NCBI GenBank assembly: GCA_024639785.1
Contig: JAHEGI010000007.1
Span: forward strand, 8,885-72,884
Direction of reading: 5' to 3'
Length of the DNA stretch: 64,000 nt
Source: Cryomorphaceae bacterium
Lineage (GTDB): Bacteria > Bacteroidota > Bacteroidia > Flavobacteriales > Schleiferiaceae
In this document: in pieces, positions 1 through 64,000 of the stretch
How the letters are laid out: each line of letters begins with the position of its first letter
Position numbering within the stretch: the stretch's first letter is position 1
The notes under the pieces: generated by a model
Database searches by the model: none
Seen by the model: only the letters and a program-made list of their open reading frames with translations
Told to the model about the DNA's origin: nothing
Program-made: the position numbers and the translations under genes

Positions 1-1811
1 TGGAGGGTGTCCGCCTGCTTGATATAGCATGAGCGCAGGATGCGGTCCCAGCTCCATTTCTGGTTGATGGGGCGCTGCGCGGGGTCCAGTTCGTTGACAG
101 GGATGAGCTCTTTGTCGAGGAATCCATCTTGCTGAAGATAGACTTGGTGCTCCTCGCTGTAGGGGTAGTAGAGGTTTTCCCGAATGGCCTCCCATTGCTC
201 GATTTCGTCGCTGTCCAACTGGAGTTTGGCAAGAAGTTCGGCGTAGTCGGCGGGCTGTTCGGTCGCCAACCACTGGGCACATTCGGCCGCGTATTCCAAG
301 CACCACGCCGCCATGAAGTTGGTGTAGTAGTTGTTGTTGACGTTGTTTTCGTATTCGTTCGGGCCGGTTACTCCGAGGATGACAAACTTTTCATGGGCAT
401 CACTCCAGTTGACGCGCTGCGCCCAGAAGCGGGCAATAGCCACGAGCACCTCCAAGCCGCCCTCGGCGAGGTAGCTGCGGTCCTGGGTGTGGCGAATGTA
501 GTTGTAGATGCCATACGCGATGGCGCCGTTGCGGTGGATCTCCTCAAAGGTGATTTCCCACTCGTTGTGGCATTCCTCTCCGTTCATGGTGACCATGGGG
601 TAGAGGGCTGCGCCGTCAGTGAAGCCGAGCTTCTCTGCGTTTTCAATGGCTTTTCCGAGCTGCTTGTAGCGGTAGACCAAGAGGTTTTTGGCCACGCTTT
701 GGTCCGTGGATGCCATGTAGAAGGGCAGGCAGTAGGCTTCAGTGTCCCAGTAGGTGGAACCGCCGTACTTCTCGCCGGTGAAGCCCTTCGGCCCGATGTT
801 CAGGCGGGCATCGACGCCTGTAAACGTTTGCAAGAGGTGGAAGATGTTGAAGCGAATGCCTTGCTGCGCTGAATCATCTCCGTCAATGCGAATGTCCGCC
901 AGCTCCCACTTGGCCATCCATGCGTTGGCATGAGCGCTGCGCAGGGTGTCGTAGCCTTTGGCCGCGGCTTGTTGGGCTTGCTCTTCGGCGCGTGCTACGA
1001 CGCTTTCAGGAGCGGCATTCAGGCTGTTCACTACGCCAACATACTTGAGGACGTGAACGGATTGACCTGCTTCTAGGGCGGCGCTGTAGCTGCTTTCTGC
1101 ATAGCCTTCGCGGCCGGAAGCCGTGGCACTCAAGGGTTGGCCTTCGGCGCTGACCTCGCAGTGCATGGCGGCGGCGACGTGAAAGTCGAGCTTTTTGGTT
1201 TTGGCGTGGACATGGCCTTGGCCGGCGGCAGAAGCGTGGCCTTGCTGGGCCCAAAAGGTCTCTTCCCAGTTAGCGTCCGAATTCACCACGTTGAAATCCA
1301 AAAAGGGCGCTAGCTCAACATTAGCCGCCTCGTTGGCGGTCACTCGATATGAAATGGCAGCCACCTCGTCGTCTACAATGCTCAGGAAGCGTTCCGCTTC
1401 GACGCGCACGCTTAGGCCGTTGGTCAGGGTGGCGGTGAAGGTTCGGCGCAAGAGGCCTTGGTGCATGTCGAGCTCGCGGTGAAAGCTGCTCACCTGCGCA
1501 GCGGTGGCCAAATCCAAGACCTCACCGTTTACCCGCACATGAATGCCTGTAAAGTTGACGGCATTGAGGACCTTGGCAAAGTATTCAGGATAGCCGTTTT
1601 TCCACCAGCCCACTTTCGTCTTATCTGGATAGTACACCCCGGCGATGTAGGTGCCAAGAAGGTGCTTTCCAGAAAAACCCTCTTCGTTGTTGGCGCGTTG
1701 GCCCATGCGGCCATTGCCCAAGGCAAAGAGCGATTCAGACAGGATTTGATGCTCGGGATTCCAGGAGGATTCCGTCAGCTTCCAGGGGTGGGGGTCAATG
1801 GCGGGTTTCAT
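1..1811 (-). CDS. Glycoside hydrolase family 65 disaccharide phosphorylase (maltose phosphorylase type), 3' end outside window
   Basis: Reverse-strand frame open from the ATG at 1809-1811 to the left edge, about 603 codons, so the C-terminus is missing. GH65 enzymes phosphorolyse alpha-glucosides such as maltose to glucose plus beta-glucose 1-phosphate in the cytoplasm. Visible family motifs are NIGPKGFTGEKYGG followed by YWDTEAY, the catalytic-acid region GVTGPNEYENN, and QKWSWDRILRSC near the edge. No signal peptide is seen. It lies 25 bp downstream of beta-phosphoglucomutase, which consumes its product, as last visible gene of the pfkA operon. Maltose is the likeliest substrate given that neighbour, but trehalose or kojibiose phosphorylase cannot be excluded by eye. 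Confidence 0.88.
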   Translation of the reverse strand, partial: MKPAIDPHPWKLTESSWNPEHQILSESLFALGNGRMGQRANNEEGFSGKHLLGTYIAGVYYPDKTKVGWWKNGYPEYFAKVLNAVNFTGIHVRVNGEVLDLATAAQVSSFHRELDMHQGLLRRTFTATLTNGLSVRVEAERFLSIVDDEVAAISYRVTANEAANVELAPFLDFNVVNSDANWEETFWAQQGHASAAGQGHVHAKTKKLDFHVAAAMHCEVSAEGQPLSATASGREGYAESSYSAALEAGQSVHVLKYVGVVNSLNAAPESVVARAEEQAQQAAAKGYDTLRSAHANAWMAKWELADIRIDGDDSAQQGIRFNIFHLLQTFTGVDARLNIGPKGFTGEKYGGSTYWDTEAYCLPFYMASTDQSVAKNLLVYRYKQLGKAIENAEKLGFTDGAALYPMVTMNGEECHNEWEITFEEIHRNGAIAYGIYNYIRHTQDRSYLAEGGLEVLVAIARFWAQRVNWSDAHEKFVILGVTGPNEYENNVNNNYYTNFMAAWCLEYAAECAQWLATEQPADYAELLAKLQLDSDEIEQWEAIRENLYYPYSEEHQVYLQQDGFLDKELIPVNELDPAQRPINQKWSWDRILRSCYIKQADTL

Positions 1812-1836
1812 TCAAGAAGAAAATGTACAAAATGGC

Positions 1837-2487
1837 TTACAGACTGTCCACAAGGAGTTGTGGATCAGGGATTTCACTAAAAGATTGGATCACGCGATGT
1901 GCCGCGCCTAAGACGAGTGGATCTCCCAGTCCAACACAGGCCATTCCACCAGCTAAAGCAGCTTCGACGCCGGCTGCGGCATCCTCAAAAACAAGACAGG
2001 CTTCGGGAGGAAGGCCCAAACGACGGGCGCCCTCTAAAAAAACTTCGGGGTTGGGCTTGGAGGCGCTGACCACCGTTCCATCGACAATGGCGTCAAAGGC
2101 GCTGAGTAAACCTATGCGCTCCAGAATGGGCACGGCATTTTTAGATGCGGAACCAAGCGATATCTTGAATCCTTGATCGCGTGCGTTCTCGAGAAATTCA
2201 GCAACCCCTGGAAGGATTTCTTCCGCCCCCATTTGAGCGATACAATCTAAATACCAGGCATTTTTTTGGGTCATCCAATGCTGCTTTTCCTCTTCCGACA
2301 GGGTCAAGGCGCCCCACGTTAGGATGCGCTCCAAAGACTCTACGCGGGAGATGCCCTTGAGCTGCTCGTTCTCTTCGTGACCAAAGTGAATATCAAGGGC
2401 GGAAGCCATGCGCTGCCATGCGACATAATGGTATTTGGCCGTGTCTACGATGACGCCGTCCAAATCAAAGAGAAATCCACGAATCAT
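1837..2487 (-). CDS. pgmB: Beta-phosphoglucomutase (HAD superfamily)
   Basis: Converts beta-glucose 1-phosphate to glucose 6-phosphate in the cytoplasm. The 216-aa protein is normal size for the family. HAD motif I is FDLDGVIVD at residues 7-15, with the nucleophile and general acid Asp pair. It also shows the cap-domain loop LKGISRVESL, motif II SASKN, KPNPEVF, and motif III FEDAAAGVEAA. The frame is open further upstream, but ATG 2487 starts immediately before motif I and gives a 4-nt ATGA overlap with the stop of the upstream kinase, so it is preferred. The adjacent GH65 gene makes its substrate, which strongly supports beta-PGM over other HAD phosphatases. Confidence 0.9.
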   Translation of the reverse strand: MIRGFLFDLDGVIVDTAKYHYVAWQRMASALDIHFGHEENEQLKGISRVESLERILTWGALTLSEEEKQHWMTQKNAWYLDCIAQMGAEEILPGVAEFLENARDQGFKISLGSASKNAVPILERIGLLSAFDAIVDGTVVSASKPNPEVFLEGARRLGLPPEACLVFEDAAAGVEAALAGGMACVGLGDPLVLGAAHRVIQSFSEIPDPQLLVDSL

Positions 2488-3362
2488 GCGGTTGCGGCCT
2501 TGTCCAGGACGCGGAGCACGGTAAGGTGGTAGTCTACCAAGCGGTTGACGGGCTTGGCCTGGGTGCGTCCGTAGGTGATGCCTTTGCGCTGGCAACAGTC
2601 TTTCAAGATGTGCTCAAAAGCTTTAGCTACCGAACCGACAAAGTTGGCGGGAGCGCCGTTGCGGGCCTCCTCAAAGCAAAGGACGTGGATGTCCAAAAAC
2701 TTCTCAAAGCCGTCACGAACCACTGCCTGTACATAGGGGCTGTCGGCATGCTCACCGGCAAAGCGCGAGAATGAGGCCAGGTATACGTTGGCGTTAGGTT
2801 GGTTGTAGACGCGATCAAAGATTTCCTCCTTGGTCGTCTTGTACTGTTCGGTGAACGCTGCTTGAAGGTCCGCAGGGAGGCGCTTGTAGATGAAGTCAGC
2901 TACGAGGCGCTTGCCAATGAAACTGGCCGAACCTTCATCGCCCAACACATAGGCCAAGGCGGGCACTTCTTCGCGAATGTTCTCGCCGTCAAAGAAGCAA
3001 GAGTTTGAGCCAGTCCCCAAGATGCAAGCGACGTGAGGCACCCCATCGAAGGTCGCAAACGCAGCGGCCTTGAGGTCGTGGTCCACATGGATGTCGGCTT
3101 CTGTGAACACGGCACTCAGCCCCTTTTTGATCACGCTGTTCAGGGCGTCGGAGGAGCATCCCGCCCCATAAAACCAGACTTGCGACACCTTGGATGCAAT
3201 GCCGGTAATTTCGGAATGGGCGCTCAGTTCCTGCTCCACAATTTGGGCAGAATGGAAATAAGGATTGAAGCCCATAACGGACCAACGGTTGACCTCTTGG
3301 CCTTGGCCGTCCAATAAAATCCAATCGGCTTTCGTAGAGCCGCTCTCAACAATGATGATCAT
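2484..3362 (-). CDS. BadF/BadG-type ATPase, N-acetylglucosamine-kinase-like sugar kinase
   Basis: 292-aa cytoplasmic member of the ASKHA fold. The N-terminal phosphate-1 loop reads VESGSTKADWILLD (residues 5-18). A second nucleotide-binding segment is ILGTGSNSCFF near residue 115, followed by YVLGDEGSASFIG near residue 140. Both are typical of Bacteroidota BadF/NagK-like proteins. It sits between gapA (16-bp gap) and pgmB (ATGA overlap), so it is surely co-transcribed. In that context it may phosphorylate the free glucose released by the GH65 phosphorylase; that is inference, since the family is usually annotated as acting on N-acetylglucosamine. No other hexokinase is visible in the operon. 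Confidence 0.8.
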   Translation of the reverse strand: MIIIVESGSTKADWILLDGQGQEVNRWSVMGFNPYFHSAQIVEQELSAHSEITGIASKVSQVWFYGAGCSSDALNSVIKKGLSAVFTEADIHVDHDLKAAAFATFDGVPHVACILGTGSNSCFFDGENIREEVPALAYVLGDEGSASFIGKRLVADFIYKRLPADLQAAFTEQYKTTKEEIFDRVYNQPNANVYLASFSRFAGEHADSPYVQAVVRDGFEKFLDIHVLCFEEARNGAPANFVGSVAKAFEHILKDCCQRKGITYGRTQAKPVNRLVDYHLTVLRVLDKAATA

Positions 3363-3378
3363 AGGGCAGTAGGGATGA

Positions 3379-4392
<1,014 letters not shown>

Positions 4393-5370
4393 TTAAATAG
4401 AAAGAATTTTGGACACCCGGTGGAGTTCCATGTCCAAGGGGGCCTTATTGTAGATAGCTTGTTGTAAAAAGGTCTGCGTGAGTTGTCCATTCACCATCCC
4501 TACCATGATGTCACTTTTGCCGTTGAGGAGAGACTCTACGGCAGCAACACCTAATTGGCTTGCATTCACTCGGTCCAACGCACTGGGAGAGCCTCCGCGT
4601 TGGATATGGCCCAAAATGGTGACTTTGATATCGAGTTCAGGGTAGCGGGCCTCCAAAGACTTGGCCAAATCAAACGGCTTGCCTAGGCGGTTGCCTTCAG
4701 CGACCACAATAATATTGCTGGTCTTTTTGTTTTCTGCTCCGCGGTCAATGGAGGCGTATAGGTCCTCCATCGTGGTATTCTTTTCAGGCAGGACAATATC
4801 AAGAGCGCCCGTAGCCACACCCGCGCTCAAGGCGATAAAGCCGGCGTCGCGGCCCATGACTTCGACGATGAACATTCGGTTGTGGCTATTGGCCGTGTCG
4901 CGGATCTTGTCAATGCACTCTACCACTGTATTGGTTGCCGTATCGTAGCCGATCGTATAATCTGTGCCAAAGAGGTCGTTGTCAATGGTGCCAGGTATGC
5001 CGACGACGGCAATGCCATGTTCTTCGTGTAGGAGATGCGCTCCGGTAAACGTTCCATCGCCACCAATTACTACTAGCCCATCAATGCCTTGGGCACGAAG
5101 ATTTTCAGCTGCTTTGGCGCGGCCTTCGGGGGTGCGAAATTCAGCGGAGCGCGCAGATTTGAGCATGGTGCCGCCTTGCGACAAAATATTTTTTACACTC
5201 TTGGAGTGAAGCGTTTCAAACTCACCTTCAATTAGACCGTCGTAGCCTCGGTGCACTCCATACACCTCTTTTTTATAGAAAATACCCGCCCGAACAACGG
5301 CCCGAATGGCCGCATTCATACCTGGGGCATCCCCCCCAGAAGTCAGTACTGCAAGGCTTTTAATTGACAT
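4393..5370 (-). CDS. pfkA: ATP-dependent 6-phosphofructokinase
   Basis: Phosphorylates fructose 6-phosphate to fructose 1,6-bisphosphate. The 325-aa protein carries TSGGDAPGMNAAIR at residues 10-23 (ATP site), the GGDGTFTGA motif near residue 103, the catalytic TIDNDLFGTDYTIG segment, MGRDAGFIA, and ILGHIQRGGSPSA. It is first gene of the minus-strand operon pfkA-gapA-kinase-pgmB-GH65. Its promoter region is shared with the divergent NUDIX regulator. A consensus -7 element and an abutting palindrome lie within 45 bp upstream, so it is probably controlled by that regulator. Confidence 0.97.
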   Translation of the reverse strand: MSIKSLAVLTSGGDAPGMNAAIRAVVRAGIFYKKEVYGVHRGYDGLIEGEFETLHSKSVKNILSQGGTMLKSARSAEFRTPEGRAKAAENLRAQGIDGLVVIGGDGTFTGAHLLHEEHGIAVVGIPGTIDNDLFGTDYTIGYDTATNTVVECIDKIRDTANSHNRMFIVEVMGRDAGFIALSAGVATGALDIVLPEKNTTMEDLYASIDRGAENKKTSNIIVVAEGNRLGKPFDLAKSLEARYPELDIKVTILGHIQRGGSPSALDRVNASQLGVAAVESLLNGKSDIMVGMVNGQLTQTFLQQAIYNKAPLDMELHRVSKILSI

Positions 5371-5389
5371 GGACGTAAAAAATAGCCTT

Positions 5390-5397
5390 CAAAGATA
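5390..5397 (-). promoter_or_regulatory. Bacteroidota -7 promoter element for pfkA operon
   Basis: The minus strand reads TATCTTTG, an exact match to the Bacteroidota -7 consensus TAnnTTTG, 19 nt before the pfkA ATG. No clear -33 TTTG is seen. The space where it should lie is occupied by the palindrome at 5398-5412, so a repressor bound there would block this promoter. Confidence 0.6.
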
Positions 5398-5412
5398 GTG
5401 TATTTTATACAC
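5398..5412. promoter_or_regulatory. Operator-like palindrome 1 (GTGTA-N5-TACAC)
   Basis: Perfect inverted repeat GTGTA TTTTA TACAC, directly abutting the pfkA -7 element. A second, nearly perfect copy with identical arm length and spacer lies 33 bp away (5431-5445). Two copies in the intergenic region between a transcription regulator and the operon it faces is the classical layout of binding sites for that regulator. Binding itself is inference. Confidence 0.65.
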
Positions 5413-5430
5413 CTTCTGCAGGATAAGAAA

Positions 5431-5445
5431 GTGTATGAGTTACAT
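5431..5445. promoter_or_regulatory. Operator-like palindrome 2 (GTGTA-N5-TACAT)
   Basis: The sequence GTGTA TGAGT TACAT matches palindrome 1 in nine of ten arm bases and has the same 5-bp spacer. Centre-to-centre distance is 33 bp, about three helical turns, so both copies face the same side of the DNA. It overlaps the -7 element of the regulator gene (5441-5448), which suggests autoregulation. Confidence 0.6.
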
Positions 5446-5448
5446 TTG
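5441..5448 (+). promoter_or_regulatory. -7 promoter element for NUDIX regulator and transporter
   Basis: TACATTTG matches the Bacteroidota -7 consensus. It lies 10 nt before the ATG at 5459 and downstream of the alternative ATG at 5435. If it is used, the transcript must start after 5435, which decides for the 5459 start and gives a very short leader. Confidence 0.5.
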
Positions 5449-5458
5449 TCTAACCCCT

Positions 5459-6145
5459 ATGATTAATCCAAACATCTCCGTTGACTGCGTGGTCTTTGGC
5501 TTTGATGGCCAGAACCTAAATGTCCTTTTAATTGAGCAGAAAGATGTCGGCCAGTTGCGGCGTTTTGCCTTGCCGGGCGATCACTTGGAAGAAGATGAAA
5601 ATCTTGACCAAGCGGCTGACCGCGTGCTCAAAGAATTGACGAATCTCAAAGGTCTTTACTTGAAGCAATGTGGCGCCTTTGGCGACCCAAATCGGGTGAA
5701 GAACATCAAGGATTTACCTTGGCTGCAAAGTAATCGAAGTGACCCCGAAGCGCGGGTCATTACCATTGCGTACTATGCTTTGGTGAAGATGGAAGACTTC
5801 AACCCATCCGCATCGAGTTTTGCGGCGCGTGTTTTTTGGCATGATGTCAACAACATCCCGGAATTGGCCTTTGACCACAGTGAAATTGTCCAAGAAGCGC
5901 TCATGGTATTGCGTCGGGAATTAGCAGAACTTCGGGTAGGACATGAGCTCCTCCCTGAAAAATTCACCCTGAGTCAGATGCAGGCCTTGTATGAAGCCAT
6001 TTTGAATGCCTCGTTCGACAAGCGCAACTTCCGCAAGAAGGCGTTGAATGACAAATGGGTTCTACCACTCGAAGAGAAGCAAATAGGTGTACTCCACAAA
6101 CCGGCCCGATTGTACACTTGGAATAAAAGCCGGGTAGCGATTTAA
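5459..6145 (+). CDS. NUDIX-domain transcriptional regulator (NrtR/AraR type)
   Basis: 228-aa protein with an N-terminal NUDIX fold (residues 1-150) and a C-terminal winged helix-turn-helix. The C-terminal segment FTLSQMQALYEAIL then DKRNFRKK is the hallmark of the NrtR/AraR-like family, which includes sugar-responsive repressors in Bacteroidota. The catalytic Nudix box looks degenerate: after LPGDHLEEDENLDQAADR the expected REUxEE is replaced by RVLKEL. The domain therefore probably senses a ligand and does not hydrolyse one. An upstream in-frame ATG at 5435 exists, but it overlaps a palindrome and precedes the -7 element. It is followed after 10 bp by the sugar transporter and is divergent from pfkA. 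Likely effector: a sugar or sugar phosphate (inference). Confidence 0.83.
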   Translation: MINPNISVDCVVFGFDGQNLNVLLIEQKDVGQLRRFALPGDHLEEDENLDQAADRVLKELTNLKGLYLKQCGAFGDPNRVKNIKDLPWLQSNRSDPEARVITIAYYALVKMEDFNPSASSFAARVFWHDVNNIPELAFDHSEIVQEALMVLRRELAELRVGHELLPEKFTLSQMQALYEAILNASFDKRNFRKKALNDKWVLPLEEKQIGVLHKPARLYTWNKSRVAI

Positions 6146-6155
6146 TTCCTAAGCC

Positions 6156-7463
6156 ATGAGTAGCACGACAAAACCCAGATTGAATTTCTGGCAGATTTGG
6201 AATATGAGCTTCGGCTTTTTGGGCATCCAATTTGGATGGTCACTTCAAATGGCCAACATGAGTCCCATCTACAAATCCCTAGGGGCGGAAGCGGACAAGA
6301 TTCCTATGCTCTGGCTGGCTGCCCCGATGACCGGCCTTCTTGTCCAGCCAATTATTGGCTATTGGTCTGATCGCACGTGGACACCGCTGGGTCGTCGTCG
6401 ACCATATTTTTTGGTGGGGGCCTTGCTTGCTTCTATGGCCTTGTTCTTTATGCCTCAGAGCTCGACACTTTGGATGGCTGCGGGACTTTTATGGGTCTTG
6501 GATGCATCCATAAATATTTCCATGGAGCCTTTTCGGGCCTTTGTGGTGGACATGCTCCCAGAAGAACAGCATAGCCGTGGATTTACCTTCCAAAGCTTCA
6601 TGATTGGGGTAGGGTCAGTCATTGCTTCGGCCTTGCCATGGATGATGAGCAATTGGTTTCATGTTTCAGACCCAGAAGGGTATACGGGCATACCTACGTC
6701 GGTGGAGTATAGTTTCTATGCGGGGGCGGTCGTTTTGCTCTTAGCCGTGCTCTATACGGTCTTCACGACCAAGCCGTATCCCCCAGCGAACATGGAGGAG
6801 TTCAAAGCATTGCAAGCCAAGGCTTCTTTGCGCGACATGTTCCATGAAATTTTTGGATCCATCCGGCACATGCCCAAAGTGATGCGCCAAGTGGCCTTGG
6901 TTCAGTTTTTCACTTGGCCCGGCCTCTTCCTAATGTGGTTCTACTATTCTCCAGCGGTGGCAGAAGATATCTTCCATGCGGCACCCAATACCGCAGCGTA
7001 TTCGGAAGGGGTGGAGTTCGCGGGGCTAACCCTGTCGTACTACAATTTGATCACCTTCTTATTTGCGTTTGGCATTGGCAGTCTCGCCATGAAGCTAGGC
7101 AATCAGATGACCCATTTTTTATGCTTAGCGGCCGGAGCCTTGGGTTTATTTAGCCTGAGCTGGATCGAAAATCCAAACATGCTCTTCCTCTCCATGACCG
7201 GGGTAGGCATCGCCTGGGCGTCGATTCTTTCGATGCCCTATGCCATGTTTGCTGGCTCTTTACCTAAAGACAAAGTGGGCATGTACATGGGAATCTTCAA
7301 CTTTTTTATTGTCCTGCCCGAAATCATCGCAGCCCTCGGCTTTGGATGGATCATGCAGCATGTGTTAGGAAATGATCAAATTTTAGCGGTTGCCCTCGGT
7401 GGCGCCTTGATGCTCTTAGCCGGATTCTTGGCCCTGCGTGTGGATCGTCCGGAAGCATCGTAA
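6156..7463 (+). CDS. MFS sugar transporter, SLC45/GPH-like (probable disaccharide:H+ symporter)
   Basis: 435-aa polytopic inner-membrane protein with about 12 hydrophobic segments. The loop after helix 2 reads YWSDRTWTPLGRRRPYF, the RxGRRRP signature of SLC45 and plant sucrose-type carriers, which import di- and oligosaccharides with protons. The start at 6156 lies 10 bp after the NUDIX regulator gene, indicating an operon. The divergent partner operon encodes a GH65 disaccharide phosphorylase, so maltose or a similar alpha-glucoside is the likely cargo. The cation specificity cannot be read from sequence alone. A strong terminator follows at 7494-7520. Confidence 0.82.
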   Translation: MSSTTKPRLNFWQIWNMSFGFLGIQFGWSLQMANMSPIYKSLGAEADKIPMLWLAAPMTGLLVQPIIGYWSDRTWTPLGRRRPYFLVGALLASMALFFMPQSSTLWMAAGLLWVLDASINISMEPFRAFVVDMLPEEQHSRGFTFQSFMIGVGSVIASALPWMMSNWFHVSDPEGYTGIPTSVEYSFYAGAVVLLLAVLYTVFTTKPYPPANMEEFKALQAKASLRDMFHEIFGSIRHMPKVMRQVALVQFFTWPGLFLMWFYYSPAVAEDIFHAAPNTAAYSEGVEFAGLTLSYYNLITFLFAFGIGSLAMKLGNQMTHFLCLAAGALGLFSLSWIENPNMLFLSMTGVGIAWASILSMPYAMFAGSLPKDKVGMYMGIFNFFIVLPEIIAALGFGWIMQHVLGNDQILAVALGGALMLLAGFLALRVDRPEAS

Positions 7464-7493
7464 TGCAACGGCGCTTCGGCGCGGCATAAAATA

Positions 7494-7520
7494 AAAGGGC
7501 GGCCCATTGGGCCGCCCTTT
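7494..7520. terminator. Bidirectional rho-independent terminator
   Basis: A 12-bp perfect stem AAAGGGCGGCCC / GGGCCGCCCTTT with loop ATT, followed on the plus strand by TTT-G-TCTTTTT. It lies between the convergent transporter and cold-shock genes, and the A-rich flank on its left side makes it usable from both directions. Confidence 0.9.
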
Positions 7521-7544
7521 GTCTTTTTGAACTCGAAATAGGAG

Positions 7545-7736
7545 TTAGAGCTTGCGAACGCTCGTAGCCTGCAAGCCACGCTTGCCTTCTTTCAATTCAA
7601 ACTCTACTTCATCGCCATCAGCGATTGGTTCGAGTGTTCCAGTGATGTGAACGAAGAAATCGCCCTCACCTTCGTTGTCCTTGATAAAGCCAAACCCTTT
7701 GGTGGCATCGAAGAACTTAACGGTTCCGTTTTTCAT
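7545..7736 (-). CDS. Cold-shock domain protein (CspA family)
   Basis: 63-aa single OB-fold nucleic-acid chaperone. RNP1 is KGFGFI (residues 13-18) and RNP2 is DFFVHI (residues 26-31). It begins MKNGTVKFF, the usual Csp start. Length is slightly short of the 65-70 aa norm but complete. It is preceded by a 108-bp AT-rich leader (7737-7844) that separates it from nfeD. Long leaders are usual for cold-shock genes, where they act in temperature control, but no specific element is recognised here. It probably acts as an RNA chaperone at low temperature or during growth transitions. Confidence 0.95.
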   Translation of the reverse strand: MKNGTVKFFDATKGFGFIKDNEGEGDFFVHITGTLEPIADGDEVEFELKEGKRGLQATSVRKL

Positions 7737-7844
7737 TTTTTGGGAAATCAGAGATAAATAGTTCGCAAAGGAAGGCTATTTCCGCCAATTACAGCTAATA
7801 AATTTTTGATAATGAAAAAATTAACCGCTTTGATCCCTCAAAAA

Positions 7845-8279
7845 TCAGGCTAGTCTTTTGACCTGCAAGACGATGCTATGGCGTGCGAGCACTTCCACTT
7901 TATCCCCTACAGCGAGGTCCACATCACATTCCGCGGACCATATATCTCCATCGATTTTAATCGAAGCGGCATCCCCCGCTTTCGCTGCTTCGCTGACGCG
8001 TGCCACCTTACCGACCAATGCATCGGCATTCGTGGAAGCTCCATTGGCAACAAAATACCGTTTGAAAATAGGACGAAGTGCAATTAACGAAACGGTTCCG
8101 CCAATAATGAAGCCAAGCAACTGCCATGTTTCACCGCCGCCTGCCCATGCGATGAGGGCAGCCAAAAAAGTGCCTACGGAGAGACTCGCCAAGAAGAAAC
8201 CAGGCGTGAACATTTCGAGAATAATGAGTAATACCCCGGCAATAAACCAGAGGTTGGCGGGTGTGAGGGATTCTAGCAT
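7845..8279 (-). CDS. NfeD-like membrane protein, short form
   Basis: 144 aa. Residues 1-70 contain three hydrophobic segments (NLWFIAGVLLIILEM; LASLSVGTFLAALIAW; LLGFIIGGTVSLIAL). Residues 80-144 form a beta-rich OB-like domain beginning ALVGKVARVSEAAKAG. This is the layout of short NfeD/YbbK-type proteins, which pair with SPFH proteins at the membrane. It starts 4 bp after the Tet-like transporter gene, and the SPFH gene lies one gene further upstream, so all three are probably one transcript. Function in E. coli-type systems relates to membrane quality control; here that is by analogy only. Confidence 0.82.
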   Translation of the reverse strand: MLESLTPANLWFIAGVLLIILEMFTPGFFLASLSVGTFLAALIAWAGGGETWQLLGFIIGGTVSLIALRPIFKRYFVANGASTNADALVGKVARVSEAAKAGDAASIKIDGDIWSAECDVDLAVGDKVEVLARHSIVLQVKRLA

Positions 8280-8283
8280 AGGC

Positions 8284-9522
8284 TTAAGATACGGAGGAAT
8301 CCGCCGCCGTGCCTATCGTACCCGTTTCGCCTTTTTTCAATATTAAAATCAGCGCTACCAATACGAGGACGGCGCCGGCAATGAAGGGGGCTCCTGGAAA
8401 GTAAATACCTGCTTCGGCATGCGTGAAGTAGGCAAAAATGCTCGTCATCATCAAAGGTCCTACAATACCCGTAGCGGACATCATGGAGGTCAATGCCCCT
8501 TGCAACTCACCTTGTTCATTGGCCGGAACCTGATTAGAAAGAATTCCTTGTAAGGCAGGTCCGGCAATACCACCGAGGGCATAGGGGACTAGGAAAACAA
8601 ACAGCATCCAACCTTGTGAAGCCACGGAAAAAAGGATGAGACCTACCAGATTAAGACATATTCCCGCGATTAAAGCCTTGTAAGAGCCAAGTTTTGGGAT
8701 GACAATCCGGATCAGGAGCCCTTGGACGAGGGCACTGAGAACCCCAACGACGCCTAGGCTGTATCCGACCATCGCTTCGGACCATTGAAATTTCTCCATC
8801 GAAAAATAGGCCCAGGTGCCCTGAACCGCATGCGAGGCGATATAAATGAAAGTCAACGAACCAATGAGGCTAGCGACCGCAGGATAGCGCTTCAGTGCGA
8901 GCAAGGTTCCCAGAGGATTTGCGCGTTTCCAGGCAAATGGTCGGCGATTTTCTACTGGGAGAGATTCTGGAAGGATGAAATAGCCATACAATCCGTTGAG
9001 TAGTGTCAGGCCGGCAGCGGCATAAAATGGGACGCGAGAGCCAATTTCTCCTAAGAGGCCACCGGTGACAGGACCAATGATGAAGCCAAGCCCGAAGGCG
9101 GCTCCGAGTAAACCAAAGTTTTGAGCCCGTTTTTCGGGCGTAGAGACATCCGCAATGTATGCGGCCCCCGTGGTGAAGGACGCGCCGAAAAACCCGGCAA
9201 TGATCCGTGCAATGAAGAGCCAGCCGATGGTTGGAGCGATTGCCAGAACAAGGTAGTCGAGGCCAAAACCAAGTAAAGACAGCAAGAGGACGGGGCGTCG
9301 GCCATAGCGATCACTCAAGGCGCCTACAAAGGGCGCGCAAATGAACTGTACTAAGGCATAGGAGCCAATGAGCCAACCGCCATACTGTGCAGCAAGCGAC
9401 ATATCTCCCCCCGTCAATTCTTGGATAAGTGAAGGAATGACAGGAATAATGATTCCAAGTCCAATGACGTCCAATAAAAGAGTCACGAAAATAAAGCCAA
9501 CCGCGGCTTGACGATTTTTCAC
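8284..9522 (-). CDS. MFS transporter, TetA-like (drug:H+ antiporter family)
   Basis: 412-aa inner-membrane protein with about 12 transmembrane segments. The loop between helices 2 and 3 reads [17 protein letters not shown], the motif A of 12-TM drug:H+ antiporters, and the N-terminus ([16 protein letters not shown]) resembles TetA/TCR proteins common in Bacteroidota. Such proteins are often annotated as tetracycline resistance but mostly have unknown natural substrates, so no resistance is claimed. It lies between the SPFH gene (81-bp gap) and nfeD (4-bp gap), splitting what is usually a direct gene pair. Confidence 0.85.
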
Positions 9523-9603
9523 GAGGGCAGAGGGTTAGAGGTGCCCTCAAAGTTCGGAAAATTGCCCGTTAAACAGTCACCGTGGAAGCGAGAAAAAAGA
9601 GGG

Positions 9604-10590
9604 TTACTTGCCGCCGCTAAGGATTTCTTTAATCCCTCCTAGGGAGGAGAGTACGCCCGTAGCCTCATAGGGGAGGTAAACGGTTTTATTGTCTTTCCCG
9701 GAGGTCATGTCTTGGAGGGTTTCCAAATATTTCTGAGCAATGAGATACTGCACGGGATCTCCGGAAAACTCCTTGATGGACTCAGAAACTTTGCGAATCG
9801 CGGTCGCTTCAGCTTCCGCAACCAAGATTCGTGCTTGAGCTACTCCGTCCGCTTCGAGAATCGCCGCTTGCTTTTGACCTTCTGCCCGTTGGATCGCAGA
9901 TTCACGCTGTCCTTCAGCAGTAAGAATTTGACTGCGTTTTTCGCCTTCAGCTTCCAAAATGGTCGCTCGGCGATCCCGCTCGGCGCGCATTTGCTTTTCC
10001 ATCGCTTCACGGATACCAATCGGTGGATTGATGTCTTGAAGCTCTACGCGATTCACTTTGACGCCCCACTTATTCGTGGCATCATCGAGGATGGTACGGA
10101 GCTTGGAGTTGATGGTGTCCCGGCTCGAAAGCGACTCGTCTAAATCCAATTCGCCCACCACGTTACGCAAGGTGGTTTGCGTCAATTTTTCAATAGCATT
10201 GGGGAGGTTTCCAATTTCATAGACGGCTTTGATGGGGTCCATGATTTGGAAGTAGATCAACGCGTTGATTTCTGTGACTACGTTGTCTTTTGTAATCACG
10301 TTTTGCTTCGGGAAGTCATAGACGTTTTCACGCAAATCGATCCGGTCCTGCATCTTAAAAATGGGAATGGTTTCCCCATTAAATCCCGTTTCGCTGTAGC
10401 GCCAGGAAATTTGGCGCGGCTGGTCAATAATTGGAATGATGATGTTGATTCCTGACTCCAACGTGCGATGGTATTTACCCAAACGCTCAATGATCATGGA
10501 TTCTGATTGCTTGACAATGCGAATGCCTTTGGCCAATAAGAAAATGACCAGAAGAGCAACAAATGAAAGGGTTATGAGTGAAGACAACAT
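9604..10590 (-). CDS. SPFH/Band-7 membrane protein (stomatin/QmcA-like)
   Basis: 328 aa. One N-terminal transmembrane anchor (residues 3-22) is followed by a prohibitin-homology domain (about 25-190: ESMIIERLGKYHRTLESG, KDNVVTEINALIYFQI). An Ala/Glu/Gln-rich coiled coil follows (about 200-275, with repeats of AEGQ/EAEG). The C-terminal tail ends GGIKEILSGGK. The arrangement matches E. coli QmcA and human stomatin-like 2, which form membrane rings. Such genes usually sit next to an nfeD gene; here the pair is separated by an MFS gene. A -7-like TACCTTCA lies 20 nt upstream of the ATG. Confidence 0.92.
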   Translation of the reverse strand: MLSSLITLSFVALLVIFLLAKGIRIVKQSESMIIERLGKYHRTLESGINIIIPIIDQPRQISWRYSETGFNGETIPIFKMQDRIDLRENVYDFPKQNVITKDNVVTEINALIYFQIMDPIKAVYEIGNLPNAIEKLTQTTLRNVVGELDLDESLSSRDTINSKLRTILDDATNKWGVKVNRVELQDINPPIGIREAMEKQMRAERDRRATILEAEGEKRSQILTAEGQRESAIQRAEGQKQAAILEADGVAQARILVAEAEATAIRKVSESIKEFSGDPVQYLIAQKYLETLQDMTSGKDNKTVYLPYEATGVLSSLGGIKEILSGGK

Positions 10591-10694
10591 GCCGTAAAAT
10601 TGGATTTCTATGAAGGTACAAAAAGTTGAAAGAGCACAGCCCGAGGGTTGTTGGATTGTTATGGCGAATTCCGGAGGTCCGGTATGAGGACGAG

Positions 10695-10985
10695 TTATTT
10701 TTCGACGACTCGAGGCACTCGGAAATAATCTGAGTCGGCTCCTGGGCCGTTTTTCATGGCTTCCGCATGCGTCATAACCGTTTGGGGGTCGTCGTCACGT
10801 AGGACATTTTCGCGGTCAGTCATGTACACGAGCGGCTCCACGCCATCCAGATCCAAACGCTCGATCGCAGCGACAAATCCTAAGATTTTGGTCAAATCTT
10901 GTTTCATAGCCTCTGCCTTGCCTCCCTCCAATTCAAGTCGAGACAAGTGCGCTAGTTTTTGGACGTCTTCCGTGCTGATCTTCAT
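10695..10985 (-). CDS. gatC: Aspartyl/glutamyl-tRNA amidotransferase subunit C
   Basis: 96-aa GatC. It begins MKISTEDVQKLAHLSRLEL, the family start, and ends DYFRVPRVVEK, matching the usual FRVPKV C-terminus. It stabilises the GatA-GatB complex that converts Glu-tRNA(Gln) to Gln-tRNA(Gln), and Asp-tRNA(Asn) where needed. gatA and gatB are not in the window, which is common. The start overlaps the plsC stop by 4 nt (ATGA), so translation is coupled to plsC. The presence of a gluQRS gene elsewhere in the window does not conflict, since that enzyme modifies tRNA(Asp). Confidence 0.93.
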   Translation of the reverse strand: MKISTEDVQKLAHLSRLELEGGKAEAMKQDLTKILGFVAAIERLDLDGVEPLVYMTDRENVLRDDDPQTVMTHAEAMKNGPGADSDYFRVPRVVEK

Positions 10986-11755
10986 TCTGTGCGACCAAAG
11001 GCCTTTAATTGGTTCAAAAGTAAGGCATAGACCCGATCGCTCAGGGCGTCTTGGTCCGACAAAGTCATGCCGGATACTTCAATCGGAGCATGGACATGGG
11101 CGCGAAGCAGTCCTGGCCCTCCCCCTTGCAAGAATTCGGGGAAATGACGGCGATTGTTGGCAAAGGTGATGGGGAGGATAGGGGTTCCACTTTCAATGGC
11201 CAGTTTGAAGGCGCCACTCTTGAAGGGCGCCAAAAGGACTGTGGGATCTTTGGGGATGCCCCCTTCGGGATAGATGCATAGGCCACTGCCCCGCTCAAGA
11301 CGTCGAGCCGCCTTGTCCATGACTTGACGCTTGCTGGCGAGACTGTTGCGATCTACGGGGATGCTTGAGCGGCGAAAAAAGAAGCCAAATAAGGGGATAC
11401 GGGCTAATTCAGCTTTACCAATAAAAACGGTTGGGGATTTGACAATTCGGTAGGAAAACATGATGTCAATTTCACTGGAATGGTTGGCCACGACGATATA
11501 GGTGCGATCCCAAGAAATACGTTCATCGTAGGTGACCTTTCGGATCAAGCCCATCCCGTTCAAGATCCAAGCTGCCCAAAGTCGCGCATACCGGTAGAAC
11601 CTTGGAAAGCTTTCCACTTTTCGGGAGGTCCAAAACAAGGGAGGGAATAGACCCACAATGCTCAAGATCATCAAGGCATAATACCAGATGTGGTAGAAGA
11701 TCCCGAAGACGACCCTTGGGAATTTGAGCAGAGAGGGAGGGGTTTGGGTTGGCAT
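10982..11755 (-). CDS. plsC: 1-acyl-sn-glycerol-3-phosphate acyltransferase
   Basis: 257-aa membrane-associated acyltransferase that makes phosphatidate from lysophosphatidate. The catalytic HX4D motif is NHSSEIDIMF (near residue 92). The second conserved block appears as RRSSIPVDRNS, and the third as YPEGGIPKDP near residue 167. An N-terminal hydrophobic region (residues 12-45) anchors it. The ATG at 11755 lies 7 nt after a perfect -7 element on the minus strand. It is followed by gatC with an ATGA overlap. Confidence 0.93.
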   Translation of the reverse strand: MPTQTPPSLLKFPRVVFGIFYHIWYYALMILSIVGLFPPLFWTSRKVESFPRFYRYARLWAAWILNGMGLIRKVTYDERISWDRTYIVVANHSSEIDIMFSYRIVKSPTVFIGKAELARIPLFGFFFRRSSIPVDRNSLASKRQVMDKAARRLERGSGLCIYPEGGIPKDPTVLLAPFKSGAFKLAIESGTPILPITFANNRRHFPEFLQGGGPGLLRAHVHAPIEVSGMTLSDQDALSDRVYALLLNQLKAFGRTE

Positions 11756-11762
11756 GGTACCG

Positions 11763-11770
11763 CAAAATTA
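11763..11770 (-). promoter_or_regulatory. -7 promoter element for plsC-gatC
   Basis: The minus strand reads TAATTTTG, an exact TAnnTTTG match, ending 7 nt before the plsC ATG. The predicted leader is almost nil. Confidence 0.5.
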
Positions 11771-11801
11771 AACCTTTACCTTGGGGGTACATCAAAAGAT
11801 T

Positions 11802-12062
11802 ATGAAAGCACCGTTTTTTACTTTTTGCTTAGGATGTCTGCTTATGCTTCCGCTTCAAGCTTCCTCAGCCCAAATCCATGGGATGCACGTCTCGGAGCTG
11901 GAGGTCGCATGGGTTAGTCCGATTGGATTTCCCATGCAGATGGACCAAGTTGATGCGCAAATTCAGCATATTTCGGCAGAATCGCGTCGTTGGCCTCGGT
12001 GGTTGCGTCGGATTTTAGGTCGCCGCGGTTCCTCGGGTAATCGACGTCCGGGAGGGCGTTAG
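11802..12062 (+). CDS. Small secreted basic protein of unknown function
   Basis: 86 aa from the ATG at 11802; a longer frame from 11781 adds residues ahead of the signal peptide and is less likely. Residues 1-24 are a clear signal peptide (MKAPFFTFCLGCLLMLPLQA, then SSAQ). The mature part is only about 60 aa. Its tail is strongly basic and rich in Arg, Gly and Trp (SRRWPRWLRRILGRRG, then RRPGG). No family is recognised. It is a lone plus-strand gene between divergent plsC and convergent accC, ending at a terminator. A cationic, possibly membrane- or nucleic-acid-associated peptide is conceivable, but no function is assigned. Confidence 0.55.
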   Translation: MKAPFFTFCLGCLLMLPLQASSAQIHGMHVSELEVAWVSPIGFPMQMDQVDAQIQHISAESRRWPRWLRRILGRRGSSGNRRPGGR

Positions 12063-12072
12063 GTCAAAAAAA

Positions 12073-12096
12073 ACCCGGCACATAGCCGGGCTTTTT
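12073..12096. terminator. Rho-independent terminator, convergent genes
   Basis: CCCGGC-ACATA-GCCGGG stem-loop with a run of A before it and CTTTTT after it. It lies between the small secreted protein (plus) and accC (minus) and can serve both. Confidence 0.85.
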
Positions 12097-12113
12097 AGGT
12101 TTCTCGTGACCGT

Positions 12114-13448
12114 TTAAGCCATTTCAAAATCCTCCATGAATTTGGTGGTATAATTCCCCGCAACATAATCCGGGTGATCCATCAATTGACGGTGGAATGG
12201 AATGGTGGTCTTTACCCCTTCGATAATGAATTCATCTAGCGCGCGCTTCATGCGCTCAATGGCTTGCTGACGATTACGGCCCGTGACAATGAGCTTAGCA
12301 ATCATGCTATCGTAGTTCGAGGGGATCGTGTATCCTGAATATACATGCGTGTCAATCCGCACTCCATGTCCGCCCGGAGCGTGGAAGGCGGTGATTTTGC
12401 CTGGACTCGGACGGAAGTTTGCGTAAGGGTCTTCCGCGTTGATTCGGCACTCAATGGCGTGCTGTTTGGGTTCGTGGTTGCGGCCAGAAATCATCGTTCC
12501 TGTGGCAATCTTGATCTGCTCGCGAATCAAATCATAGTCCGTGACTTCTTCCGTAATGGGGTGCTCGACCTGAATACGGGTATTCATTTCCATGAAATAG
12601 AATTTGCGATGCTTGTCAACCAAGAACTCCACGGTTCCAGCGCCTTCGTACTTGATGTACTCGGCGGCCTTGACCGCAGCATCCCCCATAGCTTGACGCA
12701 ATTCGGGGGTCATGAAGGGAGAAGGAGTTTCTTCCGTCAGTTTTTGGTGACGGCGCTGCACGGAGCAGTCACGCTCACTTAGGTGGCAAGCTTTACCGCT
12801 CTGGTCTCCAATGACCTGAATTTCGATGTGGCGAGGCTCTTCGATGAGCTTTTCCATGTACATGCCATCATTGCCAAAAGCCGCGGCGGCTTCTTGACGA
12901 GCAGATTCCCACGCTTTTTCGAGGTCCTCTTCTTTCCAGATGGCCCGCATGCCTTTGCCGCCGCCGCCGGCGGTAGCTTTCATCATGACGGGGTAGCCAA
13001 TTTCTTTGGCGGTTTTTAGTGCATGAGCTAAGTCCTCTAAAAGGCCATCGGAACCAGGCACACAGGGGACCCCTGCCGCTTTCATGGTTTCCTTGGCGGT
13101 AGCCTTGTCACCCATTTTGTTGATCTGATCAGGCGTGGCACCAATAAACTTGATTCCATGCTCTCCACAGATGCGAGAGAATTTGGCGTTCTCAGAGAGG
13201 AAGCCAAAGCCGGGGTGAATTCCGTCGGCATTCGTGATTTCAGCAGCTGAGATGATGGCAGGGATGTTCAAATAACTATCCTTAGAAGGGGCTGGACCGA
13301 TACAAACAGCCTCGTCTGCAAAGCGCACATGAAGGCTATCGCGATCTGCCTCAGAATACACAGCAACTGTTTTGATGCCCATTTCTCGGCATGTGCGAAT
13401 AATGCGCATGGCAATTTCGCCTCGGTTGGCAATCAAAATCTTTTTCAT
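12114..13448 (-). CDS. accC: Biotin carboxylase subunit of acetyl-CoA carboxylase
   Basis: 444-aa ATP-grasp enzyme that carboxylates biotin on AccB for fatty-acid synthesis. Seen: the N-terminal [19 protein letters not shown], the ATP-binding glycine-rich loop [12 protein letters not shown] near residue 160, [18 protein letters not shown] (catalytic Arg and Glu region), and ECRINAEDP. Length is close to the 445-450 aa norm. It follows accB after 17 bp on the same strand. The plus-strand terminator at 12073-12096 also closes this operon. Confidence 0.96.
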
Positions 13449-13465
13449 GTGTGTCCGTATTTTAG

Positions 13466-13927
13466 TTAGGCCGGCTCTACCAAGAAGAGCGTTTGGCCAT
13501 ACTCTACAGGGGTCATGTCATCAGCAACCACCTTAACAATCTTTCCTGTAACCTCACTTTCAATCTCATTGAAGAGTTTCATGGCTTCAATAATGCACAC
13601 AGTCTCTCCGGCAGTGACGGTATCGCCAACATTTTTGAAGATTGGCTTGTCTGGGCTAGGCTTGCGATAGAATGTGCCAATCATGGGAGATTTGATGGCC
13701 ACGCAATTGGCGAACTCATCCTCAATCTCTGCAGCGGGAGCAGCTTTTGGAGCGCTAGGGGCCGTGGGGGCTGCGGCTACAGCAGCTGGAGCATTCGCTA
13801 CATATTGAACGGGCTCACCGCCTCCGGTTTTCACCGTGACTTTGTAGCTGTCAGTTTCTAGGGAGACCTCTGAGGCGCCCGACTTAGTTACGAACTTGAT
13901 GAAGTTTTGAAGTTCCTTGATATCCAT
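13466..13927 (-). CDS. accB: Biotin carboxyl carrier protein of acetyl-CoA carboxylase
   Basis: 153 aa. The N-terminal domain ([13 protein letters not shown]) is followed by a flexible Ala/Pro linker (about residues 45-68). The biotinyl domain contains the biotin-attachment motif [12 protein letters not shown] near residue 115, where the Lys of EAMK is biotinylated. It ends [11 protein letters not shown]. It works with AccC (downstream, 17 bp) and with carboxyltransferase subunits not located here. A terminator-like hairpin separates it from rpmF upstream, so it may have its own promoter. Confidence 0.96.
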
Positions 13928-13968
13928 TTGTCAAGTTATTAGGGAAACAAAAGTGCGTCAAAAAAAAC

Positions 13969-13999
13969 AAAAACCCGGGACGATATGTCACGGGTTTTT
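13969..13999 (-). terminator. Terminator hairpin between rpmF and accB
   Basis: AAAACCCG...CGGGTTTT arms (outer 8 bp) with an inner imperfect GGAC/GTCA part, flanked by A-runs and T-runs. It would end the DUF177-rpmF transcript before accB, or attenuate read-through. Confidence 0.65.
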
Positions 14000-14019
14000 A
14001 GAAAAGCAAGGAATGAACC

Positions 14020-14217
14020 TTATGCTTCAGCTACTTCGGTCTTGTCGATAACGACTTTGCCTTTGTAGTACATCTTGCCTTCGTGCCAGTAGGCACGGTG
14101 CATCAAGTGGGCTTCACCCGTTGTAGGGCAAACAGCCAACTGAGGTAAAACGGCCTTGTCATGCGTGCGGCGCTTGTCGCGGCGGGTGCTGGATTGTCTA
14201 CGCTTAGGATGTGCCAT
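14020..14217 (-). CDS. rpmF: 50S ribosomal protein L32
   Basis: 65 aa. It begins [20 protein letters not shown], the L32 signature, with a basic N-terminal half and a short folded C-terminal part ([15 protein letters not shown]). Only one Cys is visible (C29), so the four-Cys zinc site is absent, as in zinc-independent L32 forms. It lies 23 bp downstream of the DUF177 gene, a pairing conserved across many bacteria. Confidence 0.96.
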
Positions 14218-14240
14218 AATGCAGGTTTTTTCAGTTCAAT

Positions 14241-14708
14241 TCAAATTTCTTCTTCGCCAAATAAATCGTCGTTCTCTTCTAACTCCTCCCTCATTTCTTC
14301 TCTTAGCTCGGGCTTAATTTTCTGAATTGGGACCGCGAGGGCCACAAGTTCAAAGAGCGCTTGAGCCAAATCCACTTCATACTCCCCATGGGGGAGCACC
14401 AAGATATCTGGATCGCTGTCGTCAAAGGCATCGCCAAATTTGACTACAATGCGGAAGGCGTTTTGCACCTCGAGCTCGAACGGGTCTCCGCTAAAGTCGC
14501 AGATCGCATCCATGATGCCCGAGAAAGAAAAATCCAATTCCATTAAGGTATTGGTCTTACGCAAGAGCACCTGGACCGTGGCCGGGCGCATTCCTTCCAG
14601 ATCGGAAAGGGGATAAGAAGTAAAGAACGTTTCGTCTAAATGGTACTCAAACGTGTGCTCGCCCAATGCAAGGCCGGAAAATCCTAAAACGGTTTCACGT
14701 TTCTTCAT
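14241..14708 (-). CDS. DUF177 (YceD-like) protein
   Basis: 155 aa. The frame extends upstream to 14765, but ATG 14708 (MKKRETVLGFSGLALGEH) is the natural start because a promoter -7 element lies at 14732-14739. The C-terminus is very acidic (REEMREELEENDDLFGEEE). DUF177 proteins are linked to rpmF gene neighbourhoods and in plants and bacteria to 23S rRNA/ribosome maturation. The usual CxxC pair is reduced: one Cys (ICDFSG) is visible. It is adjacent to rpmF as expected. Confidence 0.88.
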   Translation of the reverse strand: MKKRETVLGFSGLALGEHTFEYHLDETFFTSYPLSDLEGMRPATVQVLLRKTNTLMELDFSFSGIMDAICDFSGDPFELEVQNAFRIVVKFGDAFDDSDPDILVLPHGEYEVDLAQALFELVALAVPIQKIKPELREEMREELEENDDLFGEEEI

Positions 14709-14731
14709 GGCCGAACGCTCGTTAGAGCCGG

Positions 14732-14739
14732 CAAATGTA
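14732..14739 (-). promoter_or_regulatory. -7 promoter element for DUF177-rpmF
   Basis: The minus strand reads TACATTTG, 23 nt before the DUF177 ATG. A TTGGG about 20 nt further upstream could serve as -33. It lies in the gap after pdxA and fixes the downstream ATG as the start. Confidence 0.5.
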
Positions 14740-14786
14740 CACCGAATTGCACAATTCCCCAACACCTTGGTGCCGAAGGAAGTGCA

Positions 14787-15833
14787 TTAGGAATCACGCC
14801 GACTTTTTTGTTCAAATTTGGGGAGAACATTCGCCGTCAATTCGCTGTGCAACCCGTGATGGCGCCCGCGATCAATAGCTTGGAAGATCGCGGCCATGAA
14901 GCTTTGGGCATCGGCTTGATTCTTCCCTGCAATGTCAAGGCCAACGCCATGATCAGGGGATGTGCGGACAAAAGGAAGACCACAGGTATTGTTCACGCCA
15001 CTTTCAAAGTGCAAGATCTTAAAGGCAATGAGCCCCTGATCATGGTACATCGAAAGCACGCCGTCGTATTGAAGGTGTGCAGATTTGCCGAAAAATCCAT
15101 CTGAGGGAAAAGGACCGGCAATCAAAGACCCACGTTGCTTCATCGACTCAATCCAGGGGGTTAAGCGTTCTATTTCTTCGTTGCCCATGGCTCCCCCATC
15201 TCCGGCATGCGGGTTTAAACTGAGCACCGCAATACGCGGACGCTGAACAGCAAAATCTAATTTGAGCGCGGCTTCGAACGCGTCCAATTTTTGAGTCAGG
15301 ACCTCGGTAGTTAAGCTAGAGGCGACCGATTGCAGGGAAATATGCTCGGTGGCTAAGGCAACACGCATTCCTTCCGCGGCCATGACCATCAGGGGTTTGG
15401 ATTGGAATCGCTTTCCTAAATAGCCTGTGTGCCCGGTAAAGGGGGCCTCAGGTGTGCTGGGGATATTGGCCTTACTCAAAGGGGCCGTTACTAGGGCATC
15501 AAGTTGTCCTGCTTCGATGGCTGCACAGGCGGCGGAGAGGCTGTCCAAAGCTGCTTGGCCGGACTCTTCGCTGAGTTGTCCAAATTCAACCCGAACCTCG
15601 CGATTCCATGGGTCAACGAGTCCAATGCGCCCTTCAGAAAGGGCATCTCCTGGGCCAACTTGACTGTAAGGAACCTCTCCCACATCCATGGACTTCCGAT
15701 GGTATGCGAGCACCTGAGGAGAGCAAAACAAATAGAATTGGGCCATGCTGCGCACTTCGGCATGCGCGAGTGTTTTGAGAACGACTTCGAGGCCGATCCC
15801 ATTCGGGTCTCCGCAGGAAATGCCGATGCGCAT
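14787..15833 (-). CDS. pdxA: 4-hydroxythreonine-4-phosphate dehydrogenase
   Basis: 348 aa, an NAD-dependent enzyme of pyridoxal-phosphate synthesis. It begins MRIGISCGDPNGIGLEV, the family start. It shows VTAPLSKANI, FTGHTGYLG (metal-site His region), SLNPHAGDGGAMGNEE and the metal-ligand motif YHDQGLIAFKI. The frame is open to 15911, but ATG 15831-15833 shares one base with the pepA stop (TGATG), indicating coupled translation. It lies downstream of pepA on the minus strand. Confidence 0.95.
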   Translation of the reverse strand: MRIGISCGDPNGIGLEVVLKTLAHAEVRSMAQFYLFCSPQVLAYHRKSMDVGEVPYSQVGPGDALSEGRIGLVDPWNREVRVEFGQLSEESGQAALDSLSAACAAIEAGQLDALVTAPLSKANIPSTPEAPFTGHTGYLGKRFQSKPLMVMAAEGMRVALATEHISLQSVASSLTTEVLTQKLDAFEAALKLDFAVQRPRIAVLSLNPHAGDGGAMGNEEIERLTPWIESMKQRGSLIAGPFPSDGFFGKSAHLQYDGVLSMYHDQGLIAFKILHFESGVNNTCGLPFVRTSPDHGVGLDIAGKNQADAQSFMAAIFQAIDRGRHHGLHSELTANVLPKFEQKSRRDS

Positions 15834-17236
15834 CACGAGCTGACTTGGCTTAAGAAGTTGGTTAACAAGCGCACCCCAACCCCGGTGCCACCTTTGCCGT
15901 AGTACCCCCAAGGGCTATCTAAGAATGCAGGACCTGCGATGTCCAAGTGCACATAGGGGTAATCGGTAAAGTGCTCCAAGAACTTGCCCGCCGTGATCGC
16001 GCCGGCTTCTGCGCCCCCAATATTCTTGAGGTCCGCGATTTCACTTTTAAGGAGGTCATTGTATTCGTCCCAGAAGGGGAATTCAACGAGGCGTTCATGG
16101 GTGCTTGCGGCGCTGGCCTGAAGCTTATCCCACACCTCGCGGCTGGCATTGCCCATAGCCACCGTGGCGTTGGGGCCAATGGCGCGAGCTGCAGCCCCGG
16201 TCAACGTGGCGAGGTCAATGACCAATTGCGGTTTATACTTCTTGGCATAGTGCAGCGCATCCGCAAGGATTAAGCGGCCCTCAGCATCTGTGTTCAAGAC
16301 TTCAACCGTGGTGCCATCCGAAATAGTAATCACATCACCCGGCGTAATGGCATTGCCTCCGGGGCGGTTGTCCGTCGCGGGAATCAAACCTATCACGTGT
16401 ACTGGCAAGCCTTGGCCGGCCACCGCACATAGGGTTCCAATAACCGCTGCAGCTCCCGACATGTCGCACTTCATCGTATCCATGAAGTTGCTGGGCTTCA
16501 GGCTGAGACCGCCCGTATCGTATACGACTCCCTTGCCCACGAGCACATAGGGGGCACTGTTTACGGCATTGGCGGGAGCATATTCTAAAATGCTGAAGGT
16601 GGCCGGATCCAATGAGCCTTTATTCACGCCCAGGAGGCCGCCCATCTTGAGCGATTCAATTTTGGCTTGATTTAAGACGGTAACCTTAAAACCATGTGTT
16701 TTTCCAAGTTCTACTGCGCGGTTGGCCAAATCTTCCGCTGTGAGATCCAATACCGGGGTATTGATCAAATCCCGAGCTTCGGACACGGCAGTAATCAGTA
16801 CATGTAGGCGCTTGGCTTCAGCATCGCTGAGACCGACAACTTCTAATTCCTCCAGGGTCCAAGCGTCTTTGGCTTTTTTGGAAAGTAATCGAGTATAGCG
16901 ATAGGCTGCCAAGGCCAATCCTTCGGCCACATCAAAATTGTGGTCTCCCGCGTCGAGGCTGATACGTGAGATTTTACTCTTTGCCAAGAGCCCGGCTAAT
17001 TCAACCCCGGCTTTGCGTCCAGCGTGGGCCCTAGCTTCCGGGCTTGCCCCTGATTCTAACGTGCGGGCAAAGTGGTCCTGTGCCCCTTGGGCTTGGTGAA
17101 GCCACCCTTTGACACCACGTTGAGCACGGGCTTCCAATGTTTCACGAATATCGGATGAGGCAAAAGCCGAGGCGTCAGAGCGAAGTACGGCGTTCGCCAT
17201 GTTGGCCTGATGAGTCGAAGAAAAAGTCCATTTCAT
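15833..17236 (-). CDS. pepA: Leucyl aminopeptidase, M17 family
   Basis: 467-aa cytosolic two-metal exopeptidase. The metal and catalytic residues lie in VGKGVVYDTGGLSLKP (metal-binding Lys and Asp) and in the signature NTDAEGRLILADAL near residue 316. The frame is open to 17254, but ATG 17236 (MKWTFSSTHQ) sits 5 nt after a -7-like element, and the same 17-nt string precedes the start of the PLP enzyme at 23479. It is divergent from ribE with about 30 bp between starts, and pdxA follows with a one-base overlap. Confidence 0.94.
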   Translation of the reverse strand: MKWTFSSTHQANMANAVLRSDASAFASSDIRETLEARAQRGVKGWLHQAQGAQDHFARTLESGASPEARAHAGRKAGVELAGLLAKSKISRISLDAGDHNFDVAEGLALAAYRYTRLLSKKAKDAWTLEELEVVGLSDAEAKRLHVLITAVSEARDLINTPVLDLTAEDLANRAVELGKTHGFKVTVLNQAKIESLKMGGLLGVNKGSLDPATFSILEYAPANAVNSAPYVLVGKGVVYDTGGLSLKPSNFMDTMKCDMSGAAAVIGTLCAVAGQGLPVHVIGLIPATDNRPGGNAITPGDVITISDGTTVEVLNTDAEGRLILADALHYAKKYKPQLVIDLATLTGAAARAIGPNATVAMGNASREVWDKLQASAASTHERLVEFPFWDEYNDLLKSEIADLKNIGGAEAGAITAGKFLEHFTDYPYVHLDIAGPAFLDSPWGYYGKGGTGVGVRLLTNFLSQVSS

Positions 17237-17241
17237 AGCTA

Positions 17242-17249
17242 CGAAGGTA
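17242..17249 (-). promoter_or_regulatory. -7-like element for pepA
   Basis: The minus strand reads TACCTTCG, one mismatch from TAnnTTTG, ending 5 nt before ATG 17236. The 17-nt string CTACCTTCGTAGCTATG is identical in front of the gene at 23479. Confidence 0.45.
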
Positions 17250-17256
17250 GGCATCG

Positions 17257-17264
17257 TACCTTTG
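17257..17264 (+). promoter_or_regulatory. -7 promoter element for ribE
   Basis: TACCTTTG, an exact TAnnTTTG match, ends only 4 nt before the ribE ATG at 17269. The transcript would be leaderless or nearly so. Confidence 0.5.
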
Positions 17265-17268
17265 CTTT

Positions 17269-17874
17269 ATGTTCACAGGAATCATTGAAAATGTCGGCCA
17301 TATCGCTTCACTGGAGCGCGAGGGGAGCAATCTACATATCACCGTTGAGAGTACCCTCGCACCGGAGCTCAAAATTGATCAAAGTGTAGCCCATGATGGC
17401 TGCTGTTTGACCGTGGTCGAGTTGATAGGTGGTGAACGTCCCACAGCGTATCGTGTCACGGCGATTGCAGAAACGTTAGCTAAAACGACTTTGGGAAGCT
17501 GGACCTTAGGACAAGCGGTAAATATTGAACGTTGCACCGTGTCGGGTGCGCGCCTCGATGGCCATGTGGTCCAAGGCCATGTGGATGGGATGGGCGTGGT
17601 GGCCGCATTGGAGGATCAAGACGGAAGTTGGAAAGTCCAAATTGACCATCCTCGCAGTGATGACCACGTAACCGTACCGAAAGGATCCATCGCGGTCGAT
17701 GGGACGAGTTTGACGGTGGTGGATTCGAGTCCTACCTCCTTCTCGGTAGCCATCATTCCCTACACGTGGGAGCACACGCGCTTCCACCGTCTAAAGGTGG
17801 GTGATTCTGTCAATTTAGAATTTGATATTCTCGGCAAATACATTGCCCGGCTGTTGGCGCAGCGAGAACGTTAG
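17269..17874 (+). CDS. ribE: Riboflavin synthase, alpha subunit
   Basis: 201 aa. The two tandem lumazine-binding domains are visible: residues 1-95 begin MFTGIIENVGHI, and residues 98-190 begin LDGHVVQGHVDGMG. It dismutates 6,7-dimethyl-8-ribityllumazine to riboflavin. The internal duplicate contains GSIAVDGTSLTVV, matching VAHDGCCLTVVE in the first half. It is a single plus-strand gene. Its stop overlaps the convergent AddB-like stop by 4 bases (17871-17874), so no terminator can lie between them. No FMN riboswitch fits in the short upstream gap. Confidence 0.96.
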   Translation: MFTGIIENVGHIASLEREGSNLHITVESTLAPELKIDQSVAHDGCCLTVVELIGGERPTAYRVTAIAETLAKTTLGSWTLGQAVNIERCTVSGARLDGHVVQGHVDGMGVVAALEDQDGSWKVQIDHPRSDDHVTVPKGSIAVDGTSLTVVDSSPTSFSVAIIPYTWEHTRFHRLKVGDSVNLEFDILGKYIARLLAQRER

Positions 17875-20612
17875 GCCTCATCGTCTTCGCCGAGGAAATC
17901 GGGTACGGAGAAGGGCTTGCTCGGATCCAGAATTGCCTCAATGAGCGGCCGAATGACGTGCAGTTCAAATTCCTCCAATGTACTTTGACTGATCCATGCT
18001 TCCCCCTGGTAGCTCAACCATGCCACGGGCTCCAACGGCTTGCGCATGGCGGCAATGCCCGCGCGATAGGGACCGTTGGCTACCTGCTTGGATAGTAGCC
18101 ACGCATAGGTAAATAGTTGCAAGGCTTTGGATTTTTTGGGCTCCAAAAGCTCGGTTAGATCCTTGACGCGCAGTTCGTAATCTTGAAAACTGCCCGATTT
18201 AAGATCCACGATGGCCCAGCCTTTCTCCCAGGCTTCGATGCGGTCTGCCTTTCCTTTGATTCGCACGTCACAGTCCTGAACAGAAAGGCGCGTCTCAATC
18301 GTTTCCTCCACCAAGTGTACATGCCATGGGCTGTCCCGATCTGAACCACTCTGGATGCGACGTCCTTCGGCATGGGCCCAATCTTCGGCCATTTTCTGAA
18401 GTACATGTCGTTCAATGATAAAGGGACCGGAAGTCAAGCGTCCAGGATGATACATTTCTATCCCCGCTTCTAGGGCATCAGGCACTCGTAGGGGGTCCCA
18501 CTGGCCTGTCTTCTGGTAATGTTTGAAAAGGTCCTCGTGCACATAATGGAGGACACTGCCCCGAATGTTAGCGGCCATGCGCTCCTCTACCGCCTCTTCT
18601 TCGTAAATACCCAAGACAAAGCGAACATAGAATTCAGCGGAGTCCCGTAAGAAGCTTCCCATACTGGAAGGACTTAGCCCCCGAGTATGTAACTGGCTTT
18701 TAACTTGGGATAGCACGGCCGGAGACTTGTCGATTTTCCACGCTTGATGCAAACGGGTTGGATCCATGGGGATTTGAATTCCGCGGTCTGTCCATTGAAT
18801 GCCCGGGTAGCGTGGAAATTCTACTTCCATCTGTGCGATAAAGCGACTCGCTTCCCCTTTCCCCATGCCATCGGATTCCCCATTGACAATAAAGAAAACT
18901 CGGCGAGCACGCTGCACAAGGCGATAAAGATGGTAGGCCATGATGGCTTCTCGGTCTTGAGGCAAGGGCATGCCATAAGCCCGGCGGACATCATGCGGCA
19001 GGAAGGAGGCCTCGTTGCGCCCTTTTGGTAGCACCCCTTCATTCATGGGGGCCAAGATGAGGGTGTCAAAGTCGAGGTTTCGCGTTTCAAGTAACCCAAG
19101 CATTTGCAGGCCATCAAAAGGCTCTCCATAGAAGTTGACCGGGCTTTCTTGAGCGAATTGCTTGAATAATCGCCGCAGGCTACCGAAACTCAGGACGTGA
19201 TCGGGAAGCCAAGTCTGCAGGCTATGCAAGGCGTTGAGGCATAAGCGCGCAGGTTCAGCTTCCCAGGCGGACCGCAAGGGCTGGATGTAGGCTTCCAAGG
19301 CCTGGGCGAGGTCTTTTAAAAAGGCCTTAGGTGCTTGATAATCTCCCCAAAGCTGGCCCCCGTCGCCAAGCATATCGAGCATTGCGGAAGAACGCCAATG
19401 GGCCCGTTTGCTCCGACGTAGTTTTTCGGCGACATGGAGCAAATTGGCTGGACCCGAATACATCGCTTGGCATACCGGATGGATGCAGGTCGCTTGAAGT
19501 AGTCGATAGGGATAGGTACCTTGACTTAATTCACGGGCTTCATGGAGTTGAAAAAAAGCGTCTAACCCAGCAAATGCTGCCGTGCTCATCAGAGGCATCC
19601 CCATGGTCACGTTGGCCTCTTCTAAACCCAGCGGAAGCGCTTGAAGGGCCGGAATCAACACCCCCTCATCCGCAAGGACCAAGCCGGTTCCCTGAAGGCT
19701 GGGATTTTCCTGGCGGAGTTGCTCAAGCACTTCACCTATGGTTTTAGCTACTCCAATGGCTCGATTGGCCCGAAGTACGGTAAACTCTGCTTGAGAAGTG
19801 GCAAACCATGCCGGGGGCTCCCGCAAATCGCTCGTGAGGCCGTCAGGCAATCGTTCTAGGTGCCCGCGAAGCGAAGCTCCTGCTTCATGCTGCGGGTTCA
19901 AAAGGTAGTGGGCATCCGCATCCCAAAAGGCTTGAGCGCCCACATGCAGATGCGCTGCGACCATTAAGGCTCGCTCAGAAGGGGTGAGGGCATTGAATCC
20001 CACAAAGTAGATTTGGTCTACCTCACTGCGTTGCATCCAGGCGAGTAAGGCCGGCTCGGATGGGCCATCTGGCGATGGGCTAGCCCGTTGAAATACCCCC
20101 CCCGGAGTGCTCCATCCTTTGGCTTCGAGTAGCTCGTGATAGCGGCGGTATAAATCAGGCATCTGACGCCACAATTCGAGCCGTCGCTGCATCAACTCAG
20201 TTGGCTCATCCAACCCCCAGTGGGCAAGGGCTTCAATTTCACGCATTTCACTGTAGGCCGCTGTTGCATCTACTCCATGGCGGTCCATTTCGCCAAAATC
20301 CCGCAAGACTGTCGGGGCCCAGCGCAGAAATTCCTCCAGTCCTTGGCTTCGGGATTGAAAAATCTCTTCGTGCGCCGCAAATAAAATGAGCAATTGATCC
20401 ATCGGCCGCGCGGCATCTCGCTGTGCGAGATCATGCATCACAGATTCAATGGGCCAAATCGCCGGCGACAGGGCGGCTTGTGTTAAATTTTTTTGGAAAG
20501 CATGTCGGAGCGCACGTTCTGCTCTGCGCGAGGGAAGGATGATTCCGGCGCGGTGCAAACGAGGGCTTTGGGCCGCGATTTCACGGGCCACCCGGTCTAA
20601 AAATGCTTCCAT
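17871..20612 (-). CDS. AddB-like PD-(D/E)XK nuclease / inactivated helicase
   Basis: 913 aa. The N-terminal region (RAGIILPSRRAERALRHAF) resembles the inactivated helicase half of AddB: no Walker A GKT is visible. The C-terminal region (about 660-890) is a RecB-type nuclease with GSVLHYVHEDLF, then IKGKADRIE and IVDLKSG, the metal-binding Asp and catalytic D-x-K. Such proteins process double-strand DNA ends with an AddA helicase-nuclease; no addA is adjacent here. It begins 12 bp after nadD and probably belongs to the gluQRS-yicC-gmk-nadD transcript. Confidence 0.8.
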   Translation of the reverse strand: MEAFLDRVAREIAAQSPRLHRAGIILPSRRAERALRHAFQKNLTQAALSPAIWPIESVMHDLAQRDAARPMDQLLILFAAHEEIFQSRSQGLEEFLRWAPTVLRDFGEMDRHGVDATAAYSEMREIEALAHWGLDEPTELMQRRLELWRQMPDLYRRYHELLEAKGWSTPGGVFQRASPSPDGPSEPALLAWMQRSEVDQIYFVGFNALTPSERALMVAAHLHVGAQAFWDADAHYLLNPQHEAGASLRGHLERLPDGLTSDLREPPAWFATSQAEFTVLRANRAIGVAKTIGEVLEQLRQENPSLQGTGLVLADEGVLIPALQALPLGLEEANVTMGMPLMSTAAFAGLDAFFQLHEARELSQGTYPYRLLQATCIHPVCQAMYSGPANLLHVAEKLRRSKRAHWRSSAMLDMLGDGGQLWGDYQAPKAFLKDLAQALEAYIQPLRSAWEAEPARLCLNALHSLQTWLPDHVLSFGSLRRLFKQFAQESPVNFYGEPFDGLQMLGLLETRNLDFDTLILAPMNEGVLPKGRNEASFLPHDVRRAYGMPLPQDREAIMAYHLYRLVQRARRVFFIVNGESDGMGKGEASRFIAQMEVEFPRYPGIQWTDRGIQIPMDPTRLHQAWKIDKSPAVLSQVKSQLHTRGLSPSSMGSFLRDSAEFYVRFVLGIYEEEAVEERMAANIRGSVLHYVHEDLFKHYQKTGQWDPLRVPDALEAGIEMYHPGRLTSGPFIIERHVLQKMAEDWAHAEGRRIQSGSDRDSPWHVHLVEETIETRLSVQDCDVRIKGKADRIEAWEKGWAIVDLKSGSFQDYELRVKDLTELLEPKKSKALQLFTYAWLLSKQVANGPYRAGIAAMRKPLEPVAWLSYQGEAWISQSTLEEFELHVIRPLIEAILDPSKPFSVPDFLGEDDEA

Positions 20613-20624
20613 TCTATGCGTAGC

Positions 20625-21206
20625 TCAGCGATAGTGCTGCTGAGCTTCAATATACGCCGCAACCTCGGGAGGCAGATCATCCCGTGCGTCGTCATTCATG
20701 CCCAATCGTTCCCGAATTTCCGTCGCACTGCGATCCATTAATGGCGCGTCCATGAGGTGAATTTTGGGATGGTGAATCCACTCAAAGGTGGGAGGTATTT
20801 CCGCTTCAGGGCGAGGATAAACAAGGACATCCACCATGTCTAAGATGGCTTCAGGGCTTTTCCATCGAGGAAAGCTCAGCAAGTTGTCCGCTCCCATCAT
20901 TAGATAAAATCTTCTATCCGGGTAGCGCGCCTGAAATGCTTGGAGGCTGTCTACGGTATAATTCGGTTGAGGCAAGGAGAACTCCAAATCGGAGGCCAAC
21001 AGCTGGGGCATGGCGGCTGTTGCGAGCTGAACCATGTGCAAGCGCTCGGGTCCGTCGAGTAATTCTTCTTTGTCTTTGTGTGGATTGTGGGGGGTGACCA
21101 CAAACCAAACTTCATCGAGGGCCTTCCATTCGGCCAGGCTTTGGGCCAAGATTAAGTGGCTACGATGAATGGGGTTGTAGGTCCCAAATAGTAGCCCGGT
21201 TTTCAT
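20625..21206 (-). CDS. nadD: Nicotinate-nucleotide adenylyltransferase
   Basis: 193 aa; adenylates nicotinate mononucleotide in NAD synthesis. The N-terminus MKTGLLFGTYNPIHRSHLI has the nucleotidyltransferase phosphate-binding segment, but the usual (H/T)xGH reads HRSH, with Ser in place of Gly. YLMMGADNLLSFPRW and the C-terminal SATEIRERL (normally SSTxIR) are as expected. It overlaps the gmk stop by 4 nt (ATGA). Confidence 0.92.
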   Translation of the reverse strand: MKTGLLFGTYNPIHRSHLILAQSLAEWKALDEVWFVVTPHNPHKDKEELLDGPERLHMVQLATAAMPQLLASDLEFSLPQPNYTVDSLQAFQARYPDRRFYLMMGADNLLSFPRWKSPEAILDMVDVLVYPRPEAEIPPTFEWIHHPKIHLMDAPLMDRSATEIRERLGMNDDARDDLPPEVAAYIEAQQHYR

Positions 21207-21763
21207 GAGGCGAGGAAAGGGCCGACGAGGCGCTTTAATTCTGCATAGGCGCGGTCCAAATCATCGTTGACAATGCAATGATCAAACGACGAGGCGGTGG
21301 CAAGCTCTTGCTCTGCTTTGGCCAGGCGCATGGCGATTTTATCATCGCTTTCCGTGCCTCGTCCACGCAATCGCTGCTCGAGTACTTCCAGTGAGGGCGC
21401 CTGAATAAACAACGCTAGGCAGGCCTCCGGGTGCTTTCGCTTCAATCGCAGACCTCCGGCCACATCAATGTCAAAAACGGCGGTCTTGCCTTCGTTCTCA
21501 ATGCGAAGGACTTCCGATTGGAGCGACCCATAAAAGGTGCCAGAGTATACTTCTTCCCACTCCAAAAAATCCTTGGATTCTATGCGCTGGGCGAACTCCT
21601 CTTTGGAAATGAAGTAATAATCGACGCCATCCACCTCTTGGCCGCGAGGGCTGCGACTTGTAGCAGAAATGCTAAAAGCCAAATTCGGAAAGTCCGACAT
21701 CAAGCGACGCACCAACGTGGTTTTTCCAGAGCCGGAAGGAGCCGAAAGGACGAGCAATTTCAT
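21203..21763 (-). CDS. gmk: Guanylate kinase
   Basis: 186 aa; phosphorylates GMP to GDP. P-loop LSAPSGSGKTTLVRRL (residues 6-21). GMP-binding region: SATSRSPRGQEVDGVDYYF near residue 34, and FLEWEEVYSGTFYGS. It overlaps yicC upstream and nadD downstream by 4 nt each (ATGA junctions), so the chain is translationally coupled. Confidence 0.96.
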   Translation of the reverse strand: MKLLVLSAPSGSGKTTLVRRLMSDFPNLAFSISATSRSPRGQEVDGVDYYFISKEEFAQRIESKDFLEWEEVYSGTFYGSLQSEVLRIENEGKTAVFDIDVAGGLRLKRKHPEACLALFIQAPSLEVLEQRLRGRGTESDDKIAMRLAKAEQELATASSFDHCIVNDDLDRAYAELKRLVGPFLAS

Positions 21764-22602
21764 AATACGTTCAGGCTCTGCTCTTTGATTTTTTCGAGCT
21801 CCTCTTTCATCTGCACTACGACGCGCTGCATCGGGGCATGATTGGATTTGCTGCCGAGCGTATTCACTTCGCGTCCAATTTCTTGGCTGATAAAGCCGAG
21901 TTTTCGTCCTTGGCCTTCGCGCATCGCCTCTAAGAAATGGCTCAAATGGGCCTGTAATCGGACCTTTTCTTCATTGACGTCGAGTTTCTCGAGGTAATAA
22001 ATCAACTCTTGTTCATACCGACTGGAATCGTGTTCAATGCCTTCCAAGCCGCGCTGCAAACGGGCTTTGAGTTGTGAAACGCGCTCTTCCTCCATCGCGG
22101 GCACTTGGTCGAGGCCCTGCTGAATGGCTTCAATGTTTGCCTTCAAATCCAAAGAAAGCGCCTCGCCTTCTCGGAGTCGAAAGTGATCAAAATCATGTAA
22201 TGCGGCCTCCATAGCGTCTTCGATGGCGGCCCATTCTTCGGCGTGAATTTCCTCTGAAACGGAAGGTGCGGGCAAGCGCAGTGCCATGGCCAGAAGGTCA
22301 CCGCGAGATACGGCCTCCCCAGCGATTTCCTGAAGGGATTTCATGGCTTTCTCCAGCCATTCGGCTTGAATGCCCTGGGCTTCATGCCCAAGTGCTTCTC
22401 GATGAATGTTGACATCTACCTTGCCTCGAACACAGGACTCCCCAAGTTTCTTGCGCCAGTCCATCTCGCGCTCTCGGTAGGCCGAGGGATATCGCAAAGA
22501 GAGGTCTAGCCCTTTACTGTTTAGGGATCGGATTTCAATGTTGATTCGAGCGGCGGCACATTCTGCCGTCCCCTTTCCGAATCCAGTCATGGAGCGCATC
22601 AT
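21760..22602 (-). CDS. YicC family endoribonuclease-like protein
   Basis: 280 aa from the ATG at 22600-22602, which overlaps the gluQRS stop as ATGA. It begins MMRSMTGFGKG, the YicC N-terminal signature, and ends with the DUF1732 domain (GFISQEIGREVNTLGSKSNH, then VVQMKEELEKIKEQSLNVL). The middle is charged and probably coiled. Family members in E. coli and other bacteria have been linked to RNA decay. Its neighbour gmk is a very widespread partner. Confidence 0.93.
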   Translation of the reverse strand: MMRSMTGFGKGTAECAAARINIEIRSLNSKGLDLSLRYPSAYREREMDWRKKLGESCVRGKVDVNIHREALGHEAQGIQAEWLEKAMKSLQEIAGEAVSRGDLLAMALRLPAPSVSEEIHAEEWAAIEDAMEAALHDFDHFRLREGEALSLDLKANIEAIQQGLDQVPAMEEERVSQLKARLQRGLEGIEHDSSRYEQELIYYLEKLDVNEEKVRLQAHLSHFLEAMREGQGRKLGFISQEIGREVNTLGSKSNHAPMQRVVVQMKEELEKIKEQSLNVL

Positions 22603-23438
22603 GCCCACAAAGGTAGAACCTCTGCGTGACTGACAGGCTCCTTTCGCAGAGGCTGGGTATTATACGCGGTCAAAAGATCCTCAGGATGGCAAGGGGAGGG
22701 TTCAGGGATGTACCCTAATGCCGCCGCGATCTGGCCTAATAATTCTTCGGCACTCCAGCCTTTTTCACGGAGTGACCGAAGGCTCATCGCACCATGTCGC
22801 TTAGAAAGCCTTTGGGTATCGGGCCCAAGCCAAAGCGGTGCATGCAGGCAAGAAGGCGACGCGTAGCCCAGGGCCTGATGGAGAAAAGCTTGGGAGGATT
22901 CGCTATCGGCTAAGTCTTGGCCCCGAAGCACGTGAGTAACCCCTTGGTCCCCATCATCGACTACGACGGCCAAAGGATAACCCCAGGCCCCATCCGCCCG
23001 CCGCAAGACCAAGGCCTCGGCGGTATAGCGCAACCGCATCGCCACGGCCCCGTCGAAAGGAAATCCCTTATCCGCACAGGTTCCAGGGTAGTTGCCCCAA
23101 GCCTCATGAGGAGCGCGAACGGCCTCTTCCATGTCTTTTCGGCGACAGCGGCAGGCAAAAATTAGCCCGGCAGATTGCAGTTTGCTCAAGGCTTCCTGGT
23201 AGGCCTCTCCGCGGGTGGATTGGGGAGCTACCTCTCGGTCCCAATTCAAACCGAGCCACCTCAAATCTTCCCGCCAGGCCTCGGCGAAGCTGGCTTTGCA
23301 GCGCTGGCGGTCCACGTCTTCCATGCGGAGAAGCAGCTGACCTCCGGTCGCACGCACTTGAAGCCAGGCAAGCAAATACGTAGAGGCATGACCTAAATGC
23401 ATGTAGCCAGATGGGGAAGGGGCAAAACGGCCTATCAT
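22599..23438 (-). CDS. gluQ: Glutamyl-Q tRNA(Asp) synthetase
   Basis: 279 aa, a truncated GluRS paralogue that attaches glutamate to queuosine of tRNA(Asp). It begins MIGRFAPSPSGYMHLGHAS, containing the HxGH class I motif. The zinc site is suggested by FACRCRRKD with NYPGTCADKG. The KMSKS equivalent is RLSKRHGA. The anticodon-binding half of GluRS is absent, as required for this family. The frame is open to 23510, but ATG 23438 starts at the conserved N-terminus, 4 nt after a -7-like TACTTTCA. Confidence 0.92.
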   Translation of the reverse strand: MIGRFAPSPSGYMHLGHASTYLLAWLQVRATGGQLLLRMEDVDRQRCKASFAEAWREDLRWLGLNWDREVAPQSTRGEAYQEALSKLQSAGLIFACRCRRKDMEEAVRAPHEAWGNYPGTCADKGFPFDGAVAMRLRYTAEALVLRRADGAWGYPLAVVVDDGDQGVTHVLRGQDLADSESSQAFLHQALGYASPSCLHAPLWLGPDTQRLSKRHGAMSLRSLREKGWSAEELLGQIAAALGYIPEPSPCHPEDLLTAYNTQPLRKEPVSHAEVLPLWA

Positions 23439-23465
23439 GTCATGAAAGTACAACGCCTTGGTCGC

Positions 23466-23473
23466 TACCTTCG
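23466..23473 (+). promoter_or_regulatory. -7-like element for the PLP enzyme gene
   Basis: TACCTTCG, then TAGCT, then ATG 23479. The whole CTACCTTCGTAGCTATG string is identical to that before pepA. The gap to divergent gluQRS is only 40 bp, too short for a SAM riboswitch. Confidence 0.45.
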
Positions 23474-23478
23474 TAGCT

Positions 23479-24636
23479 ATGGACTCAGAACACTTCGGCA
23501 CACGTGCCATTCACGGTGGACAGCATCCTGACCCCAGCACGGGCGCAGTGATGCCTCCTATCTATCAAACGTCTACCTATGCCCAAAAGGCGCCAGGGGA
23601 TCACCAGGGCTACGAATACAGCCGCACTCAAAATCCCACGCGCCATGCGTTAGAGCGCTCGTTGGCATCGATTGAAGGGGGCAGTCACGGCTTGGCCTTT
23701 GGCAGCGGCTTGGCCGCGGTGGATGCTTGCATGAAGTTGCTGTCTCCAGGCGACGAAGTGATTTCGACCAACGACCTCTATGGCGGCACCTACCGCCAGT
23801 TTGTGAAAGTTTACGAGAAGTACGGCCTGAAGTTCCATTTCACGCCCATGGGCCATGCGGCCGACGTGGCGTCCCTGGTTTCGGCCAATACCAAAATGAT
23901 TTGGGTAGAAACCCCAACCAATCCAATGCTCAATGTGATTGACATCGCAGCGATGGCGCGCATTGCCAAAGAGGCTGGAGCCTTACTCGTCGTGGATAAC
24001 ACGTTTGCTACGCCATACTTACAGCAACCGATTGCTCTCGGCGCGGATATCGTACTTCATTCCGCTACGAAATATCTAGGCGGGCATAGCGATCTGGTTT
24101 TAGGCGCGCTGGTTGTGCATGACGACGCCTTGGCGGAGAAATTGTATTTCATTCAAAACGCCACGGGCGCTGTCTGCGGCCCGATGGACAGCTTTTTGGC
24201 TTTACGAGGCATCAAAACCTTGCATGTCCGCATGGATCGACACATGCAAAATGCCGCTGCGATTGCGGACTTCTTGAAAGGGCACCCGGCCGTTTCTGCG
24301 GTGGTCTACCCGGGATTTGAAGATCACCCTGGACATGCCATTGCCAAGGCCCAGATGTCTGGCTTTGGTGGGATGATTTCTTTTCGCGTGGCTTCAGATT
24401 CTTTTCAGGACGCATCTAAAGTGGTCAGTCACTTAAAGCTATTTACTCTGGCTGAATCCCTCGGTGGAGTGGAATCCCTCAGTGGACACCCAGCTTCGAT
24501 GACCCATGCATCCATCCCAAAGGATCAGCGCGAGGCAAGCGGAATTACAGATGGCCTCATCCGACTGAGTGTTGGAATTGAGGATGTTCGGGATTTAAAA
24601 GCGGACTTAGACGCCGCACTTTCCCTACTTTTATAA
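23479..24636 (+). CDS. Cys/Met metabolism PLP enzyme (cystathionine gamma-synthase / gamma-lyase family)
   Basis: 385 aa. Family signature: SATKYLGGHSDLVLGALVV near residue 200, where the Lys binds PLP. Also seen are the PLP-phosphate region FGSGLAAVDA, DNTFATPYLQQP and the C-terminal SLGGVESLSGHPASMTH. It acts in transsulfuration: cystathionine synthesis or cleavage, or methionine gamma-lyase. The three activities cannot be separated with confidence by eye. The start at 23479 is preferred over 23458 because MDSEHFGTRAIHGGQ is the usual N-terminus. trkA follows 4 bp downstream. Confidence 0.9.
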   Translation: MDSEHFGTRAIHGGQHPDPSTGAVMPPIYQTSTYAQKAPGDHQGYEYSRTQNPTRHALERSLASIEGGSHGLAFGSGLAAVDACMKLLSPGDEVISTNDLYGGTYRQFVKVYEKYGLKFHFTPMGHAADVASLVSANTKMIWVETPTNPMLNVIDIAAMARIAKEAGALLVVDNTFATPYLQQPIALGADIVLHSATKYLGGHSDLVLGALVVHDDALAEKLYFIQNATGAVCGPMDSFLALRGIKTLHVRMDRHMQNAAAIADFLKGHPAVSAVVYPGFEDHPGHAIAKAQMSGFGGMISFRVASDSFQDASKVVSHLKLFTLAESLGGVESLSGHPASMTHASIPKDQREASGITDGLIRLSVGIEDVRDLKADLDAALSLLL

Positions 24637-24640
24637 TATT

Positions 24641-25309
24641 ATGGCGGACAAATTCGCAGTGATAGGTCTGGGCCAGTTTGGCTCAGCCATCTGTAAAAAG
24701 CTCTCAGAGAAGGGCGCTGAAGTCATCGCAATTGATATTGACGAGGACAAAGTAGATGAAATTAAAGACCATGTAGCCTATGCAGTTCAGCTAGACTCCA
24801 CGGATTTGAGAGCATTACAATCTCAAAACATTTCGGAAATGGACGCCGTGGTGGTGTCGATTGGCCAAAACTTTGAGGGAATGCTTTTGACCACGGTCAA
24901 GCTCATGGAGCTTGGGGTGAAACGGCTTATCGCTCGGGCGCAAGGAGAAACACAACGCAAGATTCTTGAGAAGTTAGGAGTCACCGAAATCCTATCTCCA
25001 GAGGAGGAAGTTGGCAAGAACGTTGCCGAGCGATTGATGAATCCATCGATGCTCATGTGCGTCCAATTGCCGGATAATTATGAAATCGTTGAAATTGCGG
25101 CCCCGAAGAATATCATTGGCCGCACGATCGAAGACATTGGTCTGTTGCCTAAGTACCGCCTAAATATTGTTACGCTCATTGAACGTAAAGATGGCGAGCC
25201 GCACATTAAGGGCGTCCCCATGCCCGATGTGCTTATTGAAGAAAACGACGAGCTGGTCGTATTTGGCCTGACCAAAGACGTTGAGCGCTTTATTGATATC
25301 AATGGGTAA
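24641..25309 (+). CDS. TrkA/KtrA-type potassium-uptake regulatory subunit (RCK protein)
   Basis: 222 aa. The RCK-N Rossmann domain begins FAVIGLGQFGSAICKKL (residues 4-20), with the acidic residue after beta-2 in VIAIDIDEDK. The RCK-C domain covers about residues 140-222. It gates a membrane K+ transporter in response to NAD(H), ATP or ADP. The membrane partner (TrkH/KtrB) is not in the window. It starts 4 bp after the PLP enzyme and overlaps the next lipoprotein gene by 8 bp, joining it to the blh region. Confidence 0.92.
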   Translation: MADKFAVIGLGQFGSAICKKLSEKGAEVIAIDIDEDKVDEIKDHVAYAVQLDSTDLRALQSQNISEMDAVVVSIGQNFEGMLLTTVKLMELGVKRLIARAQGETQRKILEKLGVTEILSPEEEVGKNVAERLMNPSMLMCVQLPDNYEIVEIAAPKNIIGRTIEDIGLLPKYRLNIVTLIERKDGEPHIKGVPMPDVLIEENDELVVFGLTKDVERFIDING

Positions 25310-25826
25310 GGCTGGCTGGCTGGCGATGGCCGCATTCACAGCTATGCTAGGCGTAGCGTGTGATCCAGATCCCAAACCGGATCCGCTACCTCCATTGGCC
25401 ACTGGGCCTTTCGAGCCTCGATTGAAAGAGGGATGGCGCGTCCATGCGGTTTCCTACGAGGGCACGATGCCCAACCCCTTCGATAGCACCACCACAGCAC
25501 AGTTCAAAGGTGAGGCCTACGATGTGGGCGGTGAATTCACGTTCACAGATCGCAACGATTCTGCCCTGGTCCACTATCGCATTGACTTTATGGCGGATTT
25601 GCTCGCTGGCATGGTCCCCTTGCATTACACTAAGGAGGGTGATGGTATTTGGAGCTACGATAGTTCGATCAAGACTTTGTGGTTTTATGCTTTTCCGGAT
25701 ACCCTGGAGTTTGTGGTCGACTATGACGCCGACACGTTACAGCTTTGGCATTCGAACGTCATCATTGACTATCCGGCCATGAACATCACGCTTCCAACGC
25801 GTATGGACATCGAACTCCGGAAGTAA
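25302..25826 (+). CDS. Lipoprotein of unknown function, beta-rich, next to blh
   Basis: 174 aa from ATG 25302, which overlaps the trkA stop by 8 nt. The N-terminus MGKAGWLAMAAFTAMLGVAC ends in a lipobox (LGVAC), so a lipid-anchored envelope protein is expected; DPDPKPDPLPP follows as a linker. The rest is dominated by alternating hydrophobic strands (for example WSYDSSIKTLWFYAF and DTLEFVVDYDADTLQLW). This resembles lipocalin-like lipoproteins of Bacteroidota, but that is a weak, by-eye impression. The stop (25824-25826) directly abuts the blh ATG, so the two are almost certainly translated from one mRNA. Confidence 0.72.
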   Translation: MGKAGWLAMAAFTAMLGVACDPDPKPDPLPPLATGPFEPRLKEGWRVHAVSYEGTMPNPFDSTTTAQFKGEAYDVGGEFTFTDRNDSALVHYRIDFMADLLAGMVPLHYTKEGDGIWSYDSSIKTLWFYAFPDTLEFVVDYDADTLQLWHSNVIIDYPAMNITLPTRMDIELRK

Positions 25827-26690
25827 ATGAACCTTCGCCAGCTTGTTAGCGAAAGCAACTTCATTCCCATGCTGGCCTCTGTGGGCGCTTTGTTTGCCTA
25901 TTCGTGGTGGACAGGGTCTTCCAACAATCCGTGGATTTTACTCATAGGCATCGCTGCTGGGATGCCCCATGGCGCCACCGATTTATTAGGTGAGTCTTCG
26001 CCTTGGAATGTTCGCGCGGCTCTCTTTTATGGATTGAGCATTGCCTTGCTCTATCTGAGCTGGACCTTTTGGCCAGGCTTTACCCTTGGATTGTTTTTGG
26101 TGGTCAGTATCGTTCATTTTGGGACCGAGGATGCGCTATCTGCACAATGGTCCTGGCTGCATGCGCATGAATCGGTGGTGCGCGGTAGCTTGGTGGTTTT
26201 ATTGCCTTCACTTTTTTACCGAGAGGAAGTCATCGAGCTTTTCTATCTCGTTTCTGGGGCCGATTGGTCCGGGATTCTGGCCCCTGAAGTGGTGAAAATG
26301 GGCTTGAATATTTGGTTTATTGGCCTCTTCACGCTCTTTGGCCACGCGGCTACGCAGTGGTCTTCGTGGGAGCGGGTGCTTCAAACGTTTTTGGAGCTGG
26401 GCTTGCTCGTGATCGTATTCCGAATCGTACACCCACTCGAGGCCTTTGTGGTCTACTTTGTGGCCGGCCATTCGCTCCGAACGGCCCATAAGCTGCGCCA
26501 TGTTCTGCGCGCACATGCGCTGCCGGTCCTGGCCCTGACGCTGGCCACCTTTGGGGCGGCCGCTCTCTATCATTTCTATGTGCCCACCCAGTTGGAGGTG
26601 GATGGCCAGATGGTTCGGACCGCCTTTGTGGCGCTTTCGCTCTTTGCGATTCCGCACGCGGTCTGGAGGACCTACGCGATTTTTAAGTAA
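25827..26690 (+). CDS. blh: Brp/Blh family beta-carotene 15,15'-dioxygenase
   Basis: 287-aa integral membrane enzyme that cleaves beta-carotene into two retinals, the chromophore of rhodopsin. Conserved His-containing motifs are visible: GMPHGATD (near residue 46), IVHFGTEDA (near 92), GHSLRTAH (near 214) and IPHAVW near the C-terminus. These presumably hold the iron. About seven hydrophobic segments are present. It follows the lipoprotein with no gap, and the rhodopsin gene begins 258 bp downstream, the usual blh-rhodopsin pairing. Confidence 0.95.
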   Translation: MNLRQLVSESNFIPMLASVGALFAYSWWTGSSNNPWILLIGIAAGMPHGATDLLGESSPWNVRAALFYGLSIALLYLSWTFWPGFTLGLFLVVSIVHFGTEDALSAQWSWLHAHESVVRGSLVVLLPSLFYREEVIELFYLVSGADWSGILAPEVVKMGLNIWFIGLFTLFGHAATQWSSWERVLQTFLELGLLVIVFRIVHPLEAFVVYFVAGHSLRTAHKLRHVLRAHALPVLALTLATFGAAALYHFYVPTQLEVDGQMVRTAFVALSLFAIPHAVWRTYAIFK

Positions 26691-26948
26691 CGGCAAACCA
26701 GAGGGCTTGGGAATCGCCCTCAAATGACTCCTAGAGCCGAGGTTCGGGAGGTATAATTGTTATTACAACACTTATTTAGAGAGAATATTTCAAGAAAGTC
26801 ATTTAACACTATAAAACTGAAAATTAACAGAGTATGTTGAAAAAATATTTTTATTGTTTAAAGAATTGTGAATACATTTAAACATAATTCAAGTAATTGA
26901 GTTAATATTTGTTATAAAGACACAACTCACTAAAAACCTAAACGTATT
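26691..26948 (+). promoter_or_regulatory. AT-rich leader and promoter region of the rhodopsin gene
   Basis: The longest gene-free stretch of the window (258 bp). Its start holds a GAGGGC-N9-GCCCTC hairpin (26702-26722) without a T-run, perhaps a weak terminator for blh. From about 26760 the sequence is strikingly AT-rich against its flanks. No exact TAnnTTTG is found; near matches are TACATTTA (near 26873) and TAATATTTG (near 26905). A separate promoter for the rhodopsin is likely but its position is unresolved. Confidence 0.4.
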
Positions 26949-27668
26949 ATGGAATTCTTAGAAGTTCTCTCAATTGACCCAGCTGATCCCGTCAGCTTCA
27001 CGTTCTTCACAGGCTACATGGCGATGTTCGCCTCGGCCGTATTCTTCTTCTTCGAGCGCGGCCGTGTGGCTGACGAGTGGAAGTCGAGTTTGTTGGTATC
27101 AGGTTTGATTACTGGTATCGCCGCTGTTCACTATTACTACATGCGCGACTACTATCAAGCTACCGGCGAAACTCCTATCGCTTTGCGCTATATCGATTGG
27201 ACCTTGACAGTTCCATTGATGTGCGTTGAGTTTTATCTAATCACTAAGAAGGCTGGAGGCACCTCTGCCCTTCTTTGGAAATTAATCCTTGCCTCTGTTG
27301 CGATGCTCGTATTGGGCTACATCGGAGAAGCTTTCTATGCAGATCAAACCCAATCATGGGTATGGGGTGCATTGTCGGGCGCTGCTTATTTCTACATCGT
27401 ATGGATGGTATGGAAGGGTGACGTGGCTCAGCTTGCTTCGAATGCAGGTGGCAATGTAAAGAAAGCCGTTGACGCACTGATGAAGTTCGTCGTAATCGGA
27501 TGGGCTATCTATCCTATTGGATACATTGCAGGCACCGAAGGTGGTTTGTTCGGTATGCGTGTCCTCGAAGGATTGGATATGGACCTAGTGTATAACATTG
27601 GTGACGCGGTAAACAAGATCGGATTTGGTCTTGTCATCTACGCCCTAGCCATTGGCGACAAGAAATAA
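26949..27668 (+). CDS. Proteorhodopsin, light-driven proton pump
   Basis: 239 aa, seven transmembrane helices, no cleavable signal evident. Helix C reads RYIDWTLTVPLMCVEFYLI. By alignment to SAR86 green proteorhodopsin this gives proton acceptor D83, T87 and donor E94 (the DTE set of outward H+ pumps). M91 sits at the spectral-tuning position (residue 105 of the reference), as in green-absorbing flavobacterial forms. H61 matches His75, and the retinal Lys is K223 in DAVNKIGFG. G140 in helix E may align with the carotenoid-antenna fenestration glycine of xanthorhodopsin. It follows blh and ends at a strong terminator. Confidence 0.97.
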   Translation: MEFLEVLSIDPADPVSFTFFTGYMAMFASAVFFFFERGRVADEWKSSLLVSGLITGIAAVHYYYMRDYYQATGETPIALRYIDWTLTVPLMCVEFYLITKKAGGTSALLWKLILASVAMLVLGYIGEAFYADQTQSWVWGALSGAAYFYIVWMVWKGDVAQLASNAGGNVKKAVDALMKFVVIGWAIYPIGYIAGTEGGLFGMRVLEGLDMDLVYNIGDAVNKIGFGLVIYALAIGDKK

Positions 27669-27699
27669 TAGCTAACGTGTGAGTTTTGTCTTGTGTGCT

Positions 27700-27729
27700 A
27701 AAGGGGCCCCATCGGGGCCCCTTTTTTTT
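27700..27729 (+). terminator. Strong rho-independent terminator after rhodopsin
   Basis: An 11-bp perfect stem AAAGGGGCCCC-ATC-GGGGCCCCTTT merging into a run of eight T. Its end overlaps the stop codon of the convergent lipoprotein gene. Confidence 0.93.
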
Positions 27730-28837
27730 ATGGCCCCAGACGGTAAACAAATCGATTGTCTCGGCATGCGATACCCATAGAAAGCACGGCCACATTGGGT
27801 GCTAGAGCGCTAGAATGACTGTGGCTTTTGCGCCACCCATAAGGAGTGATTTGACAAAGCCCCCGATCCCACGCGGCATAGACTCCGAGGGGGCCGGGTC
27901 GGATTCGATCGATCCAAGAAGTGTTTTGAAGCGAATAAGTTTGAAGCACCTGACCGTCCTGAGCACTGAGCAAAACGCCTTGCCCTTCATGATTTAAACA
28001 GAGGAGATCCTGATTCATGGCGAGCCAGCCTGGTATGGGCCAGGCAAAAGGAAGGGAATAGGACCACAGGAGGCTATCGCTTTCTTTTTCGATCGCAAAA
28101 ACAGAGCTCAATGTTGGGATGAACAGCCGATGATCGTCCTGGAGAATTGGTAGGCCAATTCCCATGTCTTGCACCAAGGGGAAATCGCGTTGACTAGCAT
28201 CATCCCAACGGGCTAAACGTGTTGCTCCAAGCTGGTTGTTCGCATCCCAAATTCGTAAGGTGGCAGCCCCATGTCCGCCCCAGGTGCAAACCCCATCCAA
28301 TAAGCCGAATTCATTGGGGGGAAACACATAGCCAAAAACACTATCCCAAGGAGTGATAAAACTCCCTCGCCATAGTGAGACGGAGTGGGCATCGTATATG
28401 GGGATATATATCGTTTCATCTTCGACATAACCCATGCGGGTGGTCCAACGATTGGGCCCTAAAGGGTAGCTCAAGTATTGCCCTTGTCCCGAAAACGGAT
28501 TGATCCGAAGAACCTCCTGCTCATGAAACATCCAGAGGGCTGTCGGGGTGCTATATACTTCGTCCAAAACCCAAACATCATCCAGCCATCCAGGGGGCAA
28601 TGTCAAACTCCAAAGCAATAATCCATCACTTCCGCGTCGAAGCCCTACGGAGCCACTATCCACTTGTACAAACACGTGATTATTCCATGCATACGGGCCA
28701 AACCCATAGCATGCCACGGAATCTGACCGCAGTGGGTGCGTCCAGGCACTTGGGCTAGAATCACTTAGGATCGGCAGTCCAGATTGGCATGCCAAGCCAA
28801 AAAAACTCAGCGTTACAAGAGGGAGCAGATGCTTCAT
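27728..28837 (-). CDS. Lipoprotein with PQQ-like beta-propeller repeats
   Basis: 369 aa. The signal sequence MKHLLPLVTLSFFGLAC ends in a lipobox. The body is a string of short beta-strands with Trp and Gly typical of PQQ/WD40-like blades, for example LRRGSDGLLLWSLTLP, then VFAIEKESDSLLWSYSLP and LLSAQDGQVLQTYSLQ: values compared along a path, as in BamB-like propellers. No enzyme motif is seen. It is last of a three-gene minus-strand set; its ATG overlaps the stop of the hydrolase gene (ATGA). Confidence 0.65.
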   Translation of the reverse strand: MKHLLPLVTLSFFGLACQSGLPILSDSSPSAWTHPLRSDSVACYGFGPYAWNNHVFVQVDSGSVGLRRGSDGLLLWSLTLPPGWLDDVWVLDEVYSTPTALWMFHEQEVLRINPFSGQGQYLSYPLGPNRWTTRMGYVEDETIYIPIYDAHSVSLWRGSFITPWDSVFGYVFPPNEFGLLDGVCTWGGHGAATLRIWDANNQLGATRLARWDDASQRDFPLVQDMGIGLPILQDDHRLFIPTLSSVFAIEKESDSLLWSYSLPFAWPIPGWLAMNQDLLCLNHEGQGVLLSAQDGQVLQTYSLQNTSWIDRIRPGPLGVYAAWDRGLCQITPYGWRKSHSHSSALAPNVAVLSMGIACRDNRFVYRLGP

Positions 28838-30420
28838 CGCAACGAAGTGCTAAAAAAGGGACCACCTGGGATTTGCCCATTAAAGAGGCGTTTGAACACA
28901 TCTCGCGTGTACTGGGAGTTGCGCATCTGCTGGTGATTGGTTTGGGGCAATTCAATATGAGCCACCGCCCCGGGCAGGCTACCTGCACTAGAGGCCAAGA
29001 CCACCCCATCATTGGGTCGCTCGGTGATTTGAACTTCCCAACGTGGCCAAACGTGGCACTGAGCATACGGATCATTGGAATAACAGTCACTTGCCTGCGC
29101 CACGATGGTCCACATAAAGGGTGGCTCGGTCTCTCCTCGGCAGCGGCACCAATAGCCCGCTTGTGTCATACCGATATCCCGTGCTCCGATATATTCTTTG
29201 TACACATTGTTGGCCTGTGCATACCACTGTTGGGCTTTGGCGGCCGCGCTAAACTGCTCCTCAGCCCGCTGGCGCTGCCAGGCATGGTATAGCGAGGCGA
29301 CGGGGTTGAACCAAGCCTGACTCTGCGCTTGGGCATGGGCCTGTGCGCTGGCTTGGGCCAGGAGGCTTTGGGCTTTATACCGTGCAATTTGGTCCGCGGC
29401 CCAATCTACGAGGTAGTCATCTCCATCGAAACTGAAAGGATCTTGAGCCATTGCTAAGCCCACAGAATCACTTTGATACATCGAGTAGGCAGTTCTCCAG
29501 AAGACCGGTTCCTCCTCTACCCCGTATAATTGAACCACGGGGATCTTAGGGCTCCGCTGTGAGAGTTTCGCTGGCCAGGTTGCACTAGGCTGTATTTCCG
29601 CGACGAGTGGTTGATTGAATTTTCCGAGGGCAAAAGGAATAAGCAGCGTTGAGAGATTTGCACAGCTGTTTTGAATGGCTTGCTGAACCAAGGGATCTAG
29701 GTTTCCAAACCACCGCAATGGCGGGAGTACGCTGGGCATCCAAAGCCAAGGATCAGATAAGATGCTGCAGGCGTCTTCGACAAATTGAACCGCACCGTTT
29801 TGGCCCCAAGGACTGAGGGCATAGGCAGCATCACTCCCTCCAATCGCAGAACCAAGCATGATAATTCCCCCAAATGGACGGGTAAAAGACGCGGTGTCTT
29901 CGTATAAACTATCTAAGATGAGTGCCTCGATTCCGCCTAAGGAATGGGCGATAACCACATTGTCTTCGGGATCAATGCCATGCAATAGCTGCGCACTGAA
30001 CGCACGCGTGCTCAATTCGGCATCAATTTCTAGAGCGGCATCTTGTAAACTGCCATTTTGGAGGTAGGTATAGGGCATGTCAAAAACTACTTGCCGGGCG
30101 GGATAGCCCGGAGAACCACCGTAGGCCGTGCGGCTCGCGACCAGATTCCAACTTGTGCCCGTGCCCCCGAGGCCATGGAGATAGAAAAAAACACGTTCTC
30201 CGCTGCTGCTTGTTTTGGCTGAAAATGCATCAGAAGGGGCTGGCGGCTCAAAGGAAAATGGATTGGTTGGCAGGGCTTCCATACGGGGACTTTGAGGCCA
30301 GCTGCAGGGTTGCGCTTGAGCGGAAGAAGCCAAGAGGGCCACGACAATGCCGATCAGCGAAAGAGTGAGAATCATTGGGAGGCGTTGGGCTGAAAATTCA
30401 GGGCGTGGGGAAGGGTGCAT
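28834..30420 (-). CDS. Secreted alpha/beta hydrolase (lipase-like)
   Basis: 528 aa from ATG 30420; ATG 30375, just before the hydrophobic signal core MILTLSLIGIVVALLASSA, is an alternative. The oxyanion segment is YLHGLGGTGTSWN. The nucleophile elbow VIAHSLGGIEAL replaces the common GHSLGG Gly with Ala. A late conserved-looking TNHQQMRNS could supply the catalytic His. Between them lies an Ala/Gln-rich helical stretch (AQASAQAHAQAQSQ), then a Cys-bearing region (YWCRCRGETE). The fold resembles PGAP1-like esterases; substrate unknown. The next gene is the propeller lipoprotein (ATGA overlap). Confidence 0.72.
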   Translation of the reverse strand: MHPSPRPEFSAQRLPMILTLSLIGIVVALLASSAQAQPCSWPQSPRMEALPTNPFSFEPPAPSDAFSAKTSSSGERVFFYLHGLGGTGTSWNLVASRTAYGGSPGYPARQVVFDMPYTYLQNGSLQDAALEIDAELSTRAFSAQLLHGIDPEDNVVIAHSLGGIEALILDSLYEDTASFTRPFGGIIMLGSAIGGSDAAYALSPWGQNGAVQFVEDACSILSDPWLWMPSVLPPLRWFGNLDPLVQQAIQNSCANLSTLLIPFALGKFNQPLVAEIQPSATWPAKLSQRSPKIPVVQLYGVEEEPVFWRTAYSMYQSDSVGLAMAQDPFSFDGDDYLVDWAADQIARYKAQSLLAQASAQAHAQAQSQAWFNPVASLYHAWQRQRAEEQFSAAAKAQQWYAQANNVYKEYIGARDIGMTQAGYWCRCRGETEPPFMWTIVAQASDCYSNDPYAQCHVWPRWEVQITERPNDGVVLASSAGSLPGAVAHIELPQTNHQQMRNSQYTRDVFKRLFNGQIPGGPFFSTSLR

Positions 30421-30430
30421 CGTCGGTGGT

Positions 30431-31399
30431 TTAGAGTTGTACAAAGGCTTGACTCAATTGATAAGGGCCAGCCGTTACCCGAAGGGTATAGCGCCCCGGG
30501 GGAATCTGTAGGTCCAAATAGCCGGGCAATCGAGGAGGATTCGTGCTCGACCATGCGATACGCCCATGCACATCCACCACTTCCATGAGTGCGGGTTGAA
30601 TTGGCAGGTCTAGTGCTACTTGTAGATGGAGTGATTCTTCGCGACGCGGATTGGGGGATAGGAGTAAGGCCATTCCGCCATCCAAAGTTCCTGCCTGACC
30701 CTGGGGTAGGCTTCGATGGATTTCGGTCCAGTCCCACGCACAGGCGCCATTGGATAAAGTTCGCATTTGACGTCGTTCCTCATGCAGGAGAAACCACCCT
30801 TCGGGCAGTGCAATAAAATCCCAATGCAGCATGGAAGAATCCGGGCCGATCCACTCCCAGGCCGGAGGAAAGGATTGCACCCGATGGGTCACGCCCGCTT
30901 CTTCGGCCCATTCATAGACGCCGGGACTGCGCTCTATGGCGGACAATGCGGCGCGTTCTTCTGGACTTGGAATCAAGGTGGAGAAGAACAAACTAGGGGG
31001 GGATACCCCTTGATCGAGATCGGCATCGATGGTAGGCGCGGGATGCCAAGCGCCTCGATGGAAATAGGAACGGCCCTGCGGCCCCCACTGCAGTCCCTCC
31101 AAGGGCGGTTGCCATAAGTCATCTGTGCCATCGAAAAACCACTCAACGGTAGGGGCTTCCCCTGGATCGTACCACTGTCGGTGAATGCGCCATTCCAGGG
31201 GCAGTAGGGATTCTCTTTCCGCGGGGTGAAGTCCGCTCGTATCGGCGATTTGGCTCAACCTTAAGGCACGGTGGTGAACTTCGTCACTCTGAAAAAAGTA
31301 GGGGCTACTTTGCCCAGCGGCGGGGCTAAGGGACAAGAGGGTCCACCCGCTCCAATAGATCAGGCAAACTTTTAGTGGGGGGAAGGGTTGTCTATGCAT
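30431..31399 (-). CDS. Secreted protein with T9SS C-terminal sorting domain
   Basis: 322 aa. The N-terminal signal (about residues 1-30) ends near AAGQSSPYF. The middle part (about 30-240) is rich in Trp and has no recognised family. The last 80 residues form a type A T9SS sorting domain: SPNPRREESLHLQVAL, then MEVVDVHGRIAW, and the ending GRYTLRVTAGPYQLSQAFVQL. The protein should cross the outer membrane by T9SS and be released or surface-attached. It is first of the minus-strand trio; the hydrolase gene follows 10 bp after its stop. Confidence 0.75.
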   Translation of the reverse strand: MHRQPFPPLKVCLIYWSGWTLLSLSPAAGQSSPYFFQSDEVHHRALRLSQIADTSGLHPAERESLLPLEWRIHRQWYDPGEAPTVEWFFDGTDDLWQPPLEGLQWGPQGRSYFHRGAWHPAPTIDADLDQGVSPPSLFFSTLIPSPEERAALSAIERSPGVYEWAEEAGVTHRVQSFPPAWEWIGPDSSMLHWDFIALPEGWFLLHEERRQMRTLSNGACAWDWTEIHRSLPQGQAGTLDGGMALLLSPNPRREESLHLQVALDLPIQPALMEVVDVHGRIAWSSTNPPRLPGYLDLQIPPGRYTLRVTAGPYQLSQAFVQL

Positions 31400-31497
31400 G
31401 AGGCGAAATTGCCCGCTTCTTTCTCCGCCTAATCGAAATCAAACGACTGCTTCCATTTAATTTTCGGATTTTTGCAGGGCAGAACCCCTAGGTACCT

Positions 31498-32709
31498 ATG
31501 AATCTTTCCGACATCCGAGCTCATTTTCCCATTTTACGACGCGAAGTGCATGGTCGCCCACTCGTCTATTTGGATAATGCGGCGACGACGCAAAAGCCGC
31601 AGGCAGTCATGGACGCGTTGGTGGATTACTATGGTGGGTACAATAGCAATGTGCATCGAGGGGTGCATCAATTAAGCCAAGAGGCTACCGATGCATTTGA
31701 AAAGGTGCGTCTTCAGTTGCAAGCTCATGTGAATGCGGCTCATAGTCATGAAATCATCTTCACCAAAGGGACGACAGACAGTTTAAATCTTGTCGCGCAT
31801 GGCTTTCGAAGCATGCTTTCCAAAGGGGATGAAATTCTCGTGACACAATTGGAGCATCACAGCAATTTGGTGCCATGGCAGATGCTCGCACAACACAGCG
31901 GTGCGACGCTCAAATACGTCTCCATGGATGGTCAAGGGGCCCTGAACATGGAAGATTTCCACGCGCAGCTAACCGCGAAGACAAAGATCCTGGCCTTCAA
32001 TCACATTTCGAATGCACTAGGGACGATAAATCCGGTTAAAGCGATGGCCGCGGCCGCCCACGCGCTGGGAGCTGTGGTGGTCGTAGATGGGGCTCAAGCC
32101 CTCCCGCACAGCGCCATCGATGTTCAAGACTTAGATGTGGATTTCTATGCGGGTTCCGCCCACAAAATGTATGGCCCTACGGGCATTGGTTTGCTGTATG
32201 GCAAGACGTCTTGGCTGGAAAAACTTCCCCCTTATCAAGGTGGCGGTGAGATGATTGCCGAAGTGGCTATGGAAAAAAGTAGCTATGCGGGTCTCCCGCA
32301 CAAGTTTGAAGCAGGCACACCAAATATTGCTGGAGTGATCGGCTGGGGAGCGGCCATTCAATGGATGCATTCAGTAGGGATGGATCAAATTGAGGCACAC
32401 GAGCATGAGTTACTTCAATACGGGACCGCGCTTTTGGAGGCTATTCCGGGGGTGAAGATCTATGGCAAGGCGCCAAAAAAAGCGGCGGTGTTGAGCTTCA
32501 ATGTCGCGGGGCTGCATCCATATGATGTAGGGACGTTGTTGGATCAAATGGGGATTGCCGTGCGCACGGGTCAACATTGTACGCAACCCATCATGGATGA
32601 ATTTGGCATTCCAGGAACCATTCGGGCGAGCCTGGCCGCCTATACCTCAAAAGAAGATTTAGACGCCTTGGCACGGGCTTTGGAAAAGGCCATTGCACTA
32701 TTGTCATAA
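31498..32709 (+). CDS. sufS: Cysteine desulfurase, SufS type
   Basis: 403-aa PLP enzyme that releases sulfur from cysteine for Fe-S cluster assembly. Seen: YLDNAATTQKP (residues 20-30), the PLP-Lys segment YAGSAHKMYGPTGIG, and the active-site Cys loop RTGQHCTQPIMDEFG. Group II features fit SufS, as does the following SufE gene, which starts 1 bp after its stop. SufBCD genes are not in the window. It is first of a plus-strand cluster reaching to DUF3050. Confidence 0.95.
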   Translation: MNLSDIRAHFPILRREVHGRPLVYLDNAATTQKPQAVMDALVDYYGGYNSNVHRGVHQLSQEATDAFEKVRLQLQAHVNAAHSHEIIFTKGTTDSLNLVAHGFRSMLSKGDEILVTQLEHHSNLVPWQMLAQHSGATLKYVSMDGQGALNMEDFHAQLTAKTKILAFNHISNALGTINPVKAMAAAAHALGAVVVVDGAQALPHSAIDVQDLDVDFYAGSAHKMYGPTGIGLLYGKTSWLEKLPPYQGGGEMIAEVAMEKSSYAGLPHKFEAGTPNIAGVIGWGAAIQWMHSVGMDQIEAHEHELLQYGTALLEAIPGVKIYGKAPKKAAVLSFNVAGLHPYDVGTLLDQMGIAVRTGQHCTQPIMDEFGIPGTIRASLAAYTSKEDLDALARALEKAIALLS

Positions 32710-32710
32710 G

Positions 32711-33136
32711 ATGGAAACGATTGCCCAACGGGAAGCAGAAATCATTGAAGAGTTCAGTTTTTTTGATGATTGGATGGACAAATACGAGCACTTGATTGCC
32801 TTGGGAAAGGAGTTGCCTGCGCTATCCGCGTCACTAAAAGTTGAATCAAATCAAATCAAAGGATGCCAAAGTCAAGTCTGGTTGCATGCCACCTTGGAAG
32901 ACGGGGGCATTCGATTTGAAGCGGATGCCGATGCGATTATCACCCGGGGGATGATTGCTTTGCTCCTTCGACCTGTACAAGGCCAACCCCCAAGTGCGGT
33001 GGCGGCCTTTGAATTTGGCTTTTTGGATCCTTTGGGATTGACGGCACATTTATCGCCAACCCGAGCCAATGGCTTGCTCAGTATGGTTAAACAAATCCGC
33101 CTCTACGGCGTTGCATTTCAAGCTAAAAGAGGATGA
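32711..33136 (+). CDS. sufE: SufE family sulfur acceptor
   Basis: 141 aa from ATG 32711, which follows the sufS stop (32707-32709). SufE takes persulfide from SufS and passes it to the scaffold. The key Cys lies in IKGCQSQVWL near residue 57, and the C-terminus SPTRANGLLSMVKQIR matches the family. It overlaps the next gene by 4 nt. Start choice: the upstream in-frame ATG 32693 lies inside sufS. Confidence 0.94.
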   Translation: METIAQREAEIIEEFSFFDDWMDKYEHLIALGKELPALSASLKVESNQIKGCQSQVWLHATLEDGGIRFEADADAIITRGMIALLLRPVQGQPPSAVAAFEFGFLDPLGLTAHLSPTRANGLLSMVKQIRLYGVAFQAKRG

Positions 33137-33453
33137 ACGACAATCAAATGCAATCGCTTGGAGAGCAAGCGGTCGACGTGCTACGAACGATTTTTGATCC
33201 GGAGATTCCGGTCGATATCTATGAGCTGGGACTGATCTATGACGTCCAGGTGAGTGAAGACGCCGACATTCATATTCTTATGACTTTGACCTCTCCGAAT
33301 TGTCCGGTCGCGGAAACGCTTCCGGTGGAAGTGCAAGAGAAAGTCCGAAGCCTCCCTGATGCGAAGGAAGTGGAAGTAGAAATCACATTCGACCCGCCGT
33401 GGACCAAAGACATGATGAGCGAGGCGGCTCGATTGGAATTAGGCATGTTATGA
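33133..33453 (+). CDS. MIP18/DUF59 family Fe-S assembly factor (SufT-like)
   Basis: 106 aa. Signature IFDPEIPVDIYELGLIYDV (near residue 20), then MTLTSPNCPVAETLP with the conserved Cys, and a closing TFDPPWTKDMMSEAAR: the classical DUF59 layout. The family aids maturation of Fe-S proteins. It overlaps sufE by 4 nt and HMG-CoA synthase by 4 nt (ATGA), so it sits in the middle of a coupled run. Confidence 0.93.
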   Translation: MNDNQMQSLGEQAVDVLRTIFDPEIPVDIYELGLIYDVQVSEDADIHILMTLTSPNCPVAETLPVEVQEKVRSLPDAKEVEVEITFDPPWTKDMMSEAARLELGML

Positions 33454-34901
33454 GTACCCCCCAGTATGGCATTGATGCAATGCATTTTGCCTTACCTCGT
33501 TTGACACTTCCCATCGGGGAGCTGGCCGAAGCGCGAGGCATTGAAACTGATAAACTTCGTTTTGGCCTTGGCCTAGAATCGATGGCCGTTTGCGACACCG
33601 ATGAAGATGTAGTGACCTTGGCGGCGGAAGCTGCGTGGAACCTTATTCAGCAAGCGGGCATTCAAGCGGAAGAAATAGGCCGCATATACTTGGGTACAGA
33701 ATCCTCTGTAGATGCCGCTAAGCCTTCTGCGACTTATGTCTTAGGCCTGTTGGAAGAGCGCCTTGAGGCGCAATTTGGCCCCCGTGCTTTGCGACATTGT
33801 GATGCTGTTGACATGACTTTTGCCTGTGTTGGCGGAGTAGATGCGTTACAAAATTCCTTGGATTGGATTCGCGCATCCTCTGGCCGAAAAGCCCTAGTCA
33901 TCGCTTCCGACGTGGCGAAATACGCCCCAGGCAGTGGAGGAGAATATACCCAAGGCGCGGGCGCTGTCGCTATGTGGCTGACGGAATCCCCAAGGGTGTT
34001 AACATTGGACACGGAGTTTGCCGTGGCCATTGAAAATGTGGGGGACTTTTTCAAGCCGCGCCGCAGTTTCCCCAAATCGCAACTCCTTCAAGAAGCCGCA
34101 GCACTACTAGGGCAGACCCTGTCAGATGCCGATGCAAGCGCCTTGACCGCTCAGGCAAGTGAAGGGTTTTGGGCTACGCCGGAAGACCATATTGAACAGT
34201 TTCTTGAACATCCAGTTTTTGATGGACCGTACTCAAATGATTGCTACGTTGCTCGCTTGAGTGAAGCCTTAGATAGCTACCAAAAGCAAAGTGGCCACCT
34301 GATTCTGCGCGACTGGGATGCGATGGTATTTCATCTACCCTATGCCTATCAAGGGCGAAGAATGTGGGCCGAAATTGCCATCCAACTCGTCGATCAAGCG
34401 GAGCGATTGCATGAAATTGAAGCCTCGGTGGGTCAGACGAAAGAAGAAGCAGGTGGAATCAAAGCGCTCTCGAAGCTTTGGAGCAAGACGCCACACTACA
34501 AAGCGTATGTAGAGACATACATTCGCCCAGGTGAAATTGCTTCTCAGCAGATTGGCAATATGTATACCGCATCCATCTTCATGTCCCTGTTGAGCACCTT
34601 GGTGGATTCCCGAAATCAGGACTTGAACATTGCGGGTCGGCGGATTGGATTTCTCTCCTATGGCTCGGGCTCTAAGTCCAAAGTGTTCTCTGGGACCATA
34701 CAGACTGATTTCATGCATGGGTTGGACGGCGCTCGTCCGTTCAATCATTTGGAGAACCGCACTGAAATTGACTTTGCGACCTATGACAAACTCCACAAGC
34801 GAAGTCTGACTCAACCATTGACTGAGGCTAAAGGAGCTCGGCTTGTCAAGATCGAAACGGAAGGCAACCTCTATGGTTACCGCCGATATGCGATAGCCTA
34901 A
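33450..34901 (+). CDS. Hydroxymethylglutaryl-CoA synthase
   Basis: 483 aa from ATG 33450 (MSTPQYGIDAMHF), overlapping the DUF59 stop by ATGA. It condenses acetyl-CoA with acetoacetyl-CoA in the mevalonate route to isoprenoids. The thiolase-like fold shows YLGTESSVDAAKPSATYV and the catalytic-Cys segment MTFACVGGVDALQ near residue 126. Also seen is LVIASDVAKYAPGSGGEYTQGAGAVAM. The C-terminal half contains SYGSGSKSKVFSG. Isoprenoids feed the carotenoid and retinal supply of the rhodopsin. Its TAA stop doubles as the start of a -7 element for the next gene. Confidence 0.88.
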   Translation: MSTPQYGIDAMHFALPRLTLPIGELAEARGIETDKLRFGLGLESMAVCDTDEDVVTLAAEAAWNLIQQAGIQAEEIGRIYLGTESSVDAAKPSATYVLGLLEERLEAQFGPRALRHCDAVDMTFACVGGVDALQNSLDWIRASSGRKALVIASDVAKYAPGSGGEYTQGAGAVAMWLTESPRVLTLDTEFAVAIENVGDFFKPRRSFPKSQLLQEAAALLGQTLSDADASALTAQASEGFWATPEDHIEQFLEHPVFDGPYSNDCYVARLSEALDSYQKQSGHLILRDWDAMVFHLPYAYQGRRMWAEIAIQLVDQAERLHEIEASVGQTKEEAGGIKALSKLWSKTPHYKAYVETYIRPGEIASQQIGNMYTASIFMSLLSTLVDSRNQDLNIAGRRIGFLSYGSGSKSKVFSGTIQTDFMHGLDGARPFNHLENRTEIDFATYDKLHKRSLTQPLTEAKGARLVKIETEGNLYGYRRYAIA

Positions 34902-34906
34902 ATTTG
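34899..34906 (+). promoter_or_regulatory. -7 promoter element for the DUF2480 gene
   Basis: TAAATTTG, an exact match, begins with the stop codon of HMG-CoA synthase and ends 4 nt before the DUF2480 ATG. It suggests that DUF2480-DUF3050 can be transcribed separately from the suf genes. Confidence 0.45.
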
Positions 34907-34910
34907 GGGC

Positions 34911-35414
34911 ATGCAAGACGAAATTCGCAACCGCGTCGCGGAAAATGAAAGCCTCGTAGTTTTTGACTTAGAGGATTATTTCCCGCCAGCAGGAGTCCGC
35001 AGCTTGGACATTGCCCAGCTCGCCGAGGGGGGTATTTTTCGAGAATCGACGGCCCGTGAATTTTTCAATGCATTCGACTCCGAAGCCTATGCTGATGCCG
35101 TGGTAGCTATTCAATGCAGTGAGGATGTTTTGGTGCCCCAATGGATGTGGCCCATGGCCGCCGCAAAACTAGCCCCCTATGCTTTGTACCTCGGTGCTGG
35201 GGAGCAGCAGGCCGTATTGGAACAATATTATGCCCAGCGGATGAGTCAATTGGATTGGACCATCTTTGCTCATAAGAAAGTGCTGCTGAAAGGGTGTGGC
35301 TCCTATCCCGTCCCGAATTCTGCCTATGTGCAGGCGGCCATGCACCTGCGTTTAAGTGCCCAGAAACTGATGTATGGCGAAGCGTGCAGCAACGTCCCAA
35401 TTTACCGATCATAA
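34911..35414 (+). CDS. DUF2480 family protein
   Basis: 167 aa. Bacteroidota-specific family often found beside SUF accessory genes, and the position here agrees. Conserved-looking features are LVVFDLEDYFPP near the N-terminus, KKVLLKGCGSYPVP, and the C-terminus GEACSNVPIYR, which holds a Cys. A role in Fe-S cluster assembly is suspected from neighbourhood only. No enzymatic motif is seen. DUF3050 follows 12 bp downstream. Confidence 0.8.
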   Translation: MQDEIRNRVAENESLVVFDLEDYFPPAGVRSLDIAQLAEGGIFRESTAREFFNAFDSEAYADAVVAIQCSEDVLVPQWMWPMAAAKLAPYALYLGAGEQQAVLEQYYAQRMSQLDWTIFAHKKVLLKGCGSYPVPNSAYVQAAMHLRLSAQKLMYGEACSNVPIYRS

Positions 35415-35426
35415 CGATTCTTCTTC

Positions 35427-36227
35427 ATGGATACGCCCGTTAAAAAGACCGATTTTAGAATCATGAGCCTGCACCGACGTATCGCGGAGCAGCGCGAAGC
35501 CATTTTGAATCATTCGCTCTATCCTAAAATGACCTCTTTGTCCGAGGTGCGCATTTTTATGGAGCATCATATTTATGCCGTTTGGGATTTTATGTCCCTG
35601 CTCAAAACCCTTCAAAAGCATCTCACGAGCGTAGATACCGCGTGGGTTCCCACCGAAGACCGGGCGAGCCGTAAGCTCATTAACGAAATCGTGATGGCGG
35701 AAGAAAGTGATGTGGATTTGAATGGTGATCCGGCGAGCCATTATGAGCTTTATCTAGACGCAATGCGTCAAGCTGGTGCAGAAACCCGGCCGATCATCCG
35801 CTTTGTCCAAACGCTTCAGCGCGGGTACAAAGCCAAGGAGATTCTACGCTTCAATATTGCCGAGGCGGATGAAGATTGTCTGGACTTCCTCAAAACCACC
35901 CATGAGATCATTCAGCGAGGTAAGCTGCATGAAATTGCGGCCGCCTTCACCTTTGGGCGTGAAGATCTGATTCCAGATATGTTCACTGCGCTAATTAAAA
36001 AGCTGTATGCCGAGCATCCCGACGAGTTGAGTGCTTTCGTCTACTATTTGGACCGGCACATTGAATTAGATGGGGACGAGCATGGCCCCATGGCGATTCA
36101 AATGATGCATCACTTGTGCAAAGAAGATGATCAAAAATGGCTAGAGGCGGAAGAAGCTTGTGTCGAAGCGCTTGACGCCCGTCTCAAACTTTGGGATGCC
36201 ATTAGCCAGAAATTAGGCGTGGAATAG
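35427..36227 (+). CDS. DUF3050 protein, heme-oxygenase-like fold, possible di-iron oxygenase
   Basis: 266 aa, mostly helical. Metal-ligand-like groups are spaced as in heme-oxygenase-like di-iron oxidases: FMEHHIYAVWDFM (residues 45-57), EIVMAEESD near 90, then TFGREDLIPDMF and YYLDRHIELDGDEHGPMA near 225. Each pairs Glu or Asp with His. Heme binding is unlikely because other family members with this pattern use two iron atoms. Substrate unknown. It ends the suf-HMG-CoA synthase cluster; 187 bp of gene-free DNA follow (36228-36414) in which only the S46 promoter is recognised. Confidence 0.75.
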   Translation: MDTPVKKTDFRIMSLHRRIAEQREAILNHSLYPKMTSLSEVRIFMEHHIYAVWDFMSLLKTLQKHLTSVDTAWVPTEDRASRKLINEIVMAEESDVDLNGDPASHYELYLDAMRQAGAETRPIIRFVQTLQRGYKAKEILRFNIAEADEDCLDFLKTTHEIIQRGKLHEIAAAFTFGREDLIPDMFTALIKKLYAEHPDELSAFVYYLDRHIELDGDEHGPMAIQMMHHLCKEDDQKWLEAEEACVEALDARLKLWDAISQKLGVE

Positions 36228-36399
36228 TCCGTCTAAGGCCCAAGGCGACTTGGCGGTAAGAGGCCCAATCGTTCTAAACGCTTCGTCTATTTTCTCCGAT
36301 GTGCGTGAGGCTAATCCTCCGTCGGCGCCTACCCGTATGCCTGATGTAAAACCTAGCGCGCTAGGCCGCGAATCAAAGTGTGAGAAGCCGACCTAGTCG

Positions 36400-36407
36400 T
36401 ATATTCG
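36400..36407 (+). promoter_or_regulatory. -7-like element for the S46 peptidase
   Basis: TATATTCG (one mismatch from TAnnTTTG), ending 7 nt before ATG 36415. Confidence 0.4.
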
Positions 36408-36414
36408 CCTTCCT

Positions 36415-38553
36415 ATGAAAAAGATACTTGTACTCATTTTGGCGATGGCCATGGCATGGCCGTCGACATTGCATGCTGGCGAAGGCATGTGGATTCCCTT
36501 GTTGATGAAGAAGCTCAACTACAAGGACATGAAAAAGGCAGGGCTCAAGCTGTCTGCGAAAGATTTGTATGATGTGAATCATGGTTCCTTGAAGGATGCG
36601 ATTGTTTCATTCGGTGGATTTTGTACCGGGGAGATTATTTCTTCTGAAGGCTTGATTCTCACCAACCATCACTGTGGGTATGACGCCATTCAAAAGCATT
36701 CTACCCTTGAGAACAACTACTTGGCGGATGGCTTTTGGGCTATGACGCGTGCGGAGGAGCTTCCCAATCCGGGCCTTTTTGTCAACTTCTTGGTCCGAAT
36801 TGAAGACGTCACTAAGGACATGAATAAGGTCCTCAAGGGGGATATGTCAGAAGCGGAGCGCGCTGCTGCGGTGGCTGAAAAGGCGAAAGAGTTAATCGCC
36901 AAGGCCACGGAAGGCACGGAATACGATGCCGACGTGGAGACCTTCTACCACGGCAATGAATTTTACTTGTTTGTGTATCAAAAATTTAGTGATGTGCGCC
37001 TCGTGGGAGCCCCTCCGAGCAGCGTAGGTAAGTACGGCGGGGATACAGATAACTGGATGTGGCCACGCCACACCGGGGACTTTTCGATGTTCCGTGTCTA
37101 TGCTGGAAAAGACGGCAATGGTTCTGAATACAGCGCGGATAACGTGCCTCACCAGCCCAAGCATCACCTGCCTATCAGCATGAAGGGGGTGAGCGATGGC
37201 GATTTTGCTATGGTTTGGGGCTATCCTGGCAGCACGGATCGATACCTCTCGAGCTGGGGGGTTCAGCAAGCGGTGGACCTATACAATCCTACCGTGGTGG
37301 AAATTCGTGATGCAAAGCTCGCTGTGATGCGCAGCTACATGCAGGCCGACCCCGCACTCAATATTTTATTGGCTTCTTCATACGCTCAAACAGCGAATTA
37401 CTGGAAGTACTACATCGGCCAAACGGAGCAATTGGTCAATAACCATGTCTATGACAAAAAAGCGAACCTCGAAGCGCAGTTTTCAGCGTGGGTAGCAGCG
37501 GATTCGAAGCGTCAGGCCAAATATGGCGCGACCTTGGAGTTGATGAAGTCATACTATCAAGCCACGGATCCAACCGTAAAAAACAAGGTGTACTTAATGG
37601 AGGCTGTGATACGTGGCCCTTCGGCAGTCTTGTTTGCTTACCGATCAGCTGGAGCCCTCAAGCGTGGCATCGCGGATCCTGATATGATGGCTAAAATGCT
37701 CCCTGCACTCCAAGCACAAGCGGATGGGCATTTTGCTGAATTCCATGCCGAGAGCGATCGTGATATGATGGCGGTTCTTTGGGCGATGTATGCCAAGAAT
37801 ATTTCGGTGGATCAGCAGCCTCGCTTCATCCAAAATGTGGGCGAAGTTGGCGGCGATTTCAAGGCCTATGCCGATCACATCTACGCGACGTCTATCTACA
37901 TGAACGAGGAGCGCTTCAAGGCCTTTGTGGCGGCACCAGATAGCGCCACCTTGGCGAATGATCCTCTGACCAAAGTGGCCAACGATTTCCGTGAAGCCTA
38001 CTTCGGGGGTCAAGATCCAGAACTTTCGGAAAAGGAATCTAAGGCCTACCGTTTGTGGACCGCCGGTGTGCGCGAAATGTTGCCCAATGAGGATTGGTCA
38101 CCTGATGCCAACAGCACGATGCGTATGACCTTCGGTAAAGTTGGTTCCTACGAACCCAAGGATGGCGTGACGTATAACTACTACACGACGCTCGACGGCG
38201 TCATGCAGAAGGAGGACGCGACCAACCCTGAGTTTGAGGTGCCCCAGCGCTTGAAGGATTTGTACAACGCTAAGGACTATGGCCAGTACGCGGACGCCAA
38301 CGGCAAATTGCCGGTAGGCTTGATCACGGATAACGACATCACGGGCGGTAACTCTGGCTCTCCCTTGATCAACGGCAAAGGTGAGTTGATCGGTGTGGCC
38401 TTTGACGGCAACTGGGAGGCGATGTCTGGCGACATCTTCTTTGAGGACGAACTTCAGCGCACCATCAGCGTGGACATTCGCTACGTCTTGTTCATTGTGG
38501 ACAAGTACGCAGGCGCTCGTCACTTGGTGGATGAGATGACCCTGCACTTCTAA
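36415..38553 (+). CDS. S46 family dipeptidyl-peptidase (DPP7-like)
   Basis: 712 aa with a signal peptide (residues 1-21), hence periplasmic. It removes dipeptides from oligopeptide N-termini, the main route of peptide feeding in non-fermenting Bacteroidota. Triad: His86 in TNHHCGY, the Asp in PRHTGDFSMF, and Ser647 in GGNSGSP. The residue that sets specificity lies 18 after the Ser: G665 in AFDGNWE. DPP11 has Arg there and cuts after Asp/Glu; Gly indicates DPP7-type hydrophobic preference. A strong terminator follows. Confidence 0.93.
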   Translation: MKKILVLILAMAMAWPSTLHAGEGMWIPLLMKKLNYKDMKKAGLKLSAKDLYDVNHGSLKDAIVSFGGFCTGEIISSEGLILTNHHCGYDAIQKHSTLENNYLADGFWAMTRAEELPNPGLFVNFLVRIEDVTKDMNKVLKGDMSEAERAAAVAEKAKELIAKATEGTEYDADVETFYHGNEFYLFVYQKFSDVRLVGAPPSSVGKYGGDTDNWMWPRHTGDFSMFRVYAGKDGNGSEYSADNVPHQPKHHLPISMKGVSDGDFAMVWGYPGSTDRYLSSWGVQQAVDLYNPTVVEIRDAKLAVMRSYMQADPALNILLASSYAQTANYWKYYIGQTEQLVNNHVYDKKANLEAQFSAWVAADSKRQAKYGATLELMKSYYQATDPTVKNKVYLMEAVIRGPSAVLFAYRSAGALKRGIADPDMMAKMLPALQAQADGHFAEFHAESDRDMMAVLWAMYAKNISVDQQPRFIQNVGEVGGDFKAYADHIYATSIYMNEERFKAFVAAPDSATLANDPLTKVANDFREAYFGGQDPELSEKESKAYRLWTAGVREMLPNEDWSPDANSTMRMTFGKVGSYEPKDGVTYNYYTTLDGVMQKEDATNPEFEVPQRLKDLYNAKDYGQYADANGKLPVGLITDNDITGGNSGSPLINGKGELIGVAFDGNWEAMSGDIFFEDELQRTISVDIRYVLFIVDKYAGARHLVDEMTLHF

Positions 38554-38584
38554 GAAGCGTTCAACGACGCTTTTCAAGACAAAG

Positions 38585-38616
38585 CGGCCCTCCAGAAACG
38601 GAGGGCCGTTTTTTTT
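38585..38616 (+). terminator. Rho-independent terminator after S46 peptidase
   Basis: A 9-bp perfect stem CGGCCCTCC / GGAGGGCCG with loop AGAAAC, followed by eight T. Confidence 0.93.
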
Positions 38617-38681
38617 GGTCCCTGGACACACGGAATTTACCTTAGAGTCGTTACACCCCCGCACACCAAACTTTTTTCGTC

Positions 38682-40100
38682 ATGCTCCATCTTGGACCAA
38701 AGGGCCTGGAAGAGGCCTACCAAAGCAACCCCGAACAATTTAAATCGGACTTTCAAGCCGCGGGCTTGACGCGCTCCAAAGACTCCCTAGCCCTGGCCTG
38801 GACCTACCGCTTGGGCCTGGAGCCGGAAACGGCAGCCACGCCTACCTTAGGCAACGGCACGCTCTGGTTTACCATTGCCATGACCTTTGCGGCCTTTTTC
38901 TTTTTTCGCATCCCAGATAATGGGTTCTTCTCTAATGAGTGGTTCCTTCCCTACATCGCTCCTGTTTTCTTGGTGCCTTTGATGGCCTACCACACGACGG
39001 TGCAGAAGGCCTGGGTCAGCATGCGTGCTTTCTGGTCTTTGGTTCTAGGCTTGCTCGCCTTGAACGTGGTTGCTGACGTCTACTGGGGCGTTTGGGACTA
39101 TCCCAGCTACGAATGGGTGCACAACCCAGAAACGGGTCAGCAAGTCTATCAAAATTTGGAAGACCCCTTTGCCTTGGCGCGCCAAACCCAAGCGCTCTTC
39201 CAAATCCACCTTCCGCTCCTGCTCTGGGGCCTATTGGGCTTCTTGTACACCAAACTTTACGTGGGCGAAGCGCGGGTGGACTTCGTGCGGCATTCGGTCC
39301 AAGTGGGCCTCTTCGCCTTTATTGTAGGCCTCGCTGGAGGCGCGCTCATGGGCTTGACGGCCGGCCTGCTTAGCCTTTTGGACTTCCCCGAATCCTTCTT
39401 TGAAAACCTCGCCATTTGGGGCCTTTGCGGCCTTCCCTTCTTTGGCCACTACCTCTGGGTGACCAACAAGCAAGTGCTGGAAAAAATTCTTCCCACTTTG
39501 GCGCGCATTTTCATCCCCTTGTTCCTCCTAGTCGTGGCCATCTTTCTGGTCACCTACGTGGGCCAAGGCATCGAGGAGCTTCGCAGCAACCGAGAGCAGC
39601 TCTTCATCTTCAACCTCTTGCTCATTTTGGTGATTGGCTTGGTCATGATGCACTACGCCTTTGACGAGGACAAGCATCCGGCGATCACCTTTGGGGTGGG
39701 GGCTTTGGTGGCTTTGACCTTGGTGGCGGACGGCATTGGGCTTTGGGCCATTGGGTCCCGAATGCTCGACTACGGCCTCACGCCCAACCGCATCACCGTG
39801 CTCTTTGGGAACCTGATTTTTGCCGTGGCCTTAACGGGCGTTCTTGTGGCCATCCTGCGCGCCAAGAACGGAGCGGCAGCGCCGGTACGAAGTGTATTGA
39901 ACACCATGCTGCCCGTTTTTGTAGGATGGACCTTGGTGGTGGTTCTGGGCTTCCCCGCCGTGTATGGACGCTACGACCATGCGGCGAGAGAGGCCTTTAT
40001 CAAAGAGCATCCTAATAAGAGCTTTTCTTCCTACGATGTGTCGGAAGTTACCGTCGACGAAGTAGCGCCCGCCGACGCGACAGAATCGGACGAGGAATAA
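38682..40100 (+). CDS. Polytopic membrane protein, DUF4153-like
   Basis: 472 aa. A cytoplasmic N-terminus (about 60 aa) is followed by roughly eleven hydrophobic segments, for example LWFTIAMTFAAFFFF, LFAFIVGLAGGALMGLTAGLL and FIPLFLLVVAIFLV, and an acidic tail (SEVTVDEVAPADATESDEE). The layout and the HYAFDEDKHPAI loop recall DUF4153 proteins of Bacteroidota, whose function is unknown. It is a lone plus-strand gene convergent with parB (16-bp gap). Confidence 0.6.
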   Translation: MLHLGPKGLEEAYQSNPEQFKSDFQAAGLTRSKDSLALAWTYRLGLEPETAATPTLGNGTLWFTIAMTFAAFFFFRIPDNGFFSNEWFLPYIAPVFLVPLMAYHTTVQKAWVSMRAFWSLVLGLLALNVVADVYWGVWDYPSYEWVHNPETGQQVYQNLEDPFALARQTQALFQIHLPLLLWGLLGFLYTKLYVGEARVDFVRHSVQVGLFAFIVGLAGGALMGLTAGLLSLLDFPESFFENLAIWGLCGLPFFGHYLWVTNKQVLEKILPTLARIFIPLFLLVVAIFLVTYVGQGIEELRSNREQLFIFNLLLILVIGLVMMHYAFDEDKHPAITFGVGALVALTLVADGIGLWAIGSRMLDYGLTPNRITVLFGNLIFAVALTGVLVAILRAKNGAAAPVRSVLNTMLPVFVGWTLVVVLGFPAVYGRYDHAAREAFIKEHPNKSFSSYDVSEVTVDEVAPADATESDEE

Positions 40101-40116
40101 GGCGCTTGCCAAAAAA

Positions 40117-40983
40117 TTAGGAGAGCTTCTTCAAGGCGGCCTGGAGGTCAGCGTCGCTCTTGAAGCTCAAGGTGATGGTGCCGCTGCCGTTGGCTTTCTG
40201 GATCACTTTGGCGGCTAGGCCTGTTTTTTGCTCCAAGACGGCTGCGGCTGGGTGAGTTGCGGCAACTGCTGCGGGCGCAGGTTTGGGCGAAGAAAGTCCA
40301 CGTACGGCGGATTCAAGCTGACGGACGGACCAGGCACCTTTGACGCATTGGCTGTAGAGGTGGTCGCGCACGGAATCGTCGGAGATACCGACCAAGGCGC
40401 GCGCATGGCCCATGGAAATTTCACGGTCGCGCAGACCCGCTTGAATTAGCGGAGAAAGCTTGAGGAGCCCGACGTAGTTGGCGACGGTGGAGCGCTCCTT
40501 GCCGACGCGTTCGGACACCTGCTGCTGGGTCATGTCGCATTCCTCCATCAAGCGCGCGTAGGAGAGGGCCACTTCGATGGCGTCCAAATCGCGGCGTTGA
40601 ATGTTTTCCACCAAGGCCATTTCCAGCATTTCCTGGTCGTTGGCTAGGCGTACGTATACGGGAACGACGTCCAAGCCGGCCAGCTGGGCGGCGCGAAAAC
40701 GGCGCTCGCCGGAGATGATTTGGTACTTCCCAGGGCGCAATCGGCGAACCGTAAGGGGTTGCACAATGCCCAAGGCGGCAATGGAGGCGGCCAATTCTTG
40801 CAAATGCTCGGGCTCAAAGTGCACGCGCGGCTGCTTGGGATTGGCCTCGATGTCCCCAATGGCAACCTCAAAAATACCACTGACCACTTCCTTGGCGCCG
40901 GCGTCTTGGCCTGTCGTTGCGGTGTTGGTCTGGAGGAGGGCCGAAAGGCCTCGTCCCATGGCGGGTCGTTTGGGTGTTGACAT
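40117..40983 (-). CDS. parB: ParB/Spo0J chromosome-partitioning protein
   Basis: 288 aa. The N-terminal stretch MGRGLSALL is the usual ParA-interaction motif. The CTP-binding domain shows NPKQPRVHFEPEHLQELAASI and the GERRFRA motif. The HTH domain (about 130-215) includes TQQQVSERVGKERSTVANYVGLL, and the C-terminal dimerisation part begins after an Ala/Pro linker. It binds parS near the origin. parA is not adjacent: neighbours are the DUF4153-like gene and lepA, which is divergent. A near -7 GATATTTG lies 4 nt before the ATG. Confidence 0.95.
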   Translation of the reverse strand: MSTPKRPAMGRGLSALLQTNTATTGQDAGAKEVVSGIFEVAIGDIEANPKQPRVHFEPEHLQELAASIAALGIVQPLTVRRLRPGKYQIISGERRFRAAQLAGLDVVPVYVRLANDQEMLEMALVENIQRRDLDAIEVALSYARLMEECDMTQQQVSERVGKERSTVANYVGLLKLSPLIQAGLRDREISMGHARALVGISDDSVRDHLYSQCVKGAWSVRQLESAVRGLSSPKPAPAAVAATHPAAAVLEQKTGLAAKVIQKANGSGTITLSFKSDADLQAALKKLS

Positions 40984-41045
40984 GCCTCAAATATCGGAAT
41001 TCTGCAGAGGCTTTTTGGAAAGATTTTTAGGTGGAACCGCAGGCG

Positions 41046-41053
41046 TACCTTTG
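41046..41053 (+). promoter_or_regulatory. -7 promoter element for lepA
   Basis: TACCTTTG, exact consensus, 13 nt before ATG 41067. Confidence 0.5.
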
Positions 41054-41066
41054 CCGTTCTATAGCT

Positions 41067-42863
41067 ATGAAGGACATTCGGAATTTCTGCATCATTGCAC
41101 ACATTGATCACGGCAAGAGCACCTTGGCGGATCGCTTGTTAGATGCCACTCAAACGGTGACTGCGCGCGAGCAAAAAGAACAACTTTTGGACAACATGGA
41201 CCTGGAACGTGAACGCGGAATCACGATCAAGAGCCATGCGATTCAAATGGATTACAAGTTATCTGGCTCGACCTATCGCTTGAATCTCATTGACACCCCG
41301 GGGCACGTCGACTTCAGTTATGAGGTGAGCCGTAGTATTTCTGCCTGTGAAGGGGCTTTGCTCGTTGTGGATGCTGCACAGGGAATTCAAGCTCAGACTA
41401 TTTCGAATTTGTACCTCGCCATTGAGCATGATTTGGAAATCATTCCTGTCATGAATAAAATTGATTTGCCTAGCGCAAATCCTGAAGAGGTAGCCGATCA
41501 GATTATTGAACTTATCGGGTGCAAGCGGGAGGATATTTTGAGTGTCAGCGCCAAGTCAGGCATGGGTGTCCCAGAATTACTTGAAGCCATTGTTGCGCGT
41601 ATTCCCGCACCAACGGGCGACGCGGACGCCCCCCTTCAGGCCGTCATTTTTGATTCGGTGTTTAATCCTTTCCGGGGGATTGAGGCCATCTTCCGCATCA
41701 AGAATGGCTCGATCCGAAAGGGAGAGAAGGTCAAATTTATGGCCACGGAAAAGACCTATGAAGCGGATGAAATTGGCGTGCTTCGATTGAATAAAGATCC
41801 CAAAACGATGCTTGCGGCCGGAGACGTTGGCTACATCATTTCAGGAATCAAAGAAGCCAAAGAAGTGAAGGTGGGCGACACCATTACCTCCGTAGAGCGT
41901 CCGGCCCAAGCGGCCGTCGCTGGTTTTGAGGATGTGAAACCCATGGTATTTGCGGGGATTTATCCCGTGGATACGGAAGAATTTGAAGAACTACGAGGCG
42001 CACTGGAGAAGCTCCGATTGAACGATGCCTCGTTGGTTTTTGAGGCGGAAACTTCCGCAGCTCTGGGCTTCGGTTTCCGTTGCGGCTTCTTGGGGATGTT
42101 GCACATGGAGATTATCCAAGAGCGCTTGGAGCGAGAATTCAACATGACCGTGATTACCACGGTTCCCAACGTATCGTATCACGCCTTCAAAAAGGCGGAT
42201 ACACAGAAAATGATCCTGGTGAATAACCCAACGGACTACCCAGATCCCTCGGGCCTAGACCGCATAGAAGAGCCCTTTATCAAGGCGCAAATCATCACTA
42301 AATCCGAGTATGTCGGCGGGGTGATGAAGCTCTGTATCGACAAGCGCGGAACCATCACAGGCCAGAGTTATTTGACCTCCGACCGGGTGGAATTGAGTTT
42401 TGACATGCCTTTGGCGGAAATCGTATTCGACTTTTACGATCGCCTCAAGACCATTTCGCGTGGGTATGCCAGCTTCGATTACCATCCCATTGGCTATCAG
42501 GCATCCAATTTGGTCAAAGTGGACGTCATGCTCAACGGCGATCCAATCGATGCACTGTCCGCGTTAATTCACAAGGATCGCGCTCAGGATATTGGTCGAC
42601 GTCTGTGTGAAAAGTTGCGTGAACTCATCCCACGACAGCAATTTGTCATTGCCATTCAGGCCGCCATTGGAGCAAAGATTATCGCCCGTGAGACCCTTTC
42701 AGCGCTCCGAAAAGACGTAACGGCCAAGTGTTATGGCGGTGACATCTCTCGGAAACGCAAGCTGCTAGAAAAGCAAAAAGCAGGTAAAAAACGCATGCGC
42801 CAATTGGGCAATGTGGAGATCCCTCAAGATGCCTTTTTGGCCGTCTTGAAGCTGAACGATTAA
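41067..42863 (+). CDS. lepA: Elongation factor 4 (LepA), ribosome-associated GTPase
   Basis: 598 aa, the normal length. It begins [19 protein letters not shown] with the P-loop AHIDHGKS. Other G motifs are [19 protein letters not shown] and SAKSG. The C-terminal LepA-specific domain ends near [16 protein letters not shown]4 acts during translation and back-translocates stalled ribosomes. The 41031 upstream frame start is rejected because the conserved N-terminus begins at 41067 and a -7 element lies between. The divergent neighbour is parB. Confidence 0.97.
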
Positions 42864-42887
42864 AACCACCCAAAGCCCTTCCCGGGG

Positions 42888-42895
42888 TATATTCG
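42888..42895 (+). promoter_or_regulatory. -7-like element for the carboxylase gene
   Basis: TATATTCG, the same octamer as before the S46 gene, ending 4 nt before ATG 42900. Confidence 0.4.
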
Positions 42896-42899
42896 TTTC

Positions 42900-44447
42900 A
42901 TGGCTCAGAAAAAAGCATTGGAACGCTTGCAGCAGCTCCGAGTGGAGGCGCTGCAAGGGGGTGGCGCCGCGCGCATTGAAGCACAACACGCCAAAGGCAA
43001 GTTGACCGCCCGCGAGCGGATGGAACTCCTTTTTGATGCAGGTAGTTTTGAAGAGCTGGGCCAAATGGTCACGCATCGCAGCACCTTATTTGGGCTAGAC
43101 AAACAAACGTATCTAGGGGATGGCGTGGTCACTGGCTATGGCCAAATTCATGGCCGCACAGTGTATGCCTTTGCACAAGACTTTACTGTTTTAGGAGGTT
43201 CCCTCGCTGAGGCGCATGCGGAGAAAATCTGCCGCATCCTCGATTTGGCGCTCCAGAATGGCTGTCCAGTCATCGGATTGAATGATTCGGGGGGTGCGCG
43301 CATTCAAGAGGGCGTTGTATCCTTAGGGGGCTATGCGGATATATTCTACCGCAATACCCGTGCGTCCGGCGTGATCCCGCAGCTCAGTCTGATTATGGGT
43401 CCCTGTGCAGGAGGAGCGGTATACTCTCCAGCCTTGACTGATTTTATTGGAATGGTTCAAGGCTCGAGCTACATGTTTGTTACGGGTCCGAATGTGGTCA
43501 AAACGGTCACTCATGAGGAGGTGACTTCGGAAGAGCTGGGTGGAGCCTCAGCGCATGCCAGCAAGAGTGGGGTGACGCATTTCACGTACGTCAACGAGCG
43601 AGCAGCCATCGAGGGCTTCAAGCAGTTGTTGTCCTACCTACCTCAAAATTGTGAAGACGGCGTGCCGCACCTGCCCTATCCCGGAGGAGAGGAGCTACGT
43701 CCAAGGTTGAACCAGGTAATCCCCGAAAGTGCGCAGCAGCCTTATGACATGCGAGAAGTCATTGAAGAATTGGTTGATCCGGAGTCCTTTTTGGAGGTTC
43801 ACAAAGAATTTGCCGAAAACATGGTGGTCGGATTCGCTCGGTTGGCGGGACGCTCGATTGGGATTATCGCCAATCAGCCAGCCTACTTAGCTGGGGTCTT
43901 AGATATCCATGCGAGTACCAAAGGAGGGCGTTTCGTTCGTTTTTGTGACGCGTTCCAAATTCCTTTGCTCGTACTCGAGGATGTGCCAGGCTTTTTGCCA
44001 GGAACAGACCAAGAGTGGAATGGCATCATCACCAATGGGGCAAAGCTTTTGTACGCGTTTGCAGAGGCTACGGTCCCACGCATTACCGTGATTACCCGCA
44101 AGGCCTACGGGGGCGCCTACGATGTGATGAATTCAAAACATATTGGAGCCGACATGAATTACGCTTGGCCTTCAGCAGAAATTGCGGTGATGGGAGCGAA
44201 AGGAGCGGCAGAGATCATTTTCAAAAAAGATATTTCTACCGCGCAAGATCCCGCGGCAACTTGGGCAGAAAAAGAGTCAGAATACGCGGAGGCCTTTGCC
44301 CATCCCTATCGGGCAGCCGCTCGTGGCTATGTGGATGAGGTGATCGAGCCAAGTCAAACCCGCCTGAAGCTTATCCGCGCATTTGGCATGCTAGAAAACA
44401 AAGTGGCTCATAACCCAAAACGCAAGCACGGAAACATACCTCTTTGA
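42900..44447 (+). CDS. Acyl-CoA carboxylase, carboxyltransferase beta subunit (propionyl-CoA carboxylase type)
   Basis: 515 aa. N-terminal crotonase-fold half with [20 protein letters not shown] and [23 protein letters not shown]. The C-terminal half shows [31 protein letters not shown] and [18 protein letters not shown], all typical of PccB. It transfers the carboxyl group from biotin to propionyl-CoA or a related acyl-CoA, and propionyl-CoA arises from branched-chain or odd-chain catabolism. The biotin subunit is not adjacent. The [11 protein letters not shown] segment near residue 440 is as in PccB. Confidence 0.92.
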
Positions 44448-44450
44448 GTA

Positions 44451-44481
44451 TTGTGGGAAAGCATAGTTCGGATTAACTTTG
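44451..44481 (+). promoter_or_regulatory. Promoter of the tRNA-Gln gene
   Basis: -33-like TTG (44451-44453), 20 nt spacing, then TAACTTTG (44474-44481), an exact -7 consensus. The tRNA begins 15 nt downstream. Confidence 0.65.
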
Positions 44482-44496
44482 CGCTCCCAATCACGA

Positions 44497-44568
44497 TGCC
44501 CCATCGTCTAATTGGCAGGACAGCGGTTTTTGGTACCGTACGTCTAGGTTCGAGTCCTAGTGGGGCAA
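44497..44568 (+). tRNA. tRNA-Gln (anticodon UUG)
   Basis: A complete cloverleaf can be drawn. The acceptor TGCCCCA pairs with TGGGGCA, and the D arm is GTC...GAC with AATTGGCAG loop. The anticodon stem GCGGT/ACCGT has loop TTTTGGT, so anticodon TTG reads CAA. The variable region is ACGT and the T arm CTAGG-TTCGAGT-CCTAG. The discriminator is A. CCA is not encoded. With gatC present, Gln-tRNA(Gln) could form by amidation of Glu-tRNA(Gln). A promoter and terminator flank it as a single-gene unit. Confidence 0.95.
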
Positions 44569-44580
44569 CATCGATTGAAA

Positions 44581-44605
44581 GCCGCGCATTTTGCGCGGCT
44601 TTTTT
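44581..44605 (+). terminator. Terminator of the tRNA-Gln unit
   Basis: GCCGCGC-ATTTT-GCGCGGC stem-loop followed by six T, 12 bp after the tRNA. Confidence 0.92.
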
Positions 44606-44665
44606 CATTTAATGCCATGGAGCTATGACTTGGACCAATGGCCGTTTGAACCTGAACCTGGAGGA

Positions 44666-44866
44666 TTACATTTTTGTGCGGTACACGACGGCCTGCCCAA
44701 AGAGCGAAAGTCCCGCATTGAAGAGTACCAAGCCAGCGGTACCAAGCCAAAAGAAGGGCGCTCCTGCTCCTTTGTGCAGCACGGCCTCCCCAATCACAGA
44801 AAGGCCAGCACCGACCAATAGCAAGCCACTCACGGCGTAGATCAACCACTTCGTCTTGAGCTTCAT
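44666..44866 (-). CDS. Small membrane protein of unknown function
   Basis: 66 aa from ATG 44866, which overlaps the alpha-amylase stop by 4 nt (ATGA). Two transmembrane helices: residues 8-26 (IYAVSGLLLVGAGLSVIG) and about 39-57 (FFWLGTAGLVLFNAGLSLFG). Positive ends suggest both termini are cytoplasmic. The upstream extension of the frame lies inside the amylase gene and is rejected. No family is recognised. Its coupling to the amylase is the only functional clue, and it may be accidental. Confidence 0.65.
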   Translation of the reverse strand: MKLKTKWLIYAVSGLLLVGAGLSVIGEAVLHKGAGAPFFWLGTAGLVLFNAGLSLFGQAVVYRTKM

Positions 44867-46227
44867 TGTAAAATCAGGTATTCGTGCGGGCCCAAGGTAA
44901 GGGACGTGCCCAAAGCGGTAGAGGAAGCCGTTAAAGCATCGCTCCATGTCGTATTCTTTAATTCTGTGGCCAAATTCATGGTCACGGATTGGTTCCGCAT
45001 GTTGACAAAAACCAACAGTTCCTCGGCCCCGGCGGTCCGTTTAAAACATACCACATCCGAATGGCCATAGGATTTTAAGCTACCGGTTTGAGCTGCTTCG
45101 GAAGCCGCATAGATCCCAAAGAGATCTTGGAAGGTCTGCTTCATGCCCGGATGCAAGCCCCATGCGACGGGGTCTTTTTGAAAGAAAGAAGATGTCCCCG
45201 TTTCGCCGACTTCCTGTCCCGTGTAGACCATAGGAATCCCGCCCATAAAGGTGGCGCACACATGGGCAGCCGTTGCAGCACCCTGCCCCCCAAATAGGGT
45301 AAATGGTGTCGCATCCCACGCAGATTCATCGTGATTTGTGGCAAATCGAACCCGCTGCGTGCAGGCAGGCCAGTCGGTATATTCCTGATTATGCGCAGAA
45401 ACGAGTTGGCTCGCGGTAGCGTTGTTGACTAAAATATCCCGCAGCTTGCCATAAAAAGACCAGCCATACGTCAGGTCAAACCCCGCCTGATAGTGATCGG
45501 CTCGCGCGCCTTCGGCGAGCAAAATCAATTCCCGTCCGGGAATAGCCTCAAGGGAATCGATGGCTTGGGACCAAAAATCTTGAGGTACCATGTCGGCTGC
45601 ATCAAAACGGAAGCCGTCAATATTGGCTTCCAGCACCCAATACTTTAAGGCGGAGATCATGGCTAAACGCATGGAGTCCGCGTCAAAATTCAAATCGGCC
45701 ACATCTTGCCAATTGGTTCCAGGGGGGATGATGATTTGGCCGTCGCCGTCTTGACTATACCAATCCGGATGTTCGACCACCCAGGGATGATCCCAGGCGG
45801 TATGGTTAGCTATCCAATCCAAAATAACTGCGATGCCTTTGGCATGGGCTAGTTCGACAAAGTCGCGAATTGCCTCGAGGTCTCCATATCGCGGATGCAC
45901 ACCTAGGTAGTCTTTGACACAATAGGGAGAGCCCACGCTATTCACCTCCCCTTGCGGGAAGATGGGCATGAGCCACACCGTGTTGATGTGTAGAGCGACC
46001 AAGCTATCCAAATGGGCTTCCGCTGCTTTAAGCGTTCCTGTGGACGTTTGGTTCCAAACATTCATCTCATACAGCAGGATATGCTCGGTTTGGGGAACAT
46101 CCGAAAAAGGACTTCCGTACTGCTGCCAACAGGTGGGGCAGGGGGCGGGCTCACAGCAATTGGATTTTTCTCGGCAGGCGCCAAGCAAAATGGTCAAGAC
46201 ACCGAGCAAAACAGGGGGTATACGCAT
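44863..46227 (-). CDS. GH13 alpha-amylase family lipoprotein
   Basis: 454 aa. Lipoprotein signal MRIPPVLLGVLTILLGAC (lipobox LLGAC), then a Cys-rich spacer (CCEPAPCPTC). The (beta/alpha)8 domain shows GH13 regions: DWIANHTAWDHPW (region I), GFRFDAADM (region II, nucleophile Asp), ILLAEG (region III, Glu) and FATNHDESAWD (region IV). Region I has a second Trp-rich extension. It should hydrolyse alpha-1,4-glucans at the cell surface or periplasm and yield maltose for the GH65 pathway. The ATG lies 5 nt after a -7-like TACCTTTA. Confidence 0.92.
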   Translation of the reverse strand: MRIPPVLLGVLTILLGACREKSNCCEPAPCPTCWQQYGSPFSDVPQTEHILLYEMNVWNQTSTGTLKAAEAHLDSLVALHINTVWLMPIFPQGEVNSVGSPYCVKDYLGVHPRYGDLEAIRDFVELAHAKGIAVILDWIANHTAWDHPWVVEHPDWYSQDGDGQIIIPPGTNWQDVADLNFDADSMRLAMISALKYWVLEANIDGFRFDAADMVPQDFWSQAIDSLEAIPGRELILLAEGARADHYQAGFDLTYGWSFYGKLRDILVNNATASQLVSAHNQEYTDWPACTQRVRFATNHDESAWDATPFTLFGGQGAATAAHVCATFMGGIPMVYTGQEVGETGTSSFFQKDPVAWGLHPGMKQTFQDLFGIYAASEAAQTGSLKSYGHSDVVCFKRTAGAEELLVFVNMRNQSVTMNLATELKNTTWSDALTASSTALGTSLTLGPHEYLILQ

Positions 46228-46232
46228 TGGCT

Positions 46233-46240
46233 TAAAGGTA
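46233..46240 (-). promoter_or_regulatory. -7-like element for the alpha-amylase operon
   Basis: The minus strand reads TACCTTTA (last base off consensus), 5 nt before ATG 46227. The terminator of the upstream T9SS operon ends just before it. Confidence 0.4.
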
Positions 46241-46250
46241 GGGCGTCGGC

Positions 46251-46279
46251 AAAAAAAACCCGCACAATTTGCACGGGTT
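46251..46279 (-). terminator. Terminator of the T9SS cargo operon
   Basis: The minus strand reads AACCCGTGC-AAATT-GTGCGGGTT, nine pairs including two G-U wobbles, followed by six or more T. It closes the 51892-46404 pair of genes. Sequence 46280-46403 holds nothing else recognised. Confidence 0.75.
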
Positions 46280-46403
46280 ACGGGAGATCTAACACTTTAA
46301 CACATCTGAACACAGACTGGACAAGTCCCTCGGCTTGCGGTTAGACAAAAGTCCATATCCTAGGTTAAGCTAGGGGAATGTGAAGGTGAAGAATAGGTTG
46401 TTT

Positions 46404-48101
46404 CTAGTGCTGGACCACCCAGGGCTGCGTCGGATGGAAGGGGTCATCCATGGTGACGTAATACAGGCCACTGGGCAGGATTTCTGAAGGCAGGGCCATG
46501 GGCGCCCAACCGGTGGCTTCCCAGACCAAACGCCCGTAGGCATCTAGGATTCGAACCTGGCGCTCGCCGTCAAAGGAGGTAATCCAGGCTCCGTCAGAGG
46601 AAGGGTTGGGAAATAGGCGCCATGGCATGGGGACGCCACAGACAATGATGTTGGCCGTAATGTCAAAGCCGATCAAGGCATCGGAATAGGCTTTGGTCGT
46701 CAGCAGGTTTTCGCCTGGGAACAGGCCACCCGAAACGCCCAAACTGTCGGGATGGTAGACATAGATCATGGGGCGGTTGTAGCTCAGGGCACTTCCCGCT
46801 ACCAAGGCAGAGGGATAGGCATCCCCATAGATGCCCCATGCTCGTAGTTCCATGGCTTGGGTGAAAACAGGATCTGGGATGGGAGTAGGGCCTCCTTGAC
46901 CGTTTGGCGGCAAGTGGAAGTGCAGCATGGTCGCGGCGCGGTGTAGGGTGGCGGGTCCTCCCACGGCCCAGCCGGAGCCTACCGTATCGGTACCCCAATA
47001 CATATCCGTGCCATAATGACGTCCGAGCAAATACACGTTATCGCCCTCTACGACTAAGGCGTGCCGATTGGGCAAGCCAAAGCGCGAGAAGCCCTGATTG
47101 CCGGGAATCTCTTCGATCCAGTGGGCCGTTCCGGCCTTGTCAAAGGCCACTAAAAAGAAATCCTCGCTACTCGTATTGGCACCGGCATGGCTCAGGCTGT
47201 CGATGGTGAAGGGGAGGTAATTTGGGCCGGCCATAAAGACGTAGGTGCCGTCCAGGGAGGGATGGTCCGAATATGCCAAATGCACCTTGTGGCAAGTCAC
47301 GTCCTCCCAGTAGCGCATCCACCGCCCCGTCCAATCGGGCGCCAAACAGGCCAAGTACGTGTTGTACGTTGCCCCCGGATTCACGTTGATGGAGTCGAGG
47401 CTCACTTGAAAATTCGGGCAACCGCCGCCAAGGAAAAGGCTGCCGTCGGGCAGTTCCATCAGTTCGGAGATATAGCCAAAGCCGGTCAGTGTTTTCGAAC
47501 GTAGAATCGTCCCAGTGGGGCTCACTTCGTGCAGGCGTACATCCCCGCCAAAGCCCGAATTCCCTACCATCAAGATGTTGCCGTTGTGGGCCAAAATGGC
47601 CAGGGACGTGGTATCGGGCTGCTCCCAAAGCAAATCGGGGGCAGCGGTATCTCCAGGTCGCACCTTCAAAAAGGCCTGACGGTACTGGTTGTTTTGGTAG
47701 TAGGTGGTCCCTTTGTAGACGAGGCTGTCGAAGTAGCCGACCTGGATCAGTGCTTCGCCGCCGGGCACGGTGCTCATGGCGTCGATGCGTGCGCGTCCAT
47801 TGAATTCCAGGGTCCATTCCGGACTATAGCTGGTCAGGGCGTTCAGGAAGGTTAGTCGCCAGTTGCCGACAGATTCGTGATAGGTCGTCTTGTGTTTGGC
47901 TGAATACGAAAGCAGCACTCCTTCGCCCCCCGTACCGCCCGAAGCCCCCAGATACAAGGCATCCTGTCCGACGGTGTAGGGATTGATTTGCGTGGCTCGG
48001 CTACTGTCCCAGACCACGGTCGCACTGCCAAACGGCGTTTGCTGCGCCCAGACTGAAAACCCAGCCCAAAGGGCCAGTATCAGCAACGAGTTCCGCATCA
48101 T
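46404..48101 (-). CDS. Secreted beta-propeller-like protein with T9SS sorting domain
   Basis: 565 aa from ATG 48101, which overlaps the upstream stop by ATGA. The longer frame to 48320 runs inside the FN3 gene and is rejected. Signal MMRNSLLILALWAGFSVWAQ. The main region contains repeated short strands with NGNILMVGNSGFGG, DGSLFLGGGCPNF and DNVYLLGRHYG, suggesting a propeller of uncertain type. C-terminal T9SS domain: RLFPNPSSDGAWITS, then RILDAYGRLVWEATG, ending SGLYYVTMDD. It is translated in coupling with the large protein upstream. Confidence 0.8.
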   Translation of the reverse strand: MMRNSLLILALWAGFSVWAQQTPFGSATVVWDSSRATQINPYTVGQDALYLGASGGTGGEGVLLSYSAKHKTTYHESVGNWRLTFLNALTSYSPEWTLEFNGRARIDAMSTVPGGEALIQVGYFDSLVYKGTTYYQNNQYRQAFLKVRPGDTAAPDLLWEQPDTTSLAILAHNGNILMVGNSGFGGDVRLHEVSPTGTILRSKTLTGFGYISELMELPDGSLFLGGGCPNFQVSLDSINVNPGATYNTYLACLAPDWTGRWMRYWEDVTCHKVHLAYSDHPSLDGTYVFMAGPNYLPFTIDSLSHAGANTSSEDFFLVAFDKAGTAHWIEEIPGNQGFSRFGLPNRHALVVEGDNVYLLGRHYGTDMYWGTDTVGSGWAVGGPATLHRAATMLHFHLPPNGQGGPTPIPDPVFTQAMELRAWGIYGDAYPSALVAGSALSYNRPMIYVYHPDSLGVSGGLFPGENLLTTKAYSDALIGFDITANIIVCGVPMPWRLFPNPSSDGAWITSFDGERQVRILDAYGRLVWEATGWAPMALPSEILPSGLYYVTMDDPFHPTQPWVVQH

Positions 48102-51100
48102 GGGGTTACCGCAAATCGCAGGGTCGTCTCTTCCGTGCGGAGGAAGTACAGGCCTCCAGGCCAATTCGCTGGGATGGAAAGCATCACGGCTTGATCCCCG
48201 ATAGGTTCCGCAGCGGAATGGTCCATGATTCGGCCCAGGGCATCGGTAATTTGGAAAGAAGCATCGACTGGCAAGCCCTGAATCATCAAACGCCCACCTG
48301 GGGCTACCGGATTGGGCCAAAGGCCATAGAGCGGAATGCCCACATCGTCCAAGCCCACAGCCGTCAAGGATTTGCTGAGGGTATCCGAGCCTCCGCAGTC
48401 ATTGGCCACCACCAAGGTTACTTGGTAGAAAAGACCCGCCACGGCATAGATGTGTGAAGGCATTTGCCCCGTGCCCTGCGTTCCATCGCCAAAAAACCAG
48501 GTATACGTGCTACCACCAATAGAGAAGCCCGCGTCGAATTGCACTTTCATGCCGGAACCATTAGACCACACAATATTGGCAGTCCACTCTGCAGTGGGCA
48601 GATTACATATGACAATGACAGAACTGTAACTCGCCGTGTCACCGCACAAATTATAGGCACGCAGGGTGGCGGTATACAGGCCAGAAGCGGCATAGCTGTG
48701 CACAGGATTGGGCCCCGTACCCGTGGCTCCATCGCCAAATTCCCAATAATAACCCGTGGCCCCTGCTCCTCCAGCGGTGAAGGCAACAGATTGCCCAGCT
48801 ACCATAGAACTGTAGTTTGCGCTCAAGACGCCACATACCGTGATGGGAATCATAATCGTATCGGAAGAACCACAAGAATTGCTTACAATTAAAGTGACCG
48901 TATAGGTGCCTGGGGTGCTGTATGAATGCGTTTTCGTACTTCCGCTACCCGTTGAGCCGTCGCCAAAGTCCCAAGAATAGCTGTTGCCTCCCGTGGCACC
49001 TTGGGCCGTAAAGATGCGCGTCAGCAACATCCCACTGAAGTTGAAAGAAGCATTGACCGCAGGACAGGGTAGCGTACTAAACGTGAGCGGGCCCTTCCAT
49101 GCGCTGACTAAGCCAGGACCACAGCTATCGCGGACATAAATATCATAGCTGGTGTTCGAAAGCAATCCCGTGATGGCATAGGGGGATGAGGCGTTGGGAT
49201 TAGTCAAGGTGCTGAACCCTGGACTGAATCCGCTGAGGCCTACCGCTAATTGTGAATAGCCGCTTAATGTCGAAAAGCTGATGGTCGCGCCCGTCGGAGA
49301 AATGCTGGCAACGCTCAAGGTGCTCGGCTTCACACAAGTGGGTGGGGGCGCTGCATCGACCTCAATGTTATCCAGACCAATCATAGCCCACCATCCTGAA
49401 CTTCGATTCGCCGTAAATCGGAAGCGCACGGTATCATCTCGGTAGGCATAGAGATTGACAATGTTCTCATCCCAGACCGAAGACTTCGCCGTTTGGTTGC
49501 CAGGGAGCACGGTCGTCAGGTTGATCCAACCGCTGCCGTCGTTGATTTCAACCTTTAGATTCGTGATGTTGCTTCCATACAGGTGACTCCAGAAATAGAG
49601 CGCTGGGGTGTCCACGGGGGTCAAATCAATCCATGGGGTGGTGATTTTGGTGCTCAGCGGACTGGTGGCATTCAAATTGGTATGGAGATAGGCTCCAGAG
49701 CCCCCCGCTCCGCTATTCGGGCCGGTGTTGGGCCAGGGAGTCGCCCCGGTACGTGGAGTCCAATAATATCCGGTTGTGTCTGAACGGTTCCAGCACAAAG
49801 CAATGTCTCCAGGATCATTCCATGTTCCACTGCTCTGAACCCATCCGGCTCCGCTGAAATTGTCTGACCAGGGCGCCGTGGCTTGTGTGCACAAGGTGAT
49901 AGCCGAAAGCGGCCCAACCCACTGACTAGCCCCACTAACTCCACAGGTATCTCGGAGATAGAATTGGTAGGGCGTAGAGCCACTCAATCCTGTGACCGTA
50001 AAGGGATTGCTTGTGGCAGTGACAACAGTTCCTGAAGAAGGACTAAAGCCAGGGGCTCCATAGACAATTTGCCATGGGGCTGAACCCCCGGTAGCGGTCC
50101 AAGAAAGCGTCACACTATTGGCCGTCTTTCCCGTCGTAGCAAAGTTGGATGGCTTTGGACAGCTTGGACGTTCATAGACATGGAGGTCATCTAAAGCGAT
50201 GTCCGAAGAGGCCGTGAACGAAGTGGTTTTAGTCCCCGTCCAACGGAGCTTAATCGTATCATCCACGTAGGCGGATAAGTCGATGATGGCTTCAAGCCAA
50301 GGGGCGGCAGAAGATGTTTGCTGTTGCCCTGTAACGGACCATAGCGTGGTCCAAGAAGATCCCGTAGACACTTCGAGGGTCAATCCAGAAATGTCTGCGC
50401 CATACATGTGATACCAGAAGGAGGCTTCAGGCGTATCTAAAGGGGAAAGATCAATCGCAGGACTTGTGAGCAAGGTGGTCGTGCCATTCAAAAATCCGGA
50501 CGTTTCCGTGTAGACGTATTTGCCTCCCGCGGCGGGAGTATGGTCCCCACTTGGACCAGTATTCCAACCTGGGAACTGAGGAGGGCCTGGGGTCCAGAAA
50601 TAATCCGTTGTAGTGTTGCGATTCCAACAGCCCTGAATAGTCCCCGATTGACCGAAAGCACCTATGCCCCATGCCGTACCATCAAAGTTTTCAGTGTATG
50701 GTGTAGTCACCGGCACACAGTCCGTGGTAAAGGTGATAGGGCCAATCCAGGTGGAGCTTGAGCCTAGGGAACAGGAGTCGCGCACATAGGCTTGATAGGT
50801 GGTATTTGGGCTCAAGCCTGAGATGCTTGCAGGGTTTCCTGAAGCCGTGACCACTGTCCCGGTTCCTGGGCCCGGACTCCCTGTGCCATAGGAAATTTGA
50901 CTCCAAGAGCCACCTCCAGCCAACCAGGAGAATGAGGCGGTCGAAGAGGTTGTTCCAGTCAAAATGAAGTTGGCGGGAGCCGCACAGCCTGTGCCTTGAC
51001 GAATATGAATATCATCAATAGCGATGTCGGCAAACTGCGTGAATCCGCTATTTCGATCCCCTTTAAACCGCACCATGATGGTATCTCCAGCATAGGCATT

Positions 51101-51892
51101 CAGCGAAATAATCTCGTTAATCCAAGCGGCTGTGCTAGCGCTTTGCTGTTGGCCGGTAATCGTTTTAACTGTAGTCCAAGCCGTCGTTCCAACCGATTTG
51201 ACTTGCACCTCCAAGGAGCCAATCCCATTTCCAAATAGGTGATACCAAAAACTCAATTCTGGGCTGCTCGCCGTGCCGAGCGACACTTGTGGCGTGCGTA
51301 ACGTTGCACTTGTATTGTTGCCGGTAAACCCAATGACATCACACAAGGCGTATTTACTCCGCCCAGAGTGGTCCCCACTTGGCCCGGTAAAGTTGTTTGG
51401 AAAAGGAACAGGGCTAATGACCCAGCCGTAGCCTGTGGTCGGATTGCGTGGCCAGCAGTTTGGCATGGATCCAGGTCCCACCGTTGGCCATGCTGGCTGC
51501 GGCTCCATTTGGTCTTGATCAAAATTCTCAAACCAAGGAAGTGATGCCACTCCACAAAGCGTGCTTGTGGCATAATACGAAGTCCAATTGCTCACCGTTC
51601 CATCGCTGCAACTATCTCGAACATAAAAATCATAGCCCGTCGAAGGTTCCAAACTTGTAGCTTGAAAGGTGGTAGAACTCGCCCATGAGGAGCGGTTACC
51701 ATTGCCAATAGCAAAGCCCAGCGTACCATATTCTACTTGGTGAAATGGAGCAGATGAGGAAAAATTTATTGTGATACTCGTGCCCGAACGATTGGACATG
51801 CTGACGTTGCCGGGGATGTTGCATGCGTGCAACTCGGCCGAGCTGAACCACAGTCCAAGGAGGACAAACAGGAAAAGAAAGGATCGTTTCAT
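48098..51892 (-). CDS. Large secreted FN3/MAM-like/PKD adhesin-like protein with T9SS sorting domain
   Basis: 1264 aa. Signal peptide residues 1-23. Then three similar modules (about 24-300, 300-590, 590-855), each a fibronectin type III domain followed by a MAM-like jelly-roll. A fourth FN3 domain (about 860-945) and three PKD domains with Trp/Phe-GDG signatures (SWDFGDGSTGSGS, YWEFGDGATGTG, TWFFGDGTQGTG) follow. The C-terminus (from about 1185) is a T9SS sorting domain with GLWPNPVAPGG and TDALGRIMDH. The domain set is that of surface adhesins and polymer-binding proteins. The partner cargo gene follows with an ATGA overlap. Confidence 0.9.
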   Translation of the reverse strand: MKRSFLFLFVLLGLWFSSAELHACNIPGNVSMSNRSGTSITINFSSSAPFHQVEYGTLGFAIGNGNRSSWASSTTFQATSLEPSTGYDFYVRDSCSDGTVSNWTSYYATSTLCGVASLPWFENFDQDQMEPQPAWPTVGPGSMPNCWPRNPTTGYGWVISPVPFPNNFTGPSGDHSGRSKYALCDVIGFTGNNTSATLRTPQVSLGTASSPELSFWYHLFGNGIGSLEVQVKSVGTTAWTTVKTITGQQQSASTAAWINEIISLNAYAGDTIMVRFKGDRNSGFTQFADIAIDDIHIRQGTGCAAPANFILTGTTSSTASFSWLAGGGSWSQISYGTGSPGPGTGTVVTASGNPASISGLSPNTTYQAYVRDSCSLGSSSTWIGPITFTTDCVPVTTPYTENFDGTAWGIGAFGQSGTIQGCWNRNTTTDYFWTPGPPQFPGWNTGPSGDHTPAAGGKYVYTETSGFLNGTTTLLTSPAIDLSPLDTPEASFWYHMYGADISGLTLEVSTGSSWTTLWSVTGQQQTSSAAPWLEAIIDLSAYVDDTIKLRWTGTKTTSFTASSDIALDDLHVYERPSCPKPSNFATTGKTANSVTLSWTATGGSAPWQIVYGAPGFSPSSGTVVTATSNPFTVTGLSGSTPYQFYLRDTCGVSGASQWVGPLSAITLCTQATAPWSDNFSGAGWVQSSGTWNDPGDIALCWNRSDTTGYYWTPRTGATPWPNTGPNSGAGGSGAYLHTNLNATSPLSTKITTPWIDLTPVDTPALYFWSHLYGSNITNLKVEINDGSGWINLTTVLPGNQTAKSSVWDENIVNLYAYRDDTVRFRFTANRSSGWWAMIGLDNIEVDAAPPPTCVKPSTLSVASISPTGATISFSTLSGYSQLAVGLSGFSPGFSTLTNPNASSPYAITGLLSNTSYDIYVRDSCGPGLVSAWKGPLTFSTLPCPAVNASFNFSGMLLTRIFTAQGATGGNSYSWDFGDGSTGSGSTKTHSYSTPGTYTVTLIVSNSCGSSDTIMIPITVCGVLSANYSSMVAGQSVAFTAGGAGATGYYWEFGDGATGTGPNPVHSYAASGLYTATLRAYNLCGDTASYSSVIVICNLPTAEWTANIVWSNGSGMKVQFDAGFSIGGSTYTWFFGDGTQGTGQMPSHIYAVAGLFYQVTLVVANDCGGSDTLSKSLTAVGLDDVGIPLYGLWPNPVAPGGRLMIQGLPVDASFQITDALGRIMDHSAAEPIGDQAVMLSIPANWPGGLYFLRTEETTLRFAVTP

Positions 51893-51995
51893 TTGGTAAG
51901 TACAAAGAAAGAACCCAGCGCGGACTTATTTGTTTTCTCTATGATGAACGCGGAGAAATCGGATTAAAAGAACTTATTGGCTGAACCAAAGGCAT

Positions 51996-52003
51996 TAAAC
52001 TTG
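51996..52003 (+). promoter_or_regulatory. -7-like element for the small Cys/His-rich protein
   Basis: TAAACTTG (one mismatch from consensus) ends 4 nt before ATG 52008. The rest of 51893-52007 shows nothing recognised. Confidence 0.35.
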
Positions 52004-52007
52004 TCCA

Positions 52008-52337
52008 ATGCCCGCATGGTTTTCGCGATTTCTTCTTCTGCTTTTTCTCTGGCCATCCATCCATGGGGCGGTAGAGTCATGGGAGCATAGCCGCCACAAT
52101 CATGCGCTGGCCTGCCAAGAAGAAGGGGTGCACTTTCATGCTTTAGAAGGGCACTGTGACATCAGTGCATGTGTTTTTCTGGGCTGTGAATGGGATTTTT
52201 CTCAGCCCGAAATCCAATCAGTTTTTGAGAATAAAAATCGGATTGCCACAACATATTTGGCATCCAATATCAATCCCTTTTTTGGAAGGATATCAGTGCG
52301 CGGTCCGCCTTTGAAGGCTGCCTTCACGACTGTTTAA
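52008..52337 (+). CDS. Small secreted His/Cys-rich protein, receptor-linked
   Basis: 109 aa. Signal peptide of about 20 residues (MPAWFSRFLLLLFLWPSIHG). The mature part carries SRHNHALACQEEGVHFHALE then GHCDISACVFLGC, concentrating about six His and four Cys in 50 residues, as in metal-handling proteins. It lies 17 bp before the truncated TonB-dependent receptor, the position such small proteins often take with metal-type receptors. No named family is recognised. Its receptor partner is broken, so it may itself be decaying. Confidence 0.55.
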   Translation: MPAWFSRFLLLLFLWPSIHGAVESWEHSRHNHALACQEEGVHFHALEGHCDISACVFLGCEWDFSQPEIQSVFENKNRIATTYLASNINPFFGRISVRGPPLKAAFTTV

Positions 52338-52354
52338 TTTCCAAAAAATAGTAT

Positions 52355-52964
52355 ATGATTTTTCCTTTAGTAGGCGCGCTCATTGCGACGCCTTGGGTCC
52401 TAGCAGACACCCTGCCTGAGCCCGAATTATACCTTGAATTATCCGAGGCGCATGTCTGTGCATCCGGGGATATTATTCAAACCAACGAAGCCGCTACGTT
52501 TGCAGCGATACGACCATTTGCGCAAGGCCACCCGCTTCAAATGCGCCGATTATCCGATCAAAACCCGAGCCTTCAATGGGCAACGGCCGGAGGACAATCG
52601 CTCAAACCCTTGCTCCGAGGGCTAGGGGGGCACCGCGTTCTCAGTGCGTTTCAAGGGTGGCGTTATGACAACCTTCAAGGGGCTTCCGATCATGGCCTAG
52701 ACTTCCCGCTTCTTGGGGTGGATCATGCCGAAATACTTCTTGGGCCTAATACACTAGCCCTCGGCTCTGATGCGCTGAGTGGCGTACTTTATTTCACCGA
52801 TGTTCGACCCAAAGCCACTTTGCAGCAGCAGGCACAAGGGTATGGCGGCACGGCTTTAACCGGTGGGCAATACAGCCTATGCACATCCACTGAGTATTGC
52901 CCAGCAGGTGGGGGTTTTGGAGCCTGGCCGTCAGGTCCGCTTGACCTTTACGTATCAGTGGTAA
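52355..52964 (+). pseudogene. Remnant of a TonB-dependent receptor (plug domain plus last strand)
   Basis: Frame 1 starts at ATG 52355 with a short signal-like stretch and reads through a plug domain of about 150 aa. This includes LLRGLGGHRVLSAFQG, HAEILLGPNTLALG and SDALSGVLYFTD. The beta-barrel of 500 or more residues that should follow is missing. About 30 residues from the end, another frame gives SIAQQVGVLEPGRQ then VRLTFTYQW and a stop (52962-52964): a typical receptor C-terminus. So a large deletion and a frame change have collapsed the gene. The original frame runs on to 52981 without meaning. The rimP promoter lies right behind it. Confidence 0.75.
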
Positions 52965-52977
52965 AGGGACATAACGA

Positions 52978-53004
52978 TTGAATGCCGAAGATTTTGTACT
53001 TTTG
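52978..53004 (+). promoter_or_regulatory. Promoter of rimP-nusA-infB
   Basis: -33-like TTG at 52978-52980, 16 nt, then TACTTTTG (52997-53004), an exact -7 consensus. Transcription would begin near 53010, leaving a leader of about 65 nt that contains the hairpin at 53028-53050. Confidence 0.7.
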
Positions 53005-53027
53005 CACCAACTTCGTGAGCACGACAC

Positions 53028-53053
53028 AGAGGGGACCGCAAGTCCCCTCTTTT
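53028..53053 (+). terminator. Terminator-like hairpin in the rimP leader (possible attenuator)
   Basis: AGAGGGGAC-CGCAA-GTCCCCTCT, a perfect 9-bp stem with a 5-nt loop, followed directly by TTTG. It lies between the promoter and the rimP ATG (53077), where an ordinary terminator would stop the whole operon. Early termination or a structured leader controlling nusA-infB is the likely purpose. Confidence 0.65.
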
Positions 53054-53076
53054 GTTCTCATAACTTTTTGACGACC

Positions 53077-53544
53077 ATGACGCACGGGGAAATGGAAACA
53101 CTGGTTCATCAAGAGCTCGCAGCATGCGAGGCATTCTTGGTGGAGTTTAACATGAACGCGGAGAACCAAATTCGGGTCTTTGCAGATATGTTGGAAGGCC
53201 ACATTACCATTGATCAGCTGAAAAAGTTGAGTCGAGCAATTGAAGGAGCCCTAGGGGACGATTCGGAGAATTATTCAATCGAAGTTTCCTCCCCGGGAAT
53301 GTTTACTCCTTTTCGCGTTCCTGCTCAATATAAGAAGCACGTAGGTCGGGAAGTCAAGGTGAATCTAGTGAATGGAGGCGCCACCCTGAAGGGGACATTA
53401 GAGTCTTATGATGGGGAGCAAATCACACTTTACTGGACGGAGCGAGTGCCTAAGCCTTCGGGCAAAGGAAAAGTAACCGTGGATGTACGGGAGACGATTG
53501 CGATCTCGGACCTCTCCAAAATTGTATTGGATTTCAAATTCTGA
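53077..53544 (+). CDS. rimP: Ribosome maturation factor RimP
   Basis: 155 aa from ATG 53077 (MTHGEMETLVHQELA). The open frame reaches back to 52978, but that would overlap the promoter and hairpin. The family pattern is visible: EVSSPGMFTPFRVPAQYKKHVGREVKV (two-domain junction near residue 70) and a C-terminal Sm-like part ending SDLSKIVLDFKF. RimP helps 30S maturation. nusA follows after 16 bp. Confidence 0.94.
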   Translation: MTHGEMETLVHQELAACEAFLVEFNMNAENQIRVFADMLEGHITIDQLKKLSRAIEGALGDDSENYSIEVSSPGMFTPFRVPAQYKKHVGREVKVNLVNGGATLKGTLESYDGEQITLYWTERVPKPSGKGKVTVDVRETIAISDLSKIVLDFKF

Positions 53545-53560
53545 TTTTTTTTCCCAAAGC

Positions 53561-54805
53561 ATGGAAAACATAGCCATCATCGAATCATTCGGCGAGTTCA
53601 AAGACGAAAAGAACATCGACCGCGTCACCCTGATGTCCTTCATCGAGGAGGCCTTCCGCGTTCAGCTTCGCAAGAAGTATGGAACGGACGAGAACTTTGA
53701 CGTGATTGTCAACCCTGATAAAGGAGACTTGGAAATTTGGCGCAACCGTACCATCGTTGAAGATGGAGCGGTTGAAGATGACAATGAGCAAATTGCCTTG
53801 TCCGCGGCCCTAAAAATTGAACCTGACTTTGAAGTTGGGGAAGAGGTTTCGGAAGAAATTAAAATGCTCGACTTGGGTCGCCGGTTTATTTTGGCCTTCC
53901 GCCAAACATTGGTTCAAAAAGTACAAGAGCATGATAGCGGTGAATTGTTCAAGCGCTACAAGGGCATGGAAGGGGAAATCATCTCTGGGGAAGTGCACCA
54001 CGTTCGCAACCGCGAATTGATCATTTATGATGACCAACAAAATGAGTTGATTCTCCGTCGTGATGAGATGATTCCTGAAAAGGACTTTTACCGCAAAGGC
54101 GACACCGTGCGTGCCGTGGTTAAGAGCGTTGAAATTCGCGGGACTAAACCTTTCATCTTATTGAGCCGCACCGCGGATATGTTCTTGGCAAAGCTTTTTG
54201 AAAGTGAAATTCCCGAAGTATTTGACGGTATTATCACGGTGAAAGGCGTAGTTCGTATCCCGGGAGAAAAAGCCAAAGTAGCCGTAGAAAGCTATGATGA
54301 CCGCATTGACCCCGTAGGTGCATGTGTCGGTATGAAAGGTTCACGTATCCACGGTATCGTTCGCGAATTGCGCAGTGAAAACATTGACGTAATCAACTAC
54401 ACGACCAACCAACAGCTCTTTATTCAGCGCGCTTTGTCGCCTGCAAAAATTAGCAATATGGTCATGAACGAGGAGCGTCGCCATGTAGATGTTTACCTCC
54501 CCGCCGATCAAGTGAGTTTGGCGATTGGCCGCGGTGGAAACAATATCCGCCTAGCGAGCCGCTTGACTGAATATGAAATTGATGTGTACCGCGAAGATGT
54601 GGTCCACGAAGAAGACGTTGAACTTTTGGAATTCACGGACGAAATCGAAGGATGGGTGATCGAGCAGCTTCGCAAGAGCGGCTACGATACCGCCAAGAGC
54701 GTCTTGAATGCAGAAATCGAAGATGTGGCTCGTCGCTCCGATTTGGAGGTCGAAACCATCGAAGAAGTGCGTTCCGTGTTGAAGAAAGAATTCGAAGATC
54801 AATAA
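53561..54805 (+). CDS. nusA: Transcription termination/antitermination factor NusA
   Basis: 414 aa from ATG 53561 (MENIAIIESFGEF); an upstream frame start inside rimP is rejected. N-terminal RNAP-binding domain, S1 domain (about 135-210), then KH domains with DPVGACVGMKGSRI and SLAIGRGGNNIRLASRLT. It ends in a short helical tail (VARRSDLEVETIEEV). It controls pausing and termination and in many bacteria feeds back on its own operon, which fits the hairpin in the leader. Confidence 0.96.
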   Translation: MENIAIIESFGEFKDEKNIDRVTLMSFIEEAFRVQLRKKYGTDENFDVIVNPDKGDLEIWRNRTIVEDGAVEDDNEQIALSAALKIEPDFEVGEEVSEEIKMLDLGRRFILAFRQTLVQKVQEHDSGELFKRYKGMEGEIISGEVHHVRNRELIIYDDQQNELILRRDEMIPEKDFYRKGDTVRAVVKSVEIRGTKPFILLSRTADMFLAKLFESEIPEVFDGIITVKGVVRIPGEKAKVAVESYDDRIDPVGACVGMKGSRIHGIVRELRSENIDVINYTTNQQLFIQRALSPAKISNMVMNEERRHVDVYLPADQVSLAIGRGGNNIRLASRLTEYEIDVYREDVVHEEDVELLEFTDEIEGWVIEQLRKSGYDTAKSVLNAEIEDVARRSDLEVETIEEVRSVLKKEFEDQ

Positions 54806-54836
54806 TTTTAATCCGTAGCAGCGAAATTTGCCATCT

Positions 54837-57554
54837 ATGAGTAGTTACCGAATTAGTAAGGTTCTCAGTGAGTTGAACATCGGCCTCGACACGGCTGTGG
54901 ACTACCTCAAGTCCAAGGGCCACGAAGTCGAAAAGAATCGAAACGCCAAGGTTGACCAGGCGCAGTACGATCTCTTGCTGGAGAGTTTTGCTTCGGATAA
55001 AACCAGCAAGGACAAAGCAGAAACGCTCATCCAGCAGAAGCGGGAGGAGAAAGAAGCGATCCAAGCAGAACGCGTAGAGGCAGAAAAAGCGAAGCCCGAA
55101 GTGATTCGGGGAACGGCCAAGTTGGATGGTCCCAAGATTTCTGGGAAGATCGACTTGACTCCTAAGCCCAAGGCGGCTCCAGCAAAAGCGGAACCTGCAC
55201 CAGCCAAGGTAGAGGCAGTGAAGGAAGCGCCAAAGCCCGAGGCCAAAGCGCCTGAGGCAGCAAAGCCTGAAGTCATTGCTCCAGCTGAGCCAACGCCTGC
55301 GAAGGAAGAGGTTAAAGCCCCCGTGGCAGAAGCCCCGGCCGCGAGCCCTGCACCAACAAAAGAAGAAGCTCCCGCCCCAGCCAAGGAAGACGGGACTCAC
55401 ACGACCCAATACCAAAAACTCGATGGCCCCAAGTTGACGGGACAAACCATTGACTTGGCACAGTTTGCAAAGAAGCCAAAGCCCGCAGGTGAGGCAGGAA
55501 AGCGCAAGCGTATCAAGACGGAAGGGCTTCAAAAACCAGCCGCAGGCGGTGGGCGCACGACGACGGGTGCAGCTACCGTAGGTGGTCCGCGCCGTGACAA
55601 CAACCGTCCTGGATTGGGATCTCGACGCGGTGCCCCAGCGGGTGCCCCCAAAGAGGTCTCCAAAGAAGATATCGAACGCAAGATCAAGGAAACCCTTGAG
55701 AAGTTAGGCGGAGGACGCAAGTCCAAAGGTTCCAAGATGCGCCGTGACAAACGCGCAGAGCGCAGTGAGCGCCGCGAAATGGAAGAATTGGAACGCATTG
55801 AGGGTGAAAAGACGCTCAAGCTGACCGAATTCGTCACGCTGCTAGAAGTAGCCAACATGATGGGGGTATCGCCAACAGAGGTGATTTCTACCTGTATGTC
55901 CTTGGGCATCATGGCGTCTATGAACCAGCGCTTGGACAAAGAAACTTTGACCATCGTAGCCGATGAATTTGGCTATGAAGTAGAATTTGTGGACGAGGAG
56001 ATGCAAGAAGTCTTCAATGAAGAAGACCTCGAGGAAAACCTCGTATCACGTTCCCCGATTGTCACCGTCATGGGACACGTTGACCACGGTAAGACGTCCC
56101 TTTTGGACTTTATCCGTAAGGACAACGTGATCGCTGGGGAAGCCGGGGGAATCACGCAGCACATTGGAGCCTACTCTGTGGAGCTAGCAAGTGGACAGCG
56201 CATCGCTTTCTTGGATACCCCAGGACACGAAGCCTTTACCGCCATGCGTGCCCGCGGTGCCCAAGTCACGGATATCGTTATCATTGTGATCTCCGCAGAT
56301 GATTCGGTGATGCCACAGACCAAGGAAGCCATCTCGCATGCGCAAGCAGCAGGTGTTCCCATGGTCATTGCCATCAACAAGATTGACCGCCCTGATGCGA
56401 ATCCTGAGCGAATCAAAGAGCAATTGAGCCAAATGAACCTTTTGGTAGAAGATTGGGGTGGAAAAATCCAATCCCAGGAAATCTCAGCCAAGTCAGGTCT
56501 CAATGTCGATAAGCTGCTCGAAAAAGTATTGCTCGAAGCCGAAATGCTCGACCTCAAAGCGGACCCCAATCGCCTAGCTAAAGGCACCGTGATCGAAGCT
56601 ACATTGGACAAAGGCCGTGGCTATGTGACGACCCTGTTGAATCAATCGGGCACCTTGCGCATTGGCGATTACATCCTAGTGGGCCCGCACAGCGGTAAGG
56701 TTCGTGCGATGATGGACGAGCGCGGAAACAAGCTCAAAGAAGTTGGCCCATCCATGCCCGTTTCGATCCTTGGTCTAGATGGCGCCCCACAAGCGGGCGA
56801 TAACTACATCGTGATGGAAGACGAGCGCGAAGCCAAAAACATTGCTACTCGTCGCCAGCAATTGGCCCGTGAGCAAAGTGTGCGTTCACAGAAGAATTTG
56901 ACCTTGGAAGAAATTGGTCGTCGTTTGGCGGTTGGAGATTTCCAAGAACTCAATATCGTCCTCAAGGGAGACGTCGATGGTTCAATCGAAGCCTTGGCGG
57001 ATTCACTTCAGCGTTTGAGCACAGAAGAAATTCAAGTCAATATCATCCACAAAGCGGTCGGTGGAATCACGGATAGCGATGTGCTCTTAGCCTCCGCTTC
57101 TAAGGCGGTCATCGTGGGATTCCAGGTTCGCCCAGCGGCCTCTGCCCGCAAATTGGCTGAAAAAGAAGACATCGAAATCCGTCTCTACAGTATCATCTAT
57201 GATGCCATCAATGACATCAAGGACGCCATGTCGGGCATGCTTTCGCCAGACCTCAAGGAAGAAATCACCTGTACTTTGGAGATTCGCGAGACCTTCAAGA
57301 TTTCCAAAGTGGGCACCATTGCCGGCTGTATGGTGACCGATGGAACCATTACTCGCAACACCCGCGTCCGCATTATTCGCGAAGGGGTTGTGGTGTATAC
57401 GGGCGAATTGGGATCCCTTAAGCGCTTCAAGGATGACGTCAAAGAGGTCAAGAAGGGCATGGATTGTGGTCTGAACATTAAGAACTTCAATGACATCAAA
57501 GTTGGTGATGTGATCGAAGGATTCAAGGAAGTCGAAGTCCAGCGCGAGATCTAA
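54837..57554 (+). CDS. infB: Translation initiation factor IF-2
   Basis: 905 aa from ATG 54837 ([14 protein letters not shown]), chosen over the frame opening TTG 54828. The N-terminal half to about residue 300 is Ala/Lys/Glu/Pro-rich and low in complexity, as in other long IF-2 proteins. The GTPase domain begins with [12 protein letters not shown] near residue 412, [18 protein letters not shown] and NKIDRP follow, and the C-terminal IF-2 domains end [12 protein letters not shown]. It delivers initiator tRNA to the ribosome. Last gene of rimP-nusA-infB; a terminator follows. Confidence 0.97.
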
Positions 57555-57577
57555 GCAAACTCAAGCGTTTTCGGTAC

Positions 57578-57629
57578 AAGGGCTTAAGCGTCGGAGGGAG
57601 TTATCCTTTCGGTTCTTAAGCCCTTTTCT
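57578..57629 (+). terminator. Terminator after infB
   Basis: AAGGGCTTAAG (57578-57588) pairs perfectly with CTTAAGCCCTT (57615-57625), loop of 26 nt, then TTC and a T-rich tail. The loop is long for a classical terminator but the stem is strong. Confidence 0.75.
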
Positions 57630-57690
57630 TATGGCTTGAGCGCTCGGCCTAAAACTCTAAAACTTTGGACCCTTTTACTCTTAAAACTCC

Positions 57691-59091
57691 CTAGAGCCAG
57701 CGTGCCACCATGGCAATGAGCTTACGCTTCCACTCGGTGTAGGGAGGAGCCAAAAGCATGGTGGGGGACCAGCGGCCACGACGGTAAATACTGCGGGCAT
57801 TGGTGAACTCACGGAAGCCCCATAATCCATGAGACTTTCCGATGCCCGAAGTGTTCACTCCACCAAAGGGCAAGGAGGGATGCATGTAATGCAGAAAGAA
57901 ATCATTAATGACCGTTGCTCCTGCGCGGGTCGCTGCGGTAATCCCATCGGACCATGCGCGATCATGACTCAATTGGTATAGAACTAAGGGGCGACTTCCG
58001 GATTCCACATGCGCAATGGCATCTGCGGTTTCGATATAGGTATACACCGGCAAAATGGGACCAAAAATTTCAGAGCAACTCAACTCAATATCTTTCGGAG
58101 CATCCCAAACCAAGGTCAAGGGGTAATACTTCGAGCTGCGATCGGGGCGGTCAATTTGCCAAATTTCTGCGCCGCCCGCGCGGGCTTCCTCAACCCAGGC
58201 TTCGAGGCGATCCCAGTGCCGTTCATGGACAATATGGGCAAAGTCAGGATTTTCTGCAGGACGCGCTCCATAGTATTGACGCACGCCCGTTTGAAAACCG
58301 GCGATGAAGGCCTCTCGTTGGTCTTTTCGGACCAAGGCATAATCGGGAGCAATGCAGACTTGACCTGCATTTAAGCCTTTCGCCCAGGCAACCCGATTGC
58401 CTGCAGTTTCGGCGCCAAATTTTGGATGGACAATCACGGGTGATTTACCGCCCAATTCCAGTGTGACAGAGGTCAGGTGCCGCGCAGCTGTAGCCATAAC
58501 CTGGCTGCCGATTTTGGGCGATCCAGTAAAAAACAGGTGATTCCAAGGTTGATCTAATAAACCTTTGGCGACTTCGACGCCCCCTTCCACTACCTGGACC
58601 TCCTCCGGAGGAAAAACGCTGGCAATCAGCTTAGTCAAAAAAGCAGAGGTGGCGGGCGAAAGTTCCGAGGGCTTCAGGGCTACACTATTGCCTGCAGCCA
58701 CCGCGTACACGAGCGGGACTAAGCATAAGTTAATGGGGAAGTTCCAGGGCGACACAATGAGTACGGCGCCTTTGGATTCATAGACTACTTCGGCTGAGCC
58801 AGGAATGAGGGTAATCGGCAATCCGTGTTTTTCTGGGCGCATCCAGGTGCGCAAGTGCTTTACGACATAGTCGATGGTCGACGTAACCGGGAGCAGTTCG
58901 TTGAGATCCGTATCGGGTTCAGCACGGTGGAGGTCCGCCCGCAGTGCAGCATGCGCTTCCGCTCGGTGTGCGTGCAACGCTTTTTTAAGCGAACGCAAGC
59001 GGGCGATGCGCTCTGCAGCGCGCCGACGTCCCAGGACGGGCGCGCTGGCTTGAAGCTGTGCAAAAATTGACTCTAGGTTGGGCTGTTCCAT
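57691..59091 (-). CDS. Aldehyde dehydrogenase, class 3-like (NAD(P)-dependent)
   Basis: 466 aa. ALDH signature residues: VSPWNFPINLCL (cofactor loop), FFTGSPKIGSQV, catalytic Glu in LELGGKSP, and catalytic Cys in NAGQVCIAPDY. The C-terminal HYMHPSLPFGGVNTSGIGKSHG matches class 3 / fatty-aldehyde and coniferyl-aldehyde type enzymes. It oxidises an aldehyde to an acid; substrate unresolved. It starts 24 bp after the ABC ATPase stop and may be read from the metal operon upstream. Confidence 0.93.
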   Translation of the reverse strand: MEQPNLESIFAQLQASAPVLGRRRAAERIARLRSLKKALHAHRAEAHAALRADLHRAEPDTDLNELLPVTSTIDYVVKHLRTWMRPEKHGLPITLIPGSAEVVYESKGAVLIVSPWNFPINLCLVPLVYAVAAGNSVALKPSELSPATSAFLTKLIASVFPPEEVQVVEGGVEVAKGLLDQPWNHLFFTGSPKIGSQVMATAARHLTSVTLELGGKSPVIVHPKFGAETAGNRVAWAKGLNAGQVCIAPDYALVRKDQREAFIAGFQTGVRQYYGARPAENPDFAHIVHERHWDRLEAWVEEARAGGAEIWQIDRPDRSSKYYPLTLVWDAPKDIELSCSEIFGPILPVYTYIETADAIAHVESGSRPLVLYQLSHDRAWSDGITAATRAGATVINDFFLHYMHPSLPFGGVNTSGIGKSHGLWGFREFTNARSIYRRGRWSPTMLLAPPYTEWKRKLIAMVARWL

Positions 59092-59115
59092 AGCATTTTA
59101 AACCCTAAAGATGCC

Positions 59116-59808
59116 TTATCGGTTCTTGGTATCACTTTCGATTTGCCCATCGCGCAAACGAATGATGCGATGCGCATGTTGCGCAATCTCTTCTTCGTGA
59201 GTAACCACCACCAAGGTATTTCCAGAGGCATGAATGGCGTCAAAGAGCTTCATGATTTCCACAGAGGTTGTGCTGTCCAAGTTGCCCGTGGGCTCGTCCG
59301 CCAAAATCATGGAAGGGTGGTTGACCAAAGCGCGCGCGATCGCGACCCGTTGCCTTTGTCCGCCAGAAAGCTGATTGGGCCGGTGATCCATGCGATCCTC
59401 GAGTCCAACTTGACCGAGAACTTCTTCAGCGCGCTGGACGCGGTCTTCTTTACTTCTTCCAGCATAGACCAGGGGCAGGGCCACATTCTGCACGGCGGTT
59501 TGTCGCGGGATCAAATTAAATGTTTGAAAAACGAAGCCAATCTCTTTGTTGCGCACCGCAGCGAGATCATTGTCATCCATTTGGCTCACATCCCGACCCG
59601 CGAGGGTGTAACTGCCTGAAGTTGGCGTATCGAGGCAACCGAGCAAATTCATGAGGGTAGACTTACCACTACCGGAAGGCCCCATCAAAGCGACATACTC
59701 CCCTTTTTGAATATCCAGGTCGATGCCTTTCAGCACATGGACCGTTTGCGCTCCGAGTTGGAAGTCACGCTTGATGTTGCGCAGAGAGATAACAGAAGTT
59801 TCAGCCAT
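59116..59808 (-). CDS. ABC transporter ATP-binding protein (MacB/LolD type)
   Basis: 230 aa. Walker [11 protein letters not shown]-loop [10 protein letters not shown], signature [15 protein letters not shown], Walker [14 protein letters not shown], then the switch His in [13 protein letters not shown]. The extended family feature is MacB/LolD-like. Its membrane partner is missing from the window. It lies 8 bp behind the TonB receptor and 24 bp before the aldehyde dehydrogenase. Whether it serves the metal cluster or an unlinked permease is open. Confidence 0.92.
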
Positions 59809-59816
59809 GATAGGAC

Positions 59817-61976
59817 TTAGAGGGCAATATTAGTGCCAAGGTAGAGCATGCGCCCAAAAATTGGACCCCAAATTCGAGTCGCATCAAAATGGCTTTGGAA
59901 GTAGGGATCCGAAGGTAGTAATGGCTGGGAGGTCTGTGGTGAAACCGCACCATCGATGGGATTAGATTGCGTCACATTCAGGGCATTTTCCATTCCGATG
60001 TAAAGGTCGCCGCCCTTGAACTCATGTCGAATTTGAGCACTCAGTAAATGAAAAGCTGGAGCGTAATCTATAGCGGGGCGGATACTTGGATCTATTCCTG
60101 GGATCGCCTGTTTTCCATAGCGTTGTAGGGTGACATCCATGACGACGCCTCCCTTGAAAGATCGACTGTAGTGGACCATCAATCGGTGGGGAGCCACGAA
60201 GGGCACGGGGAGCGTCATGAGACCATTTCCATTCACGTCATCTGAGTAATAGGACGCCTTTAAATCTTGATAGCGGTAGGCCATGCGCAATTCGCTGCGC
60301 TTATTCAAGTTATAATTGATGCTAATTCCCGCAGAAATTGACTGCAGCGGAATAGATCCTGGCCAATCCCGAATGGTCACAGGGTAGATGCTCCGTTCTC
60401 CTGGGGTATAAAAGTCATGGATCACCGCACGCTGGAACTGGGTTCGGTGGAGATCGGCCTGAATTCCTCCAGCCATGTAATTGAGCATAAAGGGATGCGA
60501 ATAACTCAAGCCCATATTGGTGGCAGATTCCATCGATAGCAGGTCGCCGCCAAGGACTTGCCCATACTGCTCCCAACGGATAAAACGTTGACTTGCCAGT
60601 CGCCCATACTCCTCCAATAAAGGCTGGGCCATGCGGAAACCTCGACCTGCGACCACCCGGAAGGTGTGCGAAGTCCAGGGTTCCCAACGCATGTGGAAAC
60701 GAGGAGAAAATTGATTCCCGGCAATGGAATGCGCATCTACGCGCATCCCGAGGACCGCCGTAAATCGCTCTTCCGTTTGGTAGGTCCATTCGGTAGATAG
60801 GCCAACATTATTCTCCACCCAAGGCCGGCCATTACCAAGCTCCAATCGGTCGAGCCCAACCTGGTACGCATCATGTTGCAGGATGAGCGCTGAAGTTTGA
60901 ACCAGGGCACCCCAGCCATGATAGTATAGAACTTGGGCCATACCCCCATTTTGAATGCCTCGAAGCTGGCTGTAAAGCGAACTTGGGGCTGTCCCTTTAG
61001 GTAGGCCCATTTGGACGCCCAACTCGTGGCTATAGACTTGGACAATGGAACCGAAAGACTGTTCGGGAAGATCTGGATTTACCCAGCCCGTCTTTGCCGT
61101 AAAAGCAAGCCGCCCTTGTTTGATTTGGGATGTCCAAAGTTGATCAGCTCCTATGCCGGGGGCAAAAGCATTGGCCATTTGCCCACCCTGCTTGACGTCT
61201 TCCAAGGCATGAAACGTATAGAGACCTTCCCAGCCGTTTTGGCCGAAATATCGGGCGCGCAGCATGCCGTTGACCTGGTAGCCCAGGGGATTATCCAAAA
61301 ACCCATCCCCATTGACATCCGTTCCGCGCTGCCGGCCACTAAAGTGTCCTAAACTAGAGATCATCCACTTTTTGTTGAGGCGAACCCCATAGGCTTCGTT
61401 GATTTCGAACCGACCCCCCTGGTTGAAATATCCGTTGAGCAAGACGTCCCCACGCCCTTCGGAGTCGGGAGCGGCTGCGGCGTCCACCAGGTCTTCGGGC
61501 TTGAGGAGCTCGACGTTAATTTGACCGGTCATACTCTCTGGGCCATGGTTTACTGCCCCTATGCCCTTTGTCAATTGAATGCCTTGGACCCATGTCCCAG
61601 GTATAAATTGCAACCCGGAGTTTGCCAATAAGCCTCGGACCAAAGGCGTCATTTCGACTTGAATCTGGGCGTATTTCCCTGCAAGCCCAAAGAGTTGAAT
61701 TTGCTTGGTCCCAGTCACCGCATCGGTAAAAGCGACATCAATACTTGGGTTGGTTTCAAAGCTCTCAGATAAATTACAGCAGGCCGCTTTTTTTAGTTCG
61801 GTTCGAGAAATGTTCAGATCAAGTTGAGCGGACTTACTATCAATGGAAAGTCCAGCCGCATCTTCCCGGATCGTGACTTCTTTTATTTGAAGGCTTTGAT
61901 ACAAGCTGGTATCTACTTGCCCAAAAAGAGGCAAGGAAAGGAAGCATAATGATCCGAAGACCAGTCGTTTGATCAT
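59817..61976 (-). CDS. TonB-dependent outer-membrane receptor, metal-type
   Basis: 719 aa. Signal about 1-20 ([20 protein letters not shown]). The plug domain (about 55-170) begins [19 protein letters not shown], in which the CC pair (C66-C67) is shared with receptors beside HMA-domain proteins. [16 protein letters not shown] and [16 protein letters not shown] follow. The remainder is an outer-membrane beta-barrel, and the C-terminal residue is preceded by a run of hydrophobic residues ([12 protein letters not shown]). Energised by TonB, it likely imports a metal, probably copper, or a chelate. It overlaps the HMA gene by 4 nt. Confidence 0.9.
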
Positions 61977-62326
61977 CCTCCGTGGGCCTTGACCACCTGT
62001 TCATCCCGGTATTTACAGCAGGCATGTACTTTGGCGTAATCCTCGTCTTTGGCTTTGACTAGCGGGGTGTCATGGCCGACAGCGGCCACGGCTCTTTGCA
62101 GGTCAAGTTCAGACACTTTCTTGGGGTTGTAGACCACCCAGGTCTCGTGGCTTTCGATAGTCCAATCGGCCGTCCAAACCCCATCTATATCTAACAAAGC
62201 CGATTCAATGCGCTTTTCGCACATGCCACAGACCCCATCGGTGTTAAAACGAAGTTCTACTTTTTTCTGTGCGAAGACAGAGACCGAACTAAAGACTAAA
62301 AATAAAAGAGCGTACACAGGCTTCAT
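61973..62326 (-). CDS. Periplasmic heavy-metal-associated (HMA) domain protein
   Basis: 117 aa. Signal of about 19 residues, then a single HMA fold whose metal loop reads GVCGMCEKR (C33, C36), a CxxC. The C-terminus has a second thiol group HACCKYR (C103, C104), unusual for plain HMA domains. The protein presumably passes Cu(I) or another soft metal between periplasm and the receptor. It shares one base with the upstream peroxidase gene and overlaps the receptor gene by 4 nt, so all are coupled. Confidence 0.88.
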   Translation of the reverse strand: MKPVYALLFLVFSSVSVFAQKKVELRFNTDGVCGMCEKRIESALLDIDGVWTADWTIESHETWVVYNPKKVSELDLQRAVAAVGHDTPLVKAKDEDYAKVHACCKYRDEQVVKAHGG

Positions 62327-63420
62327 CAGAATGGATTTTGGTACAAGGTATCGGTTTCGATTCGGGTATCCGTCAAGGTGTTCAAAAATGCCACGAGGGC
62401 TTGACGTTGACTCAAGCTGAGATTCAAGCCTTGCTGAGAACCAGATTGGGTTTGAATAAATCCAATCATGCTAGGGTCCAAATTGGGCGACTGATCCATC
62501 ACGCCAGAGTTGTAAAATTCAATCACTTGCTCCAACGTCTGAAAGCGGCCATCGTGCATATAGGGCGCCGTGTAGGCCACATTGCGCAGAGAAGGAACTT
62601 TGAATTTACCATGGTCCGCAGTGGCTCCAGTGACCCCGCCCAACCCGATATCGGTCAAGTTGCTATCGAGGCCATTGTTCATGAATTTGTGGTTGGTGAA
62701 TAAAGCTCCTCCATGGCAGTGAAAGCAGTCCGCTCCGGGGGTTGGACTGTTGGGATTGGATTCCCCATTGAACAATTGGAATCCAAGTTGCTCCTCGGCC
62801 GTAAGCGTTTCTGTGCCGGCTACAAAGCGATCGAACTTACTCTCACCCCCACTTAAAATAGCCAGCATAAATTGCTCCAAAGCCAGACCCATCCGATCCG
62901 GGGTCACCTCGTCATCCCCGAAGGCGGCTTCAAATGCCCCTTGGTAGCGTGGCTGGCGCTGAAGTTTCTCAACCACATGAAGGACGTCTTCCTTCATTTC
63001 AATGGGATTCGAAATGGGCTCAAGGGCCTGTTCACGTAGACTAGGCGAGCGTCCATCCCAAAAAAAATGATGGTGCCACGCCAAATTGTGCAAGGGCATG
63101 GAGTTTCGGTCTCCCACGGATCCATCCACGCCGGTACTATACACCTGGCCATTGTCGGTAAATCCGAACGCAGAGCTATGGCAGGAGCCGCAGCTTTGGC
63201 TGCTGTCTAGGGATAAAATAGGATCATAAAAAAGCTGTCGGCCCAAAAGAATTCCTTCGACACTGAGCGGGTTGTCAGCAGGTAAATCAGGTTGGGGAAA
63301 TCCGTTTGGAATCTGAAGGACATACGGGGTGGTCACATGCGGCTTTTTGCCCCAAAACTCATTGCATGAAGTAAAGGCAACACAACTAACACCAATAAGG
63401 AAGAGAATACGCCACTTCAT
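62326..63420 (-). CDS. Di-heme cytochrome c peroxidase family lipoprotein (MauG/MbnH-like)
   Basis: 364 aa. Lipobox FTSC (Cys19) makes it a lipoprotein facing the periplasm or surface. Two heme c sites: CGSCH (77-81) and CFHCH (232-236). The conserved region between hemes includes WDGRSPSLREQALEPI. A late APYMHDGRF is typical for this peroxidase group. The neighbour upstream is an MbnP-like protein. In known pairs the di-heme MbnH oxidises a Trp of MbnP to kynurenine for copper binding, so the same role is plausible here; plain peroxide removal is the alternative. Confidence 0.88.
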   Translation of the reverse strand: MKWRILFLIGVSCVAFTSCNEFWGKKPHVTTPYVLQIPNGFPQPDLPADNPLSVEGILLGRQLFYDPILSLDSSQSCGSCHSSAFGFTDNGQVYSTGVDGSVGDRNSMPLHNLAWHHHFFWDGRSPSLREQALEPISNPIEMKEDVLHVVEKLQRQPRYQGAFEAAFGDDEVTPDRMGLALEQFMLAILSGGESKFDRFVAGTETLTAEEQLGFQLFNGESNPNSPTPGADCFHCHGGALFTNHKFMNNGLDSNLTDIGLGGVTGATADHGKFKVPSLRNVAYTAPYMHDGRFQTLEQVIEFYNSGVMDQSPNLDPSMIGFIQTQSGSQQGLNLSLSQRQALVAFLNTLTDTRIETDTLYQNPF

Positions 63421-63432
63421 TTGCCCCGTTCT

Positions 63433-64000
63433 TTAAGGTACCAAAGATTCAAACGAAAAACTCTGAGCTAAGTTCTCGGAAAGCTTGTGCGCCAAGCCAT
63501 TGTCAAAGGTGCTGTGTGAAAAATCACCATCTTCTACAGGACTCAAATCATGGACGGCTTTAAAAAACTTCTCCAAATCCATATTTAAGGTGAGTGTTTT
63601 ATGATCCGTCAAGTCGAGTGGCGCCATGACCACGACATCCATTTTGTTTTCCATCAGGGCAATATGGTAGAGCCAGGGCTTTTCTGCTCCCCCTTCTTGG
63701 TAGTACCCTTCCATCGCAGCAAAAATGTAGCCTCCGGTCCAGCCCCAATGCAAGTTGTTCACATTCGGATTCAAGGGGTGGGGGCCACTCCAGATGCTGG
63801 GATCCCCGTGGTTAGTAGCGGAATCGAGTCCGATGCTAAAGGCAAAACCTGCATATTGACCCGGCGTGATTACGGCAGGAATACTCAAAGTAGACTTGTC
63901 GGGCAAGGAGATATGCGCATATTCATTGCGGAGATCCACGCGCGCACCCTGCTCCGTGATCAAGGCAAATTCAGAGAAAATCATATCCGCCCGGGTGAAC
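63433..64000 (-). CDS. MbnP-like copper-binding protein, 5' end outside window
   Basis: At least 189 codons; the frame is open through the right edge, so the N-terminus and signal are missing. The C-terminal part shows FALITEQGARVDL, YAGFAFSIGLDSATNHGD, then PNVNNLHWGWTGGYIFAAMEGY: the Trp-rich pattern of MbnP family proteins. The N-terminal FTRADMIFSEFAL just inside the edge matches the family beta-start. Copper binding is known for MbnP of methanotrophs. It lies 12 bp before the di-heme peroxidase, its usual partner. Confidence 0.75.
   Translation of the reverse strand, partial: FTRADMIFSEFALITEQGARVDLRNEYAHISLPDKSTLSIPAVITPGQYAGFAFSIGLDSATNHGDPSIWSGPHPLNPNVNNLHWGWTGGYIFAAMEGYYQEGGAEKPWLYHIALMENKMDVVVMAPLDLTDHKTLTLNMDLEKFFKAVHDLSPVEDGDFSHSTFDNGLAHKLSENLAQSFSFESLVP

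Follow-up and report, generated by a model that had tools for sequence, protein, structure and literature searches.

What could a methanotroph-type MbnP/MbnH pair be doing in one operon with an HMA-domain protein and a TonB-dependent receptor in a small flavobacterium of the plankton, a member of the Bacteroidota? We addressed this question in a 64,000-nucleotide stretch of a Cryomorphaceae bacterium genome (GenBank GCA_024639785.1, contig JAHEGI010000007.1, positions 8,885 to 72,884; hereafter the window) and in the neighbouring contig DNA, where the genes for MbnP, MbnH, the HMA protein and the receptor form one operon on the minus strand. We consider it fairly probable that this operon serves copper acquisition at the outer membrane and in the periplasm, with an MbnH-modified MbnP and a path leading from the receptor to the HMA protein and on to a SCO chaperone that supplies cytochrome c oxidase.

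The original prediction was of four minus-strand genes with gaps of at most 12 bp or overlaps of 1-4 nt, and re-measurement of the spacing agrees: 12 nt separate the MbnP stop from the MbnH start, MbnH and the HMA gene overlap by 1 nt, and the HMA gene and the receptor gene by 4 nt. The same-strand run is longer than the quartet, since a gene for an ABC-transporter ATPase begins 8 nt downstream of the receptor and an aldehyde dehydrogenase gene comes 24 nt after that (Table 1). Also overlooked was a SCO1/SenC gene in divergent orientation, which begins just beyond the window edge, 45 nt from the start of MbnP; its product scores 84.2 bits against a cut-off of 22.8 and contains CPSIC, a CxxxC motif. 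In each of the 17 listed genus loci the receptor is followed by the ATPase gene. The aldehyde dehydrogenase gene follows the ATPase gene in most genus loci and is missing from several, and its function is probably unrelated to the operon. Inspection by eye of the stretch between MbnP and SCO revealed no motif common to the genus, and a scan for consensus promoters and terminators returned sites no more numerous than in shuffled sequence.

Table 1. Coordinates of the operon genes and their diagnostic residues in the window.
Feature	Coordinates	Strand	Evidence
MbnP-family lipoprotein, C-terminal 188 aa in window	63433..64000 (start equivalent 64173)	-	PF20243 102.6 bits, cut-off 27
HWGW motif, H142-W145	63739..63750	-	AWNW at the aligned positions of 7l6g; kynurenine predicted at W143
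H170 of MbnP, candidate copper ligand	63664..63666	-	aligned with His of 7l6g
MbnH/MauG-like di-haem lipoprotein	62326..63420	-	CCP_MauG 184.5 bits; TIGR04039 227 bits
First haem motif CGSCH (77-81)	63178..63192	-	invariant in all sequences compared
Second haem motif CFHCH (232-236)	62713..62727	-	invariant in all sequences compared
Y303, equivalent of MauG axial ligand Tyr294	62512..62514	-	MauG and 1iqc alignments
Secreted HMA-domain protein, 117 aa	61973..62326	-	signal peptide, CGMC (33-36), C-terminal CC (103-104)
TonB-dependent receptor, 719 aa	59817..61976	-	PF00593 42.4 bits, cut-off 27
Receptor CC pair C66-C67 inside 16-residue motif	61776..61781	-	CC in 27/27 family receptors
ABC-transporter ATPase, next operon gene	59116..59808	-	ABC_tran 128.8 bits
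Aldehyde dehydrogenase, last of same-strand run	57691..59091	-	Aldedh 249 bits

The assignment of the first gene to the MbnP family (PF20243) was right, with E 1.1e-29 in a whole-genome search, but the gene is cut by the window edge and its true start lies at the equivalent of 64173. Its full-length product is a lipoprotein of 246 aa with the lipobox LTAC. The AlphaFold model of a relative with 78% identity matched only the chains of the solved MbnP structure 7l6g at E < 0.001, with a TM-score of about 0.5; a PDB search with the single MbnP sequence gave no match, a profile being needed to reach 7l6g. Both Trp of the WxW motif are invariant in the related sequences compared, and His occupies the column of H170 in 82 of 85 random Bacteroidota MbnP sequences.

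The remainder of the MbnP site is less canonical. The protein scores 39.3 bits with TIGR04052 (MbnP_like_WxW equivalog), under the cut-off of 140, and in the alignment Leu replaces both of the 7l6g methionines that come closest to the conserved His and the Trp of the motif. The four-Cys motif in the molecule name of 7l6g is absent from the window MbnP, which has the lipobox Cys18 as its single Cys. A 2021 paper reportedly gives His and Met as the copper ligands of M. trichosporium MbnP. Where Met is absent, the residue beside the first Trp is enriched in His (5/7 vs 7/68 in an unbiased set, Fisher p 0.0008), which is a lead only because the sequences are related. A strict swap between Met and His at this position was dropped, because Leu-Tyr is found there in several proteins of quartet B.

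The second gene had been called a di-haem, MbnH-like protein, and this assignment holds. TIGR04039, a hypothetical equivalog, is its best NCBIfam match (under the cut-off of 363; the MauG profile gives 169), both CxxCH motifs are in place, and residues 36-363 align to MbnH 6e1c with an E-value of 3.8e-42. The protein lies within the large CCP_MauG family, some members of which are peroxidases (1iqc), so it might be an ordinary cytochrome c peroxidase that detoxifies H2O2 while MbnP stays unmodified. We regard this as very improbable: the nearest profile is that of MbnH, and the axial position holds Tyr, as in MauG, rather than the Met of 1iqc. The Y303 column is Tyr in 14/14 genus sequences and in 81 of 89 random ones, the other eight having Phe. 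Moreover, the enzyme is always found beside or fused to MbnP, adjoining it in 80/80 random loci, and MbnP::MbnH fusions occur at 44 loci, with examples in Verrucomicrobiota. These fusions support an enzyme-substrate pair, and MbnH, as a MauG-like di-haem enzyme, probably oxidises W143, the first Trp of HWGW, to kynurenine.

The motifs predicted for MbnP, the HMA protein and the receptor N-terminus (HWGW and a CC pair in each of the latter two) were all found, as was the CxxC of the HMA protein. C33, C36, C103 and C104 of the HMA protein are invariant in 15 sequences. Its PF00403 score of 22.9 bits is slightly below the cut-off of 24.8, and the closest solved domains are those of Cu(I) ATPases and CopZ. 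The receptor is harder to place. Its motif with the CC pair is also found in stand-alone HMA-receptor modules. The OprC motifs CxxxM and HxM are both missing from its sequence, and it does not match TIGR01778 or the NCBIfam copper receptors at E 1e-5. The barrel could be modelled, with a plug of low confidence (pLDDT < 50 at residues 1-125 and 130-157), and a Foldseek search with this model did not tell copper, siderophore and cobalamin receptors apart. The missing copper-receptor motifs and profile match, together with MbnP and MbnH scores below the NCBIfam equivalog cut-offs and Leu in place of Met, count against copper uptake.

HMA proteins are frequently part of resistance systems, and the one encoded here matches MerP and MerTP too, though weakly. 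Both points would suit an operon that handles another soft metal, or that detoxifies copper instead of taking it up. Such a role is improbable in our view. TonB receptors import, a SCO chaperone adjoins the operon, the solved relative of MbnP marks its family as one of copper proteins, and the HMA protein is nearest to Cu(I) domains. Copper as the metal and import as its direction are reasonable readings. In addition, no P-type metal ATPase (E1-E2) that could export copper was found in the genome. This result also fits a copper supply confined to the periplasm. One CuA oxidase is encoded elsewhere in the genome, together with its own SCO.

The quartet was expected in related genomes, and we found it throughout the genus. 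SCO, MbnP, MbnH, the HMA protein and the TonB receptor are encoded on one contig in 12 of 19 genus genomes, and six more contain parts cut by contig ends. Apparent losses in G006, G012 and G016 were rejected, since these too are contig ends. The divergent SCO1/SenC gene is present at every genus locus whose contig extends that far, and the operon also occurs on an Owenweeksiaceae contig. Within the genus, receptor identity falls to 46-52%, yet the order and content of the operon are kept, and its linkage is therefore more than chance. A second Bacteroidota lineage encodes the same four families in another gene order. A single origin of the two quartet lineages was not rejected by the MbnH one-clade test, which leaves out the second, unrelated MbnH of L120 (p 0.41-0.42), nor by the receptor tree (p 0.505).

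The operon is two modules joined, MbnP-MbnH and HMA-receptor. The former pair was found in 78 of 297 Bacteroidota genomes. HMA and receptor genes form a common Bacteroidota module, usually with no MbnP/MbnH nearby, and the HMA-receptor module was found at 0/80 other MbnP loci. Across Bacteroidota the modules are usually apart, so that neither needs the other, which speaks against our preferred reading. The predicted coupling of MbnP/MbnH with an HMA protein and receptor is real and lineage-wide, but the CC pairs, being universal in the widespread HMA-receptor module, are not special to it. Fused HMA::receptor genes (L256, L270), in which the HMA domain is N-terminal to the plug, support a hand-over on the periplasmic side. 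That each module stands alone in many genomes, and that G025 and G028 hold both of them unlinked, would also suit a looser arrangement, in which MbnP-MbnH stores copper in the periplasm or delivers it via SCO, and HMA-receptor is a separate uptake system that is merely co-regulated, with no contact between the two. We find this rather unlikely, given that a genus of such divergence has kept the coupling throughout and that the second lineage shows it again in another order. A further point is that TonB receptors of a second type also adjoin MbnP/MbnH: seven of the 80 other MbnP-MbnH loci carry one, and the three that were scored resemble TIGR01778, the TonB-dependent copper receptor.

In the copper-acquisition reading that we prefer, the TonB receptor would import copper or its chelate into the periplasm, where Cu(I) would pass from the periplasmic side of the receptor to the HMA protein by thiol exchange, from the receptor CC pair to the HMA CxxC and CC sites. 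Next, the SCO chaperone, whose gene is divergent, would receive the copper and hand it on to the CuA oxidase. Kynurenine at W143, itself a reasonable expectation, would complete a Cu(I) site on the MbnP lipoprotein, which may be on the cell surface or periplasmic.

Parts of this arrangement recall known systems. The operon shares with methanotroph MbnP/MbnH (TIGR04052/TIGR04039; 7l6g, 6e1c) both protein families, the gene pair, the WxW motif, the His and a MauG-type di-haem enzyme. A link between MbnP/MbnH and a receptor, predicted for our locus and real there, is itself not new, as methanotroph MbnP/MbnH genes are sometimes near a TonB receptor, MbnT-like (PMC3621798). Unlike those loci, the operon has no methanobactin genes, and the partners of its MbnP/MbnH are an HMA shuttle and a receptor of another kind; its MbnP also differs in the single Cys, the Leu residues at the motif-near methionines and the scores below equivalog cut-offs. 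CorA/CorB and MopE/SACCP likewise combine a copper protein bearing Trp-derived kynurenine with a di-haem partner, but include no receptor or HMA gene. CorA binds Cu(I) via two His, water and a second-sphere kynurenine (PMC3912023), and MbnP proteins have been described as without marked sequence similarity to MopE or CorA (PMC3621798). With the CC-type HMA and TonB receptor module of Bacteroidota, the operon has the HMA and receptor families and CC sites in common, although that module is normally without MbnP/MbnH and sometimes a single fused gene. CrtA of Bordetella and Pseudomonas is a TonB copper receptor that serves haem-copper oxidases, and a few of the operons include ScoI genes; it differs in belonging to another receptor family, in using chelated Cu(II) and in that no MbnP/MbnH is mentioned (PMC12914433). 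OprC (TIGR01778; PMC8610252) is also a TonB copper barrel, similar to ours in Foldseek, from which the window receptor departs in its motifs and profile match.

All the parts are known, but in this conserved arrangement they look like a copper-supply line not described before. More tentatively, it is possible that a kynurenine-bearing MbnP is combined with a Cys-pair relay from the receptor CC to the HMA CxxC/CC and on to SCO, as an extracytoplasmic oxidase supply that involves no copper ATPase and uses an altered MbnP site with His beside the Trp and Leu for Met. Our search of open-access papers found none on MbnP in Bacteroidota. Beyond a few proteobacteria, little is understood of how copper crosses the outer membrane, and MbnP/MbnH is known from the copper biology of methanotrophs. 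Concrete, testable partners come from the operon, from its rearranged form in the second lineage and from both types of fusion: MbnH with MbnP and HMA with the receptor, tied to an oxidase chaperone. If our reading is true, planktonic Bacteroidota would routinely use a kynurenine copper site in their copper nutrition, and such a site would not be peculiar to methanotrophs.

The first gene of the minus-strand operon, that for MbnP, is cut by the window edge, and contig sequence past the window was used to follow it. On re-examination of the locus, the gene spacing, the HWGW segment and the paired cysteines (CC) of the original prediction proved correct, and the operon is confirmed and extended by a divergent SCO1/SenC gene and an ABC ATPase gene, after which an aldehyde dehydrogenase gene comes next. 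The ABC ATPase gene lies directly 3' of the receptor in all loci of the genus (19 genomes, including that of the window) that extend that far.

Features of the operon and of related loci. L and C numbers denote loci and contigs; position p of locus L002 equals window position p + 57115.
Feature	Location	Strand	Remarks
SCO1/SenC gene	outside window	plus (opposite to operon)	begins 45 nt from MbnP start codon
MbnP lipoprotein	starts at equivalent of 64173, ends inside window	minus	246 aa at full length
MbnH	62326-63420	minus	
Secreted HMA protein	61973-62326	minus	
TonB receptor	59817-61976	minus	
ABC ATPase	59116-59808	minus	starts 8 nt past receptor
HMA::MauE fusions	L276:7165-7893 (window's genome, contig C4), L102:9276-9992		42% identical
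Second di-haem MauG/CCP protein	L273:8274-9422 (window's genome, contig C16)		43% identical to MbnH
HMA::TonB receptor fusions	L256:5394-8096, L270:5133-7643		HMA N-terminal to plug and barrel
MbnP::MbnH fusions	L083, L085, L093, L098, L104, L127 and 38 more loci		
OprC-like receptor loci	L156, L161, L165-L168, L172		receptor upstream of MbnP-MbnH

The assignments of an MbnP-like and a di-haem MbnH-like protein were both borne out by profile searches. MbnP scored 102.6 bits against PF20243 (cut-off 27); the threshold of the equivalog TIGR04052 was not reached (39 bits, 140 required). The AlphaFold model of a relative 78% identical to the window protein (pLDDT 89.9, pTM 0.84) matched nothing below E 0.001 except the solved Methylosinus trichosporium MbnP (7l6g). 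The Trp pair of the WxW motif and H170 are conserved residues. Unlike 7l6g, the window protein is without extra cysteines, and Leu takes the place of two Met of 7l6g, one located two residues ahead of the motif Trp and the other two residues ahead of the His. MbnH reportedly converts the first Trp of WxW to kynurenine, and the copper site of MbnP is said to consist of one His, one Met, solvent and the kynurenine. In CorA, the copper site comprises two His and water, with a kynurenine in the second sphere (PMC3912023).

TIGR04039 was the top profile for the window MbnH, ahead of MauG, at 227 bits, which does not reach its cut-off of 363. The protein can be aligned to MbnH 6e1c across almost its full length and has both CxxCH sites. 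It carries Tyr at the position of the axial ligand Tyr294 of MauG, whereas the peroxidase 1iqc has Met there. The second di-haem MauG/CCP protein in this genome is without an MbnP partner, and its relatives occur in several genus members.

The operon is two modules joined, MbnP-MbnH and HMA-receptor. MbnP was found in 78 of 297 Bacteroidota genomes, and MbnH adjoins it in 80 of 80 MbnP loci, all of which lack an HMA-receptor module of the window type; 44 loci, chiefly of Verrucomicrobiota but also in Sphaerotilus natans, encode the two proteins as a single ORF. WxW is not intact in some MbnP-family proteins adjoining MbnH (L036, L180, L183, L185, L187, L189 and L190). The HMA protein of the window is most similar to CopZ and to domains of Cu(I) ATPases. 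Its family is present in 74 of 198 genomes, and most of its members end in a C-terminal CC. Among 20 HMA loci picked from the best matches, 18 encode a receptor of this family, CC motif included, and MbnP and MbnH are missing from all 20, so the CC sites are a trait of the HMA-receptor module rather than a marker of the combination with MbnP. Two fusions have HMA N-terminal to the receptor plug, and hence on the periplasmic side.

The predicted coupling of the quartet recurs beyond the window. SCO, MbnP, MbnH, HMA and receptor genes stand in the same order on one contig, at least in part, in 12 of the 19 genus genomes (deposited as Cryomorphaceae, Schleiferiaceae, Flavobacteriales or Owenweeksia sp. 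TMED14); contig ends interrupt the run in six more, and the one genome without any operon part is 68% complete. An identical gene run occurs on the Owenweeksiaceae contig L070. A second Bacteroidota lineage (L082, L092, L099, L102, L106, L120) has the order TBDT-[HMA::MauE]-MbnP-MbnH-HMA, except that in L099 the position of HMA::MauE is taken by a second MbnP, and the L106 sequence stops short of the HMA gene. Trees did not reject a single origin of the two arrangements. At seven other loci, MbnP-MbnH adjoins a different, OprC-like receptor preceded by a lipoprotein of ~307 aa; the three receptors scored had TIGR01778 (TonB-dependent copper receptor) as best profile, below its cut-off. It follows that MbnP/MbnH joined TonB receptors more than once; in methanotrophs, association of the pair with MbnT-like receptors has been reported (PMC3621798).

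A search of the window's genome (98% complete, 1.8 Mb) revealed no E1-E2 P-type ATPase, although each of the 14 control genomes has one. The HMA-domain proteins found there number just two, that of the operon and an HMA::MauE membrane protein encoded elsewhere, unlinked to the operon. Relatives of the latter are rare (12 of 148 Bacteroidota genomes), and the 42%-identical one of the second lineage lies within the cluster. A second SCO gene adjoins oxidase assembly genes, with a CuA oxidase on the same contig. The cell could thus cover its copper need outside the cytoplasm.

These results support the original prediction as regards protein families and coupling; we infer copper as the metal, the direction of transport and the Trp modification of MbnP. 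In the simplest and most likely account, the receptor would import copper across the outer membrane and HMA would receive Cu(I) on the inner side of the receptor plug, MbnH would complete the MbnP site, and SCO would deliver copper to the oxidase; MbnP may act either as a capture protein outside or as a store or relay inside. A precedent is CrtA, a TonB importer that supplies copper specifically for haem-copper oxidases and whose operons in a few cases include ScoI genes (PMC12914433). The changed MbnP site and the joined modules make the role of MbnP/MbnH outside methanotrophs directly testable.
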